Assembly (NCBI GenBank): GCA_947243855.1
Contig: CAMXIK010000001.1
Location: 186,001 to 250,000 of the forward strand
Origin: an uncultured Lachnospiraceae bacterium
Lineage (GTDB): Bacteria; Bacillota; Clostridia; Lachnospirales; Lachnospiraceae
Direction: 5' to 3'
DNA: 64,000 nt
A program made the position numbers and the translations under genes. Every line of letters begins with the position of its first letter. Position 1 is the stretch's first letter. The notes under the pieces were generated by a model. The model searched no databases. It was not told the origin of the DNA and worked only from the letters and a program-made list of their open reading frames with translations. Positions 1 through 64,000 of this stretch are shown here, piece after piece.

Positions 1-2
1 AG

Positions 3-971
3 AGGGGATATTATCATCTGGCGGAGTGCAGGAAGAAGATGGGCGATTACGAGGGAGCGATTGCAGGCTGCCGCGCCGGTCTGGCCGTCTTTCCGAAGGA
101 CGAGGATACGTGGGAGCTGCTGTCCGACTGCTATGCGGAGACAGGCCGCCTTGAGGAGGCGCTTGCGGTGACAAAAGAGTGGTGCGCGCAGGCCGGAAAA
201 ACAGTGGAGTATTTTAATCAGGCCGCCTTTGTTCTGGTGAAGATGGGAAAGCTAGAGGAAGGCTTCCGATGCTACGAGGACGGAAAGAAGGAATTGATCA
301 AGAACGCGGCCGATAAGGCGGAATTGGCAAAGCTGTATGAGAAATGGGGAAACCGTTTTGACAGTATTGCCGACTTTGCGGCCTCTGCGGATCTGTACCG
401 GGACGCCGCCGTTCTCTATCGGGAAAATTGGGATCAATTAAACGTGGAGTGCAAGCTGGTTAAAAACAGTTATATGGCGGGCAACCGCGAGAGGGCGGCG
501 AAACACGCGGAGAAGGTGATGGAGCTGTTGAAAGAGCGGGGCGCCACAATGGAAGATTATTTGTCATATCCTAGTTATACGCCGATCCGTATGGGATGGA
601 TGGCTTGGATCGAGCTGGCCTTGGGGAATAAGGAGAAAGCCAAGGAATATTTTGAGAAGATGGAGCAGATCAGGCCCTGCACGGGGTGCGGCTATCAGCA
701 ATGTTTTGAGTCTTCCCTGTGGCTGGCATTTTATCATTATGCAGAGGGAGACTATGAGAAAGCGACGGAGCTGTTAGCGGAGACGTTAAAGAGAAATCCG
801 GATGAGCAGACTGCGGAGTATCTCTTGCAGAAGATGCAGAATCAAACGGGAGAAAGCGGCGCGGCGGGCAGACGTTTCCCGCAAAAACCAGATGGAAGCA
901 CGCGGGCGCAGGATGCGGAACAAAAGCAGGGATTCTTAGAGAAGCTATTTCGCAGAAAAACGCAAAAATAG
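3..971 (+). CDS. TPR-repeat protein, 5' end outside the window
   Basis: Frame is open from nt 3 (RGYYHLAECRKKMGDYEGAIAGCRAGL) with TPR-like helices before the ORF-track ATG at 39; ends 25 nt before the Hsp70 gene. Confidence 0.75.
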   Translation, partial: RGYYHLAECRKKMGDYEGAIAGCRAGLAVFPKDEDTWELLSDCYAETGRLEEALAVTKEWCAQAGKTVEYFNQAAFVLVKMGKLEEGFRCYEDGKKELIKNAADKAELAKLYEKWGNRFDSIADFAASADLYRDAAVLYRENWDQLNVECKLVKNSYMAGNRERAAKHAEKVMELLKERGATMEDYLSYPSYTPIRMGWMAWIELALGNKEKAKEYFEKMEQIRPCTGCGYQQCFESSLWLAFYHYAEGDYEKATELLAETLKRNPDEQTAEYLLQKMQNQTGESGAAGRRFPQKPDGSTRAQDAEQKQGFLEKLFRRKTQK

Positions 972-996
972 AAAGAACGAAGGGATTTGATAGAGC

Positions 997-2688
997 ATGA
1001 TAATCGGAATCGACTTGGGAACCACAAACAGTCTGGCGGCTTATTTTACGGAAGAGGGGCCACAGATTATACCGAACCGTTTGGGAAAGAGACTGACGCC
1101 CTCCGTGGTGAGTATGGATGAGGAGGAGCAGATTTATGTGGGCGATCTGGCGGTAGAAAGAGGACTTCTCTATCCGGGAAGCGCGGCCTCCGTCTTTAAG
1201 CGGGATATGGGAAGCGGCAGGAAATTTAACCTCCTGCACAAATCTTTTACGGCGGAAGAGCTGTCTTCTTTTGTACTCCGCGCGTTGAAGGAAGATGCGG
1301 AGACGTTTCTGGGAGAGCCGGTGACGGAAGCCGTAATCAGCGTACCCGCCTATTTCAATGACGAGAGGCGGCGCGCCACCAGAAGGGCCGGGGAGCTGGC
1401 TGGGCTTAAGGTGGAGCGGATTATCAGCGAACCCACGGCGGCGGCCATCGCTTACGGCCTGTATCAGAGCCAAGGCCATATGCGGTTTCTGGTCTTCGAT
1501 CTGGGCGGCGGCACCTTCGATGTGTCCGTGTTGGAGCGGATCGACCAGATTTTAGAAGTACGCGCCGTGGCGGGAGACAATTTCCTTGGCGGCGAGGACT
1601 TTACAGCGGTATTGGAGGATATGTTTTTTGAGAAATATCCGCAGTTTGACAGATTGACGCTGGATGCAAAGACCCTGCGCCACATCCATAAACAGGCGGA
1701 TAAGTGTAAAATCGGCTTCGCGGAGGGGAAGACTTCCGTTATGGAGTGTAAAATCGGCGAGGAAGTATATACTTATTCTGTGGAACTTCCGGCTTACGAA
1801 CATGCCTGCGGGGAGCTTCTTGACAAGATCAGGCAGCCCGTGCGGCGCAGTCTTTCCGACGCCCATATCCGTCTTTCTGATATCGACAAGGTGGTGCTGG
1901 TGGGCGGGGCCACCAAGAGTCCCGTGGTCCGTCGGTTTGTCAGCAAGCTTTTCCGGGCCATTCCGGATACCAATAGTAATCCGGACGAGGTGGTGGCTCT
2001 CGGCGCGGCCATACAGGGCGCGATGAAGGAGAGAAACGAGGCCATCAAAGAAGTAATTCTTACGGACGTCTGTCCCTTTACGCTGGGCACGGAGGTGGTG
2101 CGGGAGTGGGAGAAGGGCGTTTTTGAGAACGGCGTGTTCTGTCCCATTATCGAGAGAAATACCATTATTCCGGCCAGCCGTACGGAACGGCTTTACACGG
2201 TACGGGACAACCAGACGAAGATTCGGGTCAACGTCTTACAGGGAGAGAGCCGGTTTGCCAAAAACAATCTTTCGCTGGGAGAACTGAATATCGACGTGCC
2301 CGCCGCCCCTGCGGGGGAAGAACCCGTGGATGTGACCTACACCTACGATATCAATTCCATTTTGGAGGTGGAGGTAAAGGTGGTGTCCACCGGAAAGAAG
2401 GAAAAACAGATTTTCGGCGGCAAAAATGCAGACATGACGCCGGAGGAGATTCAAGAGCGGTTCGAGACGTTGTCTTACTTAAAGATTCACCCCAGAGACC
2501 GGGAGGAAAACAAGTATCTTTTGCTGATGGGGGAGAGAATCTACGAGGAGAGTCTGGGAGATCAGCGTTACCGCATCGAACAGGAGCTTCATAAATACGA
2601 ACAGGCGTTAGATTCTTACGATCCAGCGGCGATCGAGCGTGCGAAAGAGGAGTTTCGGACGTTTTTAAAGGAGCTTGAGGAGTTTTAA
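997..2688 (+). CDS. Hsp70 family chaperone, HscC-like
   Basis: IGIDLGTTNS, VFDLGGGTFDVSVLE, GDNFLGGEDFT, VVLVGGATKSP motifs; short C-terminal domain and MGS/KEDAE/ILTDVCPFTLG motifs resembling HscC. Confidence 0.9.
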   Translation: MIIGIDLGTTNSLAAYFTEEGPQIIPNRLGKRLTPSVVSMDEEEQIYVGDLAVERGLLYPGSAASVFKRDMGSGRKFNLLHKSFTAEELSSFVLRALKEDAETFLGEPVTEAVISVPAYFNDERRRATRRAGELAGLKVERIISEPTAAAIAYGLYQSQGHMRFLVFDLGGGTFDVSVLERIDQILEVRAVAGDNFLGGEDFTAVLEDMFFEKYPQFDRLTLDAKTLRHIHKQADKCKIGFAEGKTSVMECKIGEEVYTYSVELPAYEHACGELLDKIRQPVRRSLSDAHIRLSDIDKVVLVGGATKSPVVRRFVSKLFRAIPDTNSNPDEVVALGAAIQGAMKERNEAIKEVILTDVCPFTLGTEVVREWEKGVFENGVFCPIIERNTIIPASRTERLYTVRDNQTKIRVNVLQGESRFAKNNLSLGELNIDVPAAPAGEEPVDVTYTYDINSILEVEVKVVSTGKKEKQIFGGKNADMTPEEIQERFETLSYLKIHPRDREENKYLLLMGERIYEESLGDQRYRIEQELHKYEQALDSYDPAAIERAKEEFRTFLKELEEF

Positions 2689-2702
2689 GAAGAGGAGAAC
2701 TT

Positions 2703-4019
2703 ATGGAACGGGTGCTGTTGGTGGGAGTAAATTTAAACGACGGGGAGGATTACGTCGCTTCCTTGGAGGAGCTTGGCGCATTGGCCGAGGCCAGCAATAT
2801 GGAAGTGGCGGGCAGGGTCTGGCAGACGCTGGAGGCGGTGCATAAGGCTTTCTATATCGGTACGGGCAAGGTGGACGAGGTGAAGGCGCTGGCGGAAGAA
2901 TGTGAGGCGGACGTCATTATTTTCGACAATTCCCTTTCGCCCATGCAGATGCGCAATTTGCAGGAACGGCTGGAAAAGCCGATCTTGGACAGGAGCGCGC
3001 TGATTTTAGATATCTTTGCGAGCAGGGCACGTTCCAGAGAGGCCAAGTTACAGGTGGAGACGGCCAGATTACAGTATATGCTGCCAAGGCTTGTGGGGCT
3101 TCACGCGGCTCTTTCCCGTCAGGGCGGCGCCAGCGGTTCCATGAGCAACAGGGGAGCAGGCGAGAAAAAACTGGAACTCGACAGGCGCGTGCTGGAACAG
3201 CGCCTTACGGAGCTGCGCAGGGAACTAAAAGAAGTGGGAAACGAGCGCGAGACCCAGAGAAAGCGGCGGGTGAAGTCGGGACTTCCGAGGGTTGCGCTGG
3301 TGGGTTATACCAACGCGGGAAAATCCACGCTGTTAAACGCCATGCTTGATCTGTACGGCGGGGACGAGGGGGAGGAAGAAGAACGGCATGTGTTTGAGAA
3401 GGATATGCTCTTCGCTACGCTGGATACCACCGTCCGTAAGATTGCGCCGGAGGATCACCATGCGTTCCTGCTATCCGATACGGTTGGATTTATCCATAAG
3501 CTGCCCCACAACTTAGTGGAGGCGTTTCATTCTACGCTGGAAGAGGCCAGAGAAGCGGATCTTCTTTTACAGGTAGTGGATTACAGCGACGAACACTATA
3601 AGGAACAGATCGCCGTTACGAATCAGACGCTTAAGAAGCTTGGGGCCGACGGGATTCCCATGCTCTATCTCTATAATAAATCGGATCTGGTATCGCCTGA
3701 CGATGTGCCAGGTCTTGCCGGGGCGGAGGCGGAAAAACTGACGGAGCGTCTGCCTGTCGTGACAGACAGCGCGATTTATCTCTCCGCCAAAAAGCGGATA
3801 GGCATGGAGGAATTGATCGGCCTGATCGAACAAAAACTTTCGGGCGGGTATCGGGAGTGCACCTTCCTGATTCCCTTTACGGACGGCAGGGCGGTGTCTT
3901 ACCTGAATGAAAACGCGGTGGTGTATGAGACCGAGTATCTGGAAAGCGGCGTGCGGATGCGGGTGAACTGCAAGAGCGAGGATTACGGATATTATGAGAA
4001 GTATTTGGAAGAATCATAA
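2703..4019 (+). CDS. hflX: GTPase HflX
   Basis: GYTNAGKSTLLNA, DTVGFIHKLPHNLVEAFHSTLEE, N-terminal HflX domain with GTGKVDE, SRQGG linker. Confidence 0.95.
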   Translation: MERVLLVGVNLNDGEDYVASLEELGALAEASNMEVAGRVWQTLEAVHKAFYIGTGKVDEVKALAEECEADVIIFDNSLSPMQMRNLQERLEKPILDRSALILDIFASRARSREAKLQVETARLQYMLPRLVGLHAALSRQGGASGSMSNRGAGEKKLELDRRVLEQRLTELRRELKEVGNERETQRKRRVKSGLPRVALVGYTNAGKSTLLNAMLDLYGGDEGEEEERHVFEKDMLFATLDTTVRKIAPEDHHAFLLSDTVGFIHKLPHNLVEAFHSTLEEAREADLLLQVVDYSDEHYKEQIAVTNQTLKKLGADGIPMLYLYNKSDLVSPDDVPGLAGAEAEKLTERLPVVTDSAIYLSAKKRIGMEELIGLIEQKLSGGYRECTFLIPFTDGRAVSYLNENAVVYETEYLESGVRMRVNCKSEDYGYYEKYLEES

Positions 4020-4039
4020 GGCGGAGAAACGGGTTGGCT

Positions 4040-4465
4040 TTAGGGGATTGGCAAATTCTTCTCCAACCAATTATGTTGGTCAATAACGAAAGCGGTGATT
4101 CGTCTGCCCAACGAAAAAAATGGATTATACTCAAGGAGTACGTTGAAGAGATCCTTGAGGAAGAAGAGGCCGAAGCCGATTCCTACGCCCAAAAGGGCAT
4201 AAATGCAGTCCAATAAGAGATTCTTTACACGGCTTCTTTGTTTCAGGCATAATATGATGCGGATTAAAAGGGTTATCAGGACACACACCGGAATAAATAG
4301 CAGCAAAATAGTGACTCCGTTTTGTCCCGCTTCGTTATATACCAGCGGTGGACTGTCCAAAGGGGCACGAAAACAATGCGCTATGATTTCTATAAAGATG
4401 CCGATTTCTATAAAGGTCAAAACGATAAAGCACAGGGTAATGATCAGGAAACGTTTCTTTTTCAT
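4040..4465 (-). CDS. small hypothetical membrane protein
   Basis: ATG at 4465 preceded on the minus strand by GAGAGG; about 3 hydrophobic helices; convergent with hflX. Confidence 0.6.
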   Translation of the reverse strand: MKKKRFLIITLCFIVLTFIEIGIFIEIIAHCFRAPLDSPPLVYNEAGQNGVTILLLFIPVCVLITLLIRIILCLKQRSRVKNLLLDCIYALLGVGIGFGLFFLKDLFNVLLEYNPFFSLGRRITAFVIDQHNWLEKNLPIP

Positions 4466-4662
4466 CAGGAAATACCTCTCACAAAAGCATTAAGGATGTT
4501 TTCATCAGGCTGCGATCTAAGTTCTTGTTGTCATTATAGTCTATTTTGGCGGGGATTGCTATGAAAATCCGTTGCACCCACAGCCTTTATCCTTTATAAT
4601 AATAGTTTAGACAGTAATCAACTGGGAAAAATTTGAAAAATTACGCAAATATGGAGGAGACA

Positions 4663-6960
4663 ATGATTCAATTGACAAATGGCGGCGCCTATCTGTTAAA
4701 CGGAACGGAGATCGTTCCGGACAGCGCGGATGCGGCGGCGCAGATTCAAAATAAGACCGGACGGGAGATCACAAAGGGCGAGGCGGCGAAGAACACCATC
4801 GCCTACGGTATTCTGGAAAAGCACAATACTTCTGGAAATATGGACAAGTTAAAGATTAAATTCGATAAGCTGACCTCTCACGATATCACTTTTGTGGGTA
4901 TTATTCAGACGGCGAGGGCTTCTGGGCTGACTAAATTTCCAATTCCTTATGTGCTCACTAACTGCCACAATTCCCTGTGTGCGGTAGGCGGCACGATCAA
5001 CGAGGATGACCACATGTTTGGTCTTACCTGTGCAAAGCGCTACGGCGGCGTCTATGTACCGCCCCATCAGGCGGTCATCCACCAGTATGCAAGGGAAATG
5101 CTTGCGGGCGGCGGCACGATGATTCTTGGTTCCGATTCCCATACCAGATATGGCGCGCTGGGCACCATGGCCATGGGCGAGGGCGGGCCGGAGCTTGTAA
5201 AACAGTTGTTGTCCCAGACCTACGATATCAATATGCCGGGCGTGGTGGGCGTGTATCTGACAGGAGAACCCGTCAAGGGCGTAGGACCGCAGGACGTCGC
5301 GTTAGCGATCATCGGCGCGGTGTTTGGAAACGGCTATGTAAAAAATAAAGTGATGGAATTTGTAGGGCCGGGCGTATCGGCGCTGAGCGCGGATTTCCGT
5401 ATCGGCATCGACGTGATGACTACGGAGACCACCTGCCTGTCCTCCATTTGGCGGACGGATGAGGAAATCAAAGAGTTTTATGAGATTCACGGCAGGACAG
5501 AGGAGTATCTGGAATTAAATCCGGGCGAGATCGCTTACTATGACGGTATGATCACGGTCGATCTATCGAAGATTCGTCCTATGATCGCGATGCCTTTCCA
5601 TCCCAGCAATACCTATACCATCGACGAGGTGAACGCTAATTTAAAGGACGTGCTTCATGATGTGGAGGAGCGGGCAAAGGTGAGTCTTGACGGCGCGGTG
5701 CCTTACTCTTTGCAGGATAAGGTGAAGGACGGCAAATTCATGGTGGATCAGGGAATTATCGCGGGCTGTGCAGGAGGCGGATTCGAGAATATCTGCGCGG
5801 CGGCGGATATTCTGCGTGGCTCCTACATTGGCGCGGACGGCTTTACCTTAAGCGTGTACCCGGCGTCTATGCCTGTTTATATGGAACTGATCAAAAACGG
5901 CTGCGCGGCGGCGATTTTAGAGACCGGCGCGGTGTTAAAGACCGCTTTTTGCGGACCCTGCTTCGGCGCGGGCGATACGCCTGCTAACAATGCGTTCAGC
6001 ATCCGGCATTCCACGAGAAACTTCCCTAACAGGGAGGGATCGAAGCTGCAAAACGGCCAGATTTCTTCCGTGGCGCTTATGGATGCAAGGTCGATTGCGG
6101 CTACGGCGGCCAACAAAGGCGTGTTGACGCCGGCGACCGAGTTTGACGGGGAGATCGGGAAGTATCAGTATCACTTTGACGCGAATATTTATCAAAACCG
6201 TGTCTTTGATTCCAAGGGCGTGGCGGATGAGAGTGTGGAGATTCAGTTTGGCCCGAATATCAAGGACTGGCCAGTGATGGGCGCTTTGCCGGAGAATCTG
6301 GTATTGCGGGTGGTGTCGGAGATCCACGATCCCGTGACGACCACGGACGAGCTGATTCCTTCGGGGGAGACTTCCTCTTACCGTTCTAACCCGCTGGGCC
6401 TTGCGGAGTTTACGTTATCCAGAAAAGATCCCGAGTATGTGGGCAGGGCGAAGGATATCCAGAGAGCGGAGAAGGCGAGAATGCAGGGAGAGCATCCCTG
6501 TCAGGCGCATCCAGACGTGAAGCCGGTAATGGGCGTGATTAAAAAGAGATATGAAAATGTGTCCCACGAGAATACGGGATTTGGTTCCACTATTTTTGCG
6601 GTGAAGCCGGGCGACGGTTCCGCCAGAGAGCAGGCGGCGAGCTGTCAGAAGGTGCTTGGCGGCTGGGCGAACATTGCCAACGAGTACGCGACCAAGAGAT
6701 ACCGCTCCAACCTGATTAACTGGGGGATGCTGCCGTTCCTGATCGAAGAAGGGGAACTGCCTTTCCATAATCTCGATTATCTGTTTTTCCCGGATATCCG
6801 GAAAGCGGTGGAGGAGAAGGCGGAGACGATGACAGCGTACCGGGTGTCTGTAGAGGAGGGAACGCTTACGCCTTTTACCTTGACGTTGGGTGAACTGACG
6901 GACGAGGAAAGACAGATTATTTTGAAGGGATGCCTGATCAATTACAACAAGGTAGTGTGA
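4663..6960 (+). CDS. aconitase-family hydratase (YbhJ-like)
   Basis: Aconitase-type motifs ([52 protein letters not shown]). ORF track starts at TTG 4633 but ATG 4663 has GGAGGAGA upstream. Confidence 0.85.
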
Positions 6961-6993
6961 GAAGCGGCATTCTTCGCATGAGTTAGGGGAATT

Positions 6994-7992
6994 ATGGATA
7001 ATGGGGTGAAGAAAGAGACAGGGGGGCGTTTTAACCCATATGTCTTAATAGGCATTGTTCTGGGGATAGCGGCGGTGGCGATCGCTGTGACGACCCAGAA
7101 CAACATAAAAAATAATGACAGCGCACAGGAGAGCATACCGGCGAGTACAGATGCGGGAACTGCGCAGGTGTCGATTACGCTGCCGGGGCTGGAACAGGAA
7201 AAGCCGGAAGTGGATTCCTCGAAGGAGATTGTGAACGACGTGCTTCTAAGCAATGTGCCGAGGGCGGACTACAGCTATTCTTTCAATGGAAAGATGAACG
7301 ACGCGGCGGTTGTGACGAGGACTGATGAGGAAGGACAGCTAACGACTGGCGTTTATCCGGAGATCACGGAGGATGTTTATCCCCTGTTTACGGAGGGGAT
7401 TGACGGGGAAGCCCTCTATCTTGACGGCAGCTACGGGGTGCAGCTTCTGGGGGTGGAGGCGTTAAACGAATCCTACACGATCTCGTTCTGGTTTCGTGCG
7501 GACGAGATGCGTGACTGGGCGCCTTTTTTGATGATCGGTTCCCATCTGATGGATGTGGGAGGGAGCCAGAGCTATCTGTCCTTTAACAAAAAGACGACGG
7601 AGGAAGGCGAGGAGGTTGTGCCGATTTTCAATACCATCGACGCGGCGTTTAATAACTCCTGCGAGGTAAGGCCGTCCATGGATCAGAAGAAGTGTATCGA
7701 GCTGAACGATTGGAATTATATCACCATCTGCGTGGACGCTGATGATGCCTCCGGGCTGGAAGAGGGAAGGGCCATGGGGTATCTGTATTTAAACAGTGAA
7801 TTGATCGGTTCAGGGGAGGTTTCTAAGCTCAATATGAATCCGGAGAGTGTGAAAGCATATCTGGGGATTAGCTGTTACGACGAGCTGTTCCGAGCCACCT
7901 ATGATGAAATACATATTTGGAAGCAGGTTCTGAGCGAAAGCCAGATCAGCAGTATGTATACGGCGTACATCAACGCTGACGGGGAAGAGTAG
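6994..7992 (+). CDS. membrane-anchored LamG/concanavalin-like domain protein
   Basis: N-terminal TM (YVLIGIVLGIAAVAIAV); GEALYLDGSYGVQLLG...YTISFWFRAD...WNYITICVD...YDEIHIWKQVLSESQI typical of LamG_3. Confidence 0.75.
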   Translation: MDNGVKKETGGRFNPYVLIGIVLGIAAVAIAVTTQNNIKNNDSAQESIPASTDAGTAQVSITLPGLEQEKPEVDSSKEIVNDVLLSNVPRADYSYSFNGKMNDAAVVTRTDEEGQLTTGVYPEITEDVYPLFTEGIDGEALYLDGSYGVQLLGVEALNESYTISFWFRADEMRDWAPFLMIGSHLMDVGGSQSYLSFNKKTTEEGEEVVPIFNTIDAAFNNSCEVRPSMDQKKCIELNDWNYITICVDADDASGLEEGRAMGYLYLNSELIGSGEVSKLNMNPESVKAYLGISCYDELFRATYDEIHIWKQVLSESQISSMYTAYINADGEE

Positions 7993-8098
7993 GAAAAGGT
8001 ATTAAGGAAATGGAAAATATTCCGATATATAAGATACAGGGAGAGGACTCATGGCCAGAGTTTGACTTTCCTGTAATCTGAATGATGTTGAGACCAGG

Positions 8099-8146
8099 GA
8101 CGGTATTTTTTAGGGAAAAGGAATTTCCGTAAAAGTGCCGTCTTTT
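8099..8146 (+). terminator. probable intrinsic terminator after the LamG gene
   Basis: GACGGTA (8099-8105) pairs with TGCCGTC (8136-8142), with inner TTTT/AAAA and GGAAA/TTTCC pairing, followed by TTTT. Confidence 0.55.
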
Positions 8147-8226
8147 CTATTGCCAAGCGTCAGGGAAGGCGCTGTCTGGTGCACAGGCGGGTGTGGAAAA
8201 GCGGTCTTATACAAAAGGAGGGAACC

Positions 8227-9303
8227 TTGATTATTAATTCCAGTACCATTGGAATGCAGTCCTCCAGAAGCTCGCGTTCGACTACGTATGCGAGTGCGCG
8301 GTTTATCGGCGGCACGTTTACGAATGGGAAGAACGGACTAAATTCTCTCTTTGGAAATCAGCTCGACAATGGTGAAAAGACAACGGGAGAGGAAAAGAGT
8401 CAGGAGGAGGCGAAATTGGAAGACGTTACCGCGCACTGGCGGAATATGACCGGCGGATGGCAGCTTTCTTCCAAAAGAAACGATCCGCAGGAAGCGTTGC
8501 AAAGTATTAAGCAGCAGTGCGTAGATTTTCTGTTGGAGCTTTTATTCAATTTCCGTGGACAGAGAAGTGCGGGTAACAGTCCGATCGCGGCAGCGGCGGG
8601 CGGCACTATGATGTACACGGTGCAGGGGTATCAGGCGCAGTATTATCACATGGAGGAGGAGAACACTTCTTTTTCCACACAAGGTATTGTGAAAACGGCG
8701 GACGGGAGGGAGTTATCCTTCAATCTTGAGTTTGGAATGAGCCGCAGATTTGAAGAATACTATGAGGAAAATTATGTGACGTCCATAAACACCAAATTTA
8801 AGGACCCTCTCGTGATTAATCTGGATACCAATATCGCGCAGGTTTCCGATCAGAAGTTTTTCTTTGATCTGGACTGTGACGGCGAGGAGGAAGAGATCTC
8901 AAGCCTGCAGGCGGGCAGCGGCTTTTTGGCCCTCGATCTGAACGGGGACGGGAAGATCAACGACGGCAGCGAGCTTTTCGGCACAGAGAGCGGCGACGGC
9001 TTTAAAGATCTCTCGCGTTATGACGCGGACGGAAACGGCTGGATCGACGAGGCAGATCCCATTTGGGAGAAGCTTTTGATCTGGACAAAAGACGAGGATG
9101 GAGAGGATAAACTGTATCATCTTTCCGACTTGGGGGTGGGAGCCATCGGCCTGTCCCATGTGGGAACGCAGTTTTCCTTAAATTCTGCAAAAACAAACGA
9201 AACAAATGCTATGATCCGCAAGACTGGCATTTTCCTGTATGAGAATGGGGCGGTATCAACGATTCAGCATTTGGATATGGCGGTGTACAACGAGAAAGGA
9301 TAG
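8227..9303 (+). CDS. EF-hand/dockerin-like calcium-binding-motif protein
   Basis: TTG start at 8227 preceded by AAAGGAGGGAACC (ORF track starts at 8179); DLNGDGKINDGSELFG and DADGNGWIDEADP repeats. Confidence 0.7.
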   Translation: MIINSSTIGMQSSRSSRSTTYASARFIGGTFTNGKNGLNSLFGNQLDNGEKTTGEEKSQEEAKLEDVTAHWRNMTGGWQLSSKRNDPQEALQSIKQQCVDFLLELLFNFRGQRSAGNSPIAAAAGGTMMYTVQGYQAQYYHMEEENTSFSTQGIVKTADGRELSFNLEFGMSRRFEEYYEENYVTSINTKFKDPLVINLDTNIAQVSDQKFFFDLDCDGEEEEISSLQAGSGFLALDLNGDGKINDGSELFGTESGDGFKDLSRYDADGNGWIDEADPIWEKLLIWTKDEDGEDKLYHLSDLGVGAIGLSHVGTQFSLNSAKTNETNAMIRKTGIFLYENGAVSTIQHLDMAVYNEKG

Positions 9304-9354
9304 GGGAATAAAAAGACGGACATCCACATAGGAATAGGATATGCGGGGTGTCTC

Positions 9355-10332
9355 ATGAACAAAAATGGAATCGACTCAAAAAAAACAAACAAGAGGGATG
9401 CAGGCAGCTTCCTTTTGTTTGTTTTTTTATTGCCTTATGTCTGCGCGTGCCTTTGGGGACATGTGGGGGAGGAGACGGAACAATTAAAAAGGGATAGCCG
9501 GAACGGACAGGACGCTTATACGGTGAAAGTGACGCTAGAGTGGGGCGTTTGGGAACTGCCAGCGGAGGAGTATCTGGCGTATCGGCTTGTTTTAACTATG
9601 CCGGAAACGTATCATTTAGAGGCAAAAAAAGCGCAGGCGGTTCTTCTTCGCACGGAATTGGCGGTCTTGTATCAGGAAGAGGGTGGCAGGAGTATTGCGG
9701 TAAAGGAAGAAGGTTTTTCAAAGTTTTATCGGGATGCGGGAGAGGAAGCAGGGGAAGCGCTGCGGGAAAGCCGTCTGGCTGTGGAAGAGACAAAAGGGAC
9801 GATTTTGACCTATCGGGGCGAACCTATCCGGGCTTCCTATTTTAAGCTGAGTAACGGATTTACCAGAGAGGCAAAGGAGAGCGGGGAGGAAGAATACCCG
9901 TATTTGACAAAGGTTGACTGCACAGAGGATCAAACGTCCTCCGATTATGACAGCGCAGTGCGGGTCGACAAAGAAACCTACATAGATGAGATACTAGGGA
10001 TACTAAAAGGGAACTATGATCGTGAGACAATATGGGAGGCGGGTGAATTCTCCTTTGATGAATCGGGATATATGACAAAGGTATCTTTTCGCGATGAGGA
10101 TGAAAGGGCGGAAGAGGTGGATGGGGAGACTTTTCGGCACCTCTTTGGCCTTAATTCCGCTTCCTTCACGATGAAGAAGGAAGGAGCGGGCGTTTTTTTT
10201 CAAGTGACGGGGGTGGGACACGGATTTGGCATGAGCCAGTTTGCGTCAAATTGCAGGGCCAAAAACGGGCAGACGTATCAAGAGATTCTCGACAGCTTCT
10301 TTTTTCAGACAGAATTAGCAAAATTTGAATAA
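9355..10332 (+). CDS. SpoIID/LytB-domain protein
   Basis: EYLAYRLVLTMPETYHLEAKKAQAVLLRTELA and GVGHGFGMSQFASNCRAKNGQTYQEIL; N-terminal TM. Catalytic-position Glu appears to be Thr (see findings). Confidence 0.8.
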   Translation: MNKNGIDSKKTNKRDAGSFLLFVFLLPYVCACLWGHVGEETEQLKRDSRNGQDAYTVKVTLEWGVWELPAEEYLAYRLVLTMPETYHLEAKKAQAVLLRTELAVLYQEEGGRSIAVKEEGFSKFYRDAGEEAGEALRESRLAVEETKGTILTYRGEPIRASYFKLSNGFTREAKESGEEEYPYLTKVDCTEDQTSSDYDSAVRVDKETYIDEILGILKGNYDRETIWEAGEFSFDESGYMTKVSFRDEDERAEEVDGETFRHLFGLNSASFTMKKEGAGVFFQVTGVGHGFGMSQFASNCRAKNGQTYQEILDSFFFQTELAKFE

Positions 10333-10437
10333 GGCGGAAAAAATGGGTAAAACTATCAGAGAAAACCGGGAAAAAGACGGCCGCCGTTTTGGCAGGCGGA
10401 GGGCCAAAGCACCGGAAGAAAACAGGAGGCGAGTTTC

Positions 10438-11454
10438 ATGTCGAGAAGAAATAGAAGCAGTATCAGAAAAGAGAGAATCATCATGCTGGCGTCCTCAGTG
10501 TTCGTTCTGGCGGCGCTGACAGTGACCGGCCTTTATGTGAGAAATAATAACCGGGCTGAAAAAGAAGACTATGTAGTGGATTTTGAGGCGCTGGAGCAGG
10601 GCAGCGAAGAACTGGCGGAAAATATGGTGGACGGTGAGGAGCTTGATACTCTTTTTGCTGGCGTTGGAACAGACGATCTGGACTATGATCCGAATTTTCA
10701 GGAGGCTAATTCCCTGCATGTGGAAAACACCGGAGATACGGGGACGACGTCCGGTGCGGCTGGGATAGGAAAGACCGAGTCCAAGGATGCCAAGGACAAG
10801 TCCGATCAGTCTAAGAGCGGCGAGAAAGACGAAAAAGAAGCGCAAGAAGAGGATGAAAAGCAGACTGCGGATAAGAAGGACAACCCCGTAAAGAAATCCG
10901 CGGATAAAAAGAAGGATGCCGCGGCGGATCAGGCTGAGGGCGAAGAAGAGGCGGGCATGTTCGACGAGACGGTCGATACCGTTATGAGCGGCGAGGTACA
11001 GGCGGATGGAATCGCCGCCACAGTGCAGCCAGAGCTGGATTTTAACGAAGAGGATGGTCTGGTATGGCCCATTGTAGGCGATGTGCTGATTAACTACAGC
11101 ATGGATCAGACGATCTATTTTCCGACGCTGGATCAGTATAAATACAATCCGGCCATCGTAATTTCCGCGGCACAGGGAGAATCGATTTCGGCGGCGGCGG
11201 ACGGCCGCGTGACTTCGGTCAGCTATGATCCCGGTACGGGAAATACCGTGGTAATGGATCTTGGAAACGGTTATGAGTTGACTTATGGGCAGCTTGAAAA
11301 CATCACCGTATCAGAGGGCAGCTATGTGCATGTGGGAGACGGAATCGGGACGGTGGCGGCTCCTACGAAATATTACAGCCTTGAAGGTACGAATGTATAC
11401 TTTAAGCTGACCAAGGACGGGGAGCCGGTAAACCCCATGAGTAAGTTAAATTAG
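10438..11454 (+). CDS. M23/LytM-fold membrane protein, SpoIIQ-like, degenerate active site
   Basis: N-terminal TM, low-complexity K/D/E linker, C-terminal LytM-like AAADGRVTSVSYDPGTGNTVVMDLGNGYELTYGQL...GDGIGTV; follows the SpoIID-like gene. Confidence 0.75.
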   Translation: MSRRNRSSIRKERIIMLASSVFVLAALTVTGLYVRNNNRAEKEDYVVDFEALEQGSEELAENMVDGEELDTLFAGVGTDDLDYDPNFQEANSLHVENTGDTGTTSGAAGIGKTESKDAKDKSDQSKSGEKDEKEAQEEDEKQTADKKDNPVKKSADKKKDAAADQAEGEEEAGMFDETVDTVMSGEVQADGIAATVQPELDFNEEDGLVWPIVGDVLINYSMDQTIYFPTLDQYKYNPAIVISAAQGESISAAADGRVTSVSYDPGTGNTVVMDLGNGYELTYGQLENITVSEGSYVHVGDGIGTVAAPTKYYSLEGTNVYFKLTKDGEPVNPMSKLN

Positions 11455-11464
11455 AGGGAAATCC

Positions 11465-12619
11465 ATGCTTATTATACACGGAAATATCAAGACAATGGAG
11501 GAACGCGACTTTCCAGACGGTTATCTTGAGATTGCGGACGGGAAGATCGCAGCGGTGGGAGATATGAAAGACTGCCCGAAAACGGAGGGGGAAATCCTTG
11601 ACGCGCAGGGCGGTCTGGTGATGCCGGGCATTATAGAGGCGCACTGTCATATGGGAATCACGGAGGAGAAGAAGGGAATGGAGGGAGACGACTGCAACGA
11701 GAATGTGGATGCCGTAACGCCGCAGCTTCGTTCCATCGACGCCATTAACCCCATGGACGCCGCCTTCAACGACGCGCTGCAGGCGGGCATTACTTCCGCG
11801 ATGATCGGCCCCGGAAGCGCCAATGTGGTGGGCGGACAGTTCGCTTTTGTGAAGACCCACGGCAGATGTATTGACAAGATGATTGTAAAAGCGCCTGCGG
11901 CTATGAAGGTGGCTTTCGGAGAAAATCCGAAGGTCAATTATTCCGGGCAGGGTACGTCGCCCTCCACCCGTATGGCCATTGCTTCCATGCTCAGGGAAGA
12001 ACTCTCGAAGGCCGTATCCTACATGGAAAAGCAGGAAAAAGACGGAGGCGGGGAGAAAGACTTTCGCTATGAGTGCTGGCTTCCCGTCCTGCGCGGGGAG
12101 ATTCCCTTAAAAGCCCATGCGCATCGGGCTGATGATATTTTGACGGCAGTGCGGATTGCCAAGGAGTTTCATTTGCGGATGACCATAGACCATTGCAGCG
12201 AAGGCCATTTGGTCATGGAAGAGTTGAAGGAGGCTGGATTTCCGGCCATTGTAGGGCCGGATATGGCCAGCCGGAATAAAATTGAGGTACAGAACATGGC
12301 GTTTAAGACGGCGGGACTTCTTTCGGGGCATGGCATTTTGACTGCCATTACCACGGATCATCCGGTCTCGAAAATCCAGTTTTTGCCAATTTGCGCGGGA
12401 CTTGCAGTAAAGGCCGGCATGGCGCCGGAGGAGGGGCTTCGTTCCATCACGATAAATGCGGCGAAAATCTGCGGCGTATCGGACAGGGTAGGGAGCCTGC
12501 GGCCGGGAAAGGACGCTGATATTGCCATATTTACGGGAAATCCTATGGAAATCTTTACTGAAACCCTCTATACCCTGATTAATGGTGAAATCGTGTACTC
12601 GTCAAAGAAATGGAAATGA
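11465..12619 (+). CDS. amidohydrolase family protein (imidazolonepropionase-like)
   Basis: GGLVMPGIIEAHCHMG, TIDHCSEGH, ITTDHPVSK metal-ligand motifs, C-terminal GSLRPGKDADIAIFTGNPME. Confidence 0.85.
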   Translation: MLIIHGNIKTMEERDFPDGYLEIADGKIAAVGDMKDCPKTEGEILDAQGGLVMPGIIEAHCHMGITEEKKGMEGDDCNENVDAVTPQLRSIDAINPMDAAFNDALQAGITSAMIGPGSANVVGGQFAFVKTHGRCIDKMIVKAPAAMKVAFGENPKVNYSGQGTSPSTRMAIASMLREELSKAVSYMEKQEKDGGGEKDFRYECWLPVLRGEIPLKAHAHRADDILTAVRIAKEFHLRMTIDHCSEGHLVMEELKEAGFPAIVGPDMASRNKIEVQNMAFKTAGLLSGHGILTAITTDHPVSKIQFLPICAGLAVKAGMAPEEGLRSITINAAKICGVSDRVGSLRPGKDADIAIFTGNPMEIFTETLYTLINGEIVYSSKKWK

Positions 12620-12689
12620 TGTCTGTTACAGCGGTGGAGTTTGTGGTAAACTGTATGGGAAAGCAAAAGAAACGATTAGGGAAACCATA

Positions 12690-14285
12690 ATGCGAAAGAG
12701 TAAACTTTTTCAACAAAAAATTTGCATACTTCTCCTCTTTGCGCTTCTTCTAACAGCGCCAGCCGGATGCGGCGATCTGCGGGACTTTCAGATGAATACG
12801 CGGACAAGCAGGGAGGAGGGCGACGATTTTACCAGTCTGGGGCTTTCTCCGGAGTTCGATTACGAGGTGCCGGAAAGTCTGCCGAGCATTTTGGTGGATC
12901 AGCTTGGATATGCGGTGGGAAGCAATAAGATTGCCATGATCAACGGGGAGACGCCGCCGGAGACATTTTCCATTTTGGAGGAGCAGACTGGGCGGGAGGT
13001 CTACACGGGCAAGGTGGAGAGAAAAGGATTTGACGCTTCTGTAAACGCCTATATCAGCTATGCGGATTTTACGGATTTTAACACGGAGGGGACTTATTAC
13101 ATACAGGCGCCGTCGATCGGACGCTCCTATGCGTTTCGGATTGCACAGGAGCCTTTTGAAACGCTTTTTGATAAAGTATTTAAGCAGTATTATTATAACA
13201 GGTGCGGACTGACGCTCTCCACGGAGCTTGCGGGCGAGTTGGCGCACAATGCCTGTCATTCCAGAGAAGCGCAGATGAAGGACGAGGCGATGATCAAGCT
13301 TGACGTGTCGGGAGGATGGCATGTGGATGAGATTGGAAGCCGCGATGTGGCGAAAGGCTGTCAGGCGATCAATAATCTCCTTTTGGCTTATGAGCTATAT
13401 CCGGACGCTATGAGAGACGACATGAAGATACCGGAGAGCGGCAACGGGATTCCCGATGTGCTTGACGAGGTGAAATATGAGATTGACTGGCTTTTGAAAA
13501 TGCAGGATGCCAAGAGCGGCGCCGTGTATGCCTCTGTCAGCTCCGTTGACAATAAGAATGCGGGTTATATTCTTTATATTGACGGGATTACCATGGATGC
13601 GACGATTCATTTTGCGGCTACCATGGCGAAATTCAGTTATCTTTACCAGAGCTACGACCGGGAGTTTGCGACGCAGTGTCTGCAGGCTTCGGACAGAGCG
13701 TACCGGTATGCGGAAAATTATCTGGCGGACATATCGCAGGAACAATATTTCTGCGCGGCTGCGGAACTTTACCGGGCCACGGGAGGTTATCATTATCACA
13801 GTGTGATCAAATCCTACTTGACGCAGAATCCTGATCCTGATTTGGAAAACGACTTTGTTTTCTGGGGATGTGTGACCTATCTTTCCACGAAGCAGTCTGT
13901 GGATATCGCTTTGTGCAAATCCGTGACACAGAATCTGATGCTGAAAGGGGAGGCGATTTCTTACGGCTCCAAGGATTCCAAGCTTCTGGTGGCGACGGAT
14001 GAAAAGCAGGGCAGCAATGCCGCTTTGCTGAGAAATATGACAAGACTGGCAGTGGTGGATCACATCATTACCAACCATGAGTACGCCACTGTGCTTGAAA
14101 ATCATATTCACTATATGCTGGGGCGGAATCTCTTGTCGATCTCCTATCTGGACGGGGAGGGCGAGCGGAATTACCGCGATATCGACGTGAGTCTGGGCGT
14201 AATGAATCAGGTGGATCTGAATGCGGAGCTTTATCTCTTGCTGGCTGCCATTATGGATGATGAGCTGGTGGTGGGGGAAGAATAG
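12690..14285 (+). CDS. GH9-like lipoprotein with degenerate catalytic motifs
   Basis: Lipobox LLLTAPAGC; SILVDQLGY, LDVSGGWH, GNGIPDVLDEVKYEIDWLLKMQD, HYMLGRNLLSISYLDGEG are GH9-type. ATG 12690 preferred over 12582 because it gives a signal peptide. Confidence 0.8.
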   Translation: MRKSKLFQQKICILLLFALLLTAPAGCGDLRDFQMNTRTSREEGDDFTSLGLSPEFDYEVPESLPSILVDQLGYAVGSNKIAMINGETPPETFSILEEQTGREVYTGKVERKGFDASVNAYISYADFTDFNTEGTYYIQAPSIGRSYAFRIAQEPFETLFDKVFKQYYYNRCGLTLSTELAGELAHNACHSREAQMKDEAMIKLDVSGGWHVDEIGSRDVAKGCQAINNLLLAYELYPDAMRDDMKIPESGNGIPDVLDEVKYEIDWLLKMQDAKSGAVYASVSSVDNKNAGYILYIDGITMDATIHFAATMAKFSYLYQSYDREFATQCLQASDRAYRYAENYLADISQEQYFCAAAELYRATGGYHYHSVIKSYLTQNPDPDLENDFVFWGCVTYLSTKQSVDIALCKSVTQNLMLKGEAISYGSKDSKLLVATDEKQGSNAALLRNMTRLAVVDHIITNHEYATVLENHIHYMLGRNLLSISYLDGEGERNYRDIDVSLGVMNQVDLNAELYLLLAAIMDDELVVGEE

Positions 14286-14287
14286 CC

Positions 14288-15022
14288 TCACCCCAGCTTT
14301 TTGTTTTTAAAGTACATTTCTTTGATGACGGACAGTACCGTGTCGTCGATGTGGCGTCTCTGATCTTTGTCAAGCTCCTTTATGTAGATGGGCGTGCCGT
14401 ATTCGATAATAACGTGGGTCTTCTTGATTCGGGGCAGATGCGCTTCCCAGATCTGATCCGCATTGTTGATGCTGATCGGGATAATGGGGCATCCGGATTT
14501 TTCCGCGATCTTAAAGCTGCCGCCGTGGAAGGGAAGAAATTCATCCGGCTTGGTGCTGCGGCTTCCCTCCGGGAAAATACAGATCGAAATACCGGACTTT
14601 ACCTTTTCTACCGCTGTGAGAATGGTTTTCATTCCCTGTTTGATATCTTTTCTGTCAAGAAAGAGACAGTGTAGATTTTTCATCCAGTGGGACAGAAGCG
14701 GAACCTTTAACATACCGATCTTCGCAATATAACCCGTGGGTCTGGGGACGCGCACATAAGTCATGATGATGTCGAAGTAACTTCTGTGGTTGCCGATGTA
14801 GAGTACGGAAGTGTCTGTCGGCACATTTTCTTCGCCGATCACTGTGACAGACACGCCGGATAGAAAAAGAACGCAGCGAAAAGCCCAGTTGACAATGGCA
14901 AGTGAGCTTTTGTCCTTGGCGGATGGATTCCATTTTCCGAGAAAATATTCTACGATTAAAAGAGGGATACTGAAAATTAGGAACAGGACTACAAAGGTGG
15001 CAACTGCTATCAGACGTATCAT
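14288..15022 (-). CDS. 1-acyl-sn-glycerol-3-phosphate acyltransferase (PlsC family)
   Basis: NHRSYFD and FPEGSRS motifs, N-terminal TM. Confidence 0.9.
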   Translation of the reverse strand: MIRLIAVATFVVLFLIFSIPLLIVEYFLGKWNPSAKDKSSLAIVNWAFRCVLFLSGVSVTVIGEENVPTDTSVLYIGNHRSYFDIIMTYVRVPRPTGYIAKIGMLKVPLLSHWMKNLHCLFLDRKDIKQGMKTILTAVEKVKSGISICIFPEGSRSTKPDEFLPFHGGSFKIAEKSGCPIIPISINNADQIWEAHLPRIKKTHVIIEYGTPIYIKELDKDQRRHIDDTVLSVIKEMYFKNKKLG

Positions 15023-15138
15023 GGCGAAAACCTTTCTGTGTTTTAGTAAATTTTATAATAAGTATAGCATTATTCTATAGGAATAGACAATGCCTTCGCA
15101 TAATAAATTAGATAGTAAGAGAATGTGCGGAGGAAAAG

Positions 15139-15567
15139 ATGGTCGGATTAAGTGAGTATCAGAGAAGACTGGTGAGCATAGGACTGATCTGTCTGTTATG
15201 TTTTGCGGTGTACTCCTGCGGGCAGAAACAGGACCCCATGGAAAAAATGAAGGATTTGGAATACACAGTGATAGCGGAGGACAATATACCGGAGGAATTG
15301 CTTTCAAAAATTGAAGAGCGCAAGGAGAACGCGTTTAAGCTGACTTTTGAGGATCAAGGCTTTCTTTACATTTGTGTGGGGTATGGAACACAGCAGACAG
15401 GCGGCTACAGCATTGCGGTCAACGATTTGTACGAGACGGCCAATGCCGTCTACATAGACACAAATCTGATCGGCCCCTCTCCGGAGGAAAAGAGCAAGCC
15501 GGTGGAAAGCTACCCTTATGTGGTGGTGAAGACAGAGTTTTCCCAGAAGCCGGTGGTGTTTGAGTAA
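15139..15567 (+). CDS. PrcB C-terminal-domain lipoprotein
   Basis: N-terminal signal with CLLCFAVYSC; YGTQQTGGYSIAVNDLYETANAVYIDTNLIGPSPEE...YPYVVVKTE resembles PrcB_C. Confidence 0.65.
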   Translation: MVGLSEYQRRLVSIGLICLLCFAVYSCGQKQDPMEKMKDLEYTVIAEDNIPEELLSKIEERKENAFKLTFEDQGFLYICVGYGTQQTGGYSIAVNDLYETANAVYIDTNLIGPSPEEKSKPVESYPYVVVKTEFSQKPVVFE

Positions 15568-15598
15568 ACGCGGTGACGGATTACGGAAAGGACGAAAA

Positions 15599-16912
15599 AT
15601 GTTATATTTAAAAAACGGATATATGATAGATCCAGCGTCGGGTACGGAAGGATATTTTGATATTTTCATTGATACAGAAGATGGAAAAATTGCGAAAATT
15701 TTGCCGCAGGGAGCGCAGATTAATCATGAAATGACGGAAAACGTAAGGACAGATGAAGTGGAAAAAGCGGAAGAAACGATTGACTTAAATGGTCAATATG
15801 TTGCCCCGGGTCTGGTGGATGTGCACGTGCATTTCCGCGATCCGGGGTTTACCCATAAGGAGGATATTCATACCGGGGCGGCCGCAGCGGCACGGGGCGG
15901 CTTTACTTCCGTAGTGTTGATGGCCAATACGAAACCTGCTGTGGATCATGCGGAGACCCTCGACTATGTGCTGAAAAAGGGCAAAGAGACTGGGATTCAT
16001 GTCTACTCCTGCGCCAACGTGACAAAGGGGCTTCAAGGCAAAGAACTGACCGATATGGAAAGTTTAAGCAGGCTGGGCGCGGCAGGGTTTACGGACGACG
16101 GCATTCCGCTGATGGATGAAACGCTTCTTCGGGAGGCCTTGCGGCGGGCGGCAAAATGCGGGAAGCCTATTAGCCTTCATGAGGAAAATCCAGCGCTCAT
16201 TACCAATAACGGCGTCAATGCGGGCAGGGCGGCGGCGCATTTTGGCATAGGCGGTTCCCCCAGAGAAGCGGAAATCTCCATGGTGGAGCGTGATTTACAG
16301 ATTGCCTTGGAGGAAGAAGCGGACTTGTCCATCCAGCATATCAGCACGAAGGAGGCCGTGGAGCTGGTGCGGCAGGCGAAAAAAAAGAGCGGTCATATCT
16401 ATGCGGAGGCTGCGCCTCATCATTTTACGCTGACGGAAGAGGCTGTGATTCAATACGGGACGCTGGCCAAGATGAATCCGCCCCTTAGAGAAGAAGAAGA
16501 CCGGCTGGCGATTATAGAGGGGCTGCGGGACGGGACGATTGATATGATCGCCACAGATCATGCGCCTCACAGCGCGCAGGAAAAGGCAAAGCCGCTGACG
16601 GAAGCGCCGAGCGGCATCATTGGCTTGGAGACGGCCCTTTCTCTGGGGATTCGGGAGCTGGTGAATAAAGGGTATCTCTCTATGAGGGAACTGATCGGGA
16701 AGATGAGCCTTGCGCCCGCCAAGTTGTATCACCTCGACGCGGGGTATCTGAAAGAGGGAGGCCCGGCCGATCTGGTGGTGTTTGACCCAAAGAAAGAATG
16801 GGTGGTGAAAAATTTCGCTTCCAAATCGGCAAATTCGCCCTTTGTGGGGGAGACTCTGCCGGGGGTAGTTAGCTACACGATTTGCGGCGGAAAGGTCGTG
16901 TACCGCGGCTGA
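15599..16912 (+). CDS. pyrC: dihydroorotase
   Basis: DVHVHFRDPGFTHKEDI, ANTKPAVD, ATDHAPHS, C-terminal PADLVVFDP; ATG 15599 with GGAAAGGA upstream. Confidence 0.95.
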   Translation: MLYLKNGYMIDPASGTEGYFDIFIDTEDGKIAKILPQGAQINHEMTENVRTDEVEKAEETIDLNGQYVAPGLVDVHVHFRDPGFTHKEDIHTGAAAAARGGFTSVVLMANTKPAVDHAETLDYVLKKGKETGIHVYSCANVTKGLQGKELTDMESLSRLGAAGFTDDGIPLMDETLLREALRRAAKCGKPISLHEENPALITNNGVNAGRAAAHFGIGGSPREAEISMVERDLQIALEEEADLSIQHISTKEAVELVRQAKKKSGHIYAEAAPHHFTLTEEAVIQYGTLAKMNPPLREEEDRLAIIEGLRDGTIDMIATDHAPHSAQEKAKPLTEAPSGIIGLETALSLGIRELVNKGYLSMRELIGKMSLAPAKLYHLDAGYLKEGGPADLVVFDPKKEWVVKNFASKSANSPFVGETLPGVVSYTICGGKVVYRG

Positions 16913-16915
16913 ATG

Positions 16916-16935
16916 AGGGCGGAAGTTTCCGCCCT
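16916..16935. terminator. bidirectional terminator-like hairpin between convergent genes
   Basis: AGGGCGGAA-GT-TTCCGCCCT perfect 9-bp stem at the pyrC 3' end; lacks a long T-run. Confidence 0.45.
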
Positions 16936-17368
16936 ACAGCTCGTCCACCGATAGGGTCACATTGCTCAGTCCATAATAATAATTGACGGTCTCGGCGGTA
17001 AATTTATACACGCAGTAATCCTCATCGTCCACGCCCTTCGGATAATACATTTCGAAGCCATCCCGCCAGAGAAAGGCTTTGGTTTCGTGGTCGGTGCAGA
17101 CTTCCATGGTTCCCGTAAACAATGCGCCCTTATACTGATCCTTGGTATCGTCCACATAGTACACGGAGGCTTTGGGGTTTTTTAGAAACTGCGCTACCCG
17201 TTTGGAGCTGGTATTGGTGGAGAAATAGTGTGTCTTCATGCTTTCATGCTCTATAACAAGCATTCCCTTGATCTGGGGGAAACCCTCCTCGTTTACGGAC
17301 GCGACGTAGGCCACCTGCGCATTTTCGCGCAGCGCGCGGATACCTGATTTGATCATGCTAAGTTCCAT
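16934..17368 (-). CDS. pyridoxamine 5'-phosphate oxidase-like flavin-binding protein
   Basis: MELSMIKSGIRALREN...AYVASVNEEGFPQIKGM...HYFSTNTSSKRVAQFLKNPKASVYYVD; split-barrel family pattern. Confidence 0.8.
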   Translation of the reverse strand: MELSMIKSGIRALRENAQVAYVASVNEEGFPQIKGMLVIEHESMKTHYFSTNTSSKRVAQFLKNPKASVYYVDDTKDQYKGALFTGTMEVCTDHETKAFLWRDGFEMYYPKGVDDEDYCVYKFTAETVNYYYGLSNVTLSVDEL

Positions 17369-17813
17369 TCGTGTAATCCTCCTTTTCTGTAAGATTTGCA
17401 AGCACCTTCCTAAGACCTGTTTCCAGAGAACATATTTCCTCATCGCGAAACCCCTTGTAAAAAATCTGATTCATTTCGTCGGAGACCTGTTCATAGTGCT
17501 CCTGTAATCCCCGTGCTCGTTCTGTCAGCCGTATTTTCACGGTTCTGCGGTCGGCGGGAGGGTAGATGCGCTCAATCAGCTCCCGCTGTTCCATACGGTC
17601 CAACATACTTGTCAGAGTGGTCTTGGCAAGTCCGGTCTTGCGTGCAAGTTCGCTGATCGGAATACCGTCCTCTTCCCATAGGACAAATAAGATTCTCCCC
17701 TGTGCGCCGTTAAATTCGCTGATGCCGTGTTGGGCCAGCAGTTTTTCAAATATTCTGCCCTGAAGCTGTTTGATGCGGGTAATCAGAATCCCGCCGTCTG
17801 TTTTTTCAGTCAT
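17358..17813 (-). CDS. MarR family transcriptional regulator
   Basis: ISELARKTGLAKTTLTSMLDRMEQRELIERIYPPADRRTVKIRLTERA winged-helix; overlaps the downstream flavin protein start by 11 nt. Confidence 0.9.
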   Translation of the reverse strand: MTEKTDGGILITRIKQLQGRIFEKLLAQHGISEFNGAQGRILFVLWEEDGIPISELARKTGLAKTTLTSMLDRMEQRELIERIYPPADRRTVKIRLTERARGLQEHYEQVSDEMNQIFYKGFRDEEICSLETGLRKVLANLTEKEDYTNGT

Positions 17814-17997
17814 AGTGTGCTCTCCCTAATGATATTATATAGAATAGTACCATATAGGACTAATGTCAAGAGGTTTTTTGAAGAAAGCAAGTTTTGGAAG
17901 ATAAAATGAAACGATGGAAAGGTTATCTTGTAATGAAAAAAAGAATGTGTTAAAATCGCCTTAAGCAAAGAAAATCTAAGATTCTGAAAGTATCTTA

Positions 17998-18040
17998 ACG
18001 GATTTTATCTAAAATCCGTCTTTCTGCGGAGCCTTCTCCG
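17998..18040. repeat. two adjacent perfect inverted repeats upstream of the Rpn-like gene
   Basis: ACGGATTTTA-TC-TAAAATCCGT (17998-18019) and CGGAG-CCTT-CTCCG (18027-18040). Confidence 0.7.
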
Positions 18041-18131
18041 TAAAACTCCTTGCTTACAACTAAATAACCGCAGGGAGGAGAATCGAATGATGGAAACCTC
18101 TCTGCCAACTATGGGAAAGAGAGGAAACAGG

Positions 18132-18983
18132 ATGAATTATGACACAAATGAACAGATTAATCTGAGTGATTTTGCTTTGTTTTTGTCGGTTATGAAGGTG
18201 AAAGCGGCATATGAAGACGTGCTCAGTATTATCTTGGATGAACCAAATTTAAAACTCAAGGAAGTTAAGGTAGAACAGGTGATTTTGAATAAATCCGGGA
18301 AACGGGCAATCCGTCTGGACGCATGGGCTTTGGATGAGGATGACAGGCAGTTTGACGTGGAGATGCAGAATGACTCGAAAAAAGATGATATCCGTAAGCG
18401 TTCCCGATTTTATCAAAGTATGTTAGACACGCCCATTTTGAAGTCGGGGAAGAAAACCCAGTATAGGAATCTACCGTCGACAGTGATTATTTTTATTACG
18501 CAGGAGGATATATTCGGAAAAAACTTAGCGATGTATACATTTACGGAGCAGTGCGAGGAAGTCCCAGAGCTGGCATTGGAGGATGGAACTAGTAAGATTT
18601 TTTTAAATATGACTAGCAAGAATGGCCGTGCGGAGCTAGTTAGTCTGCTACAATATATGAAGTATACCACGTTAGAGAATGAGGATGTTACGGAAAAAGA
18701 TCACCGAATTTTGGATTTGGATCAGATAGTAAGAGAGGTCAAGCAATCAGAAGAATGGGAGGTAGAGAGGATGAGTATTCTGGGGATTGGTTTAGAACGA
18801 GGAATGGAGCAGGGACGCCTTAGAATGATGATAAGAAGTATAGAATTAAGTATGAAAAATTTTCATGTCAATTTGCAGGAAGCTTGCGAGGGTCTCGAAA
18901 TATCTGTGGAAGAGTATGAAGATGCGAAACGGAAGATTGCCCGTTGGGATGAAGAAAATGAAAATCAGAACCGTCACAGTTGA
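18132..18983 (+). CDS. Rpn/PD-(D/E)XK nuclease-family transposase-like protein
   Basis: IRLDAWALDEDDRQFDVEMQNDSKKDDIRKRSRFYQSMLD and C-terminal helical ERGMEQG..; family recognised from motif. ORF track starts at 18087. Confidence 0.75.
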   Translation: MNYDTNEQINLSDFALFLSVMKVKAAYEDVLSIILDEPNLKLKEVKVEQVILNKSGKRAIRLDAWALDEDDRQFDVEMQNDSKKDDIRKRSRFYQSMLDTPILKSGKKTQYRNLPSTVIIFITQEDIFGKNLAMYTFTEQCEEVPELALEDGTSKIFLNMTSKNGRAELVSLLQYMKYTTLENEDVTEKDHRILDLDQIVREVKQSEEWEVERMSILGIGLERGMEQGRLRMMIRSIELSMKNFHVNLQEACEGLEISVEEYEDAKRKIARWDEENENQNRHS

Positions 18984-19524
18984 CGACGCCAAGGAACTTC
19001 TGGCAATTTATGCGCCCTACGTCAGGAAAACCGCGATTACGTTTGAATATGAAGTTCCCACGTTGGAAGAATTTAAGAAGAGAATCGAGAATACTCTGAA
19101 AAACTATCCGTACCTTGTGGCAGAAGCGGACGGAGAGCTTTTGGGTTATGCCTATACGAGCGCTTTTCATGAGAGAGCCGCCTATGACTGGGCAGCCGAG
19201 GTCTCCATTTATGTGAGGAAGGACAGGAAAGGATGCGGGATTGGCGGCAGGCTTTATACCGTGCTGGAAGACATTTCCCGCACCCAGCATATTCTCAATC
19301 TGAACGCCTGTATCGCATATCCTGAATTAGAGGACGCATATCTGACGAAAGACAGCGTCCGGTTTCACGAGCATTTGGGGTATTGCATGGTCGGGGAGTT
19401 CCATAAATGTGGCTATAAGTTCGGAAGATGGTACGATATGGTCTGGATGGAGAAAATGATCGGCGCGCATACGGATCAGCCGGAGCCTGTGATTGCATTT
19501 TCGAAGTTGCGGGAGGATTGGTAA
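18958..19524 (+). CDS. GNAT family N-acetyltransferase (phosphinothricin acetyltransferase-like)
   Basis: YAPYVRKTAITFEYEVPTLEEF, AEVSIYVRKDRKGCGIGGRLY; ATG 18958 overlaps the end of the preceding ORF. Confidence 0.85.
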   Translation: MKIRTVTVDDAKELLAIYAPYVRKTAITFEYEVPTLEEFKKRIENTLKNYPYLVAEADGELLGYAYTSAFHERAAYDWAAEVSIYVRKDRKGCGIGGRLYTVLEDISRTQHILNLNACIAYPELEDAYLTKDSVRFHEHLGYCMVGEFHKCGYKFGRWYDMVWMEKMIGAHTDQPEPVIAFSKLREDW

Positions 19525-19590
19525 GGCAGTATAATAGAGAAAACGGTAAAAAGATACGCTGGAAAGGCAGCTTACAGAAAGGAATCGTAC

Positions 19591-20367
19591 ATGACCCGAA
19601 AGAAAAAAGTAACGGCAACAGTAATCTCCCAAAAACAGATCGCAGAGCAGATCTATGATCTCTGGCTGGAAACGAAGCTGGCAAAGAACGCTCATCCGGG
19701 GCAGTTTGTTGGCGTATATCCGCATGGCGAGAGTATGCTTTTACCCCGGCCGATCAGTATCTGCGAGGCGGACAAGGCGAGGAACAGACTGCGGTTGGTG
19801 TACCGCGTGGCTGGAAAGGGAACGGCGGAGTTTGCGGCCTGCAAGGCGGGCGATCAGTTGGAGATTCTGGGCGTGCTGGGGAATGGATTCCCCGTTGATA
19901 AGGCCAAAGGAAAACGGGTCTTTCTGATGGGCGGCGGGATTGGGATTCCGCCGATGCTGGAGCTGGCCAAGGCGATGGACGACAAGAAGCAGATTTTGCT
20001 CGGTTATCGGAACAAGGATCTTTTTTTGGAAGAGGATCTGGCAAAGTACGGAGACGTCTATGTGGCGACCGAGGATGGCAGCGTGGGGACAAAGGGCAAT
20101 GTGATGGATATCATCAGGGCCTATTCGCTCCATGCGGATATGATTATGGCCTGCGGGCCTATGCCTATGCTTCGCGCCATCAAACAATACGCGGCGGAGA
20201 AGGGGATCGAGGCTTATATTTCCCTTGAGGAACGGATGGCCTGCGGGGTGGGCGCATGTCTCGGATGCGTATGCAGAACCACAGAAAAAGACGCGCATTC
20301 CCATGTAAACAACGCGCGTATTTGTACGGAAGGCCCGGTTTTTGAGGCGAGGGAGGTAGACATATGA
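19591..20367 (+). CDS. pyrK: dihydroorotate dehydrogenase electron transfer subunit
   Basis: FAD/NAD-binding fold plus [2Fe-2S] motif ERMACGVGACLGCVCRT; overlaps pyrD by 4 nt. Confidence 0.92.
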   Translation: MTRKKKVTATVISQKQIAEQIYDLWLETKLAKNAHPGQFVGVYPHGESMLLPRPISICEADKARNRLRLVYRVAGKGTAEFAACKAGDQLEILGVLGNGFPVDKAKGKRVFLMGGGIGIPPMLELAKAMDDKKQILLGYRNKDLFLEEDLAKYGDVYVATEDGSVGTKGNVMDIIRAYSLHADMIMACGPMPMLRAIKQYAAEKGIEAYISLEERMACGVGACLGCVCRTTEKDAHSHVNNARICTEGPVFEAREVDI

Positions 20368-21266
20368 ATACAGAAGTGAAAATTGCAGGAGTCACCTTTA
20401 AAAACCCGGTCATGGCGGCGTCCGGCACCTTTGGCTCCGGTATGGAATACGGCGATTTTGTGGATCTGAACAGATTGGGAGCCGTGGTGACAAAAGGGGT
20501 TGCCAATGTGCCGTGGGAGGGCAATCCGACGCCCCGCGTGGCGGAGGTGTACGGCGGCATGTTAAACGCCATCGGCCTGCAGAATCCGGGCATCGATGTT
20601 TTTATGGAGAGAGATCTTGCTTTCCTGCAAAAATATGACACAAATGTCATAGTTAATGTATGCGGAAAAACAGTGGAGGATTATCTGGAAGTGGTGGAAC
20701 GGCTTGCTGACACATCTGCCGCCATGCTGGAAATCAATGTGTCCTGTCCCAATGTGAAAGAGGGAGCGATCGCTTTCGGGCAGAAAGCGGATTCCCTTTA
20801 CAATATCACATCCCAGATTAAGAAAAAGGCAAAACAGCCGGTGATTATGAAACTCAGTCCGAATGTGACGGATATTACCGAGATGGCGAGGGCGGCGGAG
20901 GCGGCGGGAGCGGACGCGCTTTCCATGATTAACACGATCACGGGCATGAAGATTGACATTCACAGAAAAAAATTTGTGCTGGCAAACAAGACGGGCGGTA
21001 TGTCCGGCCCTGCGGTCAAGCCAGTGGCTGTGCGCATGGTGTACCAGACGGCGCAGGCGGTGAAGATTCCGATTATTGGCATGGGCGGAATCGCCAGCGG
21101 GGAGGATGCGGTCGAATTTTTGCTTGCGGGAGCTACCGCCGTAGCTGTGGGCGCGATGAACTTTGTCAATCCTTGTGCAACGGTGGAGGTTTTGGAAGGG
21201 ATTGAAGCCTACATGAGACAGTACGGAATTGAACATGTAACAGAATTGATCGGAGCCGTAGAGTAA
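20364..21266 (+). CDS. pyrD: dihydroorotate dehydrogenase B catalytic subunit
   Basis: NPVMAASGTFGSGMEY, EINVSCPNVKEG, IIGMGGIASGEDAVEFLLAGATAVAVG. Confidence 0.95.
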   Translation: MNTEVKIAGVTFKNPVMAASGTFGSGMEYGDFVDLNRLGAVVTKGVANVPWEGNPTPRVAEVYGGMLNAIGLQNPGIDVFMERDLAFLQKYDTNVIVNVCGKTVEDYLEVVERLADTSAAMLEINVSCPNVKEGAIAFGQKADSLYNITSQIKKKAKQPVIMKLSPNVTDITEMARAAEAAGADALSMINTITGMKIDIHRKKFVLANKTGGMSGPAVKPVAVRMVYQTAQAVKIPIIGMGGIASGEDAVEFLLAGATAVAVGAMNFVNPCATVEVLEGIEAYMRQYGIEHVTELIGAVE

Positions 21267-21286
21267 GCGGCTCCGATTAGTTTTTA
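21249..21286 (+). terminator. intrinsic terminator overlapping the pyrD stop
   Basis: ATCGGAGCCG (21249-21258) / CGGCTCCGAT (21268-21277), then TAGTTTTTA. Confidence 0.75.
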
Positions 21287-21310
21287 GGGATATGGCATAA
21301 ATGCTTCCGA

Positions 21311-21985
21311 TCAACTTTTGACGGGCGCGTCATGATAGAGAAGGGAAGCGGTTGATACAAGGTCGATTTCTGATAATTTGTCGACTAGCTCGTTCGCTTT
21401 CTGGCTTCTGATTTCTATAATAAGATCCATGCCCGATTGTCTTACATTTTTGGAATCAATTTTATAGCGCGGCGAATACTGGCGAATGACAGCCAGAATG
21501 TCGGCCTCCGCACTTTTATCCTGCGCATTGATAATGACAAGATAGGGACTGGTTCTGATGGGGATCACTTGCAGAAGCAGGATTCCCATGGTGCACACAA
21601 GCGCGACTAAAATAGCCAATTCATAAAGGTTTGCGCCGCAGATAATTCCAGTGCTGATGGACCAGAACAGGAACAGCAAATCCATAGGTTCTTTGATGGC
21701 GGTTCGGAAACGGACGATGGATAATGCGCCGACCATGCCGAGGGAAATAATCAGATTGGCCTGCATGGCCAGAATGATTCCCGTTACGACGACAGAAACC
21801 ATGGCCATGGACACACTGAAGCTTTTGTCATAAAAGGTTGTCCGGCTGATAAACCGGTATACAAAATAGATGTAAACTGCGAAGAGAAAACAGACGCCCA
21901 AGGATATGACAGCGTTTGTGGTCGAAAATCCGGGTGTGGAAAAAGCCTCTAAAACTGAATTTTTAATGATGTCGTTAAATCCCAT
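21311..21985 (-). CDS. DUF4956 membrane protein
   Basis: Four TM segments and SIVRFRTAIKEPMDLLFLFWSISTGIICGANLY, matching the DUF4956 pattern; overlaps the VTC gene by 11 nt. Confidence 0.85.
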   Translation of the reverse strand: MGFNDIIKNSVLEAFSTPGFSTTNAVISLGVCFLFAVYIYFVYRFISRTTFYDKSFSVSMAMVSVVVTGIILAMQANLIISLGMVGALSIVRFRTAIKEPMDLLFLFWSISTGIICGANLYELAILVALVCTMGILLLQVIPIRTSPYLVIINAQDKSAEADILAVIRQYSPRYKIDSKNVRQSGMDLIIEIRSQKANELVDKLSEIDLVSTASLLYHDAPVKS

Positions 21986-22691
21986 AAGAAATCTCCTTTC
22001 GGCCGATGGCGGCCCTTGTCAGATAGTATTTGGAAAAGGACTGTCTTTGCAGCCGCGCTAAATCCAACGCCTGCAAAAGATAGTGCGGCAGCAGCTCGTC
22101 ATACTTCACTTCCAGAATATGATGCGACTGCGGCATGACCGGAACCGTAAACAGGTCGGAGTCAAACAAACGGTCTGTCTGCGCGCTGCCGGCAACATTC
22201 CGGTCGAAGGTAACACGAACATTTCCCGTCGTTTCCGTAAAAGCGAAGCGCTCATATTCCACGATGCATTTCGGTGAAAAGCCTTTGCGTAATATCCCCA
22301 GAATCAGTTCTTCCAATAAACTGCCTTTTTCGCTTTGCGTCTGGATGTCGTGCAGGCTGTCGAGGCGGCAGGTCAGAAGAGCTTGGTACTCCTCAAAGGT
22401 TAAGGGCTGCGTCGTTTTCTTGGTCATGTCGGCGTATTTCGTCTTTTTTTCCAGACGGATAAAATTGGGGTTATTGTCATAGATTCTGATTCGGTATTTT
22501 TCCCGGAAGGGAACCCCGTTTTCCTTTTCCGCCATACAGGAATCGTACAGGTCGTCGAAGTAAAGACTTCGGATCAGGTATCCGCCCGCGCCCTGATGAC
22601 GGTCGGGCTGCATAAGCGGCGATAGCCTGTAGTACAACCGCTGGAAATCGTAATCGGGCAGCTCAAATTTTAGTTCATTTCTGTATTCCAT
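21975..22691 (-). CDS. VTC domain (polyphosphate polymerase-like) protein
   Basis: EYRNELKFELPDYDFQRL...YLIRSLYFDDLYDSCMAEKENGVPFREKYRIRIYD...RLEKKTKY; overlaps the upstream cotH by 17 nt. Confidence 0.88.
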   Translation of the reverse strand: MEYRNELKFELPDYDFQRLYYRLSPLMQPDRHQGAGGYLIRSLYFDDLYDSCMAEKENGVPFREKYRIRIYDNNPNFIRLEKKTKYADMTKKTTQPLTFEEYQALLTCRLDSLHDIQTQSEKGSLLEELILGILRKGFSPKCIVEYERFAFTETTGNVRVTFDRNVAGSAQTDRLFDSDLFTVPVMPQSHHILEVKYDELLPHYLLQALDLARLQRQSFSKYYLTRAAIGRKEISYGI

Positions 22692-24399
22692 TTTGCGCTA
22701 ACCACTCCTCTCCCATACTGTTTTCCAAGAAATTCCAGACAACATCGTACCTTTCGGCAAAGAATGTCCGCATGTTAGTTACATATTGCTCAAATTCATC
22801 GGATTTATCGTCCATGTAAAACCGCATGTTGCTGGCCGCAAGGGGTTCTCTCATAGTCTGCACATATTGATCGATAAATAAATTGCATGTTTCGGGTGCA
22901 AAAACATCCTTTCCGATATACAGGAGCCGCTCGGTAAATTGGCGGCGGAATTCTTCGTTTTGATATAATGAACTGAAAATGCGGTCCTCTTCTAAGACAC
23001 GGGAAAGACTGTCATCGGATAGAACCATCTCTGAGGAATTGATATCAAACAGCATCCAGCGCCACTTGCCGTCACCGTAGCGGGAACCGTCGTTTGCCCG
23101 TGTCCGCCATAGGGCGAAGTTGCTTCCGGGCCAGTCATACCATCCGCCGATATAGATGTGGAGGGCGTAATAGTCGATAAAGCTGTCTATGTCGATGAGT
23201 TCTCTGGCTTGATGATAGGCTTCGGGATCAGACATATCATGATCGTACATAAAGAAGCGCATTTCATCAAATGCTTGGAAATCTTCCTCCAGTCCGGCGG
23301 CCAAATCATAGTTTTTAATCATAATGACGTTACTATTTGCGACTTGATAATGGTCGTGGATATAATCGGCATTATAATCTTCCGTAATATAATACATGCC
23401 CCAGTATTCTCCGTCGAGAAACATGGCGCAGGGAATAAAGTCCATGGTAGCAAAATGCAGATCCTGCGCCATCGTATTTACAAGATAATCTTTCAATTTG
23501 AAACAATTATCGTCGCCGCCTGCGAACAAGACAATTTTATGAGGGAAGCTATCTGTTTGAAAAATATTCGCATCAAAAGAATTACTGCCGCCGTAAATAT
23601 CTCTGGCGTAGCAGCTAATACTCCTTGGAAGCTGCCCGCGCGTGGCGCCGCCTTTAATGCGGATACCGCATTTTTCGGAGAGAACGGCATTTTGATGATT
23701 GTCAAAGATCGTAAGATCGGCTTCCCGCTCCCAATCGATTCCGTAGTTAAAGAAGTTTGCCGGCCAATACCGCCATTGGAAGCTGTACCAGAGATCGTCT
23801 CTGGTGATATCTCCTTTTAGGCATTCTGCAAAGGTATTGCCGAGAACATAAATACCGATATCGTCGTCAAAAAGGTTTTCGGGAGACGTCACGATTGAGG
23901 CGGTATAAATATCCTGATAGCTGCGCCGATCCTGAAAACCGACAAAATAAGTGCCAGTGATGGAATCAAGACAATTACCATCGGGGTCAAACAAGGAAGC
24001 GCGTATAATGGTGCATTTATCCACAAGATACGCGGGCGCCGTATAACCAATATAAGGGAAAGCGGTTGAATATTGGTCGATGAGATCTTGTTGAAGCCCA
24101 GCCGATGTATCGGTTCTTGCGGAATAAACATTCGGGTGATTTGACGCGTCTTCTATATATAACGGGCTCTCCTTGTCAAATACAAGGTCATTCACGGTCG
24201 GTTCCCTGCCATCCAAAGTATAGTGTATGGTATTTTTTCCGCCGCCATAAATGGAGAGGTAAAACGGGGCATCGTAGTATCCCGGTTCGCTGGAAAATGT
24301 CAGTTGATTTCCGTAAAAAAATTTAAAAAGGGGGAAAACTGCTAGTACCGCCATAATTATGATTACAATGGATAAAGACTGTTTGGTATAGGTACTAAT
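22675..24399 (-). CDS. CotH kinase family protein (copy 1), membrane-anchored, chitobiase C-terminal-like domain
   Basis: IHYTLDGREPT (CHB_HEX_C_1-like), CGIRIKGGATRGQLPRSI, FLDGEYWGMYYITEDYNADYI, KWRWMLFDIN. ORF track gives GTG 24408; SD spacing and the paralog suggest ATT 24399. Confidence 0.85.
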   Translation of the reverse strand: MSTYTKQSLSIVIIIMAVLAVFPLFKFFYGNQLTFSSEPGYYDAPFYLSIYGGGKNTIHYTLDGREPTVNDLVFDKESPLYIEDASNHPNVYSARTDTSAGLQQDLIDQYSTAFPYIGYTAPAYLVDKCTIIRASLFDPDGNCLDSITGTYFVGFQDRRSYQDIYTASIVTSPENLFDDDIGIYVLGNTFAECLKGDITRDDLWYSFQWRYWPANFFNYGIDWEREADLTIFDNHQNAVLSEKCGIRIKGGATRGQLPRSISCYARDIYGGSNSFDANIFQTDSFPHKIVLFAGGDDNCFKLKDYLVNTMAQDLHFATMDFIPCAMFLDGEYWGMYYITEDYNADYIHDHYQVANSNVIMIKNYDLAAGLEEDFQAFDEMRFFMYDHDMSDPEAYHQARELIDIDSFIDYYALHIYIGGWYDWPGSNFALWRTRANDGSRYGDGKWRWMLFDINSSEMVLSDDSLSRVLEEDRIFSSLYQNEEFRRQFTERLLYIGKDVFAPETCNLFIDQYVQTMREPLAASNMRFYMDDKSDEFEQYVTNMRTFFAERYDVVWNFLENSMGEEWLAQNGIQK

Positions 24400-24510
24400 T
24401 AGAATCACTCCCTTTTTTGCATAATACGGTATAGGCGGTTTAACGCTTTTTCTCCTATAGCTTGTATTATGATACCATACAGATTTCAGCGTTTCAATGA
24501 ATTTACTTTT

Positions 24511-26244
24511 TTATTTTTGTATTCCATTTTGCGCTAGCCACTCCTCTCCCATATCCTGTACAAGGAAATCCCAGACCACATCATATCTTTGTTCAAAGAA
24601 CGTGCGCATGTCGGCTGCATATTGCTCAAATTCATCAGATTTATCATCCATGTAAAACCGCATGTTGCTGGCCGCAAGGGGTTCTCTCATTGTCTGCACA
24701 TATTGATCGATAAATAAATTGCATGTTTCAGGCGCGAAGACTTCTTTGCCAATGTATAGGAGCCGCTGGGCAAACTGGCGGCGGAAGGTTTCGTTTTGAT
24801 AAAGTGAAGCAAAAACGGGGTCTTCGCCTATCACATATGTAAGACTATCTAAGAAGAGATAGTCGCCGAATTTCCCCGGTTGATTTATGTCAAATAACAT
24901 CCACCGCCATTTGGTGTCGCCGTAGATGGAACCATCATTAGTGCGCGTTCTCCATAAGGCAATATTGTTGTGAGGCCAATCAACATTGGCAATATAAATT
25001 TCCATAGCATAATAGTCAATATAGCTGTCTATATCAATTAGATCGCAGGCACGATTGTAGTTTTCGCTATCGGTCATATTGTGTTCATTGATAAAGGCGG
25101 TCATTTCTTCGTAGAGCTGCCGGTCATCTTCAATCCCTGCGGTTAAATTGTCTTGGTAAGAATTGCGTTTCATCATGATAATATTGTCTTTGGCAACTTG
25201 ATAATGATGATGAATGTATTCCGCGTCATAATCTTCTGTAATATAATATGTCCCCCAATATTCTCCGTCGAGAAACAGGACACAAGGAATAAAATCTATC
25301 GTTGCAAAGGGTAGGTCTTGTGTCAGTGCATGTACGAGATAATCTTTCGCTCTGAATATATTATCTTGGCCGCCAGAAAATAAAACGATTTTATCAGGAA
25401 AGCTATTCTCATGAAATATATCAGCTTGAAAAGCGCTATGTTCACTGTATTCTGTTCTTGCATAACACCGAATGCTTCTGGGTAACAGTGCACAGCTTCC
25501 TTCACCCTTGATACGAATCCCGCATTTTTGGGAGAGGACAGTATTTTGCTGATTGTCAAAAAGCGTTATGTATGCTTCCCGCTCCCAACCAATTCCGCGC
25601 ATGAAATAGTTTGAGACCCAATTAGGCCAATGAGGCAGCTCGCTGAAATTGTCTTCATTATTAAGAAAATGATCAAACGTACTTCCATTAACATAGATGC
25701 CGATATCATCATCAAAAAGATTTTCAGGAGAGGTTACGATAGAAGCAGTATAAATATTCTGATAGCCCGTCTTTTCCTGAAATCCAATAAAATATGTTCC
25801 AGTGATGGAAGAGAGGCAGTTTCCCGCAGAATCAAATAGGGAGGCGCGGATAACGGTACACTTATCTACGGGATAATCAGGCGCGGTATAATTGGGTATA
25901 TCTTTTGTATCTGTATATTTTTCAATTAAGTCCGTCAAAAACCCCGTCGATGTATCCGTCCTCATAGAATAAACATTTGGATGAGTTGTTGCGTCTTCTA
26001 TGTATAGCGGTTTATTTTTGTTAAATACGGGATCGTTTGTGGTTGGCTCGCTGCCGTCCAACGTATAGTGTATGGCATATTTTCTGCCGCCATAAATGGA
26101 AAGATAAAACGGGGAATCATAAAACCCCGGCTCTCTGGAAAAAGAAAGCTGATTTCCGTAATGCAGTTTTATGAATGGAAAAGCAATCAATACCACTATA
26201 ATGACGGCTGCAATGGTTAAGACCTGTTTCGTATAGGCACTGAT
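24511..26244 (-). CDS. CotH kinase family protein (copy 2), membrane-anchored, chitobiase C-terminal-like domain
   Basis: Same architecture as copy 1, near-identical C-terminus. ORF track gives ATG 26301; a strong SD (AAAGGAGG, + strand 26254-26261) points to ATC 26244. Confidence 0.82.
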   Translation of the reverse strand: MSAYTKQVLTIAAVIIVVLIAFPFIKLHYGNQLSFSREPGFYDSPFYLSIYGGRKYAIHYTLDGSEPTTNDPVFNKNKPLYIEDATTHPNVYSMRTDTSTGFLTDLIEKYTDTKDIPNYTAPDYPVDKCTVIRASLFDSAGNCLSSITGTYFIGFQEKTGYQNIYTASIVTSPENLFDDDIGIYVNGSTFDHFLNNEDNFSELPHWPNWVSNYFMRGIGWEREAYITLFDNQQNTVLSQKCGIRIKGEGSCALLPRSIRCYARTEYSEHSAFQADIFHENSFPDKIVLFSGGQDNIFRAKDYLVHALTQDLPFATIDFIPCVLFLDGEYWGTYYITEDYDAEYIHHHYQVAKDNIIMMKRNSYQDNLTAGIEDDRQLYEEMTAFINEHNMTDSENYNRACDLIDIDSYIDYYAMEIYIANVDWPHNNIALWRTRTNDGSIYGDTKWRWMLFDINQPGKFGDYLFLDSLTYVIGEDPVFASLYQNETFRRQFAQRLLYIGKEVFAPETCNLFIDQYVQTMREPLAASNMRFYMDDKSDEFEQYAADMRTFFEQRYDVVWDFLVQDMGEEWLAQNGIQK

Positions 26245-26431
26245 TGTAATTCGCCTCCTTTTGTCAAATAGGAATTGCAATATTCTCGCCTTTGATCCCA
26301 TATCCTAAAACATAATATCATGTTAAATCCTATATTTCAACAAAATTATCATAATGAAAACGATAGAATAAAAAATATATAGGTTACAATATAATACAAG
26401 AGTAAAGCGGGAAGGGCATTGAGAGGTTCGT

Positions 26432-26755
26432 ATGATGTATGAAAAAAGTTTTGCGGAAAGACTTTCTCAGTTGAGATTACAAAAAGCGGTATCCGCCCGT
26501 GATATGAGTCTGTCAATTGGGCAAAATCCCGGCTATATCAATAATATCGAGACCGGTAAGGCGCTCCCTTCTATGAGCAACTTCTTTTATATCTGTCATT
26601 ATCTTGGCATTACTCCTATGGACTTTTTTAATTATGATGCCGTCCGTCCAAGAGATATGGATCAGATCTGTCATGAGTTAAATAAACTGACGGATTCGCA
26701 ATTTAGCAGTATTAAGGAGATCGTCGGAGAACTGGCGCGGCTGAACGGGCGGTGA
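26432..26755 (+). CDS. XRE-type HTH regulator
   Basis: FAERLSQLRLQKAVSARDMSLSIGQNPGYINNIETGKALPSMSNFFYICHYLGITPMDFF. Confidence 0.9.
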   Translation: MMYEKSFAERLSQLRLQKAVSARDMSLSIGQNPGYINNIETGKALPSMSNFFYICHYLGITPMDFFNYDAVRPRDMDQICHELNKLTDSQFSSIKEIVGELARLNGR

Positions 26756-26789
26756 TGCAAAATCTTTCCGCCCCGATTCATATCCTGCT

Positions 26790-26837
26790 CTCCCTGTGCA
26801 TAGATTTATAGTAACTATACGCAGGGAGGGTTTTTTT
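26790..26837 (+). terminator. terminator-like hairpin whose 3' arm contains the sipL Shine-Dalgarno
   Basis: CTCCCTG (26790-26796)/CAGGGAG (26822-26828), extended by G-C and ATAG/CTAT pairing, followed by GG and T7 directly before GTG 26838. Confidence 0.65.
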
Positions 26838-28394
26838 GTGGAGCTAGTGAAAAAAAAGATACATATGGATCGGATCAGCGGCAGGGCTGGAACCCAGATC
26901 GTATTGGAAGAGGATGTGAATATTTCAGATAACAAGATGGATGCAAACTATCTGTTGAGCAGCAAGGGCGAGATCGTTATGGAGGAGATCCGCCCCGGCG
27001 AAAACGTAGTGAATCTGAAAGGAAAGCTGGTGGTATCCGTCCTGTATCTGACAGATATGGACGGTATGTGCGCCAGCATGGAGGCGGTGATTCCCTTTGA
27101 GGAAAAGGTGAATATGGAAGGGGTCTGCAACAACGATACGATCCAGACAGAGTATCGGATTGAGGATTTGACCGTAGGGCTGATTAATTCCCGTAAACTG
27201 AGTGTGCAGGCAGTGGTCTCCTTTACGCTGGAGCGGGAGGAGCAGCTAGAGTGCGAGACAGCGGTTGACCTATACTGCGACGAACCCGTGGAATACCGCA
27301 AGTGCGTATATCCGGTAGTGGAATTGGTGCTGCACAAAAAAGATATTTTCCGGTTGAAAGAGGAGATGGAGTTGACCGGTAATCTGCCCAATATTTTTCA
27401 GACGGTATGGCACCATATCAGCTTCGACCATGTGGAATTTAAGGCGCTGGAAGAAAAAATCTCGATTCAGGGTGAAATGAAGGCGTTCTTTCTTTACGAG
27501 GGCGAGGGCGACAACGACAAAACGCAGTGGTACGAGAACACCGTTCCTTTTTCGGGGATTATCGAGTGTCACGGCTGCCGCGAAAATATGATCCCGGATA
27601 TCCAATATCATCTGGGCCAATGCAACGTGGAGGTACGTCAGGATTTTGACGGCGAGGAGAGAGTGTTCTGTGTGGAACCTGTGCTGGATCTAAACATTCA
27701 CCTTTATGAGGAAGAAAATCTGGAAGTGATTTCCGACGTTTACGGCGTGGATAAAGAGATCGAGGCGTTGACGGCACAGATGCCGGTGAAGAGCCTTCTT
27801 CTGGCCGGAAGCGGGAAATGCAAAATTGCGGAGCATGTGCGGATTCAGAATCCGGAGATGCCGATGTATCAGTTGATTCATTCCGAGGGAGAAATCCGGA
27901 TTGACGAGCAGTCGATTGTGGAGAACGGAATCGCCGTCACGGGGACGCTTATGGTGACGACGCTGTATCTGTGCGCGGCGAATGTAAAAACGATTTATTC
28001 CACCGTGAACGAACTGCCGTTCCAATATGTGATAGAGGCGGATAACATTCTGCCCACCTGCGTCTACAAGCTGAGAAGCAGCATCGAACAGTTGACCGTG
28101 ACCATGCTTGACAGCGACGAGCTGGACGTGAAGGCGGCTTTGCAGTTTAAGGTGATTGTATTTGCCATTCAAAATCGGGATCTGGTGACGGAGATCAAGG
28201 TGGAACCGTTGGATCTGAACAAATTAAGCGATCTTCCGGGTATGGTGATCTGCATTGCCGGCCCCGGAGATACGCTGTGGGATATCGGAAAACGCTATTA
28301 TGTGCCAGTAGCGCAGTTAAAAGAAGTAAACGAACTGCCTACGGAGGAGATCAATGCGGGCGATAAGATACTGGTGGTAAAGGGCGGAATTTAA
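26838..28394 (+). CDS. sipL: SipL-like DUF3794/SPOCS protein with C-terminal LysM
   Basis: VELVKKKIHMDRI N-terminus, three SPOCS-like repeats, C-terminal LysM (GDTLWDIGKRYYVPVAQLKEVNEL). GTG start with AGGGAGGG SD. Confidence 0.85.
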   Translation: MELVKKKIHMDRISGRAGTQIVLEEDVNISDNKMDANYLLSSKGEIVMEEIRPGENVVNLKGKLVVSVLYLTDMDGMCASMEAVIPFEEKVNMEGVCNNDTIQTEYRIEDLTVGLINSRKLSVQAVVSFTLEREEQLECETAVDLYCDEPVEYRKCVYPVVELVLHKKDIFRLKEEMELTGNLPNIFQTVWHHISFDHVEFKALEEKISIQGEMKAFFLYEGEGDNDKTQWYENTVPFSGIIECHGCRENMIPDIQYHLGQCNVEVRQDFDGEERVFCVEPVLDLNIHLYEEENLEVISDVYGVDKEIEALTAQMPVKSLLLAGSGKCKIAEHVRIQNPEMPMYQLIHSEGEIRIDEQSIVENGIAVTGTLMVTTLYLCAANVKTIYSTVNELPFQYVIEADNILPTCVYKLRSSIEQLTVTMLDSDELDVKAALQFKVIVFAIQNRDLVTEIKVEPLDLNKLSDLPGMVICIAGPGDTLWDIGKRYYVPVAQLKEVNELPTEEINAGDKILVVKGGI

Positions 28395-28484
28395 ATTCGG
28401 ATTGTAAAATGAAAGACTATCGTATATACTTTGAAATAGGCTCCGCGTATTTGACGGGCAAAAATACGGAGAAGGATAAAGGAT

Positions 28485-30089
28485 ATGAACAAAACGTCAA
28501 TTTTGAAGAATAAATTATTTCTGTATCTGACGGAATTTTTTTCGGGTATGTCCGTGATGGCTGTGGAACTGGGGGCGAGCAGACTGCTTGCTCCCTATTT
28601 CAGCTCCTCTCAGATTGTGTGGACCATCATCATCGGTACCATTATGATTGCTATGGCGCTGGGAAACATTTACGGGGGAAAGAGCGCGGACAAAAATCCC
28701 AATCCGGACAAGCTCTACACCCGCATTTTGATTGCGGGCGTCTGGATCGCGGCGATTCCCGTGGTGGGAAAATATATCGTTTTGGGGATTTCCGCCCTTC
28801 TGATTTTTACGGTGAATACGAATTTTCTGGTTTGGGCGGCCTTTGCGGCGTGTATGGTGATTTTTGTATTTCCGCTGTTTCTGCTTGGGACGGTAACGCC
28901 CTCACTGGCTAAATATACGGTGGACAGTCTGGAAGACAGCGGAAGCACTGTGGGAACGCTGAACGCGTTCAACACGATCGGCAGTATTATCGGCACCTTT
29001 GTACCTACCTTCGTTTCCATACCGGCGGTGGGCACTTCTGTGACCTTTCTGATTTTTGCGGCGATTCTGCTGGCGCTTGGCATCCTTTATTTTGTCAGCA
29101 AAAAAAGCGGGTTGAAAAAGAGCGGCGTATCGGTGGCGCTGTTTGTTTTATGCTGCGTTTTCGGGGCGTCGAACAGCTTTGCGTTTTGGGAGAGTGATTT
29201 GGCTTACGAAGGAGAGTCCATTTATAATTATTTGCAGGTAAAAGAAACTGACAGGAGCGTCATATTATCGACGAACGTGCTGTTTGGCGTGCAGTCCATT
29301 CTGATCAAGGACGAGGGGCTGACGGGGATGTATTACGATTATGCCATGGCGGCTCCACTGATGACAGGGAAGGAGAATCCGGCGGACTGCAATACCTTGA
29401 TTCTCGGCATGGGGACGGGCACTTATGCGCACCAGTGCCGGGCTTACTATGGGGATATGCCAGTAGAGGGCGTGGAGATCGACGAGAAGATCACGGAGCT
29501 GGCAAGGGAATATTTTGAACTGCCGGAGGATGTGAAGGTGACCACTTACGACGGCCGGGCTTACCTGAATGCGATCGACGGCAAGTATGACGTGATTATG
29601 GTGGACGCTTATCAGGACATTACGATACCTTTTCAAATGTCCTCCGTGGAGTTTTTTACATTGGTGCGCGATCATCTGACAGAGGACGGCGTGATGGTGG
29701 TCAACATGAATATGCGCGGAAGCGGGGAGGACAGCATCAACGCTTATCTGGCGGACACCATCAGCAGCGTGTTTGGGGAGGTCTGCACGGTGGATGTGAG
29801 GGGCACAACCAACAGGGAACTTTTTGCCTCCAACAATCCGCAGATGCTCGCCAATTTGGAAAAACATAAGGAGGCCGTCACGGATGAGGGCCTCCTTGGA
29901 ATGATGAATACCGTTTCTGAAAATCTGTCCGCCTATGAAGCAGGGGAGCGCATTATGACGGACGACAAAGCGCCTGTAGAGCTTCTTGGTATGCGCGTGA
30001 TCGACGAGCTGATCCGCGACGAGGTTGCGGCTTACAAGCAGTTATATGAGGAGCAGGGGATCAGAGGCGTTTTGGACAGCCTACTTTAA
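28485..30089 (+). CDS. membrane-fused spermidine synthase-like protein
   Basis: N-terminal multi-TM domain (FFSGMSVMAVELGASRLLAPYFSSSQIVWT) and C-terminal methyltransferase-fold region (LILGMGTGTYA...VEGVEIDEKITELA...YDVIMVDAYQD). Confidence 0.85.
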   Translation: MNKTSILKNKLFLYLTEFFSGMSVMAVELGASRLLAPYFSSSQIVWTIIIGTIMIAMALGNIYGGKSADKNPNPDKLYTRILIAGVWIAAIPVVGKYIVLGISALLIFTVNTNFLVWAAFAACMVIFVFPLFLLGTVTPSLAKYTVDSLEDSGSTVGTLNAFNTIGSIIGTFVPTFVSIPAVGTSVTFLIFAAILLALGILYFVSKKSGLKKSGVSVALFVLCCVFGASNSFAFWESDLAYEGESIYNYLQVKETDRSVILSTNVLFGVQSILIKDEGLTGMYYDYAMAAPLMTGKENPADCNTLILGMGTGTYAHQCRAYYGDMPVEGVEIDEKITELAREYFELPEDVKVTTYDGRAYLNAIDGKYDVIMVDAYQDITIPFQMSSVEFFTLVRDHLTEDGVMVVNMNMRGSGEDSINAYLADTISSVFGEVCTVDVRGTTNRELFASNNPQMLANLEKHKEAVTDEGLLGMMNTVSENLSAYEAGERIMTDDKAPVELLGMRVIDELIRDEVAAYKQLYEEQGIRGVLDSLL

Positions 30090-32096
30090 TTTTATAATCG
30101 CCACATCTTTCTTCTCAAGGACGAGCGCGTCGCCCGCCTCATAGCGTTTACCGCTGAGCAGATCGTCTCCCGCGAAGGGAAGGGCCGCGGTATAGGTATC
30201 TTCCCGATGGTTGAGCAGAAATACAAACGTACCGTTTTGATTGATTCGTCTGGTTACCTCTACGCCGTCCGGCGTGTTCATAATGGGCTGGATGCCGGCT
30301 TCTTTACAAATCTCTTCCAGATAAACCCGGTAAAATTCGTCGTTTGACTGTGACGCGACATAGTAGCCAAAGCCTTTGCCGAAAGCGTTTTTCGTGAGCA
30401 CAGGCATCCCGGCATAGAAATCTTCTTCATAGAAAGCGAGCGCTTCCGCTCCCTCGGTGTGCAGGAGGTCGCAGAGCAGTCCGGCGGGATAGGTGCTGCC
30501 GTGGTAGTGGAAACGGTTGTGCAAAGTCTGCGGCAGCGCGTCTTCTTCCTCTACCCAGATGCCAAGGATATCCCGCAGTTTTCCGGGGTATCCGCCGACG
30601 GTTACCAGATCATGCTCGTCCGTATAGCCGCTGAAAAAGGTGGTCAGGAAACGGCCGCCCTCTTTCACATAGGCACGGATTTTCTCGTCATACCCCGTCT
30701 TTACCATGTAGAGCATGGGGGCGATCAACAGATCGTATTGGGATAAGTCGTCCTCCACGCTGATCATATCCACGGGAATATTCAAATCAAACAGGGCCTT
30801 ATAATAATGTTCCACCTCCGCGCAGTAATCCAGATAGATGGAGGGGCCGGAGGAGTAGGAGACAGCCCACCAGTTGTCCCAGTCAAAGACAATGGCGGCT
30901 TTCGCGTCGCTTCTTGCTCCCAGCGTCTGGGAACCAAGCTTTTCAAGCTCCGCGCCCAAGGCCGCAGTCTCACGGAATACCCTTGTATTCTCATGGCCCG
31001 CATGGTCGATGACCGCGCCGTGATATTTTTCGCAGGCGCCGACGCTGCGTTTCATCTGGAAAAACAGAACCGTGTCCGCGCCGTGGGCGATTGCCTGATA
31101 GCTCCACAGCCGCATCACGCCGGGACGTTTTAACATATTAAAGGGCTGCCAGTTTTGGACGGAGGGCGTCTGTTCCATCAAAGCGAAAGGTTTACCCTGC
31201 TTTAAACCGCGCATCAGGTCGTGGCGAAGAGCGGTGCCTGATATGGGCGTGTCATTTGAAGGATAATTGTCCCATGAAATAAAATCCATGTATTTGCCCC
31301 ACATCTGGTAGTCCAGACCGAAGAAGGTTCCCATCAGGTTCGTGGTGATGGGAATATCTGGGGTAATGGCATGAATCGCTTCGTATTCCAGCCGGTACGC
31401 GTTTAAAATGCTCTCGGAGTTAAACCGCCTGTAATCCAGAGAAATGCCCTGAAAACAGGAACGGGTGTCGCCCATGTGTTCGGACAGGAGATTCGGTACG
31501 ACGATGTCTTCAAAATCATAGAAGGTATGTCCCCAAAAGGCTGTGTCCCAGACGCGGTTTACCTCGTCGATGGTTTTGTATTTTTCCTTCAGCCATTCCC
31601 GAAATTTTTTCTCGCAGTTCTCGCAGTAGCATTCCCCGCCGTACTCGTTGGAGATATGCCAAGCCACGATATTATCGTAATCCTTGTAACGCTCCGCCAG
31701 CTTCGCGGCCAGTGCGGGGGCATACTTGCGGTAGGTGGGACTGTTGGGACAGGAGTTATGGCGGCCGCCGAATTTGCGTTTCATGCCGTTATGCTCCACC
31801 CGCAGGATATCGGGGTGCTTTCTTGCCATCCATGCCGGATGTGCCCCGGTGGAGGTCGCGAGACATACGTTCAGGCCATGCTCTGTAACCAGATTCATAA
31901 TCTTGTCCAGTTTTTCGAAGTGGTAAACGTCGTCGTCAGATTGTAAGGAAGCCCAGCTAAAGACATTCAGCGTAACGGTGTCGATGTGGGCAAGCTTCAA
32001 AAGCCGCATGTCCTCTTCCCAAGTTTCTTCCGGCCACTGTTCCGGGTTGTAATCGCCGCCGTAGGGGATTTTTTTGATGTTTTCGTATGTAACCAT
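30081..32096 (-). CDS. beta-galactosidase, GH42
   Basis: YGGDYNPEQWPEETWEEDM, WHISNEYGGECYCENCEKKFREWL, GH42 catalytic domain plus trimerisation domain; ATG 32096 preferred to 32171. Confidence 0.92.
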   Translation of the reverse strand: MVTYENIKKIPYGGDYNPEQWPEETWEEDMRLLKLAHIDTVTLNVFSWASLQSDDDVYHFEKLDKIMNLVTEHGLNVCLATSTGAHPAWMARKHPDILRVEHNGMKRKFGGRHNSCPNSPTYRKYAPALAAKLAERYKDYDNIVAWHISNEYGGECYCENCEKKFREWLKEKYKTIDEVNRVWDTAFWGHTFYDFEDIVVPNLLSEHMGDTRSCFQGISLDYRRFNSESILNAYRLEYEAIHAITPDIPITTNLMGTFFGLDYQMWGKYMDFISWDNYPSNDTPISGTALRHDLMRGLKQGKPFALMEQTPSVQNWQPFNMLKRPGVMRLWSYQAIAHGADTVLFFQMKRSVGACEKYHGAVIDHAGHENTRVFRETAALGAELEKLGSQTLGARSDAKAAIVFDWDNWWAVSYSSGPSIYLDYCAEVEHYYKALFDLNIPVDMISVEDDLSQYDLLIAPMLYMVKTGYDEKIRAYVKEGGRFLTTFFSGYTDEHDLVTVGGYPGKLRDILGIWVEEEDALPQTLHNRFHYHGSTYPAGLLCDLLHTEGAEALAFYEEDFYAGMPVLTKNAFGKGFGYYVASQSNDEFYRVYLEEICKEAGIQPIMNTPDGVEVTRRINQNGTFVFLLNHREDTYTAALPFAGDDLLSGKRYEAGDALVLEKKDVAIIKLK

Positions 32097-32189
32097 AAGA
32101 TACCTCTCTCTGCGCTGTGTGCGCCCGCTTTTTATTAAATTTATCATAGCTGTTTCGGGGGCTTTAAGCAAGACATTTCCGGAAAAGAA

Positions 32190-32219
32190 AAAGGAACCGG
32201 GAAGATTCCCGATTCCTTT
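32190..32219 (-). terminator. intrinsic terminator for the 32237..32869 gene
   Basis: AAGGAA-c-CGGGAA-GA-TTCCCG-a-TTCCTT hairpin; minus strand continues into TTTTTCTTTTCC. Confidence 0.8.
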
Positions 32220-32236
32220 CTATAAAAGTTTTTGAT

Positions 32237-32869
32237 TTAGTTCTCGGTAATGGTCTGGGTCGTCTGAGCCGCATCCTCAGCCATCTTGTCAAAGCCCTTC
32301 ATAACGGCGTCGTAGGTCTGCTTGGAAATCTCCGGAAGCTCGCCGCCCCAAGTTTTCTCAGCCTGCTTGTAGCCTTTCTCAAAAGCCTTGCGCATATCTT
32401 CGATCTTGCTGGGATCGCCGCCGGTCAATGCGGTAGCGAAGTCAAGGATTCTGTTGGAAGTCTGCTTTACGCCCCAGTAACCGTCCTCGGAAACATCCTG
32501 CTGCGCCTGCAGTTTGGTAGCTTCGTCTACCTCGAACTTGCCGCTGGCAAGGAATTTCCACATATCGCCGTTTGCAACGTTGAAAGTCTGGCCCTGCTTG
32601 GTCATCAACTGCTGCACGATGTTCTGCAGCTGTTTCGTGTGCTCATCCGCATCCGCTTTCATTTTGTTGATCAGCTCTGTGTTCTGTACATATTTCTTCG
32701 CTGATAAGCTGGCATCGTTCTTAGAAGGCTCATAGACAACGCCGTCGTCTTTCTTCTCGGCAACGTTTTTGTTCTCTTCAGCGGTCTTGTTTGTCTGCTG
32801 CTCCTGCTGATTGACAGGGTATGTCTCGTAAGCATTGCTGTTTACACCGTTAATTCCGTTTACGCTCAT
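32237..32869 (-). CDS. uncharacterised protein with DUF5610-like C-terminal motif
   Basis: EDGYWGVKQTSNRILDFATALTGGDPSKIEDMRKAFEKGYKQAEKTWGGELPEISKQTYDAVMKGFDKMAE; start preceded by GGAGGGATACCC. Confidence 0.75.
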   Translation of the reverse strand: MSVNGINGVNSNAYETYPVNQQEQQTNKTAEENKNVAEKKDDGVVYEPSKNDASLSAKKYVQNTELINKMKADADEHTKQLQNIVQQLMTKQGQTFNVANGDMWKFLASGKFEVDEATKLQAQQDVSEDGYWGVKQTSNRILDFATALTGGDPSKIEDMRKAFEKGYKQAEKTWGGELPEISKQTYDAVMKGFDKMAEDAAQTTQTITEN

Positions 32870-32987
32870 GGGTATCCCTCCTTGGAAAATAATATATGTT
32901 TACCGTTGCGAAAAGACTGCCCGCAGGCAATCTCTTTATTCTATTTACTATATCGTACCATTTTCCTAAATAGATTAGAACCTATCC

Positions 32988-33016
32988 TTGACTTTTTGAG
33001 TGAAATTGTATAAAAT
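32988..33016 (+). promoter_or_regulatory. putative sigma-A promoter for ispE
   Basis: TTGACT (32988-32993), 17-nt spacer, TAAAAT (33011-33016). Confidence 0.4.
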
Positions 33017-33078
33017 TAAGTACAATCATGTATACAAAGTACATCGGAATTAGATACAAACTCGGAGGAGAATCCTTT

Positions 33079-33948
33079 ATGATAAGTGAAAAAGCATACG
33101 CGAAAGTGAATCTGGGTCTTGATGTACTGCGGCGCAGACCGGACGGCTACCACGAGCTGAAAATGATTATGCAGACGGTAGATATTTGCGATGATTTGAC
33201 GTTTGAGAAGGAAAGCGAACCGGGTATCAGGCTGCGGATAGAGGGGGCTGATCTGCCTGCGGATAAAAATAATCTGGTTACCCGCGCGGCGGCTCTTTTA
33301 CTGCAAGAAAAGAAGATCAGCGAGGGCGTTACCATCACGTTAACGAAAAGAATTCCCATAGCGGCGGGCATGGCGGGAGGAAGCGCGGACGCGGCGGCTG
33401 CCATGCGGGGATTAAACAGTCTCTTTGAAATGGGATATTCGACGGAAGACCTGCGGGAACTTGGGGTGAAGCTGGGAGCGGATATTCCCTACTGTATTGC
33501 AGGCGGGACGATGTTGTCGGAGGGAATCGGGGAAGTGCTGACGCCGCTTCCTGCGCCGCCGGAATGCTATCTGGCGGTGGCTAAGCCGGATATCGATGTG
33601 TCTACGGCCTTTGTCTACCAGAATCTGCGGGCGGACAGCCTGCCTTTTCATCCGGACATCGACGGCATGGCGGATGCGCTTGCCGCGGGAGATCTGAGGG
33701 GGATTACGGAAAGGATGGGAAACGTATTGGAAACGGTCACCGTGCCGGCTTATCCGGTGATCGACAGGATCAAGAAAAGGATGTGTGAATTGGGTGCGGA
33801 AAATGCGCTGATGAGCGGCAGCGGGCCTACCGTGTTCGGAATCTATCAAGAGCAGGCGGCGGCGGCGAAAGCGGCGGCGGCGATCAGGGAAGAGAAACTT
33901 GCGGGGGCCGTTTTTGCAACACGGTTTTGCGGCAGCGTAAACGCGTAA
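33079..33948 (+). CDS. ispE: 4-diphosphocytidyl-2-C-methyl-D-erythritol kinase
   Basis: AYAKVNLGLDVLRRRPDGYHEL, IPIAAGMAGGSADAAA, ALMSGSGPTVFGIY; ATG 33079 with GGAGGAGA upstream. Confidence 0.95.
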   Translation: MISEKAYAKVNLGLDVLRRRPDGYHELKMIMQTVDICDDLTFEKESEPGIRLRIEGADLPADKNNLVTRAAALLLQEKKISEGVTITLTKRIPIAAGMAGGSADAAAAMRGLNSLFEMGYSTEDLRELGVKLGADIPYCIAGGTMLSEGIGEVLTPLPAPPECYLAVAKPDIDVSTAFVYQNLRADSLPFHPDIDGMADALAAGDLRGITERMGNVLETVTVPAYPVIDRIKKRMCELGAENALMSGSGPTVFGIYQEQAAAAKAAAAIREEKLAGAVFATRFCGSVNA

Positions 33949-33959
33949 GGGGGATTTCT

Positions 33960-34646
33960 ATGGATCATGATTTTACAGTGAATATGAATGAGTTCCTTCC
34001 TCTGCGGGACGTGGTGTTCAATACACTGCGCCGCGCAATTTTGACAGGTGAACTCAGACCCGGGGAGCGGCTGATGGAGATTCATCTGGCAAACCGTCTG
34101 GGGGTGAGCCGCACGCCGATCAGGGAGGCGATACGCAAGCTGGAGCTGGAGGGATTGGTGACCATGATCCCGAGACGGGGCGCGGAGGTAGCGCAGATCA
34201 CGGAGAAAAGCCTGCAGGATGTATTGGAGGTGAGGCGCGCGCTGGACGCCCTTTGCGCCGAGCTTGCCTGCGACAGAATTACGAATGAGGGAAAGGCGGC
34301 GTTAGCGCAGGCCTGCGATACCTTTGAGGAAGCCACCAAAACGGGGGATATCGTGACGATTGCGGAGGCGGATGTGGCTCTTCACGATATCATTGTGCAG
34401 GCCACGGGAAACCAGAGGCTGATCCAACTGATCAATAATTTGTCCGAGCAGATGTACCGCTATCGTTTTGAGTATATTAAGGACGAGAGCGGGCATGAAA
34501 ATTTGGTCAACGAGCATAGGATGATATATGAGAGCATTATGGAGGGCGATAAGGAAGGCGCGGCTACGGCGGCCAGACTCCATATTGACAATCAGGAACA
34601 GAGCATTATCAGGCAAATACGCATCGATCCCGGCAGAAAAAAGTAA
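33960..34646 (+). CDS. GntR family regulator (FadR/FCD subfamily)
   Basis: RRAILTGELRPGERLMEIHLANRLGVSRTPIREAIRKLELEGLV; C-terminal FCD helices. Confidence 0.93.
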   Translation: MDHDFTVNMNEFLPLRDVVFNTLRRAILTGELRPGERLMEIHLANRLGVSRTPIREAIRKLELEGLVTMIPRRGAEVAQITEKSLQDVLEVRRALDALCAELACDRITNEGKAALAQACDTFEEATKTGDIVTIAEADVALHDIIVQATGNQRLIQLINNLSEQMYRYRFEYIKDESGHENLVNEHRMIYESIMEGDKEGAATAARLHIDNQEQSIIRQIRIDPGRKK

Positions 34647-34731
34647 GATCGGGTAAAGATTTTGTATCAGAGCGCCTCTGCGAGGGCATACTCCCAATGT
34701 CGGAAGAAAACGGCAGATGGGAGTGGGAATT

Positions 34732-35040
34732 ATGTGGGAAAAGATAAAAATGCTGACGGCTTGTGTATGCGCGGCAGCTTGGTGGAGCGTATTTTATCCG
34801 GAGCTTTGTTTTACAGAAGCAACCTGCCAGTTGGTGCAGACTGCAGAAACGGAAAACGAGGCCGTAGATTTTGGGACGGCCAAGACCGCAGAAGCGGGGA
34901 AAAACGGACAGGATGCTGTGGTACAGGGCGGCCAGACGGACACAGCCGCTGGGATTTTATGGGCCGGAGACGGCGAAGTGGTGATACGCAGCCGGTTTTT
35001 GGAGTGGTGTGAAGAGACGCTGCTTGAGAAAAAAGAATAG
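34732..35040 (+). CDS. small hypothetical secreted or membrane protein
   Basis: ATG 34732 preceded by GGGAGTGGGAATT; N-terminal hydrophobic stretch; runs into the murI leader. Confidence 0.5.
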   Translation: MWEKIKMLTACVCAAAWWSVFYPELCFTEATCQLVQTAETENEAVDFGTAKTAEAGKNGQDAVVQGGQTDTAAGILWAGDGEVVIRSRFLEWCEETLLEKKE

Positions 35041-35056
35041 AGAAAGGTTACAGATC

Positions 35057-35890
35057 ATGAGTGGAAAGGAAGAATGGCATAACAAGCCCATCGGGGTTTT
35101 TGATTCGGGAGTAGGCGGGTTGACGGTGGCCCGCGAGATCATGAGACAGCTTCCCAACGAGAGGATTGTTTATTTCGGGGATACGGCTCGTGTGCCTTAT
35201 GGAAGCAAATCGAAGGAGACGGTGACCAGATATTCCAGACAGATCGTGCGGTTTTTGGAGACGCAGGATGTGAAGGCCATTGTGGCTGCCTGCAACACGG
35301 TCAGCGCCTACGCGTTGGAAGAATTGGAGAAAGAAGTGGATATCCCGATGATCGGCGTGGTAAAGCCGGGGGTCAGAGCGGCGCTTGACGCCACCGTCAA
35401 TAAAAAGATTGGCGTGATATGCACGGAAGCTACCATGAACAGTGGAATCTACAGCCGTTACATACAAGAAAATGACAATACTGTCAGAATAATAGGGAAG
35501 GCGTGTCCGCTGTTTGTGCCGTTGGTGGAGGAAGGACTTTGGGAAGATCCAGTCACGGACGAGATTGCGCGCCGTTATTTGACGGAGCTTGTGGACAGCG
35601 GCATTGACACCTTAATTCTGGGATGCACCCACTATCCCATGCTCCGCTCTACGGTGGGAAAAATCGTTGGGGATCAGGTGACGTTAGTCAATCCAGCTTA
35701 TGAGACGGCGCGGGAGTTAAAGGCGCTTTTGGAGGAAAAGGGGCTAGAGAGCGAGCACAGGCCGGAGCTTGGCACGGAGCTGTACCGTTTCTATGTCAGC
35801 GACGGAGCCGATAAGTTCCAGCGGTTTGCCAACTCGATTTTGACCTACGGGATTTTGTCCGCAAAAGTGATTCGGATTGATGAATACTAG
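35057..35890 (+). CDS. murI: glutamate racemase
   Basis: IGVFDSGVGGLTVAREI, VAACNTVSA, LGCTHYPML. Confidence 0.95.
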   Translation: MSGKEEWHNKPIGVFDSGVGGLTVAREIMRQLPNERIVYFGDTARVPYGSKSKETVTRYSRQIVRFLETQDVKAIVAACNTVSAYALEELEKEVDIPMIGVVKPGVRAALDATVNKKIGVICTEATMNSGIYSRYIQENDNTVRIIGKACPLFVPLVEEGLWEDPVTDEIARRYLTELVDSGIDTLILGCTHYPMLRSTVGKIVGDQVTLVNPAYETARELKALLEEKGLESEHRPELGTELYRFYVSDGADKFQRFANSILTYGILSAKVIRIDEY

Positions 35891-35902
35891 AGGTAAAATG
35901 AT

Positions 35903-36361
35903 ATGACGAAAGAAGTATTATTGACGTTGCAGGGGCTGCAGTTCGATCAGCGGGAGGAGAACGCCGACAAGATCGAGACGGTCACGGTAGGCGATTATTT
36001 TAAGAAAAACGACAGACATTACGTGATCTATGAAGAAGTCACGGAGGGGTTCGACCGTCCCACGAAAAACCGCCTCAAATTCAGCGAGCATATGGTGGAA
36101 CTGACCCGCAACGGACTGGTCAACGTACATATGATTTTTCAGGAAAATAAAAAGAATCTGTCCAACTATAACACACCTTTCGGACAGATTTTGGTGGGCA
36201 TTGATACCAAACAGATCAAAATCGACGAGAGAGAAGACAACATTGTCGTAGACGTGGACTATGCCCTCGATATTAATTACGAGTTTCTTTCCGACTGCCA
36301 TATTAAAATTGATATCCGTCCCAAAGACATAGAAAACGGCGGCTTCACGCTGCTTTCGTGA
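35903..36361 (+). CDS. DUF1934 family beta-barrel protein (YwiB-like)
   Basis: Size, DYFKKNDRHYVIYEE, TPFGQILVGIDTKQIKI...VDYALDINYEFLSDCHIKIDI pattern. Confidence 0.75.
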   Translation: MTKEVLLTLQGLQFDQREENADKIETVTVGDYFKKNDRHYVIYEEVTEGFDRPTKNRLKFSEHMVELTRNGLVNVHMIFQENKKNLSNYNTPFGQILVGIDTKQIKIDEREDNIVVDVDYALDINYEFLSDCHIKIDIRPKDIENGGFTLLS

Positions 36362-36368
36362 AACCGCC
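36338..36368 (-). terminator. terminator-like hairpin downstream of the 36375 minus-strand gene
   Basis: GGCGG-c-TTCACG ... CGTGAA-a-CCGCC, minus strand continues GTTTTC. Confidence 0.5.
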
Positions 36369-36374
36369 AAGCTA

Positions 36375-36851
36375 TCACTTTACGGGCTTCGCGCCCGCCT
36401 TTTCCTGTGCTTTTTCCACCATCTGTTTAAACTTGCTCTTTTTCTTCTGCTCTACGACAACCGGTTTGCCGTGCAGTCCCTTTACCCCGGTAATATAAAT
36501 TCCGCTTACTACGGCTTTTACTTCCTTTTTAACGGGAACGGAGTCAAAGATGCTTTCCTCGCAGATCAGGGTCATGATCTGAGGGCCGACCTTGGCTTTT
36601 ACAACGGGAAGCTTGGAGCTTCGCAGAAGCTTGGGCGTCTGCTCCACGACTACCTGTGGAAGACCGGCGTCTTTTAGCTTCATCCTTTTTTTGTCAATGA
36701 CCAGCATGGATATGGTCTGCTTCATCGCGTCGATCTGTTCCTGCTGTTCGCTTTGCTTTTTCTGCGCTTTCTTTCCAAGGAAATATAACACGACCACGGC
36801 GACAAGAAGAACCGCCAGGATCACCAATAAAACAATTGTAACTGTACTCAT
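36375..36851 (-). CDS. single-TM hypothetical protein
   Basis: MSTVTIVLLVILAVLLVAVVVLYFLGKKAQKKQSEQQEQ; start with GGAGGCTATCGG upstream on the minus strand. Confidence 0.65.
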   Translation of the reverse strand: MSTVTIVLLVILAVLLVAVVVLYFLGKKAQKKQSEQQEQIDAMKQTISMLVIDKKRMKLKDAGLPQVVVEQTPKLLRSSKLPVVKAKVGPQIMTLICEESIFDSVPVKKEVKAVVSGIYITGVKGLHGKPVVVEQKKKSKFKQMVEKAQEKAGAKPVK

Positions 36852-36954
36852 CCGATAGCCTCCATTTTCGATAGTTAACGGTTTGTTATGCCGTTTTCTA
36901 GAATCACTGCATGTATTGGATATTTTATCATTGATTCCTAGGTTGCGCAAGCTA

Positions 36955-38142
36955 TTATGAGGAGACTCTTTTTGATTTTCGACAAAGCAGGACGCTGATT
37001 AATAACAGGATTGGAAAAACGATGCCTGCCAGAACGCCTATTTTCAGGTTGTCGTTAAGCGCGCCGGACACCATGCCGACTAACGTAGGCCCGCCCGAGC
37101 AGCCGATATCCCCGCCAAGGGCCAGCAGGGCGAACATGGCCGTCCCGCCTCTGGGTAAGGCGGCGGAGGCCTTGCTGAACGTTCCCGGCCACATAATGCC
37201 TACCGACAGGCCGCAGACAGCGCAGAAAATCAGGCTGAGCTGGGGAAGAGGCGAAAGGGAAATCCCCAGATAGGACACAATACAAAGAAAGCTGCTATAA
37301 ATCATAAAGCGGTCCAGATGAATGCGGTCGCCGTATTTTCCGTAAAAGAGTCTGGATGTGCCCATCAGGATGGCGAAAGCCATAGGCCCGGCAAGGTCGC
37401 CCGCCGTTTTGGAGATGCCGAGTCCCTTTTCCGCAAAGGTGGAAGCCCATTGGCTGACTGCCTGCTCGCTGGCTCCCGCGCAGATCATCATGATCAGCAA
37501 AACCCAGAATACCCGAATCCGAAATAATTCTTTGATCTGTAATCCGGTTTCCCCTTCCTCCATCAGCGGCGCGATAGGAACCCGCGCAAATACAAAGGCG
37601 TTGCCAAGGGGGATCAAGGCCCAGAACCATGCCAGCAGTTTCCAGTTTTCAATGCCTGCCAGATGGAAAAACAGGGTGGAAACCAATACGACGCCCGCAT
37701 GGCCCCAGCAGTAAAAAGAATGCAGCAGACTCATGGCTTTCGCCTTGTTGTCGGAGGGACACGACTCCATCACCGGGCTGACAAGCACCTCCAGAAGGCC
37801 GCCGCCGACGGCATAAATCATGACTGCAAGTAATATGCCGATAAAGGGGGCGGGCAGGATTTCCGGCAGAACCGTAAGCAAAACCAATCCGGCCGCCGAC
37901 AGGACGTGGGCGATGATCATGGAAGCGCGGTAGCCTATTTTATCCACAAAGCCTACGGAAAGCAGATCGATCAGCAGTTGGATTCCGAAATTGAATGTTA
38001 CCAGCAGGGTAATCTGGGAAAGGGGAATCTGGTAACTGCGTTGAAAAAACAAAAACAGCAGCGGTGTAAAATTATTGACAATGGCCTGCACGATATAGCC
38101 CACGAAGCAGGCTGTAATAGTTTTATTATATTGATTTTTCAT
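36955..38142 (-). CDS. MFS transporter
   Basis: About 12 hydrophobic segments; VDKIGYRASMIIAHVLSAAG; ATG 38142 with AAGGAGGGC upstream. Confidence 0.9.
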   Translation of the reverse strand: MKNQYNKTITACFVGYIVQAIVNNFTPLLFLFFQRSYQIPLSQITLLVTFNFGIQLLIDLLSVGFVDKIGYRASMIIAHVLSAAGLVLLTVLPEILPAPFIGILLAVMIYAVGGGLLEVLVSPVMESCPSDNKAKAMSLLHSFYCWGHAGVVLVSTLFFHLAGIENWKLLAWFWALIPLGNAFVFARVPIAPLMEEGETGLQIKELFRIRVFWVLLIMMICAGASEQAVSQWASTFAEKGLGISKTAGDLAGPMAFAILMGTSRLFYGKYGDRIHLDRFMIYSSFLCIVSYLGISLSPLPQLSLIFCAVCGLSVGIMWPGTFSKASAALPRGGTAMFALLALGGDIGCSGGPTLVGMVSGALNDNLKIGVLAGIVFPILLLISVLLCRKSKRVSS

Positions 38143-38301
38143 AAGCTTGCCCTCCTTACAGATGGAAGTATATCGTATTTCTTTTGACAAGTCATGATAC
38201 AAAATGACCGATTTCTAGTATAATATCGCCATTTTCTGTTTCGGGAGCAGTTTTCGGTTCCGCGGACTGTCAAGCGGGCATGGGTGATTGTTCTGCGGAT
38301 A

Positions 38302-38331
38302 TGGACAAATTCAGGATATCTGTGCTATAGT
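38302..38331 (+). promoter_or_regulatory. putative sigma-A promoter
   Basis: TGGACA (38302-38307), 18-nt spacer, TATAGT (38326-38331), upstream of the trigger-factor-like lipoprotein. Confidence 0.35.
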
Positions 38332-38372
38332 AGAAACTGTATTTATGAATGAAAAGAGGTCATGAGGAGACA

Positions 38373-39467
38373 ATGAAAAGAAAACTTTATGTGTTGGCAG
38401 CGATGCTAATTTCATCGCTGTTTCTGACTGCCTGCGGCAGCAAAGAGTATTTGAAGGATATCAAGGCCGAGAAGTACGTGGCCTTGGGCGATTATAAGGG
38501 CGTTGAGGTTTCGGTAGAGAAAACGGAGGTGCCGGAAGGCGCGGTGGAGAAATTTATTGAGGGAAATTTCCTTGCCGCGAAGGCCGAAAAGGTGCCTGTG
38601 ACAGGCAGGCCGGTTCAAGCGGGAGATATTGTCAACATTGACTTTGTCGGATATCAGGACGGAGTTGCTTTCGACGGCGGCACTGGCGAGGACTATGACT
38701 TGACCATCGGTTCGGGACGGTTTATCGATGGCTTTGAAGATGGGCTGGTCGGCGCCAATGAAGGAGACAAGGTAAGCCTTGACTTGAAGTTCCCTGATCC
38801 CTATGATCCTAATCCGGATCTGGCGGGGGCGCCCGTGGTGTTCGAGGTGACTGTAAACAGCATTAGCGAGAACAAACTGCCGGAATTGACGGACGAGCTG
38901 GTAAAACAGCTAGCCGAAGAAGGGTATCAGGTGGGAACCTGTCAGACTGCCGCCGAGCTGCGGGATTGGATTCGTGAGCTTTATGACCAGTCGGCGCAGA
39001 GCGATTACGAAAACCGGCTGGAGACGGCGCTGGCTTCCTCCATTATGGATAGCAGCACCTTTGAGGAACTGCCGGAGGAGCTGGTAGCCCGTTATACTAA
39101 GAGCGTGGAGAACAACATGAGCGCCAAAGCCACCTCAGCAGGCATGACGCTGGCACAGTATATGCAGCTATATCAGGGGCTCGACGAGGCGGGATATCAG
39201 GCGGCCTTTGCGGAGAACGGCGCGCGGATGGCGAAACAGTATGTGATGTATCAGGCCATTGCTGATCAGGAGGGCCTAGCGCCCACCGAAGAGGAGATCG
39301 CAGAGGAAACCGCCGCTATCATGACATTTTATAACTATTCCTCCGAGGAAGAGCTGAAAAAGAGCGTGGATATGGAAGCCATCGGGGAAGATCTGATGCG
39401 GAAAAAGGTAGTGGCATTTTTAATAGAAAATGCAAATATTCAGGCGGCGTCGACGATTGCAGACTGA
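38373..39467 (+). CDS. FKBP-type/trigger factor-like peptidyl-prolyl isomerase lipoprotein
   Basis: Lipobox [70 protein letters not shown]-terminal trigger-factor-like helices. Confidence 0.88.
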
Positions 39468-39526
39468 CAAAGCGTAACGGCAGCCGGGAGCAGATAACAG
39501 GAACGGGAAGAAAACAGGGGGTAACT

Positions 39527-40918
39527 ATGGACTTAACGGATATCAGGGATTTATATCGTGACAGTGAAGCGTATTTTGACAAGGAGGTAACGGTCGGCGG
39601 CTGGATCAGGAGTATCAGGGATTCCAAAACCTTCGGCTTTATCGTGGTGAACGACGGCACGTTTTTTGAGCCGCTGCAGATTGTGTATGCGGATGGGCTG
39701 GACAATTTTGAGGCCATATCCAAACTGAACGTGGGTTCGGCGATTGTGGCCCGGGGAAAGATCGTGGCGACGCCGCAGGCGAAGCAGAAGTTTGAGATGC
39801 AGGCGGAGGAGATTATTGTGGAGGGCGTTTCCACAGCGGATTATCCTTTGCAGAAAAAACGGCACAGCTTTGAATATCTGCGCACCATTTCCCATCTGCG
39901 CCCTAGAACCAATACGTTTCAGGCGGTATTCCGGGTGCGCTCTCTGATCGCCTATGCGATCCACACGTTCTTTCAGGAGAGGGGATTTGTCTATGTGCAC
40001 ACGCCTATCATTACGGGAAGCGACTGCGAGGGCGCAGGCGAAATGTTTCAGGTGACCACCATGGATTTAAACAATCTGCCGACGACGGAGGACGGGCAGG
40101 TGGATTACAGTCTGGATTTTTTCGGGAAACCCACGAATCTGACTGTGAGCGGACAGCTTAATGTGGAGACTTATGCGTTTGCTTTTAAGAATGTATATAC
40201 GTTCGGCCCTACGTTCCGGGCGGAAAATTCTAACACCACCAGACATGCGGCGGAGTTTTGGATGATCGAGCCGGAGATGGCTTTCGCGGATCTGACGGAC
40301 GATATGATGGTGGCGGAGGCGATGTTAAAGCATATTATCCGCTATGTGTTGGAACATGCGCCGGAAGAAATGAATTTCTTTAATCAGTTTGTGGATAAGG
40401 GTCTGATCGAACGGTTGAACCATGTGTTACACTCCGATTTTGCCCACGTGACTTACACGGAGGCCATTGAGATTTTGAAGAAGCACAACGACAGTTTTGA
40501 GTATAAGGTGGAGTGGGGCTGCGATTTGCAGACGGAGCACGAAAGATTCTTGACGGAGCAGGAGTTTAAGCGTCCAGTATTTGTGACGGATTACCCGAAG
40601 GAGATCAAGGCTTTTTATATGAAGCTGAATGAGGACGGTAAAACGGTTGCAGCCATGGACTGCCTAGTGCCGGGCATTGGAGAGATCATCGGCGGCAGCC
40701 AGAGGGAGGACGATTTGGCCCTGTTGGAGCGCAGGATGGACGAGCTGGGACTCAATAAAGAAGATTACCAGTTTTATCTGGATCTTCGCAAGTACGGTTC
40801 CGCCAGACACGCGGGTTTTGGATTGGGATTCGAGCGCTGTGTGATGTATCTGACGGGAATGGGCAATATCCGGGACGTGATTCCTTTTCCGAGGACGGTA
40901 AATAACTGCGAACTGTAA
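39527..40918 (+). CDS. asnS: asparaginyl-tRNA synthetase
   Basis: [75 protein letters not shown]. Confidence 0.95.
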
Positions 40919-40968
40919 TCGTGTGAAAAAACGTGCATTCTCCGCATGATGTAAGAACGGATGCTAAG

Positions 40969-42198
40969 ATGAAGAAGAGCTTAAAGAGACGGTTGTATCT
41001 TGTATTTACATTACTATTGTGTCTTTCAGTGGTAGACCCGATTTCGGCTACCACTATTTCCGATTTGAAAGAGGACGTGAAAAAAAATCAGTCGCACTTG
41101 AAAAACGCCCAGCAGAAGATTTCCGACGCGGAGGAAGCGCAGGAGGGCGTGGGGGAAGAGATCGATGAGATGGACGCGGAGCTGGTGAGCCTGCTTACGG
41201 ACATCGAGCTGATCGAGGACGCCATCGAGGAGAAAGAAGAGGATATCGCGCAGACGCAGATCGATCTGGAAGCGGCTGTGGCCGAGAAGGACGAGCAGTA
41301 CGAGTCCATGAAAATCCGAATCCAGTTTATGTATGAGAAGGGCGATTCTTCCTATCTGCATATCTTTTTCGGCGCAGGCAATATGGGCGATATGGTGAAC
41401 CGCGCCAACTATGTGGAGGAGCTGTATGATTATGACCGGAAGCTCCTTGCCGAGTATGAGGAGACGGTACATCGTGTGGAGGAGATACAGGACAGGCTCG
41501 AGGAAGATAAGTCCGAGCTGGAAACTTCCAGAACGGAATTACAGGAGGGGCAGCAATATCTGGAAGAGATGCTTGCCCAGAAGAAAACGGAATACGAAAA
41601 TTACGGCGTGATGCTGAGTAAGGCGAAGCAGGAGGCGGCCACTTACACGGCCAAGATCAAGCAGGAGACGGCACAGATCAAAAAGCTTGAGGAAGAAGAA
41701 CGCAGGCGCAGGGAGGAAGAGGAGAGAAAGAGAAAAGAGGAGGAAGAACGGCGCAGAAAAGAACAGGAGGCGCTGATGGCGAGTCAAGACGACGATGACG
41801 ACGACGGAGATTCTGATAGCCATGAGGAGGAAAAGCCAGTCGTTTCCGGCGGAAGCGGTAAGGGAGCGGATATCGCCAATTATGCCTGCAAGTTTATCGG
41901 CAATCCCTATGTTGCGGGCGGTACCAGTCTGACAAACGGGGCGGATTGTTCCGGCTTTGTGATGTCGGTCTATAAGAATTTCGGTATTAACCTTCCCCGA
42001 AGCTCCTATGCACAGTCAACGGTCGGTAAGGGGGTGTCTTACTCCGAAGCAAGACCGGGAGATGTGATTTACTACGGCGGCCATGTGGGTATCTACATAG
42101 GAAACGGACAGATCGTACATGCCAGCACGGAGCGGACGGGGATTAAGATTACTTCCGCGACGTATCGGAGTATCATTACGGTGAGGCGGATTGTGTAG
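40969..42198 (+). CDS. CwlO-like coiled-coil NlpC/P60 endopeptidase
   Basis: Signal peptide, PcsB/CwlO-like coiled coil, NlpC/P60 domain with NGADCSGFV and GHVGIYIGNGQIVHAS. Confidence 0.9.
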   Translation: MKKSLKRRLYLVFTLLLCLSVVDPISATTISDLKEDVKKNQSHLKNAQQKISDAEEAQEGVGEEIDEMDAELVSLLTDIELIEDAIEEKEEDIAQTQIDLEAAVAEKDEQYESMKIRIQFMYEKGDSSYLHIFFGAGNMGDMVNRANYVEELYDYDRKLLAEYEETVHRVEEIQDRLEEDKSELETSRTELQEGQQYLEEMLAQKKTEYENYGVMLSKAKQEAATYTAKIKQETAQIKKLEEEERRRREEEERKRKEEEERRRKEQEALMASQDDDDDDGDSDSHEEEKPVVSGGSGKGADIANYACKFIGNPYVAGGTSLTNGADCSGFVMSVYKNFGINLPRSSYAQSTVGKGVSYSEARPGDVIYYGGHVGIYIGNGQIVHASTERTGIKITSATYRSIITVRRIV

Positions 42199-42206
42199 CA
42201 TTTTCA

Positions 42207-42254
42207 AAACAGATGCAGAAATCATAAAGAGATTTCCACATCTGTTTGCTTTTT
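42207..42254 (+). terminator. intrinsic terminator
   Basis: AAACAGATG...AAATC-loop-GATTT...CATCTGTTT then GCTTTTT. Confidence 0.8.
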
Positions 42255-42301
42255 GGAGAAAAAGCTGGAATAGATGATCTTATGATAACGGGGAGATAGA
42301 A

Positions 42302-43522
42302 ATGTTTAGTTATATCAAATCTGATTTGAAGAGAAGACGGGCGGCAAATCTGGTTACGACAGGAATCAGTTTTATGCTGGTGCTTCTTTTAAACCTGTAT
42401 TTCGGGAGCATACGCAGTTATCAAACACAGTTGACGGAACTGGCGGAGAATGTGCCGATTTTTTGTCAAGTGACCAATCTGAACGGCACGCTGGGAAATG
42501 GTCTGTTTATCTCGGAACGGGTGGTGGAGGCGTTGGAGCAGTCCAGTCAGGTAAAGGACTTGTCATATATGACGGTTATGATGGCTGGGGAAGGAGATTT
42601 TCAGGAGGCCGAATATTCCAAGCATTTAAACTTGTATGTGGCGGGTGCGAACAATGCGGAAGCGGTGGGAGAACTCACTAACGATATGATACATATGGAG
42701 TCGCAGGATGCGGATTCCTTTTTTGCCTCTGACAAAATGGAGTGCATCGTCAACGAGAAGGAGCTTGCAAAACGGGGATGGAAGGTCGGGGATCAAATTA
42801 CCTTGAAATGTTATTATTACGATCCCGCCAGTGAATTTCATAAAGTCGACATTCATCCTATGGGCGGCGTGGCGGAGGTTACCGTTGTGGGAACGATGGA
42901 AGAAACGACGGGTAAGACCAATGCCATCAGGACGGATGTGGTGATTCCCGGAAAGACGGCGAGAAATCTGTTTGCACAGTTTGGGCTTAGTTTTTTTGCA
43001 GACATGGTTACCTTTCATGTGAGAAATCCGCTTCAGTTGAACAGCTTTAAGGAGGAGATGCGCGATATTGGTTTGATGGAGACGTCCGCTGAGGCGGGGG
43101 ATTCCTACACTGGCCGCGCGCTGACAGTCCGTGACGGCGATTTTATTGCCAGCGCTACGCATTTAAGGCGTTCCATAGAACTGCTGCAGTCTTTTTTGCC
43201 GGCGGTGTGCATTCTTGTCTTGCTGATCGGTTACGTGGTGAGTTATCTTGCCGGCAATAGCAGGAGGGAAGAGTTTGCCCTTATGCGTCTGCAGGGCGTG
43301 AAGAAGTTTCAGGCGGCGTTTCTGTTTCTGGCGGAGCAGATGCTGTTGGTTTTGATAGGAAATGTGGTGGGAGATCTGGCGGCGGCGCCGATTGTGGAGA
43401 CGCTTTCCGGGCTGTTTGTTGTGAACGGCGTGCTGCTGGCTGCATACTTGATTGGCGCGGCGGCAGCTTACGGACGGATGAGCAGGGGAAGCGTGGTATA
43501 TCTGTTGTCTGCACAACATTAA
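42302..43522 (+). CDS. ABC transporter permease (FtsX/MacB-like)
   Basis: N-terminal TM, extracellular domain, C-terminal helices with EEFALMRLQGVKKFQAAFLFLAEQ. Confidence 0.8.
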   Translation: MFSYIKSDLKRRRAANLVTTGISFMLVLLLNLYFGSIRSYQTQLTELAENVPIFCQVTNLNGTLGNGLFISERVVEALEQSSQVKDLSYMTVMMAGEGDFQEAEYSKHLNLYVAGANNAEAVGELTNDMIHMESQDADSFFASDKMECIVNEKELAKRGWKVGDQITLKCYYYDPASEFHKVDIHPMGGVAEVTVVGTMEETTGKTNAIRTDVVIPGKTARNLFAQFGLSFFADMVTFHVRNPLQLNSFKEEMRDIGLMETSAEAGDSYTGRALTVRDGDFIASATHLRRSIELLQSFLPAVCILVLLIGYVVSYLAGNSRREEFALMRLQGVKKFQAAFLFLAEQMLLVLIGNVVGDLAAAPIVETLSGLFVVNGVLLAAYLIGAAAAYGRMSRGSVVYLLSAQH

Positions 43523-43556
43523 AGGAAGTGTAAGAACAGGGGAGGGAAGGGAAACT

Positions 43557-44234
43557 ATGGGTAACATGATAGAAGCGGAAAAGATCGGCTATGTATATCA
43601 ATCAAAATACCAGAAAACAAAAGCGCTGACGGAGGTAAGCTGTTCCTTCGAACAGGGCAGGGTCTATGCGATCACGGGAAAGTCCGGCAGCGGTAAGAGT
43701 ACCTTCCTTTCCCTGCTGGCAGGGCTTGATGTGCCAACGGAAGGGAACCTTTATATCGACGGAAAGGAGATTCGGGAAATAGACCGGGATGCGTACCGAA
43801 TGAATCAGGCTTCCGTGATCTATCAAGCGTTCCATTTGTTTCCCCTTCTCACAGTGTTAGAGAACGTGATGTTTCCCATGGAGCTGCAGCATGTGGCGAA
43901 AAAGGAAAGGAAGGAGCGGGCACAGGCGTATTTGTCCAAAGTGGGTCTGCCCGACGCCCTGTACGGGAAGATGCCGAATATGATCAGCGGCGGCGAACAG
44001 CAGCGGGTGGCCATTGCCAGAGCCATGGCTTCCGGGGGTCAGATTCTTTTGGCGGACGAGCCTACGGGAAATCTGGACAGTCAGAATGAGGCTGTGATCG
44101 TGGAGCTGCTTTGCAAAATGGCCCACGAGGAAAACTATGCAGTGATCGTGGTGACCCATAATGACAAAGTGGCCGAGGCGGCGGATGTAGTCTACGGGAT
44201 GTCAGATGGGCGCTTGGAGGTGGTGCGCGGATGA
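43557..44234 (+). CDS. ABC transporter ATP-binding protein (LolD/MacB type)
   Basis: Walker A GKSGSGKSTF, signature ISGGEQQRVAIARAM, Walker B ILLADEPTGNLD. Confidence 0.95.
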   Translation: MGNMIEAEKIGYVYQSKYQKTKALTEVSCSFEQGRVYAITGKSGSGKSTFLSLLAGLDVPTEGNLYIDGKEIREIDRDAYRMNQASVIYQAFHLFPLLTVLENVMFPMELQHVAKKERKERAQAYLSKVGLPDALYGKMPNMISGGEQQRVAIARAMASGGQILLADEPTGNLDSQNEAVIVELLCKMAHEENYAVIVVTHNDKVAEAADVVYGMSDGRLEVVRG

Positions 44235-46099
44235 GAAACAGCTTAAAACAGATGATGCGCACGCCTGTACGTACGATTTTATTTCTCGGCCTGATGATAT
44301 TTGCGGCGCTTTTAATGACGCTGGGCGCCTGTATTTGGCTGAAAGGGACGCGCACGATGGCACAGTATGAGGATCGCTTTATGACTGTCGGGACGGTGCG
44401 GCAGATACCGGATTCCTTTGAGCAGGAGCTTGTTTGGAACGCGGAGACAAAAGATTATGAAGTGAAGAAAAACGCACAGTACAGTCATTACTATACGCCG
44501 GAGGATCTGCTTTTCGATGGGGCGGCGTATATCGCCGGGCCGGAGCAGAGGGCGTTTTATATCTCATATCAGCCGGAATATGTAACGATGTCAAAAAGCA
44601 TGGGGGATGGAATTGGGTGGGCAACCCTGTTTGCGGAGTTTTCTCCCGTGGAGGATTGTATGCCGGACGAGTCGGTGAAGATTGAGATCACGAAGGTGAT
44701 CGGCGGCGATCCCCGTCTGGAGGGCGTGGTGGATTACTTCTGCGACCATCATAATCCGACACCGGAAATGCTATACAAGGATAAGACTTATGTGGCGATG
44801 ATGGGACATCAGGCTTCTTATATACACGGCAGGGCCTATGAGGAGAAAATGCAGTCGAAAGACGAGGTATATATCGGTCTGGAGATGGTGCCGTTCTCGT
44901 TGGAATCAGACCTTCTCCTGCCGGACGGAAGCCGGCCGGAGGATGTGTTCCGGAGCGGACAGAAGATTTTTGAAGTCACAGACGGCTTTTATGAGACGGA
45001 GGCTGGGCGTAGAATCCTGAATCTGGCGCAGACGGCATTGCTTTGGCGTGACTGCCAGCCGGTTACGGGCACGAACCAGACTTCCCTGCTGATGCCTTTT
45101 TACAACGGAATGGCTTATATCTGCGAAGGGCGGGATATCAGTGAGGAGGAGTACGAAAAGGGAAGTAAGGTGTGCCTTGCGCCGAAAGCCTTTATGGAAA
45201 ACAACGGGCTGTCTCTTGGCGATTCGGTGAAGGTGCGGCTGCGGTATACGGACAGGAAGATGAATGCGGGAAGAAAATTCTGGCTGGAAGGAAGTATCAA
45301 TTTTTATACGGGACTGGTGGATACCGACGGCAATCCCCTCGAAGTGTTCGAGACCTCCGAGTATACGGTGGTGGGAATTTATGATGTCGCTTTCAGCGAT
45401 GCGGAGAGCAAGTTTGCGCCGGGGGCGGACGAGCTGGTCGTGCCCATGGAGTCCATTGAGGCGCGGGACGGTGTGAACCTGATAAACTGCGGGCCTATGA
45501 CGGACACGACAGCTTCTTTCCGGATTCCCAATGGGAGCATTGACGAGTTTTTGCGGGGGTGGGCGGCGTGCGGCACGGATAAATTGGAGTTTACCTTCTA
45601 TGATATGGGATATTCCCGGTTAAAGGAGGGAATCGATAACATGAAAGTCGTTTCCCTTGTGCTGCTGGCGGCCGGGGTGATTTTAACTGTGCTTTTGCTG
45701 TTCTTTTTCAGTCATTTGTTTATCACAAAGCAGGCGCAGCGGACAGCCGTCGAGCGGTCTCTCGGTATGCGCAAAGCAGCCTGCCGCTGGTCGATGTTAT
45801 CGGGGTTTGCCCTGTTGGTTTTGCTGGGGAGTGTGCTTGGGGCTGTGTCGGGCTTTAGGATTTCTGCTAAAGTTTCCGCAGCCAATGCAGGAGAGACTTA
45901 CTATGAGACGGCTTATACGGCGGGAGCGACCAATTTGGATCATGAAATCGCGGTGGAGGAAGCGGCGGACAGCGCAATGCCAGCAGTATGTTGTACGTTG
46001 TTCATTGTGGCAGCCGGGGTGACGATCGGCTGGGGAAAGATGAACAGAAGTTTGAGGCGTGAGCCTATGCAGCTTCTGGCGGAGAGGGCGGAGCAATAA
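44231..46099 (+). CDS. ABC transporter permease (FtsX-like)
   Basis: Overlaps the ATPase by 4 nt; N-terminal TM, large exterior domain, C-terminal TM helices. Confidence 0.8.
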   Translation: MRNSLKQMMRTPVRTILFLGLMIFAALLMTLGACIWLKGTRTMAQYEDRFMTVGTVRQIPDSFEQELVWNAETKDYEVKKNAQYSHYYTPEDLLFDGAAYIAGPEQRAFYISYQPEYVTMSKSMGDGIGWATLFAEFSPVEDCMPDESVKIEITKVIGGDPRLEGVVDYFCDHHNPTPEMLYKDKTYVAMMGHQASYIHGRAYEEKMQSKDEVYIGLEMVPFSLESDLLLPDGSRPEDVFRSGQKIFEVTDGFYETEAGRRILNLAQTALLWRDCQPVTGTNQTSLLMPFYNGMAYICEGRDISEEEYEKGSKVCLAPKAFMENNGLSLGDSVKVRLRYTDRKMNAGRKFWLEGSINFYTGLVDTDGNPLEVFETSEYTVVGIYDVAFSDAESKFAPGADELVVPMESIEARDGVNLINCGPMTDTTASFRIPNGSIDEFLRGWAACGTDKLEFTFYDMGYSRLKEGIDNMKVVSLVLLAAGVILTVLLLFFFSHLFITKQAQRTAVERSLGMRKAACRWSMLSGFALLVLLGSVLGAVSGFRISAKVSAANAGETYYETAYTAGATNLDHEIAVEEAADSAMPAVCCTLFIVAAGVTIGWGKMNRSLRREPMQLLAERAEQ

Positions 46100-46110
46100 G
46101 TCCGATTTGA

Positions 46111-46878
46111 ATGGGTGTGGAGGTGAGCAGGGTGAATCTGCCTGAATTTTTCACGGAAAATCCGAAAACGGCGCTGGCCTTTTCAGGCGGCGTGGACTCG
46201 GCCTATCTGTTGTACGCGGCGAAAGCGGCGGGGGCTGATGTGCGCGCTTACTATGTAAAAAGCGCGTTTCAACCTAGGTTTGAATTGGAGGATGCGAAGC
46301 GGCTTGCCGATCAGCTTGCGGCGGATCTGCGGATTTTAGAGGCGGATATTCTTGCTTGCGGGGCGGTTGCGGCCAATCCGCCCGACCGTTGTTACCATTG
46401 TAAAAAAATCATTTTTCAGACCATTGCCGAGGCGGCGCGGGCGGACGGATACACGGTTTTATTAGACGGCACAAACGCTTCCGACGAGGAAGGCGACCGC
46501 CCGGGGATGCGGGCGCTTCGGGAGCTTTCCGTGAGATCGCCGCTGCGGGAGTGCGGCATGACAAAGGCGGAGATTCGCAGGCGTTCTAAGGAGGCAGGGC
46601 TTTTTACATGGGAGAAACCGGCCTACGCCTGTCTGGCCACACGGATTCCGACGGGGGAACCGGTTACGGAGGAAAAGCTTGCGGTCACAGAAGCCGCAGA
46701 AGAGTATTTGTTTTCTCTGGGGTTTACGGATTTCAGGGTGCGCAGATTCGGGGAGGCGGCCAGATTACAGTTTCCGGCGGCACAGCTTCCCATGGCGCTT
46801 ACAAAGCGGGAGCAGATTGCGGCGGAACTGAAACGGTATTATCAGGCTGTTTTATTGGATATGGAGGCGAGGGAATGA
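46111..46878 (+). CDS. larE: ATP-dependent sacrificial sulfur transferase LarE
   Basis: PP-loop ALAFSGGVDSAYLLY, RCYHCKK, LLDGTNASDEEGDRPGMRAL, KPAYACLATRIPTG. GTG 46132 is an alternative start. Confidence 0.9.
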   Translation: MGVEVSRVNLPEFFTENPKTALAFSGGVDSAYLLYAAKAAGADVRAYYVKSAFQPRFELEDAKRLADQLAADLRILEADILACGAVAANPPDRCYHCKKIIFQTIAEAARADGYTVLLDGTNASDEEGDRPGMRALRELSVRSPLRECGMTKAEIRRRSKEAGLFTWEKPAYACLATRIPTGEPVTEEKLAVTEAAEEYLFSLGFTDFRVRRFGEAARLQFPAAQLPMALTKREQIAAELKRYYQAVLLDMEARE

Positions 46879-47627
46879 ACGATTACAGAGAAATTTTGGA
46901 GCAGGTGAGGGACGGCGCGCTTTCCGTGGAGGATGCGCTTCTTGCGATCAAAAAGAAACCCTTCGAGGATATTGGCTACGCCAAGGTCGACCTTCACAGA
47001 GGCGTCAGGCAGGGAGCGCCGGAGGTGATTTTCGGAGCGGGGAAAAAGGCGTCGCAGATAGCCGGCATTATAGACGGCATGAAAAAGAACGGGCTGGAAC
47101 GGATTCTGATTACGAGACTTTCCGAAAAAAAAGCCGGGAAGGTAAAAAAAACACTGGAAATGACCTATTATAAGGAGGCGCGGGTCGGCATCGTAGGCGG
47201 GATGCCAAAGCCAAGCGGCATAGGAAAAATTGTGGTCGCTACCGGAGGGACTTCGGATATTCCCGTTGCGGAAGAGGCGGCGCTTACCGCCGAGATTCAC
47301 GGCAGCGAGGTGGTGAGGCTTTACGATGTGGGGGTAGCCGGACTACACCGCCTGCTGGCTCATATGGACGAGATTATGAGCGCGTCGGTGATTATCGCCA
47401 TTGCGGGCATGGAGGGGGCGCTTGCCAGTGTGATTGGCGGACTGGCGGATTGCCCGGTTATTGCGGTGCCGACAAGCGTTGGCTATGGCGCGTCCATGAA
47501 CGGCGTTTCCGCCCTCTTGTCCATGTTAAATTCCTGCGCCAGCGGCGTTTCCGTGGTAAATATCGACAACGGATTCGGGGCCGGGTACTTGGCGAGTATG
47601 ATAAATTGTAGAAAGGACGGCATATGA
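46875..47627 (+). CDS. larB: nickel pincer cofactor biosynthesis protein LarB
   Basis: AKVDLHRGVRQGAPEVIFGAGK, VATGGTSDIPVAEEAA, GMEGALASVIGGLADCPVIAVPTSVGYG; ATG 46875 overlaps the larE stop. Confidence 0.92.
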   Translation: MNDYREILEQVRDGALSVEDALLAIKKKPFEDIGYAKVDLHRGVRQGAPEVIFGAGKKASQIAGIIDGMKKNGLERILITRLSEKKAGKVKKTLEMTYYKEARVGIVGGMPKPSGIGKIVVATGGTSDIPVAEEAALTAEIHGSEVVRLYDVGVAGLHRLLAHMDEIMSASVIIAIAGMEGALASVIGGLADCPVIAVPTSVGYGASMNGVSALLSMLNSCASGVSVVNIDNGFGAGYLASMINCRKDGI

Positions 47628-48853
47628 AAACATTATATTTAGATTGCAGTATGGGAGCGGCGGGAGATATGCTCACGGCGGCGCTGCTGGAGCTTTTGCC
47701 AGATCAGGAAAAGACGGCGGCGGAGCTAAACGGCCTTGGGATTCCCGGCGTAACTTATGTGTGCGAGGCGGCAAGCAAATGCGGCATCGGCGGGACGCAT
47801 GTTTCGGTGCGGGTGCACGGACAGGAAGAAACCGAGGAGATGCACGACGGCGGCCATGATCATGAGCACAACCATGAGCATCACCATGACGGCGGCCACG
47901 ATCATGGTCATCATCATCACAGCGGGATGCACGAGATTGGGCATATTGTAGGGGAGCTTCCGGTTTCCGAGCGCATCAGAAAGGATATTATGGCGGTGTT
48001 CGGGCTGATTGCGGAGGCGGAAAGCCATGTGCATGGGGTGCCCGTGACCGAAATTCATTTTCATGAGGTTGGGACCATGGACGCGGTGGCGGATATCGCG
48101 GCGGTCTGTGTGCTGATGGATAGGCTGGCGCCGGATCAGGTCATCGTTTCTCCCGTGCATGTGGGAAGCGGACAGGTGAAATGCGCCCACGGTATCCTGC
48201 CTGTTCCCGCGCCCGCTACGGCCTATATCCTAAAGGATGCGCCGATTTACGGGGGAGAGATTCGCGGGGAGCTTTGTACGCCTACGGGAGCTGCGCTGTT
48301 AAAATATTTTGCCAGCCGTTTCGGGGCGATGCCTGTGATGCGCGCCTCTGTCATTGGCTATGGGATGGGAAAGAAGGATTTTCCGGCCGCGAACTGCGTG
48401 CGCGCCCTTTTGGGGGAGAGCGGCGAGATGGGAGATATGGTGGCGGAGCTTGCCTGCAATGTGGATGACATGACCCCGGAGTCGGTGGGGTATGCGATGG
48501 AAGTTTTTTTTAAGGCGGGGGCGCTTGAGGTATACACCACGCCAGCAGGAATGAAGAAATCCAGACCGGGCGTTGTGCTGCATGTGATGTGCAGGGAGGA
48601 TAAAAAAGACGAGATGGCGGCGCTTATGTTCAAACATACCACAACCATCGGCATCAGGGAAAATAGTTCAAAACGGTATACGCTGAAACGTTCTGTGGAG
48701 ACGGTACAGACTCCGTTCGGGGAAGTGCGTAAGAAAATCTCTACTGGCTACGGCGTGAAGAAGGAGAAGTATGAGTATGAAGATTTGGCACGCATTGCTA
48801 CGCAGCGGGGAATGGCCATCAGAGAAGTATTGGCGGCGCTGCCGCGGCTTTAA
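47624..48853 (+). CDS. larC: nickel pincer cofactor biosynthesis protein LarC (single ORF)
   Basis: LYLDCSMGAAGDMLTAALLEL, His-rich segment, FHEVGTMDAVADIAAV, CNVDDMTPE, and full C-terminal domain in one frame. Confidence 0.92.
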   Translation: MKTLYLDCSMGAAGDMLTAALLELLPDQEKTAAELNGLGIPGVTYVCEAASKCGIGGTHVSVRVHGQEETEEMHDGGHDHEHNHEHHHDGGHDHGHHHHSGMHEIGHIVGELPVSERIRKDIMAVFGLIAEAESHVHGVPVTEIHFHEVGTMDAVADIAAVCVLMDRLAPDQVIVSPVHVGSGQVKCAHGILPVPAPATAYILKDAPIYGGEIRGELCTPTGAALLKYFASRFGAMPVMRASVIGYGMGKKDFPAANCVRALLGESGEMGDMVAELACNVDDMTPESVGYAMEVFFKAGALEVYTTPAGMKKSRPGVVLHVMCREDKKDEMAALMFKHTTTIGIRENSSKRYTLKRSVETVQTPFGEVRKKISTGYGVKKEKYEYEDLARIATQRGMAIREVLAALPRL

Positions 48854-50384
48854 GGCGGCGTATCATAAAATATGCCTGTTAGGAATGGCAGTCATGGTTT
48901 TCTGCACGGCCTGCGGCGGACAGGAGGAAACTAACACATTAATCTATGCCAGCGGAGACTATACCCGCATCAATCCGGCCATGGATGAACATGGAGAAAT
49001 CAATCTTCTTCTCTTTGACGGCCTTACGGCTCACAACGGGGACAACGAGGTCGTTCCTGCGTTAGCAAAAAGCTGGGAGTTCGACGAAGCTTCCAGCACC
49101 TATACCTTTCATCTGGAAGAAGGCGTCAAGTGGCATGACGGAGAGCCGTTTACGGCGGAGGATGTAAAGTTTACGATTGAGGCCATTATGGACCCGGAAA
49201 ACGCTTCCGAAAACGCGCCAAACTATGAGGATGTGGAGGAGATCAGGGTTGTGGATGAGACAACCGTAGCCTTTCGTCTGGCGGCGCCCAATGTGGCTTT
49301 TTTAGACTATATGACGATGGCGGTACTGCCCAAACATCTGCTTGAAGGAGAGAACATGCAGGAGGCGGACTTTTTCCGTTCGCCAGTAGGGACAGGGCCG
49401 TATAGGCTGGAAAGCTGGGATGCGGGACAGTTGATCGTTCTGACTAAGAATGAGCATTATTTCCGGGGAACGCCTCACATAGAGCGGGTGATTTTTAAAA
49501 TTGTTACGGACGACAACGCGAAGGCGTTACAGATGGAGGCGGGCGAGGTGGATTTGGCGCTTCTTACGCCCAAGGCGGCACAGTCCTTTGCGGACAGGGA
49601 GGGATATATCTGCTACGACATGGAGACTTCCGATTATCGGGGGATTCTCTTTAATTTCCAACATGCGTTTTGGCAGAAAAACAGGGATATCATTCCGGCG
49701 GTCTGCTATGCTATCGACAGGCAGGCGATTATTGACGCGGTGCTTCTGGGGCAGGGAATGCCCGCCTACGGGCCGCTGCAGCGCAATGTTTATAACAATG
49801 AAAAGGTAGAACAGTACGCTTATAATCCGCAAAAAGCGAGAGAGGTCTTGGAGGAGGCTGGCTGCACGCTGGGGGAGGATGGTTTTTACGAGAGGGATGG
49901 AGAAAAACTTTCGTTTGTGATCAGCGTGGGCGCGGGCGACCAAGTGCGCATCGATATGGCGCAGGCGGCGGCGCAGCAGATCAGCCAGATCGGGATCGAA
50001 TGCAAGGTGGAGATTCCCACCCGCATCGATTGGGAAAAGCAGATGGCCTATCTGATCGGCTGGGGAAGTCCTTTCGACGCGGACGATCATACATATAAAG
50101 TGTTTGGCACGGGCAAGGGGGCAAATTACAGCGGCTATTCCAACGAGGCGGTGGACCGGTATCTGACGCAGGCAAGAGCGTCCGATGATCCTAAGGTGCG
50201 GGCGGATGCCTACGACCGCTTTCAGGAAGAGCTTGCCAAAGACCCGGCCTACGCCTTTATCTGCTATATCGACGCCAATTATGTGGCGGACGCCTCGATT
50301 CACGGCATTTCCAAGGACACGGTGATGGGGCATCACGGCGTTGGTATTTTCTGGAACATTGAGGACTGGACGATAGGAGAGTGA
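48771..50384 (+). CDS. ABC transporter substrate-binding lipoprotein (family 5, nickel/peptide type); start uncertain, true start may be downstream of 48771
   Basis: Lipobox VMVFCTACGG; LAKSWEFDEASSTYTFHLEEGVKWHDGEPFTAEDV, SPVGTGPYRLESW. Confidence 0.82.
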   Translation: MSMKIWHALLRSGEWPSEKYWRRCRGFKAAYHKICLLGMAVMVFCTACGGQEETNTLIYASGDYTRINPAMDEHGEINLLLFDGLTAHNGDNEVVPALAKSWEFDEASSTYTFHLEEGVKWHDGEPFTAEDVKFTIEAIMDPENASENAPNYEDVEEIRVVDETTVAFRLAAPNVAFLDYMTMAVLPKHLLEGENMQEADFFRSPVGTGPYRLESWDAGQLIVLTKNEHYFRGTPHIERVIFKIVTDDNAKALQMEAGEVDLALLTPKAAQSFADREGYICYDMETSDYRGILFNFQHAFWQKNRDIIPAVCYAIDRQAIIDAVLLGQGMPAYGPLQRNVYNNEKVEQYAYNPQKAREVLEEAGCTLGEDGFYERDGEKLSFVISVGAGDQVRIDMAQAAAQQISQIGIECKVEIPTRIDWEKQMAYLIGWGSPFDADDHTYKVFGTGKGANYSGYSNEAVDRYLTQARASDDPKVRADAYDRFQEELAKDPAYAFICYIDANYVADASIHGISKDTVMGHHGVGIFWNIEDWTIGE

Positions 50385-50391
50385 AAGATAA

Positions 50392-51147
50392 ATGGATGTG
50401 CTGACAGTCAAAGATTTGTCGGTCAGTTTTTACAGGGAGTCGGGCGAGATCGAGGCTGTAAAACATGTTAGTTTTTCCTTGCGTCCGGGCGAAATTCTGG
50501 TTATTATGGGAGATACCGGGTGTGGGAAAAGCGTGCTTTGTAAGAGCATTGTCAAGCTGTTACCGGATATCGCTAAGATCAAGACGGGACAGATACTTTT
50601 TCAGGGAAAAGAGATTACCGGTTATTCGGAGAAGGAAATGCAGAAGCTGCGCGGCGCGTCTTTTTCCATGATCTTTCAAAATCCGATGACAGCCCTGAAC
50701 CCCTGCATGAGCGTGGGCGCGCAGATTGCCGAGGCAGTACGCCTGCGAAGCCCGGAACTGTCCCGCAGGGAACGATGGGATAGGGTGATAGAGCTTCTGG
50801 AATTGGTGGGGATCGACCGCGCCAAAGAGCGGGCAGGGCAGTACCCGTTCCACTTTTCCGGCGGTATGGCGCAGCGGTGTGTGATTGCCATTGCGCTGGC
50901 GGCAGATCCGGCGGTGTTGTTTGCGGATGAGCCGACTACCTCTCTGGATGAAGGGATGCAGGAGCAGATTTTGGCGTTGTTATTGGAGCTGCGGGAAAAG
51001 CTGGGAATGGCTGTGATCTTAATTACCCACAATCCCAAGGTGGCGGCGCGGGTGGCGGACCGGGCAGCCCTGATGCGCGATGGGGAACTTTACAGGATTG
51101 GAGATACGGAGGAAATCTTTGAGGAGATCATATATAACAATTATTGA
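50392..51147 (+). CDS. ABC transporter ATP-binding protein (NikD/OppD type)
   Basis: GDTGCGKSVL, FSGGMAQRCVIAIALA, VLFADEPTTSLD. Confidence 0.9.
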   Translation: MDVLTVKDLSVSFYRESGEIEAVKHVSFSLRPGEILVIMGDTGCGKSVLCKSIVKLLPDIAKIKTGQILFQGKEITGYSEKEMQKLRGASFSMIFQNPMTALNPCMSVGAQIAEAVRLRSPELSRRERWDRVIELLELVGIDRAKERAGQYPFHFSGGMAQRCVIAIALAADPAVLFADEPTTSLDEGMQEQILALLLELREKLGMAVILITHNPKVAARVADRAALMRDGELYRIGDTEEIFEEIIYNNY

Positions 51148-52108
51148 GGAATTGATTCGATTTGTGCTAAGCGTGTTTTTTTTGTCTGTTTTGGTGTTTA
51201 CTCTGTCCAGAGTGGCGCCGGGGGACCCGCTTTACGCCTATTACGGGGACCGGGTAGAGAAGATGGGCACGCTGGAACAGGAGGCGGCCAGAGAAAGACT
51301 CGGCCTGCACGAGCCGATCCCCGTGCAATATGTGCGCTGGGTCAAAAATGCGGCTCACGGTGATTTTGGGATTTCTTATCAATACAAAAGGGACGTGAAG
51401 GAAGTGATTGCCGGGCGGCTTGGAAACACCTTGCTTTTAGGCGGCCTCGGCTTTGTCATCATTTTTGTTTTGGCGCTCTTACTGGGACTTTTCTGCGCGT
51501 GGCGGGAGGAGAAACGGGCGGACAAAATCGTCTGTGGGATCGGCACGCTCACAAGCTGCATTCCCGAATTTTGGCTGTCATTGCTGTTAATTTTGGTATT
51601 TTCCGTATGGCTTAAGTGGCTGCCAAGCTCCGGCGCTTATTCGATGGGAGCGGAGGGAAGCCTTGCGGACAGGGGGCGGCATCTGCTCCTGCCGCTTACG
51701 GTGGTGGTGCTTGGGCATTTGTGGTATTATGCGTATCTTGTGCGAAACAGATTGTTGGAGGAGACGCGGGCGGATTACGTGCTTTTGGCAAGGATGAAAG
51801 GGCTGTCGGGAAAACAGGTGTTGTACCGGCACTGTCTGCGAAACGCCCTGCCCTCTTATCTGAGCATGATGGCGATCGCCTTTCCTCATATTTTAGGCGG
51901 CACTTATGTGGCGGAGACGGTGTTTTCTTATCCCGGCATTGGGACGTTAGCTTATGAGAGCGCCAGATATCAGGATTACAATCTGCTGATGTTAGTCAGT
52001 CTTATGACTGGCATTTTGGTGATTTTTGGAAATATGATTGCAGAAATCCTGAACGAGCGGATTGACCCGCGAATATATCTGAAAACAGAAGCGCAGCAGA
52101 GGAGGTGA
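51080..52108 (+). CDS. ABC transporter permease (NikB/OppB type); true start inside the ATPase 3' end
   Basis: RVAPGDPLYAYYG, EETRADYVLLARMKGLSGKQVLYRHCLRNALPSYLS, GTYVAETVFSYPGIGTLAYESA. Confidence 0.88.
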   Translation: MGNFTGLEIRRKSLRRSYITIIEELIRFVLSVFFLSVLVFTLSRVAPGDPLYAYYGDRVEKMGTLEQEAARERLGLHEPIPVQYVRWVKNAAHGDFGISYQYKRDVKEVIAGRLGNTLLLGGLGFVIIFVLALLLGLFCAWREEKRADKIVCGIGTLTSCIPEFWLSLLLILVFSVWLKWLPSSGAYSMGAEGSLADRGRHLLLPLTVVVLGHLWYYAYLVRNRLLEETRADYVLLARMKGLSGKQVLYRHCLRNALPSYLSMMAIAFPHILGGTYVAETVFSYPGIGTLAYESARYQDYNLLMLVSLMTGILVIFGNMIAEILNERIDPRIYLKTEAQQRR

Positions 52109-52115
52109 GGGGAGT

Positions 52116-52931
52116 TTGCAAAGAAAATTTCCTAGGTTTTCCTTGCTTCTATTGGCGATGATCCTTGCCGGCTGTCTGGCCTGCGAATGTATGATGACAA
52201 AAGATCCGGTCTATATGGATCTGGCAAACAGCAATGCTGCTCCCAGCAGGGCGTTTCTGTTCGGAACGGACGCCATGGGGCGGGATATTTTTTCGATGAT
52301 CTGGTACGGCGGCAGAATTTCGCTGCTGATTGGATTCTTGGCGACCCTTATTTCCACAGTGGCGGCGGTTCTTGTGGGAAGTATCAGCGGCTATGCGCCG
52401 TCTTGGGCGGACGGTATGATCATGAGGACGACGGATATTGTGTTAAGCATTCCCAGTCTTTTACTCACGGTTTTTTTGCAGGCGGCGATCGGCGGCGAGG
52501 GCGTTTACCGTCTGGCTGTGGTGATTGGGCTGACAAGCTGGATGAGCATGGCCAAGGTGGTGCGGACGGAGGTTTTGCAGTTAAAAAACACGGATTATGT
52601 GTTGGCGGCCCGGTGTCTGGGCGGCGGTTTTTTTCATATTCTGCGTCGTCATCTGGCGCCCAACTTTGCAGCCTCTATTTTATTTATGGTGGTGATGAAT
52701 GTGAGAAATGCCATCGTGGCGGAATCCACCTTAAGCTTTATGGGAATCGGTCTCCCCGTGGGGGTGATCTCTTGGGGGAGTATGCTTTCCCTGTCGGAAA
52801 ATGCGCTCTTATCCCGTTCATGGTGGATGATCCTGATTCCGGGCGCCTTTCTGGTGACGACTCTTTTATGCCTGACGAATCTGGGGAACTATATGAGGAA
52901 GAGCATCAATAAGCGGCATAGCAATTTATAG
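52116..52931 (+). CDS. ABC transporter permease (NikC/OppC type)
   Basis: FGTDAMGRDIFSMIWYGGRISL, LKNTDYVLAARCLGGGFFHILRRHLAPN, ESTLSFMGIGLPVGVISWG. Confidence 0.9.
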   Translation: MQRKFPRFSLLLLAMILAGCLACECMMTKDPVYMDLANSNAAPSRAFLFGTDAMGRDIFSMIWYGGRISLLIGFLATLISTVAAVLVGSISGYAPSWADGMIMRTTDIVLSIPSLLLTVFLQAAIGGEGVYRLAVVIGLTSWMSMAKVVRTEVLQLKNTDYVLAARCLGGGFFHILRRHLAPNFAASILFMVVMNVRNAIVAESTLSFMGIGLPVGVISWGSMLSLSENALLSRSWWMILIPGAFLVTTLLCLTNLGNYMRKSINKRHSNL

Positions 52932-52978
52932 TCGTTTTTGGGAAGAATGTTACGGTATTTGACGCGGAGGAAACACAA

Positions 52979-55369
52979 ATGAGAAGCGGAAAACGGATTG
53001 CGCTTGGCGGTATGATTCTTGTATTGTCCGCCATGACGGCGGGAAGCAGTTTTTTGGCGAAAGAAACGGAAGGGAAAGGCGAAACAGATCGTTTCTGCGG
53101 TATTTGCATCAATGAAGTATGCAGCGATTTTTTCCCGACTTCTTTTACGGAAACGCAGACGCCCAGCGATTGGATTGAATTATATAATTGCTCTGAGGAA
53201 ACGGTCAATTTGGGCGGGTATTATCTCTCGGATGACGAGGAAGACTTACATAAGTGCAGTCTGCCCGCAGTCCAGGTGCCGCCGGACAGTTACTATGTGA
53301 TCCACAGCAGATGCGATGAGACACAGGAGGGCGAGGCAAGCCTGAATTTTGGGATCGACGCGCAGGGAGAAACCTTGTATTTATCCAATCGGGAGGGCGT
53401 CATAGATGTGGTTCGTGTCCCGGAGCTTGACAGCAATACTACATGGAGCAGGATGACAGATGCGGGGAGCAGGTGGGAGCATACGCAGCAGACTTATTGT
53501 GTCTCCAATGATTCAGCCGGAGCAGTTCAAGAGAAAATAGCGGAACCAGTTTTTTCGGCGGCAGGCGGTTTTTATGCGGACGAATTTGCGCTGGAACTGG
53601 AAGCGCCGTCGGGAAGCCGGATTTATTATACGTTGGACGGGAGCGAGCCGGACAGCGAAAGTTCTTTGTATGAGGAACCGATATGGATTCGGGACGTGTC
53701 GGGGGAGCCGGACGTCTATGCGGCGAGAACCGATTTTGCGCCGTTACAGGTTTCCCGCGAGGGCGGCCCGGTGCAAAAACTTATGGTGGTACGCGCGATC
53801 GCGATAGACGCGGAGGGCAGAAAAAGCGAGGTTGTCACGAACTCCTATCTTGTGGGCGGCGAATGGAAAGAGAATTGCATGGAAATGTATACGGTTTCCC
53901 TAGTAACCGACCCGTATCATTTATTTGATTATGAGGAAGGCATTTATGTATTAGGGAAGCGGTTCGACGACTTTCTCAATGCGGGAGGCGATTTGGAGGA
54001 TGCGATACAGGCGGATGCGAACTATCGTATCAGAGGGAAAAAATCGGAACGACCGGCAAGTATCGAAGTATTTGACGAAAATGGGACGTGTGTGCTTGAC
54101 CGTGAAATCGGCATACGGATTCATGGCAGTACCACCAGAGGGTGCGTCCAAAAAAGTTTTTCCGCCTTTGCCCGTGAAATTTACGACGGGGAGAATACCA
54201 TTGATGGACTCTTCGGGGAAGGAACGAGCGTACATAAATTCTTTCTCTATACGAACAGGGAAGGCACCAAGCTGAGAGACGCTCTGGTTTCCAGAATGCT
54301 CGCCGATAGGGATATGGCCACGCAGTCCCATATATACTGCAACTTGTTTTTAGACGGGGAGTATTGGGGAATGTACCTTTTGTCGGAGGTATACGACGAA
54401 TACTATTTTGAGAATCATTATGGCATCAGCCGGGACAATATTGAAATATGCGGGGGCGCTTCGCCGCAGGATGTGGTGGATTGGTTAGAGACCGTTCCGG
54501 ACAAATCGGACGCGGCGGTATATGATCAACTGTGCCAGATGATCGACGTGCAGAGTTTTATCGAGTATTATGCGGCAATGCTGTATTTAAACGACAGCGA
54601 CTGGTTAAGTTATAATGCCAGAAGCTACCGGAGCATAGAACCCGGACCGGGAAAGAATGAAGACGGAAAATGGCGCTGGGGCGTGTGGGATGTGGAAACG
54701 ACGATGTATGATGCGCATGAGGACACCTTTCACATGGGAAATGTATCTTCATGGGAAAATGATAAGATTGCGCAGGCGTTGATGGAACATGAGGAGTTTC
54801 GGGAACGGTTCGTCGTTACCTATATGGATTTATATAATACGCTTTGGAGGGAAGAGTGTATTCTGCCCGTTGTTTCCGATATGAGGGAGGGGATCGGCAA
54901 CTCTTATGCCTCACATATGGAGCGTTTTTACGAAGGCGTAGCCATCAATGAGTATTATGACAAGCTGGTGAATTTTTTGTCGGAAAGAGACGATTATGTT
55001 TTTTCTCACGTGAAGGAAGAGTTTGCCTTGGACAAAGAACCGGTGTGGCTGGTTATTTTGTCCAATGAAGCCGGAGCGGCTTCCATCAGGGTCAACACGT
55101 CGGTAATAGACATGCCGGAGACATGGTGGCAGGGCTTGTATTTTGCGGACTATCCAGTGGAAGCGGCGGTTGACGAGGTATACGAAGGCTATGAATTTCT
55201 TGGGTGGTACACGCAGGACGGCGAGCTTTTGAGTAGCGACAAGGTTCTCAAACTAGATCTGACGGAGGAAACCAATACCGTCTGCCTCCGGTTTGCCAAA
55301 GACGAAAGGGCTACGGGGAAAACAGCGGAAGATAGAGAAACAGATCAAAAACCCCGTCTTCTGTTTTGA
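52979..55369 (+). CDS. multidomain CotH kinase family protein (copy 3): lamin-tail-like, chitobiase C-terminal-like, CotH, InlB-B-repeat-like
   Basis: ICINEVCSDF...SDWIELYNCSEETVNLGGYYLSDDEED (LTD-like); IYYTLDGSEPDSES; GIRIHGSTTRGCVQKSFSAFAREIY, FLDGEYWGMYLLSEVYDEYYF, KWRWGVWDVETTMYD; YEGYEFLGWYTQDGEL. Confidence 0.85.
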   Translation: MRSGKRIALGGMILVLSAMTAGSSFLAKETEGKGETDRFCGICINEVCSDFFPTSFTETQTPSDWIELYNCSEETVNLGGYYLSDDEEDLHKCSLPAVQVPPDSYYVIHSRCDETQEGEASLNFGIDAQGETLYLSNREGVIDVVRVPELDSNTTWSRMTDAGSRWEHTQQTYCVSNDSAGAVQEKIAEPVFSAAGGFYADEFALELEAPSGSRIYYTLDGSEPDSESSLYEEPIWIRDVSGEPDVYAARTDFAPLQVSREGGPVQKLMVVRAIAIDAEGRKSEVVTNSYLVGGEWKENCMEMYTVSLVTDPYHLFDYEEGIYVLGKRFDDFLNAGGDLEDAIQADANYRIRGKKSERPASIEVFDENGTCVLDREIGIRIHGSTTRGCVQKSFSAFAREIYDGENTIDGLFGEGTSVHKFFLYTNREGTKLRDALVSRMLADRDMATQSHIYCNLFLDGEYWGMYLLSEVYDEYYFENHYGISRDNIEICGGASPQDVVDWLETVPDKSDAAVYDQLCQMIDVQSFIEYYAAMLYLNDSDWLSYNARSYRSIEPGPGKNEDGKWRWGVWDVETTMYDAHEDTFHMGNVSSWENDKIAQALMEHEEFRERFVVTYMDLYNTLWREECILPVVSDMREGIGNSYASHMERFYEGVAINEYYDKLVNFLSERDDYVFSHVKEEFALDKEPVWLVILSNEAGAASIRVNTSVIDMPETWWQGLYFADYPVEAAVDEVYEGYEFLGWYTQDGELLSSDKVLKLDLTEETNTVCLRFAKDERATGKTAEDRETDQKPRLLF

Positions 55370-56693
55370 TTTCCATATTGCCATGATATCTTTTTACGAT
55401 TTCCGACATGCTTTGCAGGCCAAGGCCATGGTTTCTCTTATCTGGCTTGGAAGTAGGAGGGAGCATGCCGCTTTCCAATTGCTTGCGGGATATGGTTTCG
55501 GCCTGCGTTGTTCCTTCTTCGGGGTAAGGGTTGCTGATTTCCAGACAAAACAGCCCTTTCCCCGCTTTGCTTTTCAAAGAAATTTCTCTTAGCGGTTCGT
55601 CCAGTTTCAGGCACGCCTCCATGGCGTTGTCCAGCGCGTTGGCGTACAGAGCGCAGAGGTCTGTTTTGTCATAGGGGAGCGGCGCGGAGATATCCGCTTC
55701 TATTTTTAGGCGGATATGGCATCGTTCCATAACGCTTTTTTTGACGGTGAGCACGGCGTTGACCGTGGAATCCCCGCAGTAAGAAAAAGACTGGGAAAGG
55801 GCGGTATTGCCGGAAAGCTCTTCGGCGTATGCCGCCCTTTTTTCTTCGGGCAGAGCGGACAAGACCTGAATGTGGTTGGCCAGATCGTGCTTTAAGCGGC
55901 GGACTTCAAAGTGCTGCTGTTCCATGGCCTCGTAGTATTTGTGGTTAATCTCTGTGAACATAGTCTGCTGTTCCAGTTTCCGCTGCCCGGCCAGAACCGA
56001 GACGCACCAGAGCAGGCTGATGATGGCGAACAGGGAGATCAAAAGCAAAATGCCATATTCTCTGTGGACGAAAATGTCAAAGGAAGAGTTATAAGGACGA
56101 AACAGGGTGGCGACAGACAAAACAATGCCAAGAGGGGTTATAGTAAGGAGAAACAGTAACCGCCACATACTGTCCGAAAGGCTATAATCTTTATCGGGTG
56201 CAAATTTTCTGGTGTAGAGGTACAAGACGAGTGCAAAAGGAAGCGTGAACAGGCTGGAGATGCTGTAGCCGTGTTCGGATTGCATTAATATCTCGTTACC
56301 GATATCGCCCCCAAAGACGATCACGCTGAATCCATTCGTCTTTGTCGGAAACAAAAGATCATGGATATAGTTGTCCCGCAAAGCGTTGAAGGAAAAGATC
56401 GTCATGGAAAACATCAGCCCGATGGTAATTCGCTGCCAGATGGAGCCTTCGCATGTAAGCAGGACGATTGCCAGAAAAACCGGAGTAGTTGCCAGAATAT
56501 TAAAGGGGTCTCCGATAAAAATGATCATGGAGGCAAGCAGAGAACAGCCGAAAAACAGCAAAAAGCGCCTCCACCTTTTTTCAGAAATTTTGATCAGGTG
56601 CGACATGGAGCGCATCATGAGCCATCCGGAAAGTAAGGTGGTGACACCATGCAGGATTTGGATGAAAGTGATTACGTTAATCTTCATTTTCAT
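55311..56693 (-). CDS. GHKL-domain sensor histidine kinase (AgrC-like)
   Basis: N-terminal multi-TM, EVRRLKHDLANHIQVLSAL, ALYANALDNAMEACLKL, NHGLGLQSMSEIVKRYHG. Confidence 0.9.
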   Translation of the reverse strand: MKMKINVITFIQILHGVTTLLSGWLMMRSMSHLIKISEKRWRRFLLFFGCSLLASMIIFIGDPFNILATTPVFLAIVLLTCEGSIWQRITIGLMFSMTIFSFNALRDNYIHDLLFPTKTNGFSVIVFGGDIGNEILMQSEHGYSISSLFTLPFALVLYLYTRKFAPDKDYSLSDSMWRLLFLLTITPLGIVLSVATLFRPYNSSFDIFVHREYGILLLISLFAIISLLWCVSVLAGQRKLEQQTMFTEINHKYYEAMEQQHFEVRRLKHDLANHIQVLSALPEEKRAAYAEELSGNTALSQSFSYCGDSTVNAVLTVKKSVMERCHIRLKIEADISAPLPYDKTDLCALYANALDNAMEACLKLDEPLREISLKSKAGKGLFCLEISNPYPEEGTTQAETISRKQLESGMLPPTSKPDKRNHGLGLQSMSEIVKRYHGNMEIKTEDGVFDLFLYLPLFSP

Positions 56694-57400
56694 TGACCTC
56701 CCATCATAGATCTGGCGATTTTTTGTAAAGCGGTTTCCCGGTATCTTCTGCTGCAGGGAAGTTCCCGCCCGTTTATGGCGACGGATTCGCTGCCAAGATA
56801 CGCAACGCCAGCAGGATTGATTAGATAGCGTTGGTGAATCCGCACGAAATCGGGAGAAAGCTGCTTCTCGATCTCATCCAGTCTGGCATAAAAAGAATAT
56901 TCGCCTCTGGCGGTTACCAGAGTGACCTTCCGTCTGTCCGAATAAAAATAGAGAATGTCAGAAACATGGAAACGCCAAGTGCCGTCCATATTTTTCAAGG
57001 TAAAGGTGTGGGATTCTTCCAGAGCGAATTTGGCGCGCACCCGTCCGATTAACTGCCGCAGTTTTTCCTCCATGACTGGCTTCATCAGATAATCAAACGC
57101 CTGCACAAGGTAGCCGTCAAAGACATAATCGGAATATCCGGTCACAAAGACAATCATAATCTGTTTATCAAAGGTTCTGATCTTTTCCGCGGTTTCCATG
57201 CCGTTTAAACCCTTCATTTCCACGTCCAGAAAAAGCAGGTCGATTTCACCCGGATGGTTTGCAAGCCACGAGGCGGCGTTTGTGCCCGAAGAAAATTCGT
57301 AGACGATCTCTTCCGAATCTTCAATCAGTATCTTTTCCAGTTGGAAGCGCAGGGCGTCCCTTGCGTTTATTTCATCATCACAGATTGCAATTCGCAGCAT
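56690..57400 (-). CDS. LytTR family response regulator
   Basis: Receiver MLRIAICDDEINARD...LLFLDVEMKGLNGMETAEKIR; C-terminal LytTR IHQRYLINPAGV; overlaps the kinase by 4 nt. Confidence 0.93.
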   Translation of the reverse strand: MLRIAICDDEINARDALRFQLEKILIEDSEEIVYEFSSGTNAASWLANHPGEIDLLFLDVEMKGLNGMETAEKIRTFDKQIMIVFVTGYSDYVFDGYLVQAFDYLMKPVMEEKLRQLIGRVRAKFALEESHTFTLKNMDGTWRFHVSDILYFYSDRRKVTLVTARGEYSFYARLDEIEKQLSPDFVRIHQRYLINPAGVAYLGSESVAINGRELPCSRRYRETALQKIARSMMGGQ

Positions 57401-57457
57401 GAGAAAACTCCTTTTGATAATTACCTAGCTATAGGTTGAGTATATCATATTTTCAGG

Positions 57458-57543
57458 AGTACAGTCCTGTACTGTCATGTCAAACTTTACATTCCAGCCG
57501 TTCAAATTTTACATCTTCCGCAAAATCCCACCAAATTTTACAC
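57458..57543. promoter_or_regulatory. palindrome plus three direct repeats between the TCS and ABC genes
   Basis: AGTACAG-TC-CTGTACT (57458-57473); CAAACTTTACAT (57481), CAAATTTTACAT (57503), CAAATTTTACAC (57532). Confidence 0.6.
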
Positions 57544-57630
57544 GCAGAAGGTCAGAAATGACAGCCGTTCTTTTAGTGTGGAGAAATTATGATAAGTTCG
57601 TTTCAGATACATTTTAAGGAGGAAAGGATT

Positions 57631-58368
57631 ATGTTATATGTAAAGGAGCTTCACAAAACATACGAGGCAGGCAAAAACAAATATGAAGTGCTGCAGGGAA
57701 TCGACTTTCATGTGGCGCAGGGCGAGTTTGTGGCGGTCATGGGGCCGTCTGGCTCCGGCAAAACCACGCTGCTTAATTGTATTTCCTGTTACATTCCCTT
57801 TGACAAGGGAAATATCAAACTGGGCGGTATGGAACTGGCGGGCATGAATGAGGAGGAACTGGCGAGGGTTAGAAATACGAAGATCGGCTTTGTGTTTCAG
57901 GACTTTATGCTTTTGGACGGGCTGACGATCCGGGAAAATATTCTGGTGCCGCGCATCGTGCAGGGAGAGGTATCGAAGGAGGCAGAGAAGCTGGCGGATC
58001 AGCTTGCGGCCATGTTTGGGATTGGGCATATTCTGGATAAATATCCTGCAGAAATCTCCGGCGGCGAAAAACAGCGGGCGGCGGTGGCGAGAAGCCTGAT
58101 CAACAATCCGCTGATCATTCTGGCCGACGAGCCGACGGGAAATCTGGATTCTAAGTCCAGCCGGGCGGTGATCGAGACGTTTATCAATGCGAAACAGAAG
58201 ATGAACGCCACCATCTTTATGGTGACACACGACAGTTTTGCGGCGTCCTTTTGCGACAGAGTGATTCTGCTGAAAGACGGGACGGTTTACAAGCAGCTTG
58301 AAAAGTGGGAAGACCGCAGCGTATTCCAAGATCAGTTATTAGACGCAATTAAAGAGATGAGCGAGTAG
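57631..58368 (+). CDS. ABC transporter ATP-binding protein (BceA-like)
   Basis: GPSGSGKTTLLNCIS, ISGGEKQRAAVARSL, IILADEPTGNLDSK; ATG 57631 with AAGGAGG upstream. Confidence 0.95.
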   Translation: MLYVKELHKTYEAGKNKYEVLQGIDFHVAQGEFVAVMGPSGSGKTTLLNCISCYIPFDKGNIKLGGMELAGMNEEELARVRNTKIGFVFQDFMLLDGLTIRENILVPRIVQGEVSKEAEKLADQLAAMFGIGHILDKYPAEISGGEKQRAAVARSLINNPLIILADEPTGNLDSKSSRAVIETFINAKQKMNATIFMVTHDSFAASFCDRVILLKDGTVYKQLEKWEDRSVFQDQLLDAIKEMSE

Positions 58369-58413
58369 CGGGCATTTTCTGCATATGTGGTAAGATGGAC
58401 AGGAGGAAATAGA

Positions 58414-60585
58414 ATGGATTCGATGATCAATATGAGACAGATGGAACAGAAATTACAGAAGGCGGACAGGAAGCAGTCCCGGCTCTATCTGTTCTGTAAC
58501 TTTATGGCGCTGATGATTATTTCGGCGTATTCTGCGCTGATGCTTTCGCCAACGGTGCAGAAAGTATTTCCGGAGGGCGGCGACAGCGCGAAGCAGATGT
58601 ATATGATCTTTGTGATGACGCTGGTGGGCTGCGTGGTCTTTACCATCTACGCCTTGGGATTGTTTTTTCGGCATAAGTCGGGGCAGCTCGGCATTCTGAT
58701 GGCTCTGGGAGCATCGAGAAAGCGTCTTGCGCCGGGGTTATATCGGGAGGTCATTCTGCTAAGCGGTGTGTCCGCCGTTTTGGGAACGGCAGCAGGATTT
58801 CCCTTTGTGTGGGTGATCTGGCATGCGTTCCGCTTACTTTTGGTGGACAGTTCGGATATGGTTCTCACTTTTGATTTCAAATGTCTGTTTATCTCCCTGC
58901 TGTTTTTGCTTTTGGTGGTGGGATTCGCCTGTCTGACGGCGTGGCGGTATCTCAAGAAAACGAACATCATGGAAGTGATCAGAGAGGAGCATATCAACGA
59001 GCCGGTGAAGGAGCTTGGCAGATGGTGCGGTCCTGTGGGTTTTCTGGTACTGCTTGCAGGCGCTGTGCTGGGGTACGGCGCGCCATGGGCGTGCATTGCG
59101 TGGTTTTCCACGTACCCGCCGGCTTGGGTGAGTGTGCTCTATGCACCCGTGTTTGTGGGACTTTATATGGTTATGCTGCACACGGTGGTACACGGCTGGA
59201 AAAGTCATCGTAAGAATCCATACAAGAATATCATTTCCCGCAGCATGATGAAATTTCAGGGAAAACAGACGGTCAACAATCTGCTGGTGGTCACGCTTCT
59301 GATTGCAGGCGGATGCTTTGCGATTTTCTATCTGCCGACTAATGGTATTGCGGCGGTATTGCGCTATGCGTCCCTGCCCTATGATTATTTCTACAAATAT
59401 CAGGCGGATCAGAATGTGCCAGACAGGACTAAGATCGAAGCCCTTGGCAGAGAATATAATCTTTCCTTAAAAGACTGGAACGAGTGCGATTATGTCACTT
59501 TGGGAATGGGCGGTATGACTAGGATTGAGGAGGAAGACGGTCTGCGTTTTCATGACGAATATGTCCCTATGCTGCAGGAGGCAATGGTACTTTCCGAGGA
59601 CGCTTATCGGATGATCACCGGGCAGGAAGTGGACGTGGAGCCGGGTACTTACCGGTGTGTGAACGATCAGGAGGAAACTTCCCTCTATGTCAATAACTCC
59701 GCAAAGGAGATCACCAATATGACGACGAGGAAGGCGCTTGCTACAGAGTTTGCAGGATTCTTGCACTATGATCATCTCGCGGAGGAGATACCCTGCTGTG
59801 TGCTTGACAATGCGGACTATGCCTTGATATCCGAGGGGCTGACGGACGATTGGCGGGGGCGTTTTGCGGCATTTAATGTGGACGGAAAGGACTCATATCC
59901 CTTTGCCAATGCCTTTTTCCGTCTCTTCGTATCGTCCTTTGATGAATCCTGCGAGCGCCCTTCCTACTATGACCGGGTACAGAAAATCAGGGAAAACGAG
60001 GAGGGAAAAGAATATTGGGGCGACACGGATGATATGACGACGATTCGTTATGAAATGGCGGATTCCTTTATGTTCCGAAACTTTTGGGTTTATATGCCGA
60101 ATTTCCGCATTTTGAATCAAAATGATTATCTGCGCAACATGGCGGTCATGTTTATGATGTTCCTCTTTATCTTCATCGTGTGCATGATCACGGCGTTGGT
60201 GGTGTGTTATACCCGCTGTCAGAGCATCGCGCTGAACAACCGCTACATTTTTGACGATTTGAAAAAACTGGGGGCTTCGCCTGCCTTTTTGAATAAGGAG
60301 GTGCGCAACCAATGCACTAATGTTTTTAAGATGCCTGCATTGGTGGGCACTACCGCTATGTTTCTGCTGTATGCCATGATCCTCTATGCGAACGACGGCA
60401 GGTTGCTTAAGCCAGAATGGGCGGCGATTGCTCTTTGCCTGTGCATCATTGCGGTGATCGGCGGGGCGATTTATGCGGTGTACCAGTCTACGGTAAAAGC
60501 GATTAAGGGGCAGCTTGGGATTGGCGTAGGGCAAAAGAAGTTGAATCGGGAGTCGATTAATGCTATTCTTAATGATAAAAGCTGA
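58414..60585 (+). CDS. ABC transporter permease (BceB-like, FtsX domain)
   Basis: 732-aa ORF with multiple TMs, HKSGQLGILMALGASRKRLAPGLYREV, large exterior domain between TM groups. Confidence 0.88.
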   Translation: MDSMINMRQMEQKLQKADRKQSRLYLFCNFMALMIISAYSALMLSPTVQKVFPEGGDSAKQMYMIFVMTLVGCVVFTIYALGLFFRHKSGQLGILMALGASRKRLAPGLYREVILLSGVSAVLGTAAGFPFVWVIWHAFRLLLVDSSDMVLTFDFKCLFISLLFLLLVVGFACLTAWRYLKKTNIMEVIREEHINEPVKELGRWCGPVGFLVLLAGAVLGYGAPWACIAWFSTYPPAWVSVLYAPVFVGLYMVMLHTVVHGWKSHRKNPYKNIISRSMMKFQGKQTVNNLLVVTLLIAGGCFAIFYLPTNGIAAVLRYASLPYDYFYKYQADQNVPDRTKIEALGREYNLSLKDWNECDYVTLGMGGMTRIEEEDGLRFHDEYVPMLQEAMVLSEDAYRMITGQEVDVEPGTYRCVNDQEETSLYVNNSAKEITNMTTRKALATEFAGFLHYDHLAEEIPCCVLDNADYALISEGLTDDWRGRFAAFNVDGKDSYPFANAFFRLFVSSFDESCERPSYYDRVQKIRENEEGKEYWGDTDDMTTIRYEMADSFMFRNFWVYMPNFRILNQNDYLRNMAVMFMMFLFIFIVCMITALVVCYTRCQSIALNNRYIFDDLKKLGASPAFLNKEVRNQCTNVFKMPALVGTTAMFLLYAMILYANDGRLLKPEWAAIALCLCIIAVIGGAIYAVYQSTVKAIKGQLGIGVGQKKLNRESINAILNDKS

Positions 60586-60602
60586 CACAGGAGGACGACA
60601 GA

Positions 60603-61778
60603 ATGTTTCAAATATTGTTGGCGATTATTTATCTAGCTTTTATCAGTCTGGGACTGCCGGATTCTCTGCTTGGCGCGGCATGGCCGGTCATGTATCGGGA
60701 ATTTTCCGTGCCGGTTTCTTACGCGGGAGGGATCTCCATGATTATCGCTGCTGGGACGATTGTTTCCAGCTTACAGAGCGACCGGCTCACGAAAAAGCTG
60801 GGGACGGGAAAAGTGACGGCTTTTAGTGTATTGATGACGGCGGCGGCGCTGTTCGGATTTTCCGTCAGTCATAGCTATGCGGCTTTGTGTTTGTGGGCGG
60901 TTCCGTATGGACTGGGAGCTGGGAGTGTGGATGCGTCGCTGAATAATTATGTGGCGCTCCACTATGCGAGCAGACACATGAGCTGGCTTCATTGTATGTG
61001 GGGCGTCGGGGCGTCTCTTGGCCCTTATATTATGGGATATGCGCTTACGGGCGGACAGGGATGGAATATGGGCTACCGTTATATTGCGTTTCTCCAAATC
61101 GGTTTGACGGCGATTCTGCTTTTCAGTCTGCCGCTGTGGAAAAAACAGACGGCGGAAGATACGGAACAGTCCGGGGAAGAGAACAAAAAACCGCTTTCGT
61201 TAAAAGAAATTTTCGGCATACCGGGAGCGAAGGAGATTATGGTGACGTTTTTCTGCTACTGTGCGCTGGAGCAGACGGCGGGACTGTGGGCGAGCAGCTA
61301 CCTCGTACTGCAGCGCGGGCTTTCGGCGGAAACGGCCGCTGGGTTTGCCAGTCTGTTTTATATCGGAATTACGGCGGGGAGAGCCGCGGGCGGATTTTTG
61401 ACCATGAAACTGAATGATACGCAGATGATACGGCTTGGACAGGGGTTAATTCTGTGCGGGGTCATATGCCTGCTGCTGCCATTTGGGGAAATCACCGCTC
61501 TGCTTGGTCTGGTGATTGCGGGTCTGGGCTGCGCACCGATTTACCCATCCGTGATCCATTCCACGCCCGCGCATTTCGGGGCGGATAAATCGCAGGCAGT
61601 GATCGGCGTACAGATGGCGTCCGCTTATGTGGGCACCTGTCTGATGCCGCCTGTGTTCGGATTCCTTGCGAACCATATTAGCGTTTCGTTGTATCCAGTA
61701 TTTTTGCTGGCAATTCTGATTCTTATGGTTGTGATGCATGAAAAGATGCTGCCTATCGTAAAGAAAAATAGGGAATAG
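60603..61778 (+). CDS. MFS transporter (fucose permease-like)
   Basis: About 12 hydrophobic segments; LPDSLLGAAWPVMYREFSVP, GVGASLGPYIMGYALTGGQGWNMGYRYIA. Confidence 0.9.
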   Translation: MFQILLAIIYLAFISLGLPDSLLGAAWPVMYREFSVPVSYAGGISMIIAAGTIVSSLQSDRLTKKLGTGKVTAFSVLMTAAALFGFSVSHSYAALCLWAVPYGLGAGSVDASLNNYVALHYASRHMSWLHCMWGVGASLGPYIMGYALTGGQGWNMGYRYIAFLQIGLTAILLFSLPLWKKQTAEDTEQSGEENKKPLSLKEIFGIPGAKEIMVTFFCYCALEQTAGLWASSYLVLQRGLSAETAAGFASLFYIGITAGRAAGGFLTMKLNDTQMIRLGQGLILCGVICLLLPFGEITALLGLVIAGLGCAPIYPSVIHSTPAHFGADKSQAVIGVQMASAYVGTCLMPPVFGFLANHISVSLYPVFLLAILILMVVMHEKMLPIVKKNRE

Positions 61779-61793
61779 ATAGGAGGATTCGGT

Positions 61794-62687
61794 ATGATAG
61801 ATTTGCACATGCACAGCAGATACAGCGACGACGGGGAGTACACGCCGTCCGAGCTGGTAGAACAGTGCGCCGAGGCGGGCGTTCGCATGATGGCGGTGAC
61901 AGACCATAACTGCGCGAAGGCAAACGAGGAAGCGCAGAACGCGGCGAAGGAAAAAGGCATTTCCTATATTGCGGGCATTGAAATTGACTGTACTTATGAG
62001 AATGTGAACTTTCATGTGCTCGGATATGGCATTGACTTTTTAAGCGGCGATTTTGAAGCCATCGAAAAGAATATTGCCGACCAGAGCGCACGGGCTTCTC
62101 TGAAAAGGCTTTCTAAGACGCGGGCGCTGGGGTTTTCCCAGATCACGGACAAGGATTTGTTGGCGTTAGCCAAAAACAGCTACTGGAAGAGAAGCTGGAC
62201 AGGGGAAATGTTTGCGGAGGTTTTGCTTGCAATGCCAGAGTATGCGGATCATCCGCTGCTACAGCCTTACCGCTTAGACGGGGCAAGGAGCGATAACCCT
62301 TACGTCAATTTTTATTGGGACTTTTATTCGCAGGGGAAACCCTGTTACGCGAAGACTGATTATCCGGCGATGGAAGAAATCATTGACACAATTCATAGAG
62401 GCGGCGGCGCGGCGGTGCTTGCGCATCCCGGCGTAAACCTGAAAGGGAAGGAATTTCTGCTGGAAGATCTTTTAAAGCTGGGGCTTGACGGGATAGAGGC
62501 GTTTTCCAGTTACCACAGCGCCAAGCAGGCGGCGGCGTTTTATGAGGCGGCGCGGGAGCATCAATTATTTGTCACCTGCGGCAGCGATTACCACGGCAAA
62601 ACGAAGCCGTCCATTGCGATCGGGCAGCACGGCTGTACGGTTTCTGATGAGGAGATGGAGGCGGCGGTCGGGCGAATGGCATTGTAA
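61794..62687 (+). CDS. PHP domain metal-dependent phosphoesterase
   Basis: MIDLHMHSRYSDDGEYTPSELVEQC, AVTDHNCAKANEEA, GIEIDC, CGSDYHGKTKP. Confidence 0.92.
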   Translation: MIDLHMHSRYSDDGEYTPSELVEQCAEAGVRMMAVTDHNCAKANEEAQNAAKEKGISYIAGIEIDCTYENVNFHVLGYGIDFLSGDFEAIEKNIADQSARASLKRLSKTRALGFSQITDKDLLALAKNSYWKRSWTGEMFAEVLLAMPEYADHPLLQPYRLDGARSDNPYVNFYWDFYSQGKPCYAKTDYPAMEEIIDTIHRGGGAAVLAHPGVNLKGKEFLLEDLLKLGLDGIEAFSSYHSAKQAAAFYEAAREHQLFVTCGSDYHGKTKPSIAIGQHGCTVSDEEMEAAVGRMAL

Positions 62688-62825
62688 CCGTTTTTTTGCT
62701 GTGGTAAAATAGACGCAGATGCAGAAAAGCGTATTGGAAAACGTAAGGTAAACGCAAGGCTGTCACAAGGCACATGTAAGGCTGGCATGATATCGTATCC
62801 AGTAAAGAAAAAGGAGGGTACGATC

Positions 62826-63080
62826 ATGAAGAAACAGGTATTAATTGGAGTGGGGGCTGTTTTGGCCGCCGTCGTAGTGGTAATTGTTTTGGCTGCTGGA
62901 TTTTTGTCTGGAAGCGGAAGTTTTTATTATACGCAGATTGACAATAGTAAGCTGACAGAGGGCGCTTTTTTGCAGTTGACGGTTAGTCCCATTCGCGGTG
63001 TGGTAGAGTGGAGCGAGCTGACCTATGAGGAATTACCGGTGAAAGTGCAGGAGAGGTATGACGCTTTGGGCATAGAATAA
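62826..63080 (+). CDS. short YxeA-like (DUF1093-like) protein
   Basis: MKKQVLIGVGAVLAAVVVVIVLAAGFLSGSGSFYYTQIDN then TEGAFLQLTVSPIRGVVEWSELTYEELPVKVQERY; ATG 62826 with AAGGAGG upstream. Confidence 0.6.
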   Translation: MKKQVLIGVGAVLAAVVVVIVLAAGFLSGSGSFYYTQIDNSKLTEGAFLQLTVSPIRGVVEWSELTYEELPVKVQERYDALGIE

Positions 63081-63116
63081 CTTTGCACGGACAGAAGCCG
63101 TTTAAGGGATGGATGT

Positions 63117-63809
63117 ATGGCTCATATTTTAATTGTGGAAGATGAAAAGAATATGCAGGATATCATTTCCGAATATATGCAAAGGGGCGGGCACACCTGT
63201 TTTACAGCGGATGACGGGGTGGACGCCCTGATGTTATTAAAAAATAACCCTATGGATCTGATGATACTGGATATCATGATACCCCATCTCGACGGGTTTT
63301 CCGTATGCAAAGCGGCAAGGGAAATGAGCGCCCTGCCGATCATTATGCTGACTGCAAAAAGCGATGAGGAGGATAAATTAAAGGGATATGAATATGGCGC
63401 TGACGATTATATGACAAAACCGTTTAGCCCGAGGATATTACTTGCAAAGGCAAACGCCCTGTTACGCCGAACTTCCGTCGTTTCGACAGATACTGCTGAC
63501 GATATGCGGAACCATATGCTCAGTGCGGGAAAAATCACGATCAATTCCATTTCCCATAAAGTGCTTTTAGACGGCGCGGAGATTGCTTTAACCCATAAAG
63601 AATACGAGCTGCTGCATTTCTTCCTTTCCAATCCTGAACAGATTTTTTCACGGGAACAACTGTTAAACCGTATCTGGGGATATGACTTTGAGGGGAATAC
63701 GCGGACGGTTGATACGCATATTAAAACTTTGCGGCAAAAGCTTGGCAGCGAGGGTAAGTCCATTGTAACGCTCATCCGTTCCGGCTACAAATTTGAGGTG
63801 GCAAAATGA
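63117..63809 (+). CDS. OmpR/PhoB family response regulator
   Basis: LIVEDEKNMQDIISEYMQRGG, LDIMIPHLDGF, GADDYMTKPFSP, C-terminal winged helix RIWGYDFEGNTRTVDTHIKTLRQKLG. Confidence 0.95.
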   Translation: MAHILIVEDEKNMQDIISEYMQRGGHTCFTADDGVDALMLLKNNPMDLMILDIMIPHLDGFSVCKAAREMSALPIIMLTAKSDEEDKLKGYEYGADDYMTKPFSPRILLAKANALLRRTSVVSTDTADDMRNHMLSAGKITINSISHKVLLDGAEIALTHKEYELLHFFLSNPEQIFSREQLLNRIWGYDFEGNTRTVDTHIKTLRQKLGSEGKSIVTLIRSGYKFEVAK

Positions 63810-64000
63810 GAGAGCATTTTTCACTCCGCACGGTACGAAAAAAAATAATCATGGTTTCAAAGCTTGCAGGTATTGTTTTGATTGTTTCATACCTTATTTC
63901 AACATGGTTACCTTTGGACGAGGATGTTTCTTTTCTGCTATGGGTCATTTTTATTATATTACTGACCCTTATGATAGATTATTTACTGGGAAGATTTATT
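63806..64000 (+). CDS. N-terminus of probable sensor histidine kinase, truncated by the window end
   Basis: ATG 63806 overlaps the response regulator stop (ATGA); MREHFSLRTVRKKIIMVSKLAGIVLIVSYLISTWLP TM start. Confidence 0.6.
   Translation, partial: MREHFSLRTVRKKIIMVSKLAGIVLIVSYLISTWLPLDEDVSFLLWVIFIILLTLMIDYLLGRFI

Follow-up and report, generated by a model that had tools for sequence, protein, structure and literature searches.

A conserved VTC–DUF4956 gene pair with tandem CotH genes in a Lachnospiraceae genome: a candidate phosphate-chemistry cassette of the cell envelope

The stretch of 64,000 nucleotides analysed here (the window), from an uncultured Lachnospiraceae bacterium, carries two CotH genes, a VTC gene and a DUF4956 gene in a row, and this cassette is almost certainly one conserved functional unit. 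The trio of families was already known; what is new is mainly the breadth of its distribution, its independence from pel loci, an alternative partner of the VTC–DUF4956 pair, and the tandem CotH arrangement. Our best reading, to which we give a probability of roughly 0.4, is that the cassette encodes a membrane-coupled polymerase of the polyphosphate type, which would serve an outward-facing kinase in the modification of a surface polymer. The components and the adjoining regulatory region are as follows:

24511-26301, minus strand: CotH-2, 596 aa; basic N-terminus, membrane helix at about 26-44, CHB_HEX_C_1/Fn3_assoc module, CotH kinase-fold domain (Pfam)
22675-24408, minus strand: CotH-1, 577 aa, GTG start; tandem copy with the layout of CotH-2 (Pfam)
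21975-22691, minus strand: predicted VTC-family triphosphate-tunnel enzyme, 238 aa, no membrane helix (Pfam)
21311-21985, minus strand: DUF4956, MgtC-like membrane protein; five predicted helices, then a C-terminal ACT-like domain (Pfam)
26302-26431, no strand: divergent promoter region between CotH-2 and the XRE gene (sequence motifs)
26432-26755, plus strand: XRE/Cro-type regulator, divergent from the cassette; XRE-type HTH match at 1e-8 (Pfam)

A preliminary description of this DNA had reported four minus-strand genes, overlaps of 17 and 11 nt and a divergent XRE gene, all of which the reading-frame coordinates and Pfam matches bear out. CotH-1 and VTC share exactly 17 nt (22675-22691), VTC and DUF4956 exactly 11 nt (21975-21985), and all three families are contiguous and co-directional (Pfam E-values of 3e-11 for DUF4956, 7e-36 for VTC, and 1e-29 and 3e-31 for the CotHs). 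The 17-nt overlap recurs in the loci L053, L073, L074 and L147 and on the annotated Pseudobutyrivibrio plasmid pNP95, and overlap or near-abutment is frequent in the family, with exceptions. The closest relatives that we found are from Lachnospiraceae (the DUF4956 of L073 is 92% identical). The 130-bp gap between the cassette and the XRE gene contains a TG-extended, sigma-A-like promoter on the minus strand (TTGAAA-17-TATTAT, 26340-26312), a facing TATAAT on the plus strand, and the inverted arms ATATAGG/CCTATAT. This block is largely kept in L073 and L053, which also have an XRE gene at the equivalent position. The cassette is probably transcribed from a single promoter beside the XRE gene, and the XRE protein may control it. 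Next after the XRE gene comes a SipL/LysM gene, on the strand opposite to the cassette.

The preliminary description had made its proposal depend on conservation beyond close relatives, and the pairing proved to extend well past these. Since VTC and DUF4956 occupy the same 35 of 250 genomes drawn evenly from the phylum and are adjacent on one strand in 44 of 45 pairs, their association is not due to chance. Their copy numbers are equal (45 each), and the sole non-adjacent pair lies at contig ends. CotH lies within 5 kb of 28 of the 45 VTC genes in this sample; it occurs in 32 of the 250 genomes, 29 of them VTC-positive (Fisher p 1e-28). The genus sample (60 genomes) contains VTC in 58 genomes, DUF4956 in 58 and CotH in 54; among the genus VTC genes listed, DUF4956 lies within 3 kb downstream in 138 of 150, and a listed CotH is present within 6 kb of at least 66. 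DUF4956 is also found just downstream of VTC in 120 of 122 contexts from the wider loci. The distance matrices of the two proteins are strongly correlated over 120 pairs (r = 0.89; permuted maximum 0.15), a co-divergence to which shared ancestry contributes. In 94 of the 120 pairs, the same strand encodes an exported partner within 6 kb, either CotH or the carbohydrate-binding family Cthe_2159, which stands in for it in some cassettes. The CotH counts over the wider loci and the 120 pairs are lower bounds, because the model was derived from the copies of this genome and contigs often break off close to the pair. The trio is also found in the actinomycete Nonomuraea, and among the control genomes a Bacteroides, Corynebacterium glutamicum and Methanosarcina acetivorans have both VTC and DUF4956, the remaining ones neither. 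Co-occurrence and family membership thus support the earlier picture of a conserved, tightly coupled envelope cassette of phosphate-chemistry families.

Under our preferred reading, the cytosolic VTC protein would act as a Vtc4-like polymerase, with ATP as the source of polyphosphate or of a short phosphate chain. It would sit on DUF4956, whose conserved arginines and ACT-like domain are predicted to face the cytosol, and DUF4956 would either pass the chain through the membrane or control VTC. Outside, the anchored CotHs may modify surface polysaccharide or protein, either drawing on this phosphate supply or working alongside it. Phosphotransfer and a membrane complex, which the preliminary description had also proposed, are what we infer from the families and their arrangement.

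The AlphaFold model of DUF4956 (pLDDT 78) has helices at 22-46, 54-73, 76-96, 100-117 and 121-140, followed by a C-terminal beta-alpha-beta-beta-alpha-beta domain that is ACT-like. A count of five helices would place the ACT domain and the two arginines of an invariant VRFR motif (R92, R94) on the cytosolic side. A profile comparison of DUF4956 with MgtC of related genomes gave a match at 97% probability (E 3e-11, score 78.6) over 200 columns spanning the membrane and ACT-like parts; either half alone also matches, and reversed and block-shuffled control profiles scored at most 27.8. The Pfam MgtC model matches two DUF4956 genes of the genus (E <1e-4), and the window protein, at 15.9 bits, falls under its gathering score of 31.4. 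Judged by these profiles, DUF4956 is a full-length MgtC relative, with a membrane domain and an ACT-like C-terminal domain. It shares this colinear organisation with the MgtC/SapB/YhiD proteins, but differs from them in its conserved motif GALSIVRFRTA, in scoring under the MgtC cut-off and in having a Pfam family to itself. ACT domains usually bind small ligands. SIR_1592 of Streptococcus intermedius, which likewise has membrane helices, an ACT domain and an MgtC relation, was already described as MgtC plus ACT in 2025 (PMC12345266), and our result confirms that description.

This ancestry bears on the main alternative, a purely regulatory role, which is nearly as likely as a polymerase acting on a membrane protein. 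VTC and DUF4956 would then work on the cytosolic side, sensing or adjusting ATP, phosphate or polyphosphate and tuning a surface polymer, with CotH as an independent surface kinase or anchor and no chain crossing the membrane. A relative of MgtC with a ligand-binding type of domain fits such a role. Work cited in PMC12345266 reports MgtC to regulate ATP synthase and the uptake of phosphate, not to act as a channel. The S. intermedius mutants agree with a regulatory role, Pel having increased without the DUF4956 homologue and decreased without CotH (PMC12345266), and so do the two-component genes that adjoin many VTC–DUF4956 pairs, above all those of the RFRS subtype (9/13). DUF4956 proteins with the RFRS motif occur mainly with Cthe_2159 and two-component genes, and the RFRTA form mainly with CotH (120 pairs). 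However, an exported partner beside 94 of 120 pairs is more than would be expected for a purely cytosolic regulator.

DUF4956 is also found without a nearby VTC gene on Hymenobacter and Sinorhizobium plasmids. On that of Hymenobacter volaticus (L221:5658-8898) it lies between a protein resembling a periplasmic adaptor and a TolC-type outer membrane protein, and on pSymA of Sinorhizobium meliloti (L224:5290-7660) it adjoins a caspase-domain (Peptidase_C14) gene. The Hymenobacter arrangement suggests that DUF4956 may serve other transport systems. We dropped it as evidence that proves export and keep it as a lead, since the neighbouring 359-aa protein is adaptor-like by eye only and its Pfam and PDB searches were empty.

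The VTC protein is probably catalytically active, judging by its conserved residues. VTC is the only Pfam family that it matches, above the curated cut-off, and no CYTH match was found; NCBIfam models (E 0.01) match neither it nor DUF4956 nor the CotHs. Single-sequence PDB searches returned no match, and profiles were required. A profile of 30 VTC relatives matched yeast Vtc4 (3g3q) at 1e-15, and all PDB chains matched were of the Vtc family. The preliminary description had regarded loss of the active site as fatal to its proposal, and the site is kept: the tunnel residues (R/K, RxR, K, K, R, R, ExK, SK) are present, Vtc4 R196, K200, R264, R266, K281, K294, R361, R373, E426, K428, S457 and K458 corresponding to window residues R4, K8, R67, R69, K83, K92, R148, R159, E194, K196, S220 and K221 (Vtc4 numbering taken as 3g3q chain index + 185, from the construct length). 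These Vtc4 residues are presumably catalytic in yeast. All 12 are invariant across the alignment of relatives; the exception is Vtc4 K455, whose equivalent is not conserved. The catalytic domain is thus homologous to that of the eukaryotic VTC complex and shares its key residues (Vtc4 TTM domain; PDB 3g3q, 8i6v, 7ytj), and the association of catalytic and membrane parts seen in that complex would hold for the cassette as well. Unlike the eukaryotic complex, the window protein, with a single Pfam domain and no membrane helix, has neither an SPX domain nor the three-helix membrane domain of Vtc1, and the role of membrane part falls to a second protein, of another family (DUF4956). PPK1 is also encoded in the genome, which thus has a route to polyphosphate besides VTC. 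A substitution of VTC for PPK in the lineage was rejected, given PPK1 in this genome and no depletion of PPK1 in VTC genomes. No bacterial VTC-domain protein with demonstrated polyphosphate synthesis was found in the literature searched.

The triphosphate-tunnel fold is also occupied by triphosphatases. That VTC is another enzyme of this fold, such as an NTP or tripolyphosphate hydrolase, and that CotH transfers AMP or phosphate to a surface glycan, seems rather improbable to us: the missing K455 and a VTC deletion reported without phenotype (PMC12345266) would agree with it, but the match to VTC and not CYTH in Pfam, and to Vtc-family chains only in the PDB, speak for a polymerase relative.

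Genes for cotH, a poly-phosphate polymerase, DUF4956 and DUF4832 were described in 2020 beside the biofilm sugar locus pelDEADAFG in Gram-positives, the trio adjoining it in streptococci, clostridia and bifidobacteria (PMC7112168). Deletions of the S. intermedius trio SIR_1594-SIR_1593-SIR_1592 followed in 2025: in artificial sputum, aggregation of the DUF4956 and CotH mutants fell by over half, whereas no change in aggregation or Pel was reported for the VTC deletion (PMC12345266). The word "uncharacterised" in the preliminary description thus holds only in part, being too strong for the DUF4956 and CotH homologues. The same study did not find the trio outside the pel locus (PMC12345266). This does not hold more widely, since PelG is absent from the present genome and from 33 of the 35 VTC genomes of the phylum sample. 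The two genomes with PelG have it directly upstream of CotH-CotH-VTC-DUF4956 (G172) or on another contig (G204). The window cassette shares with the pel accessory set (PMC7112168; PMC12345266) the three families in one contiguous set and a secreted CotH; it differs in having no pel genes among its neighbours, two CotH copies and a divergent XRE gene, and in most genomes sampled the cassette is not pel-bound. VTC and CotH genes were also reported in 2010 in NELoc-2 of Clostridium perfringens (CP4_0460-0468; PMC2879425). That locus and one on a Planococcus maritimus plasmid (L220) share with the window a VTC gene, a neighbouring gene for a small membrane protein (annotated as tubulin/FtsZ in NELoc-2 in 2010 and as DUF4956 in L220) and CotH, but both continue with a HEAT-repeat protein and a glycosyltransferase, which the window cassette lacks.

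The present genome has four VTC–DUF4956 pairs in differing contexts:

The window cassette
Pair C1, near 166 kb: CotH after DUF4956
Pair C2, near 46 kb: in a polysaccharide export region, accompanied by LTD-CotH and Cthe_2159
Pair C11: without CotH, beside sugar-nucleotide genes

Behind the fourth pair (L017:3407-5416), the place of CotH is taken by a 669-aa protein that matches no Pfam family and a leucine-rich repeat protein of the BspA type. Many cassette loci are regions of exopolysaccharide genes, among them those for glycosyltransferases, a sugar transferase and LytR-CpsA-Psr proteins; the pNP95 cassette lies in such a region, and L018 has Wzt, GH25 and epimerase genes in a polysaccharide context. 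On an Enterococcus faecalis plasmid (L225:6989-12116), VTC, DUF4956, a two-component pair and CotH stand in a row. The occurrence of the cassette on Enterococcus, Pseudobutyrivibrio and Planococcus plasmids indicates that it can move. A pel link for this genome was rejected for want of PelG. That the cassette is a pel-type accessory set whose pel genes were lost here is very improbable: the published neighbourhoods (PMC7112168) and G172 favour it, but the rarity of PelG among VTC genomes and the differing contexts of the four pairs do not.

Each cassette CotH has a single membrane helix near the N-terminus, so the rest of the protein, including the CHB_HEX_C_1/Fn3_assoc module found by Pfam in both, is probably outside. 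The CotH-2 model (pLDDT 82) best matches the CotH kinase 5jd9/5jda (E 5e-10, TM-score on target 0.74). Putative kinase residues are E356, D441..N446 and D471 in CotH-2 and E343, D425..N430 and D455 in CotH-1, with roles that we take to be those in the 5JD9/5JDA work, and the subfamily retains GEYWG.YYITE, D....N and the FDIN aspartate. By model and motif, both proteins are predicted to have the CotH kinase fold and its D/N/D motifs. They are 67% identical overall, with 87% identity in the last 100 alignment columns and 51-74% elsewhere (the L073 pair is alike), which suggests gene conversion. A third CotH gene of the window (52979-55369, plus strand; 796 aa, LTD + CHB_HEX_C_1 + CotH) has no adjoining VTC or DUF4956, nor have three more in a polysaccharide locus of this genome (L020:7140-10956 and L021:1972-3834). 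An apparent CotH-VTC fusion in G018 (L055, 844-aa frame) was dropped: its codon 602 is TAN and immediately precedes the VTC ATG, which makes a masked stop likely.

The spore-coat connection drawn in the preliminary description found no support. A spore-coat system, with CotH as the coat kinase and SipL adjoining, is the least credible reading of all: beyond the CotH name and the SipL/LysM gene, which lies on the other strand, it has to face cassette CotHs that are larger than the several stand-alone CotHs of about 370 aa in the phylum sample, a predicted outward-facing anchor that argues against a coat role, and the trio in non-spore-formers, e.g., streptococci (PMC7112168) and on the E. faecalis plasmid.

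Our preferred reading, a surface-phosphate system, counts in its favour the co-occurrence and co-divergence of VTC and DUF4956, the Vtc4 residues, the MgtC match, the CotH fold and motifs, the polysaccharide gene context, and the Pel and aggregation changes in S. intermedius (PMC12345266). Against it count the failure of the literature searched to yield a polyphosphate-making bacterial VTC protein, the lack of a reported change in the S. intermedius VTC deletion, PPK1, the reported regulatory nature of MgtC, DUF4956 without VTC, the replacement of CotH by Cthe_2159, and the share of common ancestry in the co-divergence. Its parts are not equally probable. Passage of the polymer across the membrane via DUF4956 is possible, if doubtful, and use of that polymer by CotH as a donor is unlikely. 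Less likely still is a complete split bacterial VTC machine, in which polyphosphate made by VTC would be threaded out by DUF4956 and used by CotH to phosphorylate or polyphosphorylate surface polymers, as a substitute for ATP, of which little is available outside the cell.

Extracellular kinases require a phosphate donor outside the cell, and no assigned role for bacterial VTC-domain proteins was found in the literature searched. The pairing of VTC, always with an MgtC-like protein in the phylum and usually with an outward kinase fold, makes both the question of the donor and that of the role of VTC testable, and corrects the published view of the trio as belonging to pel loci.
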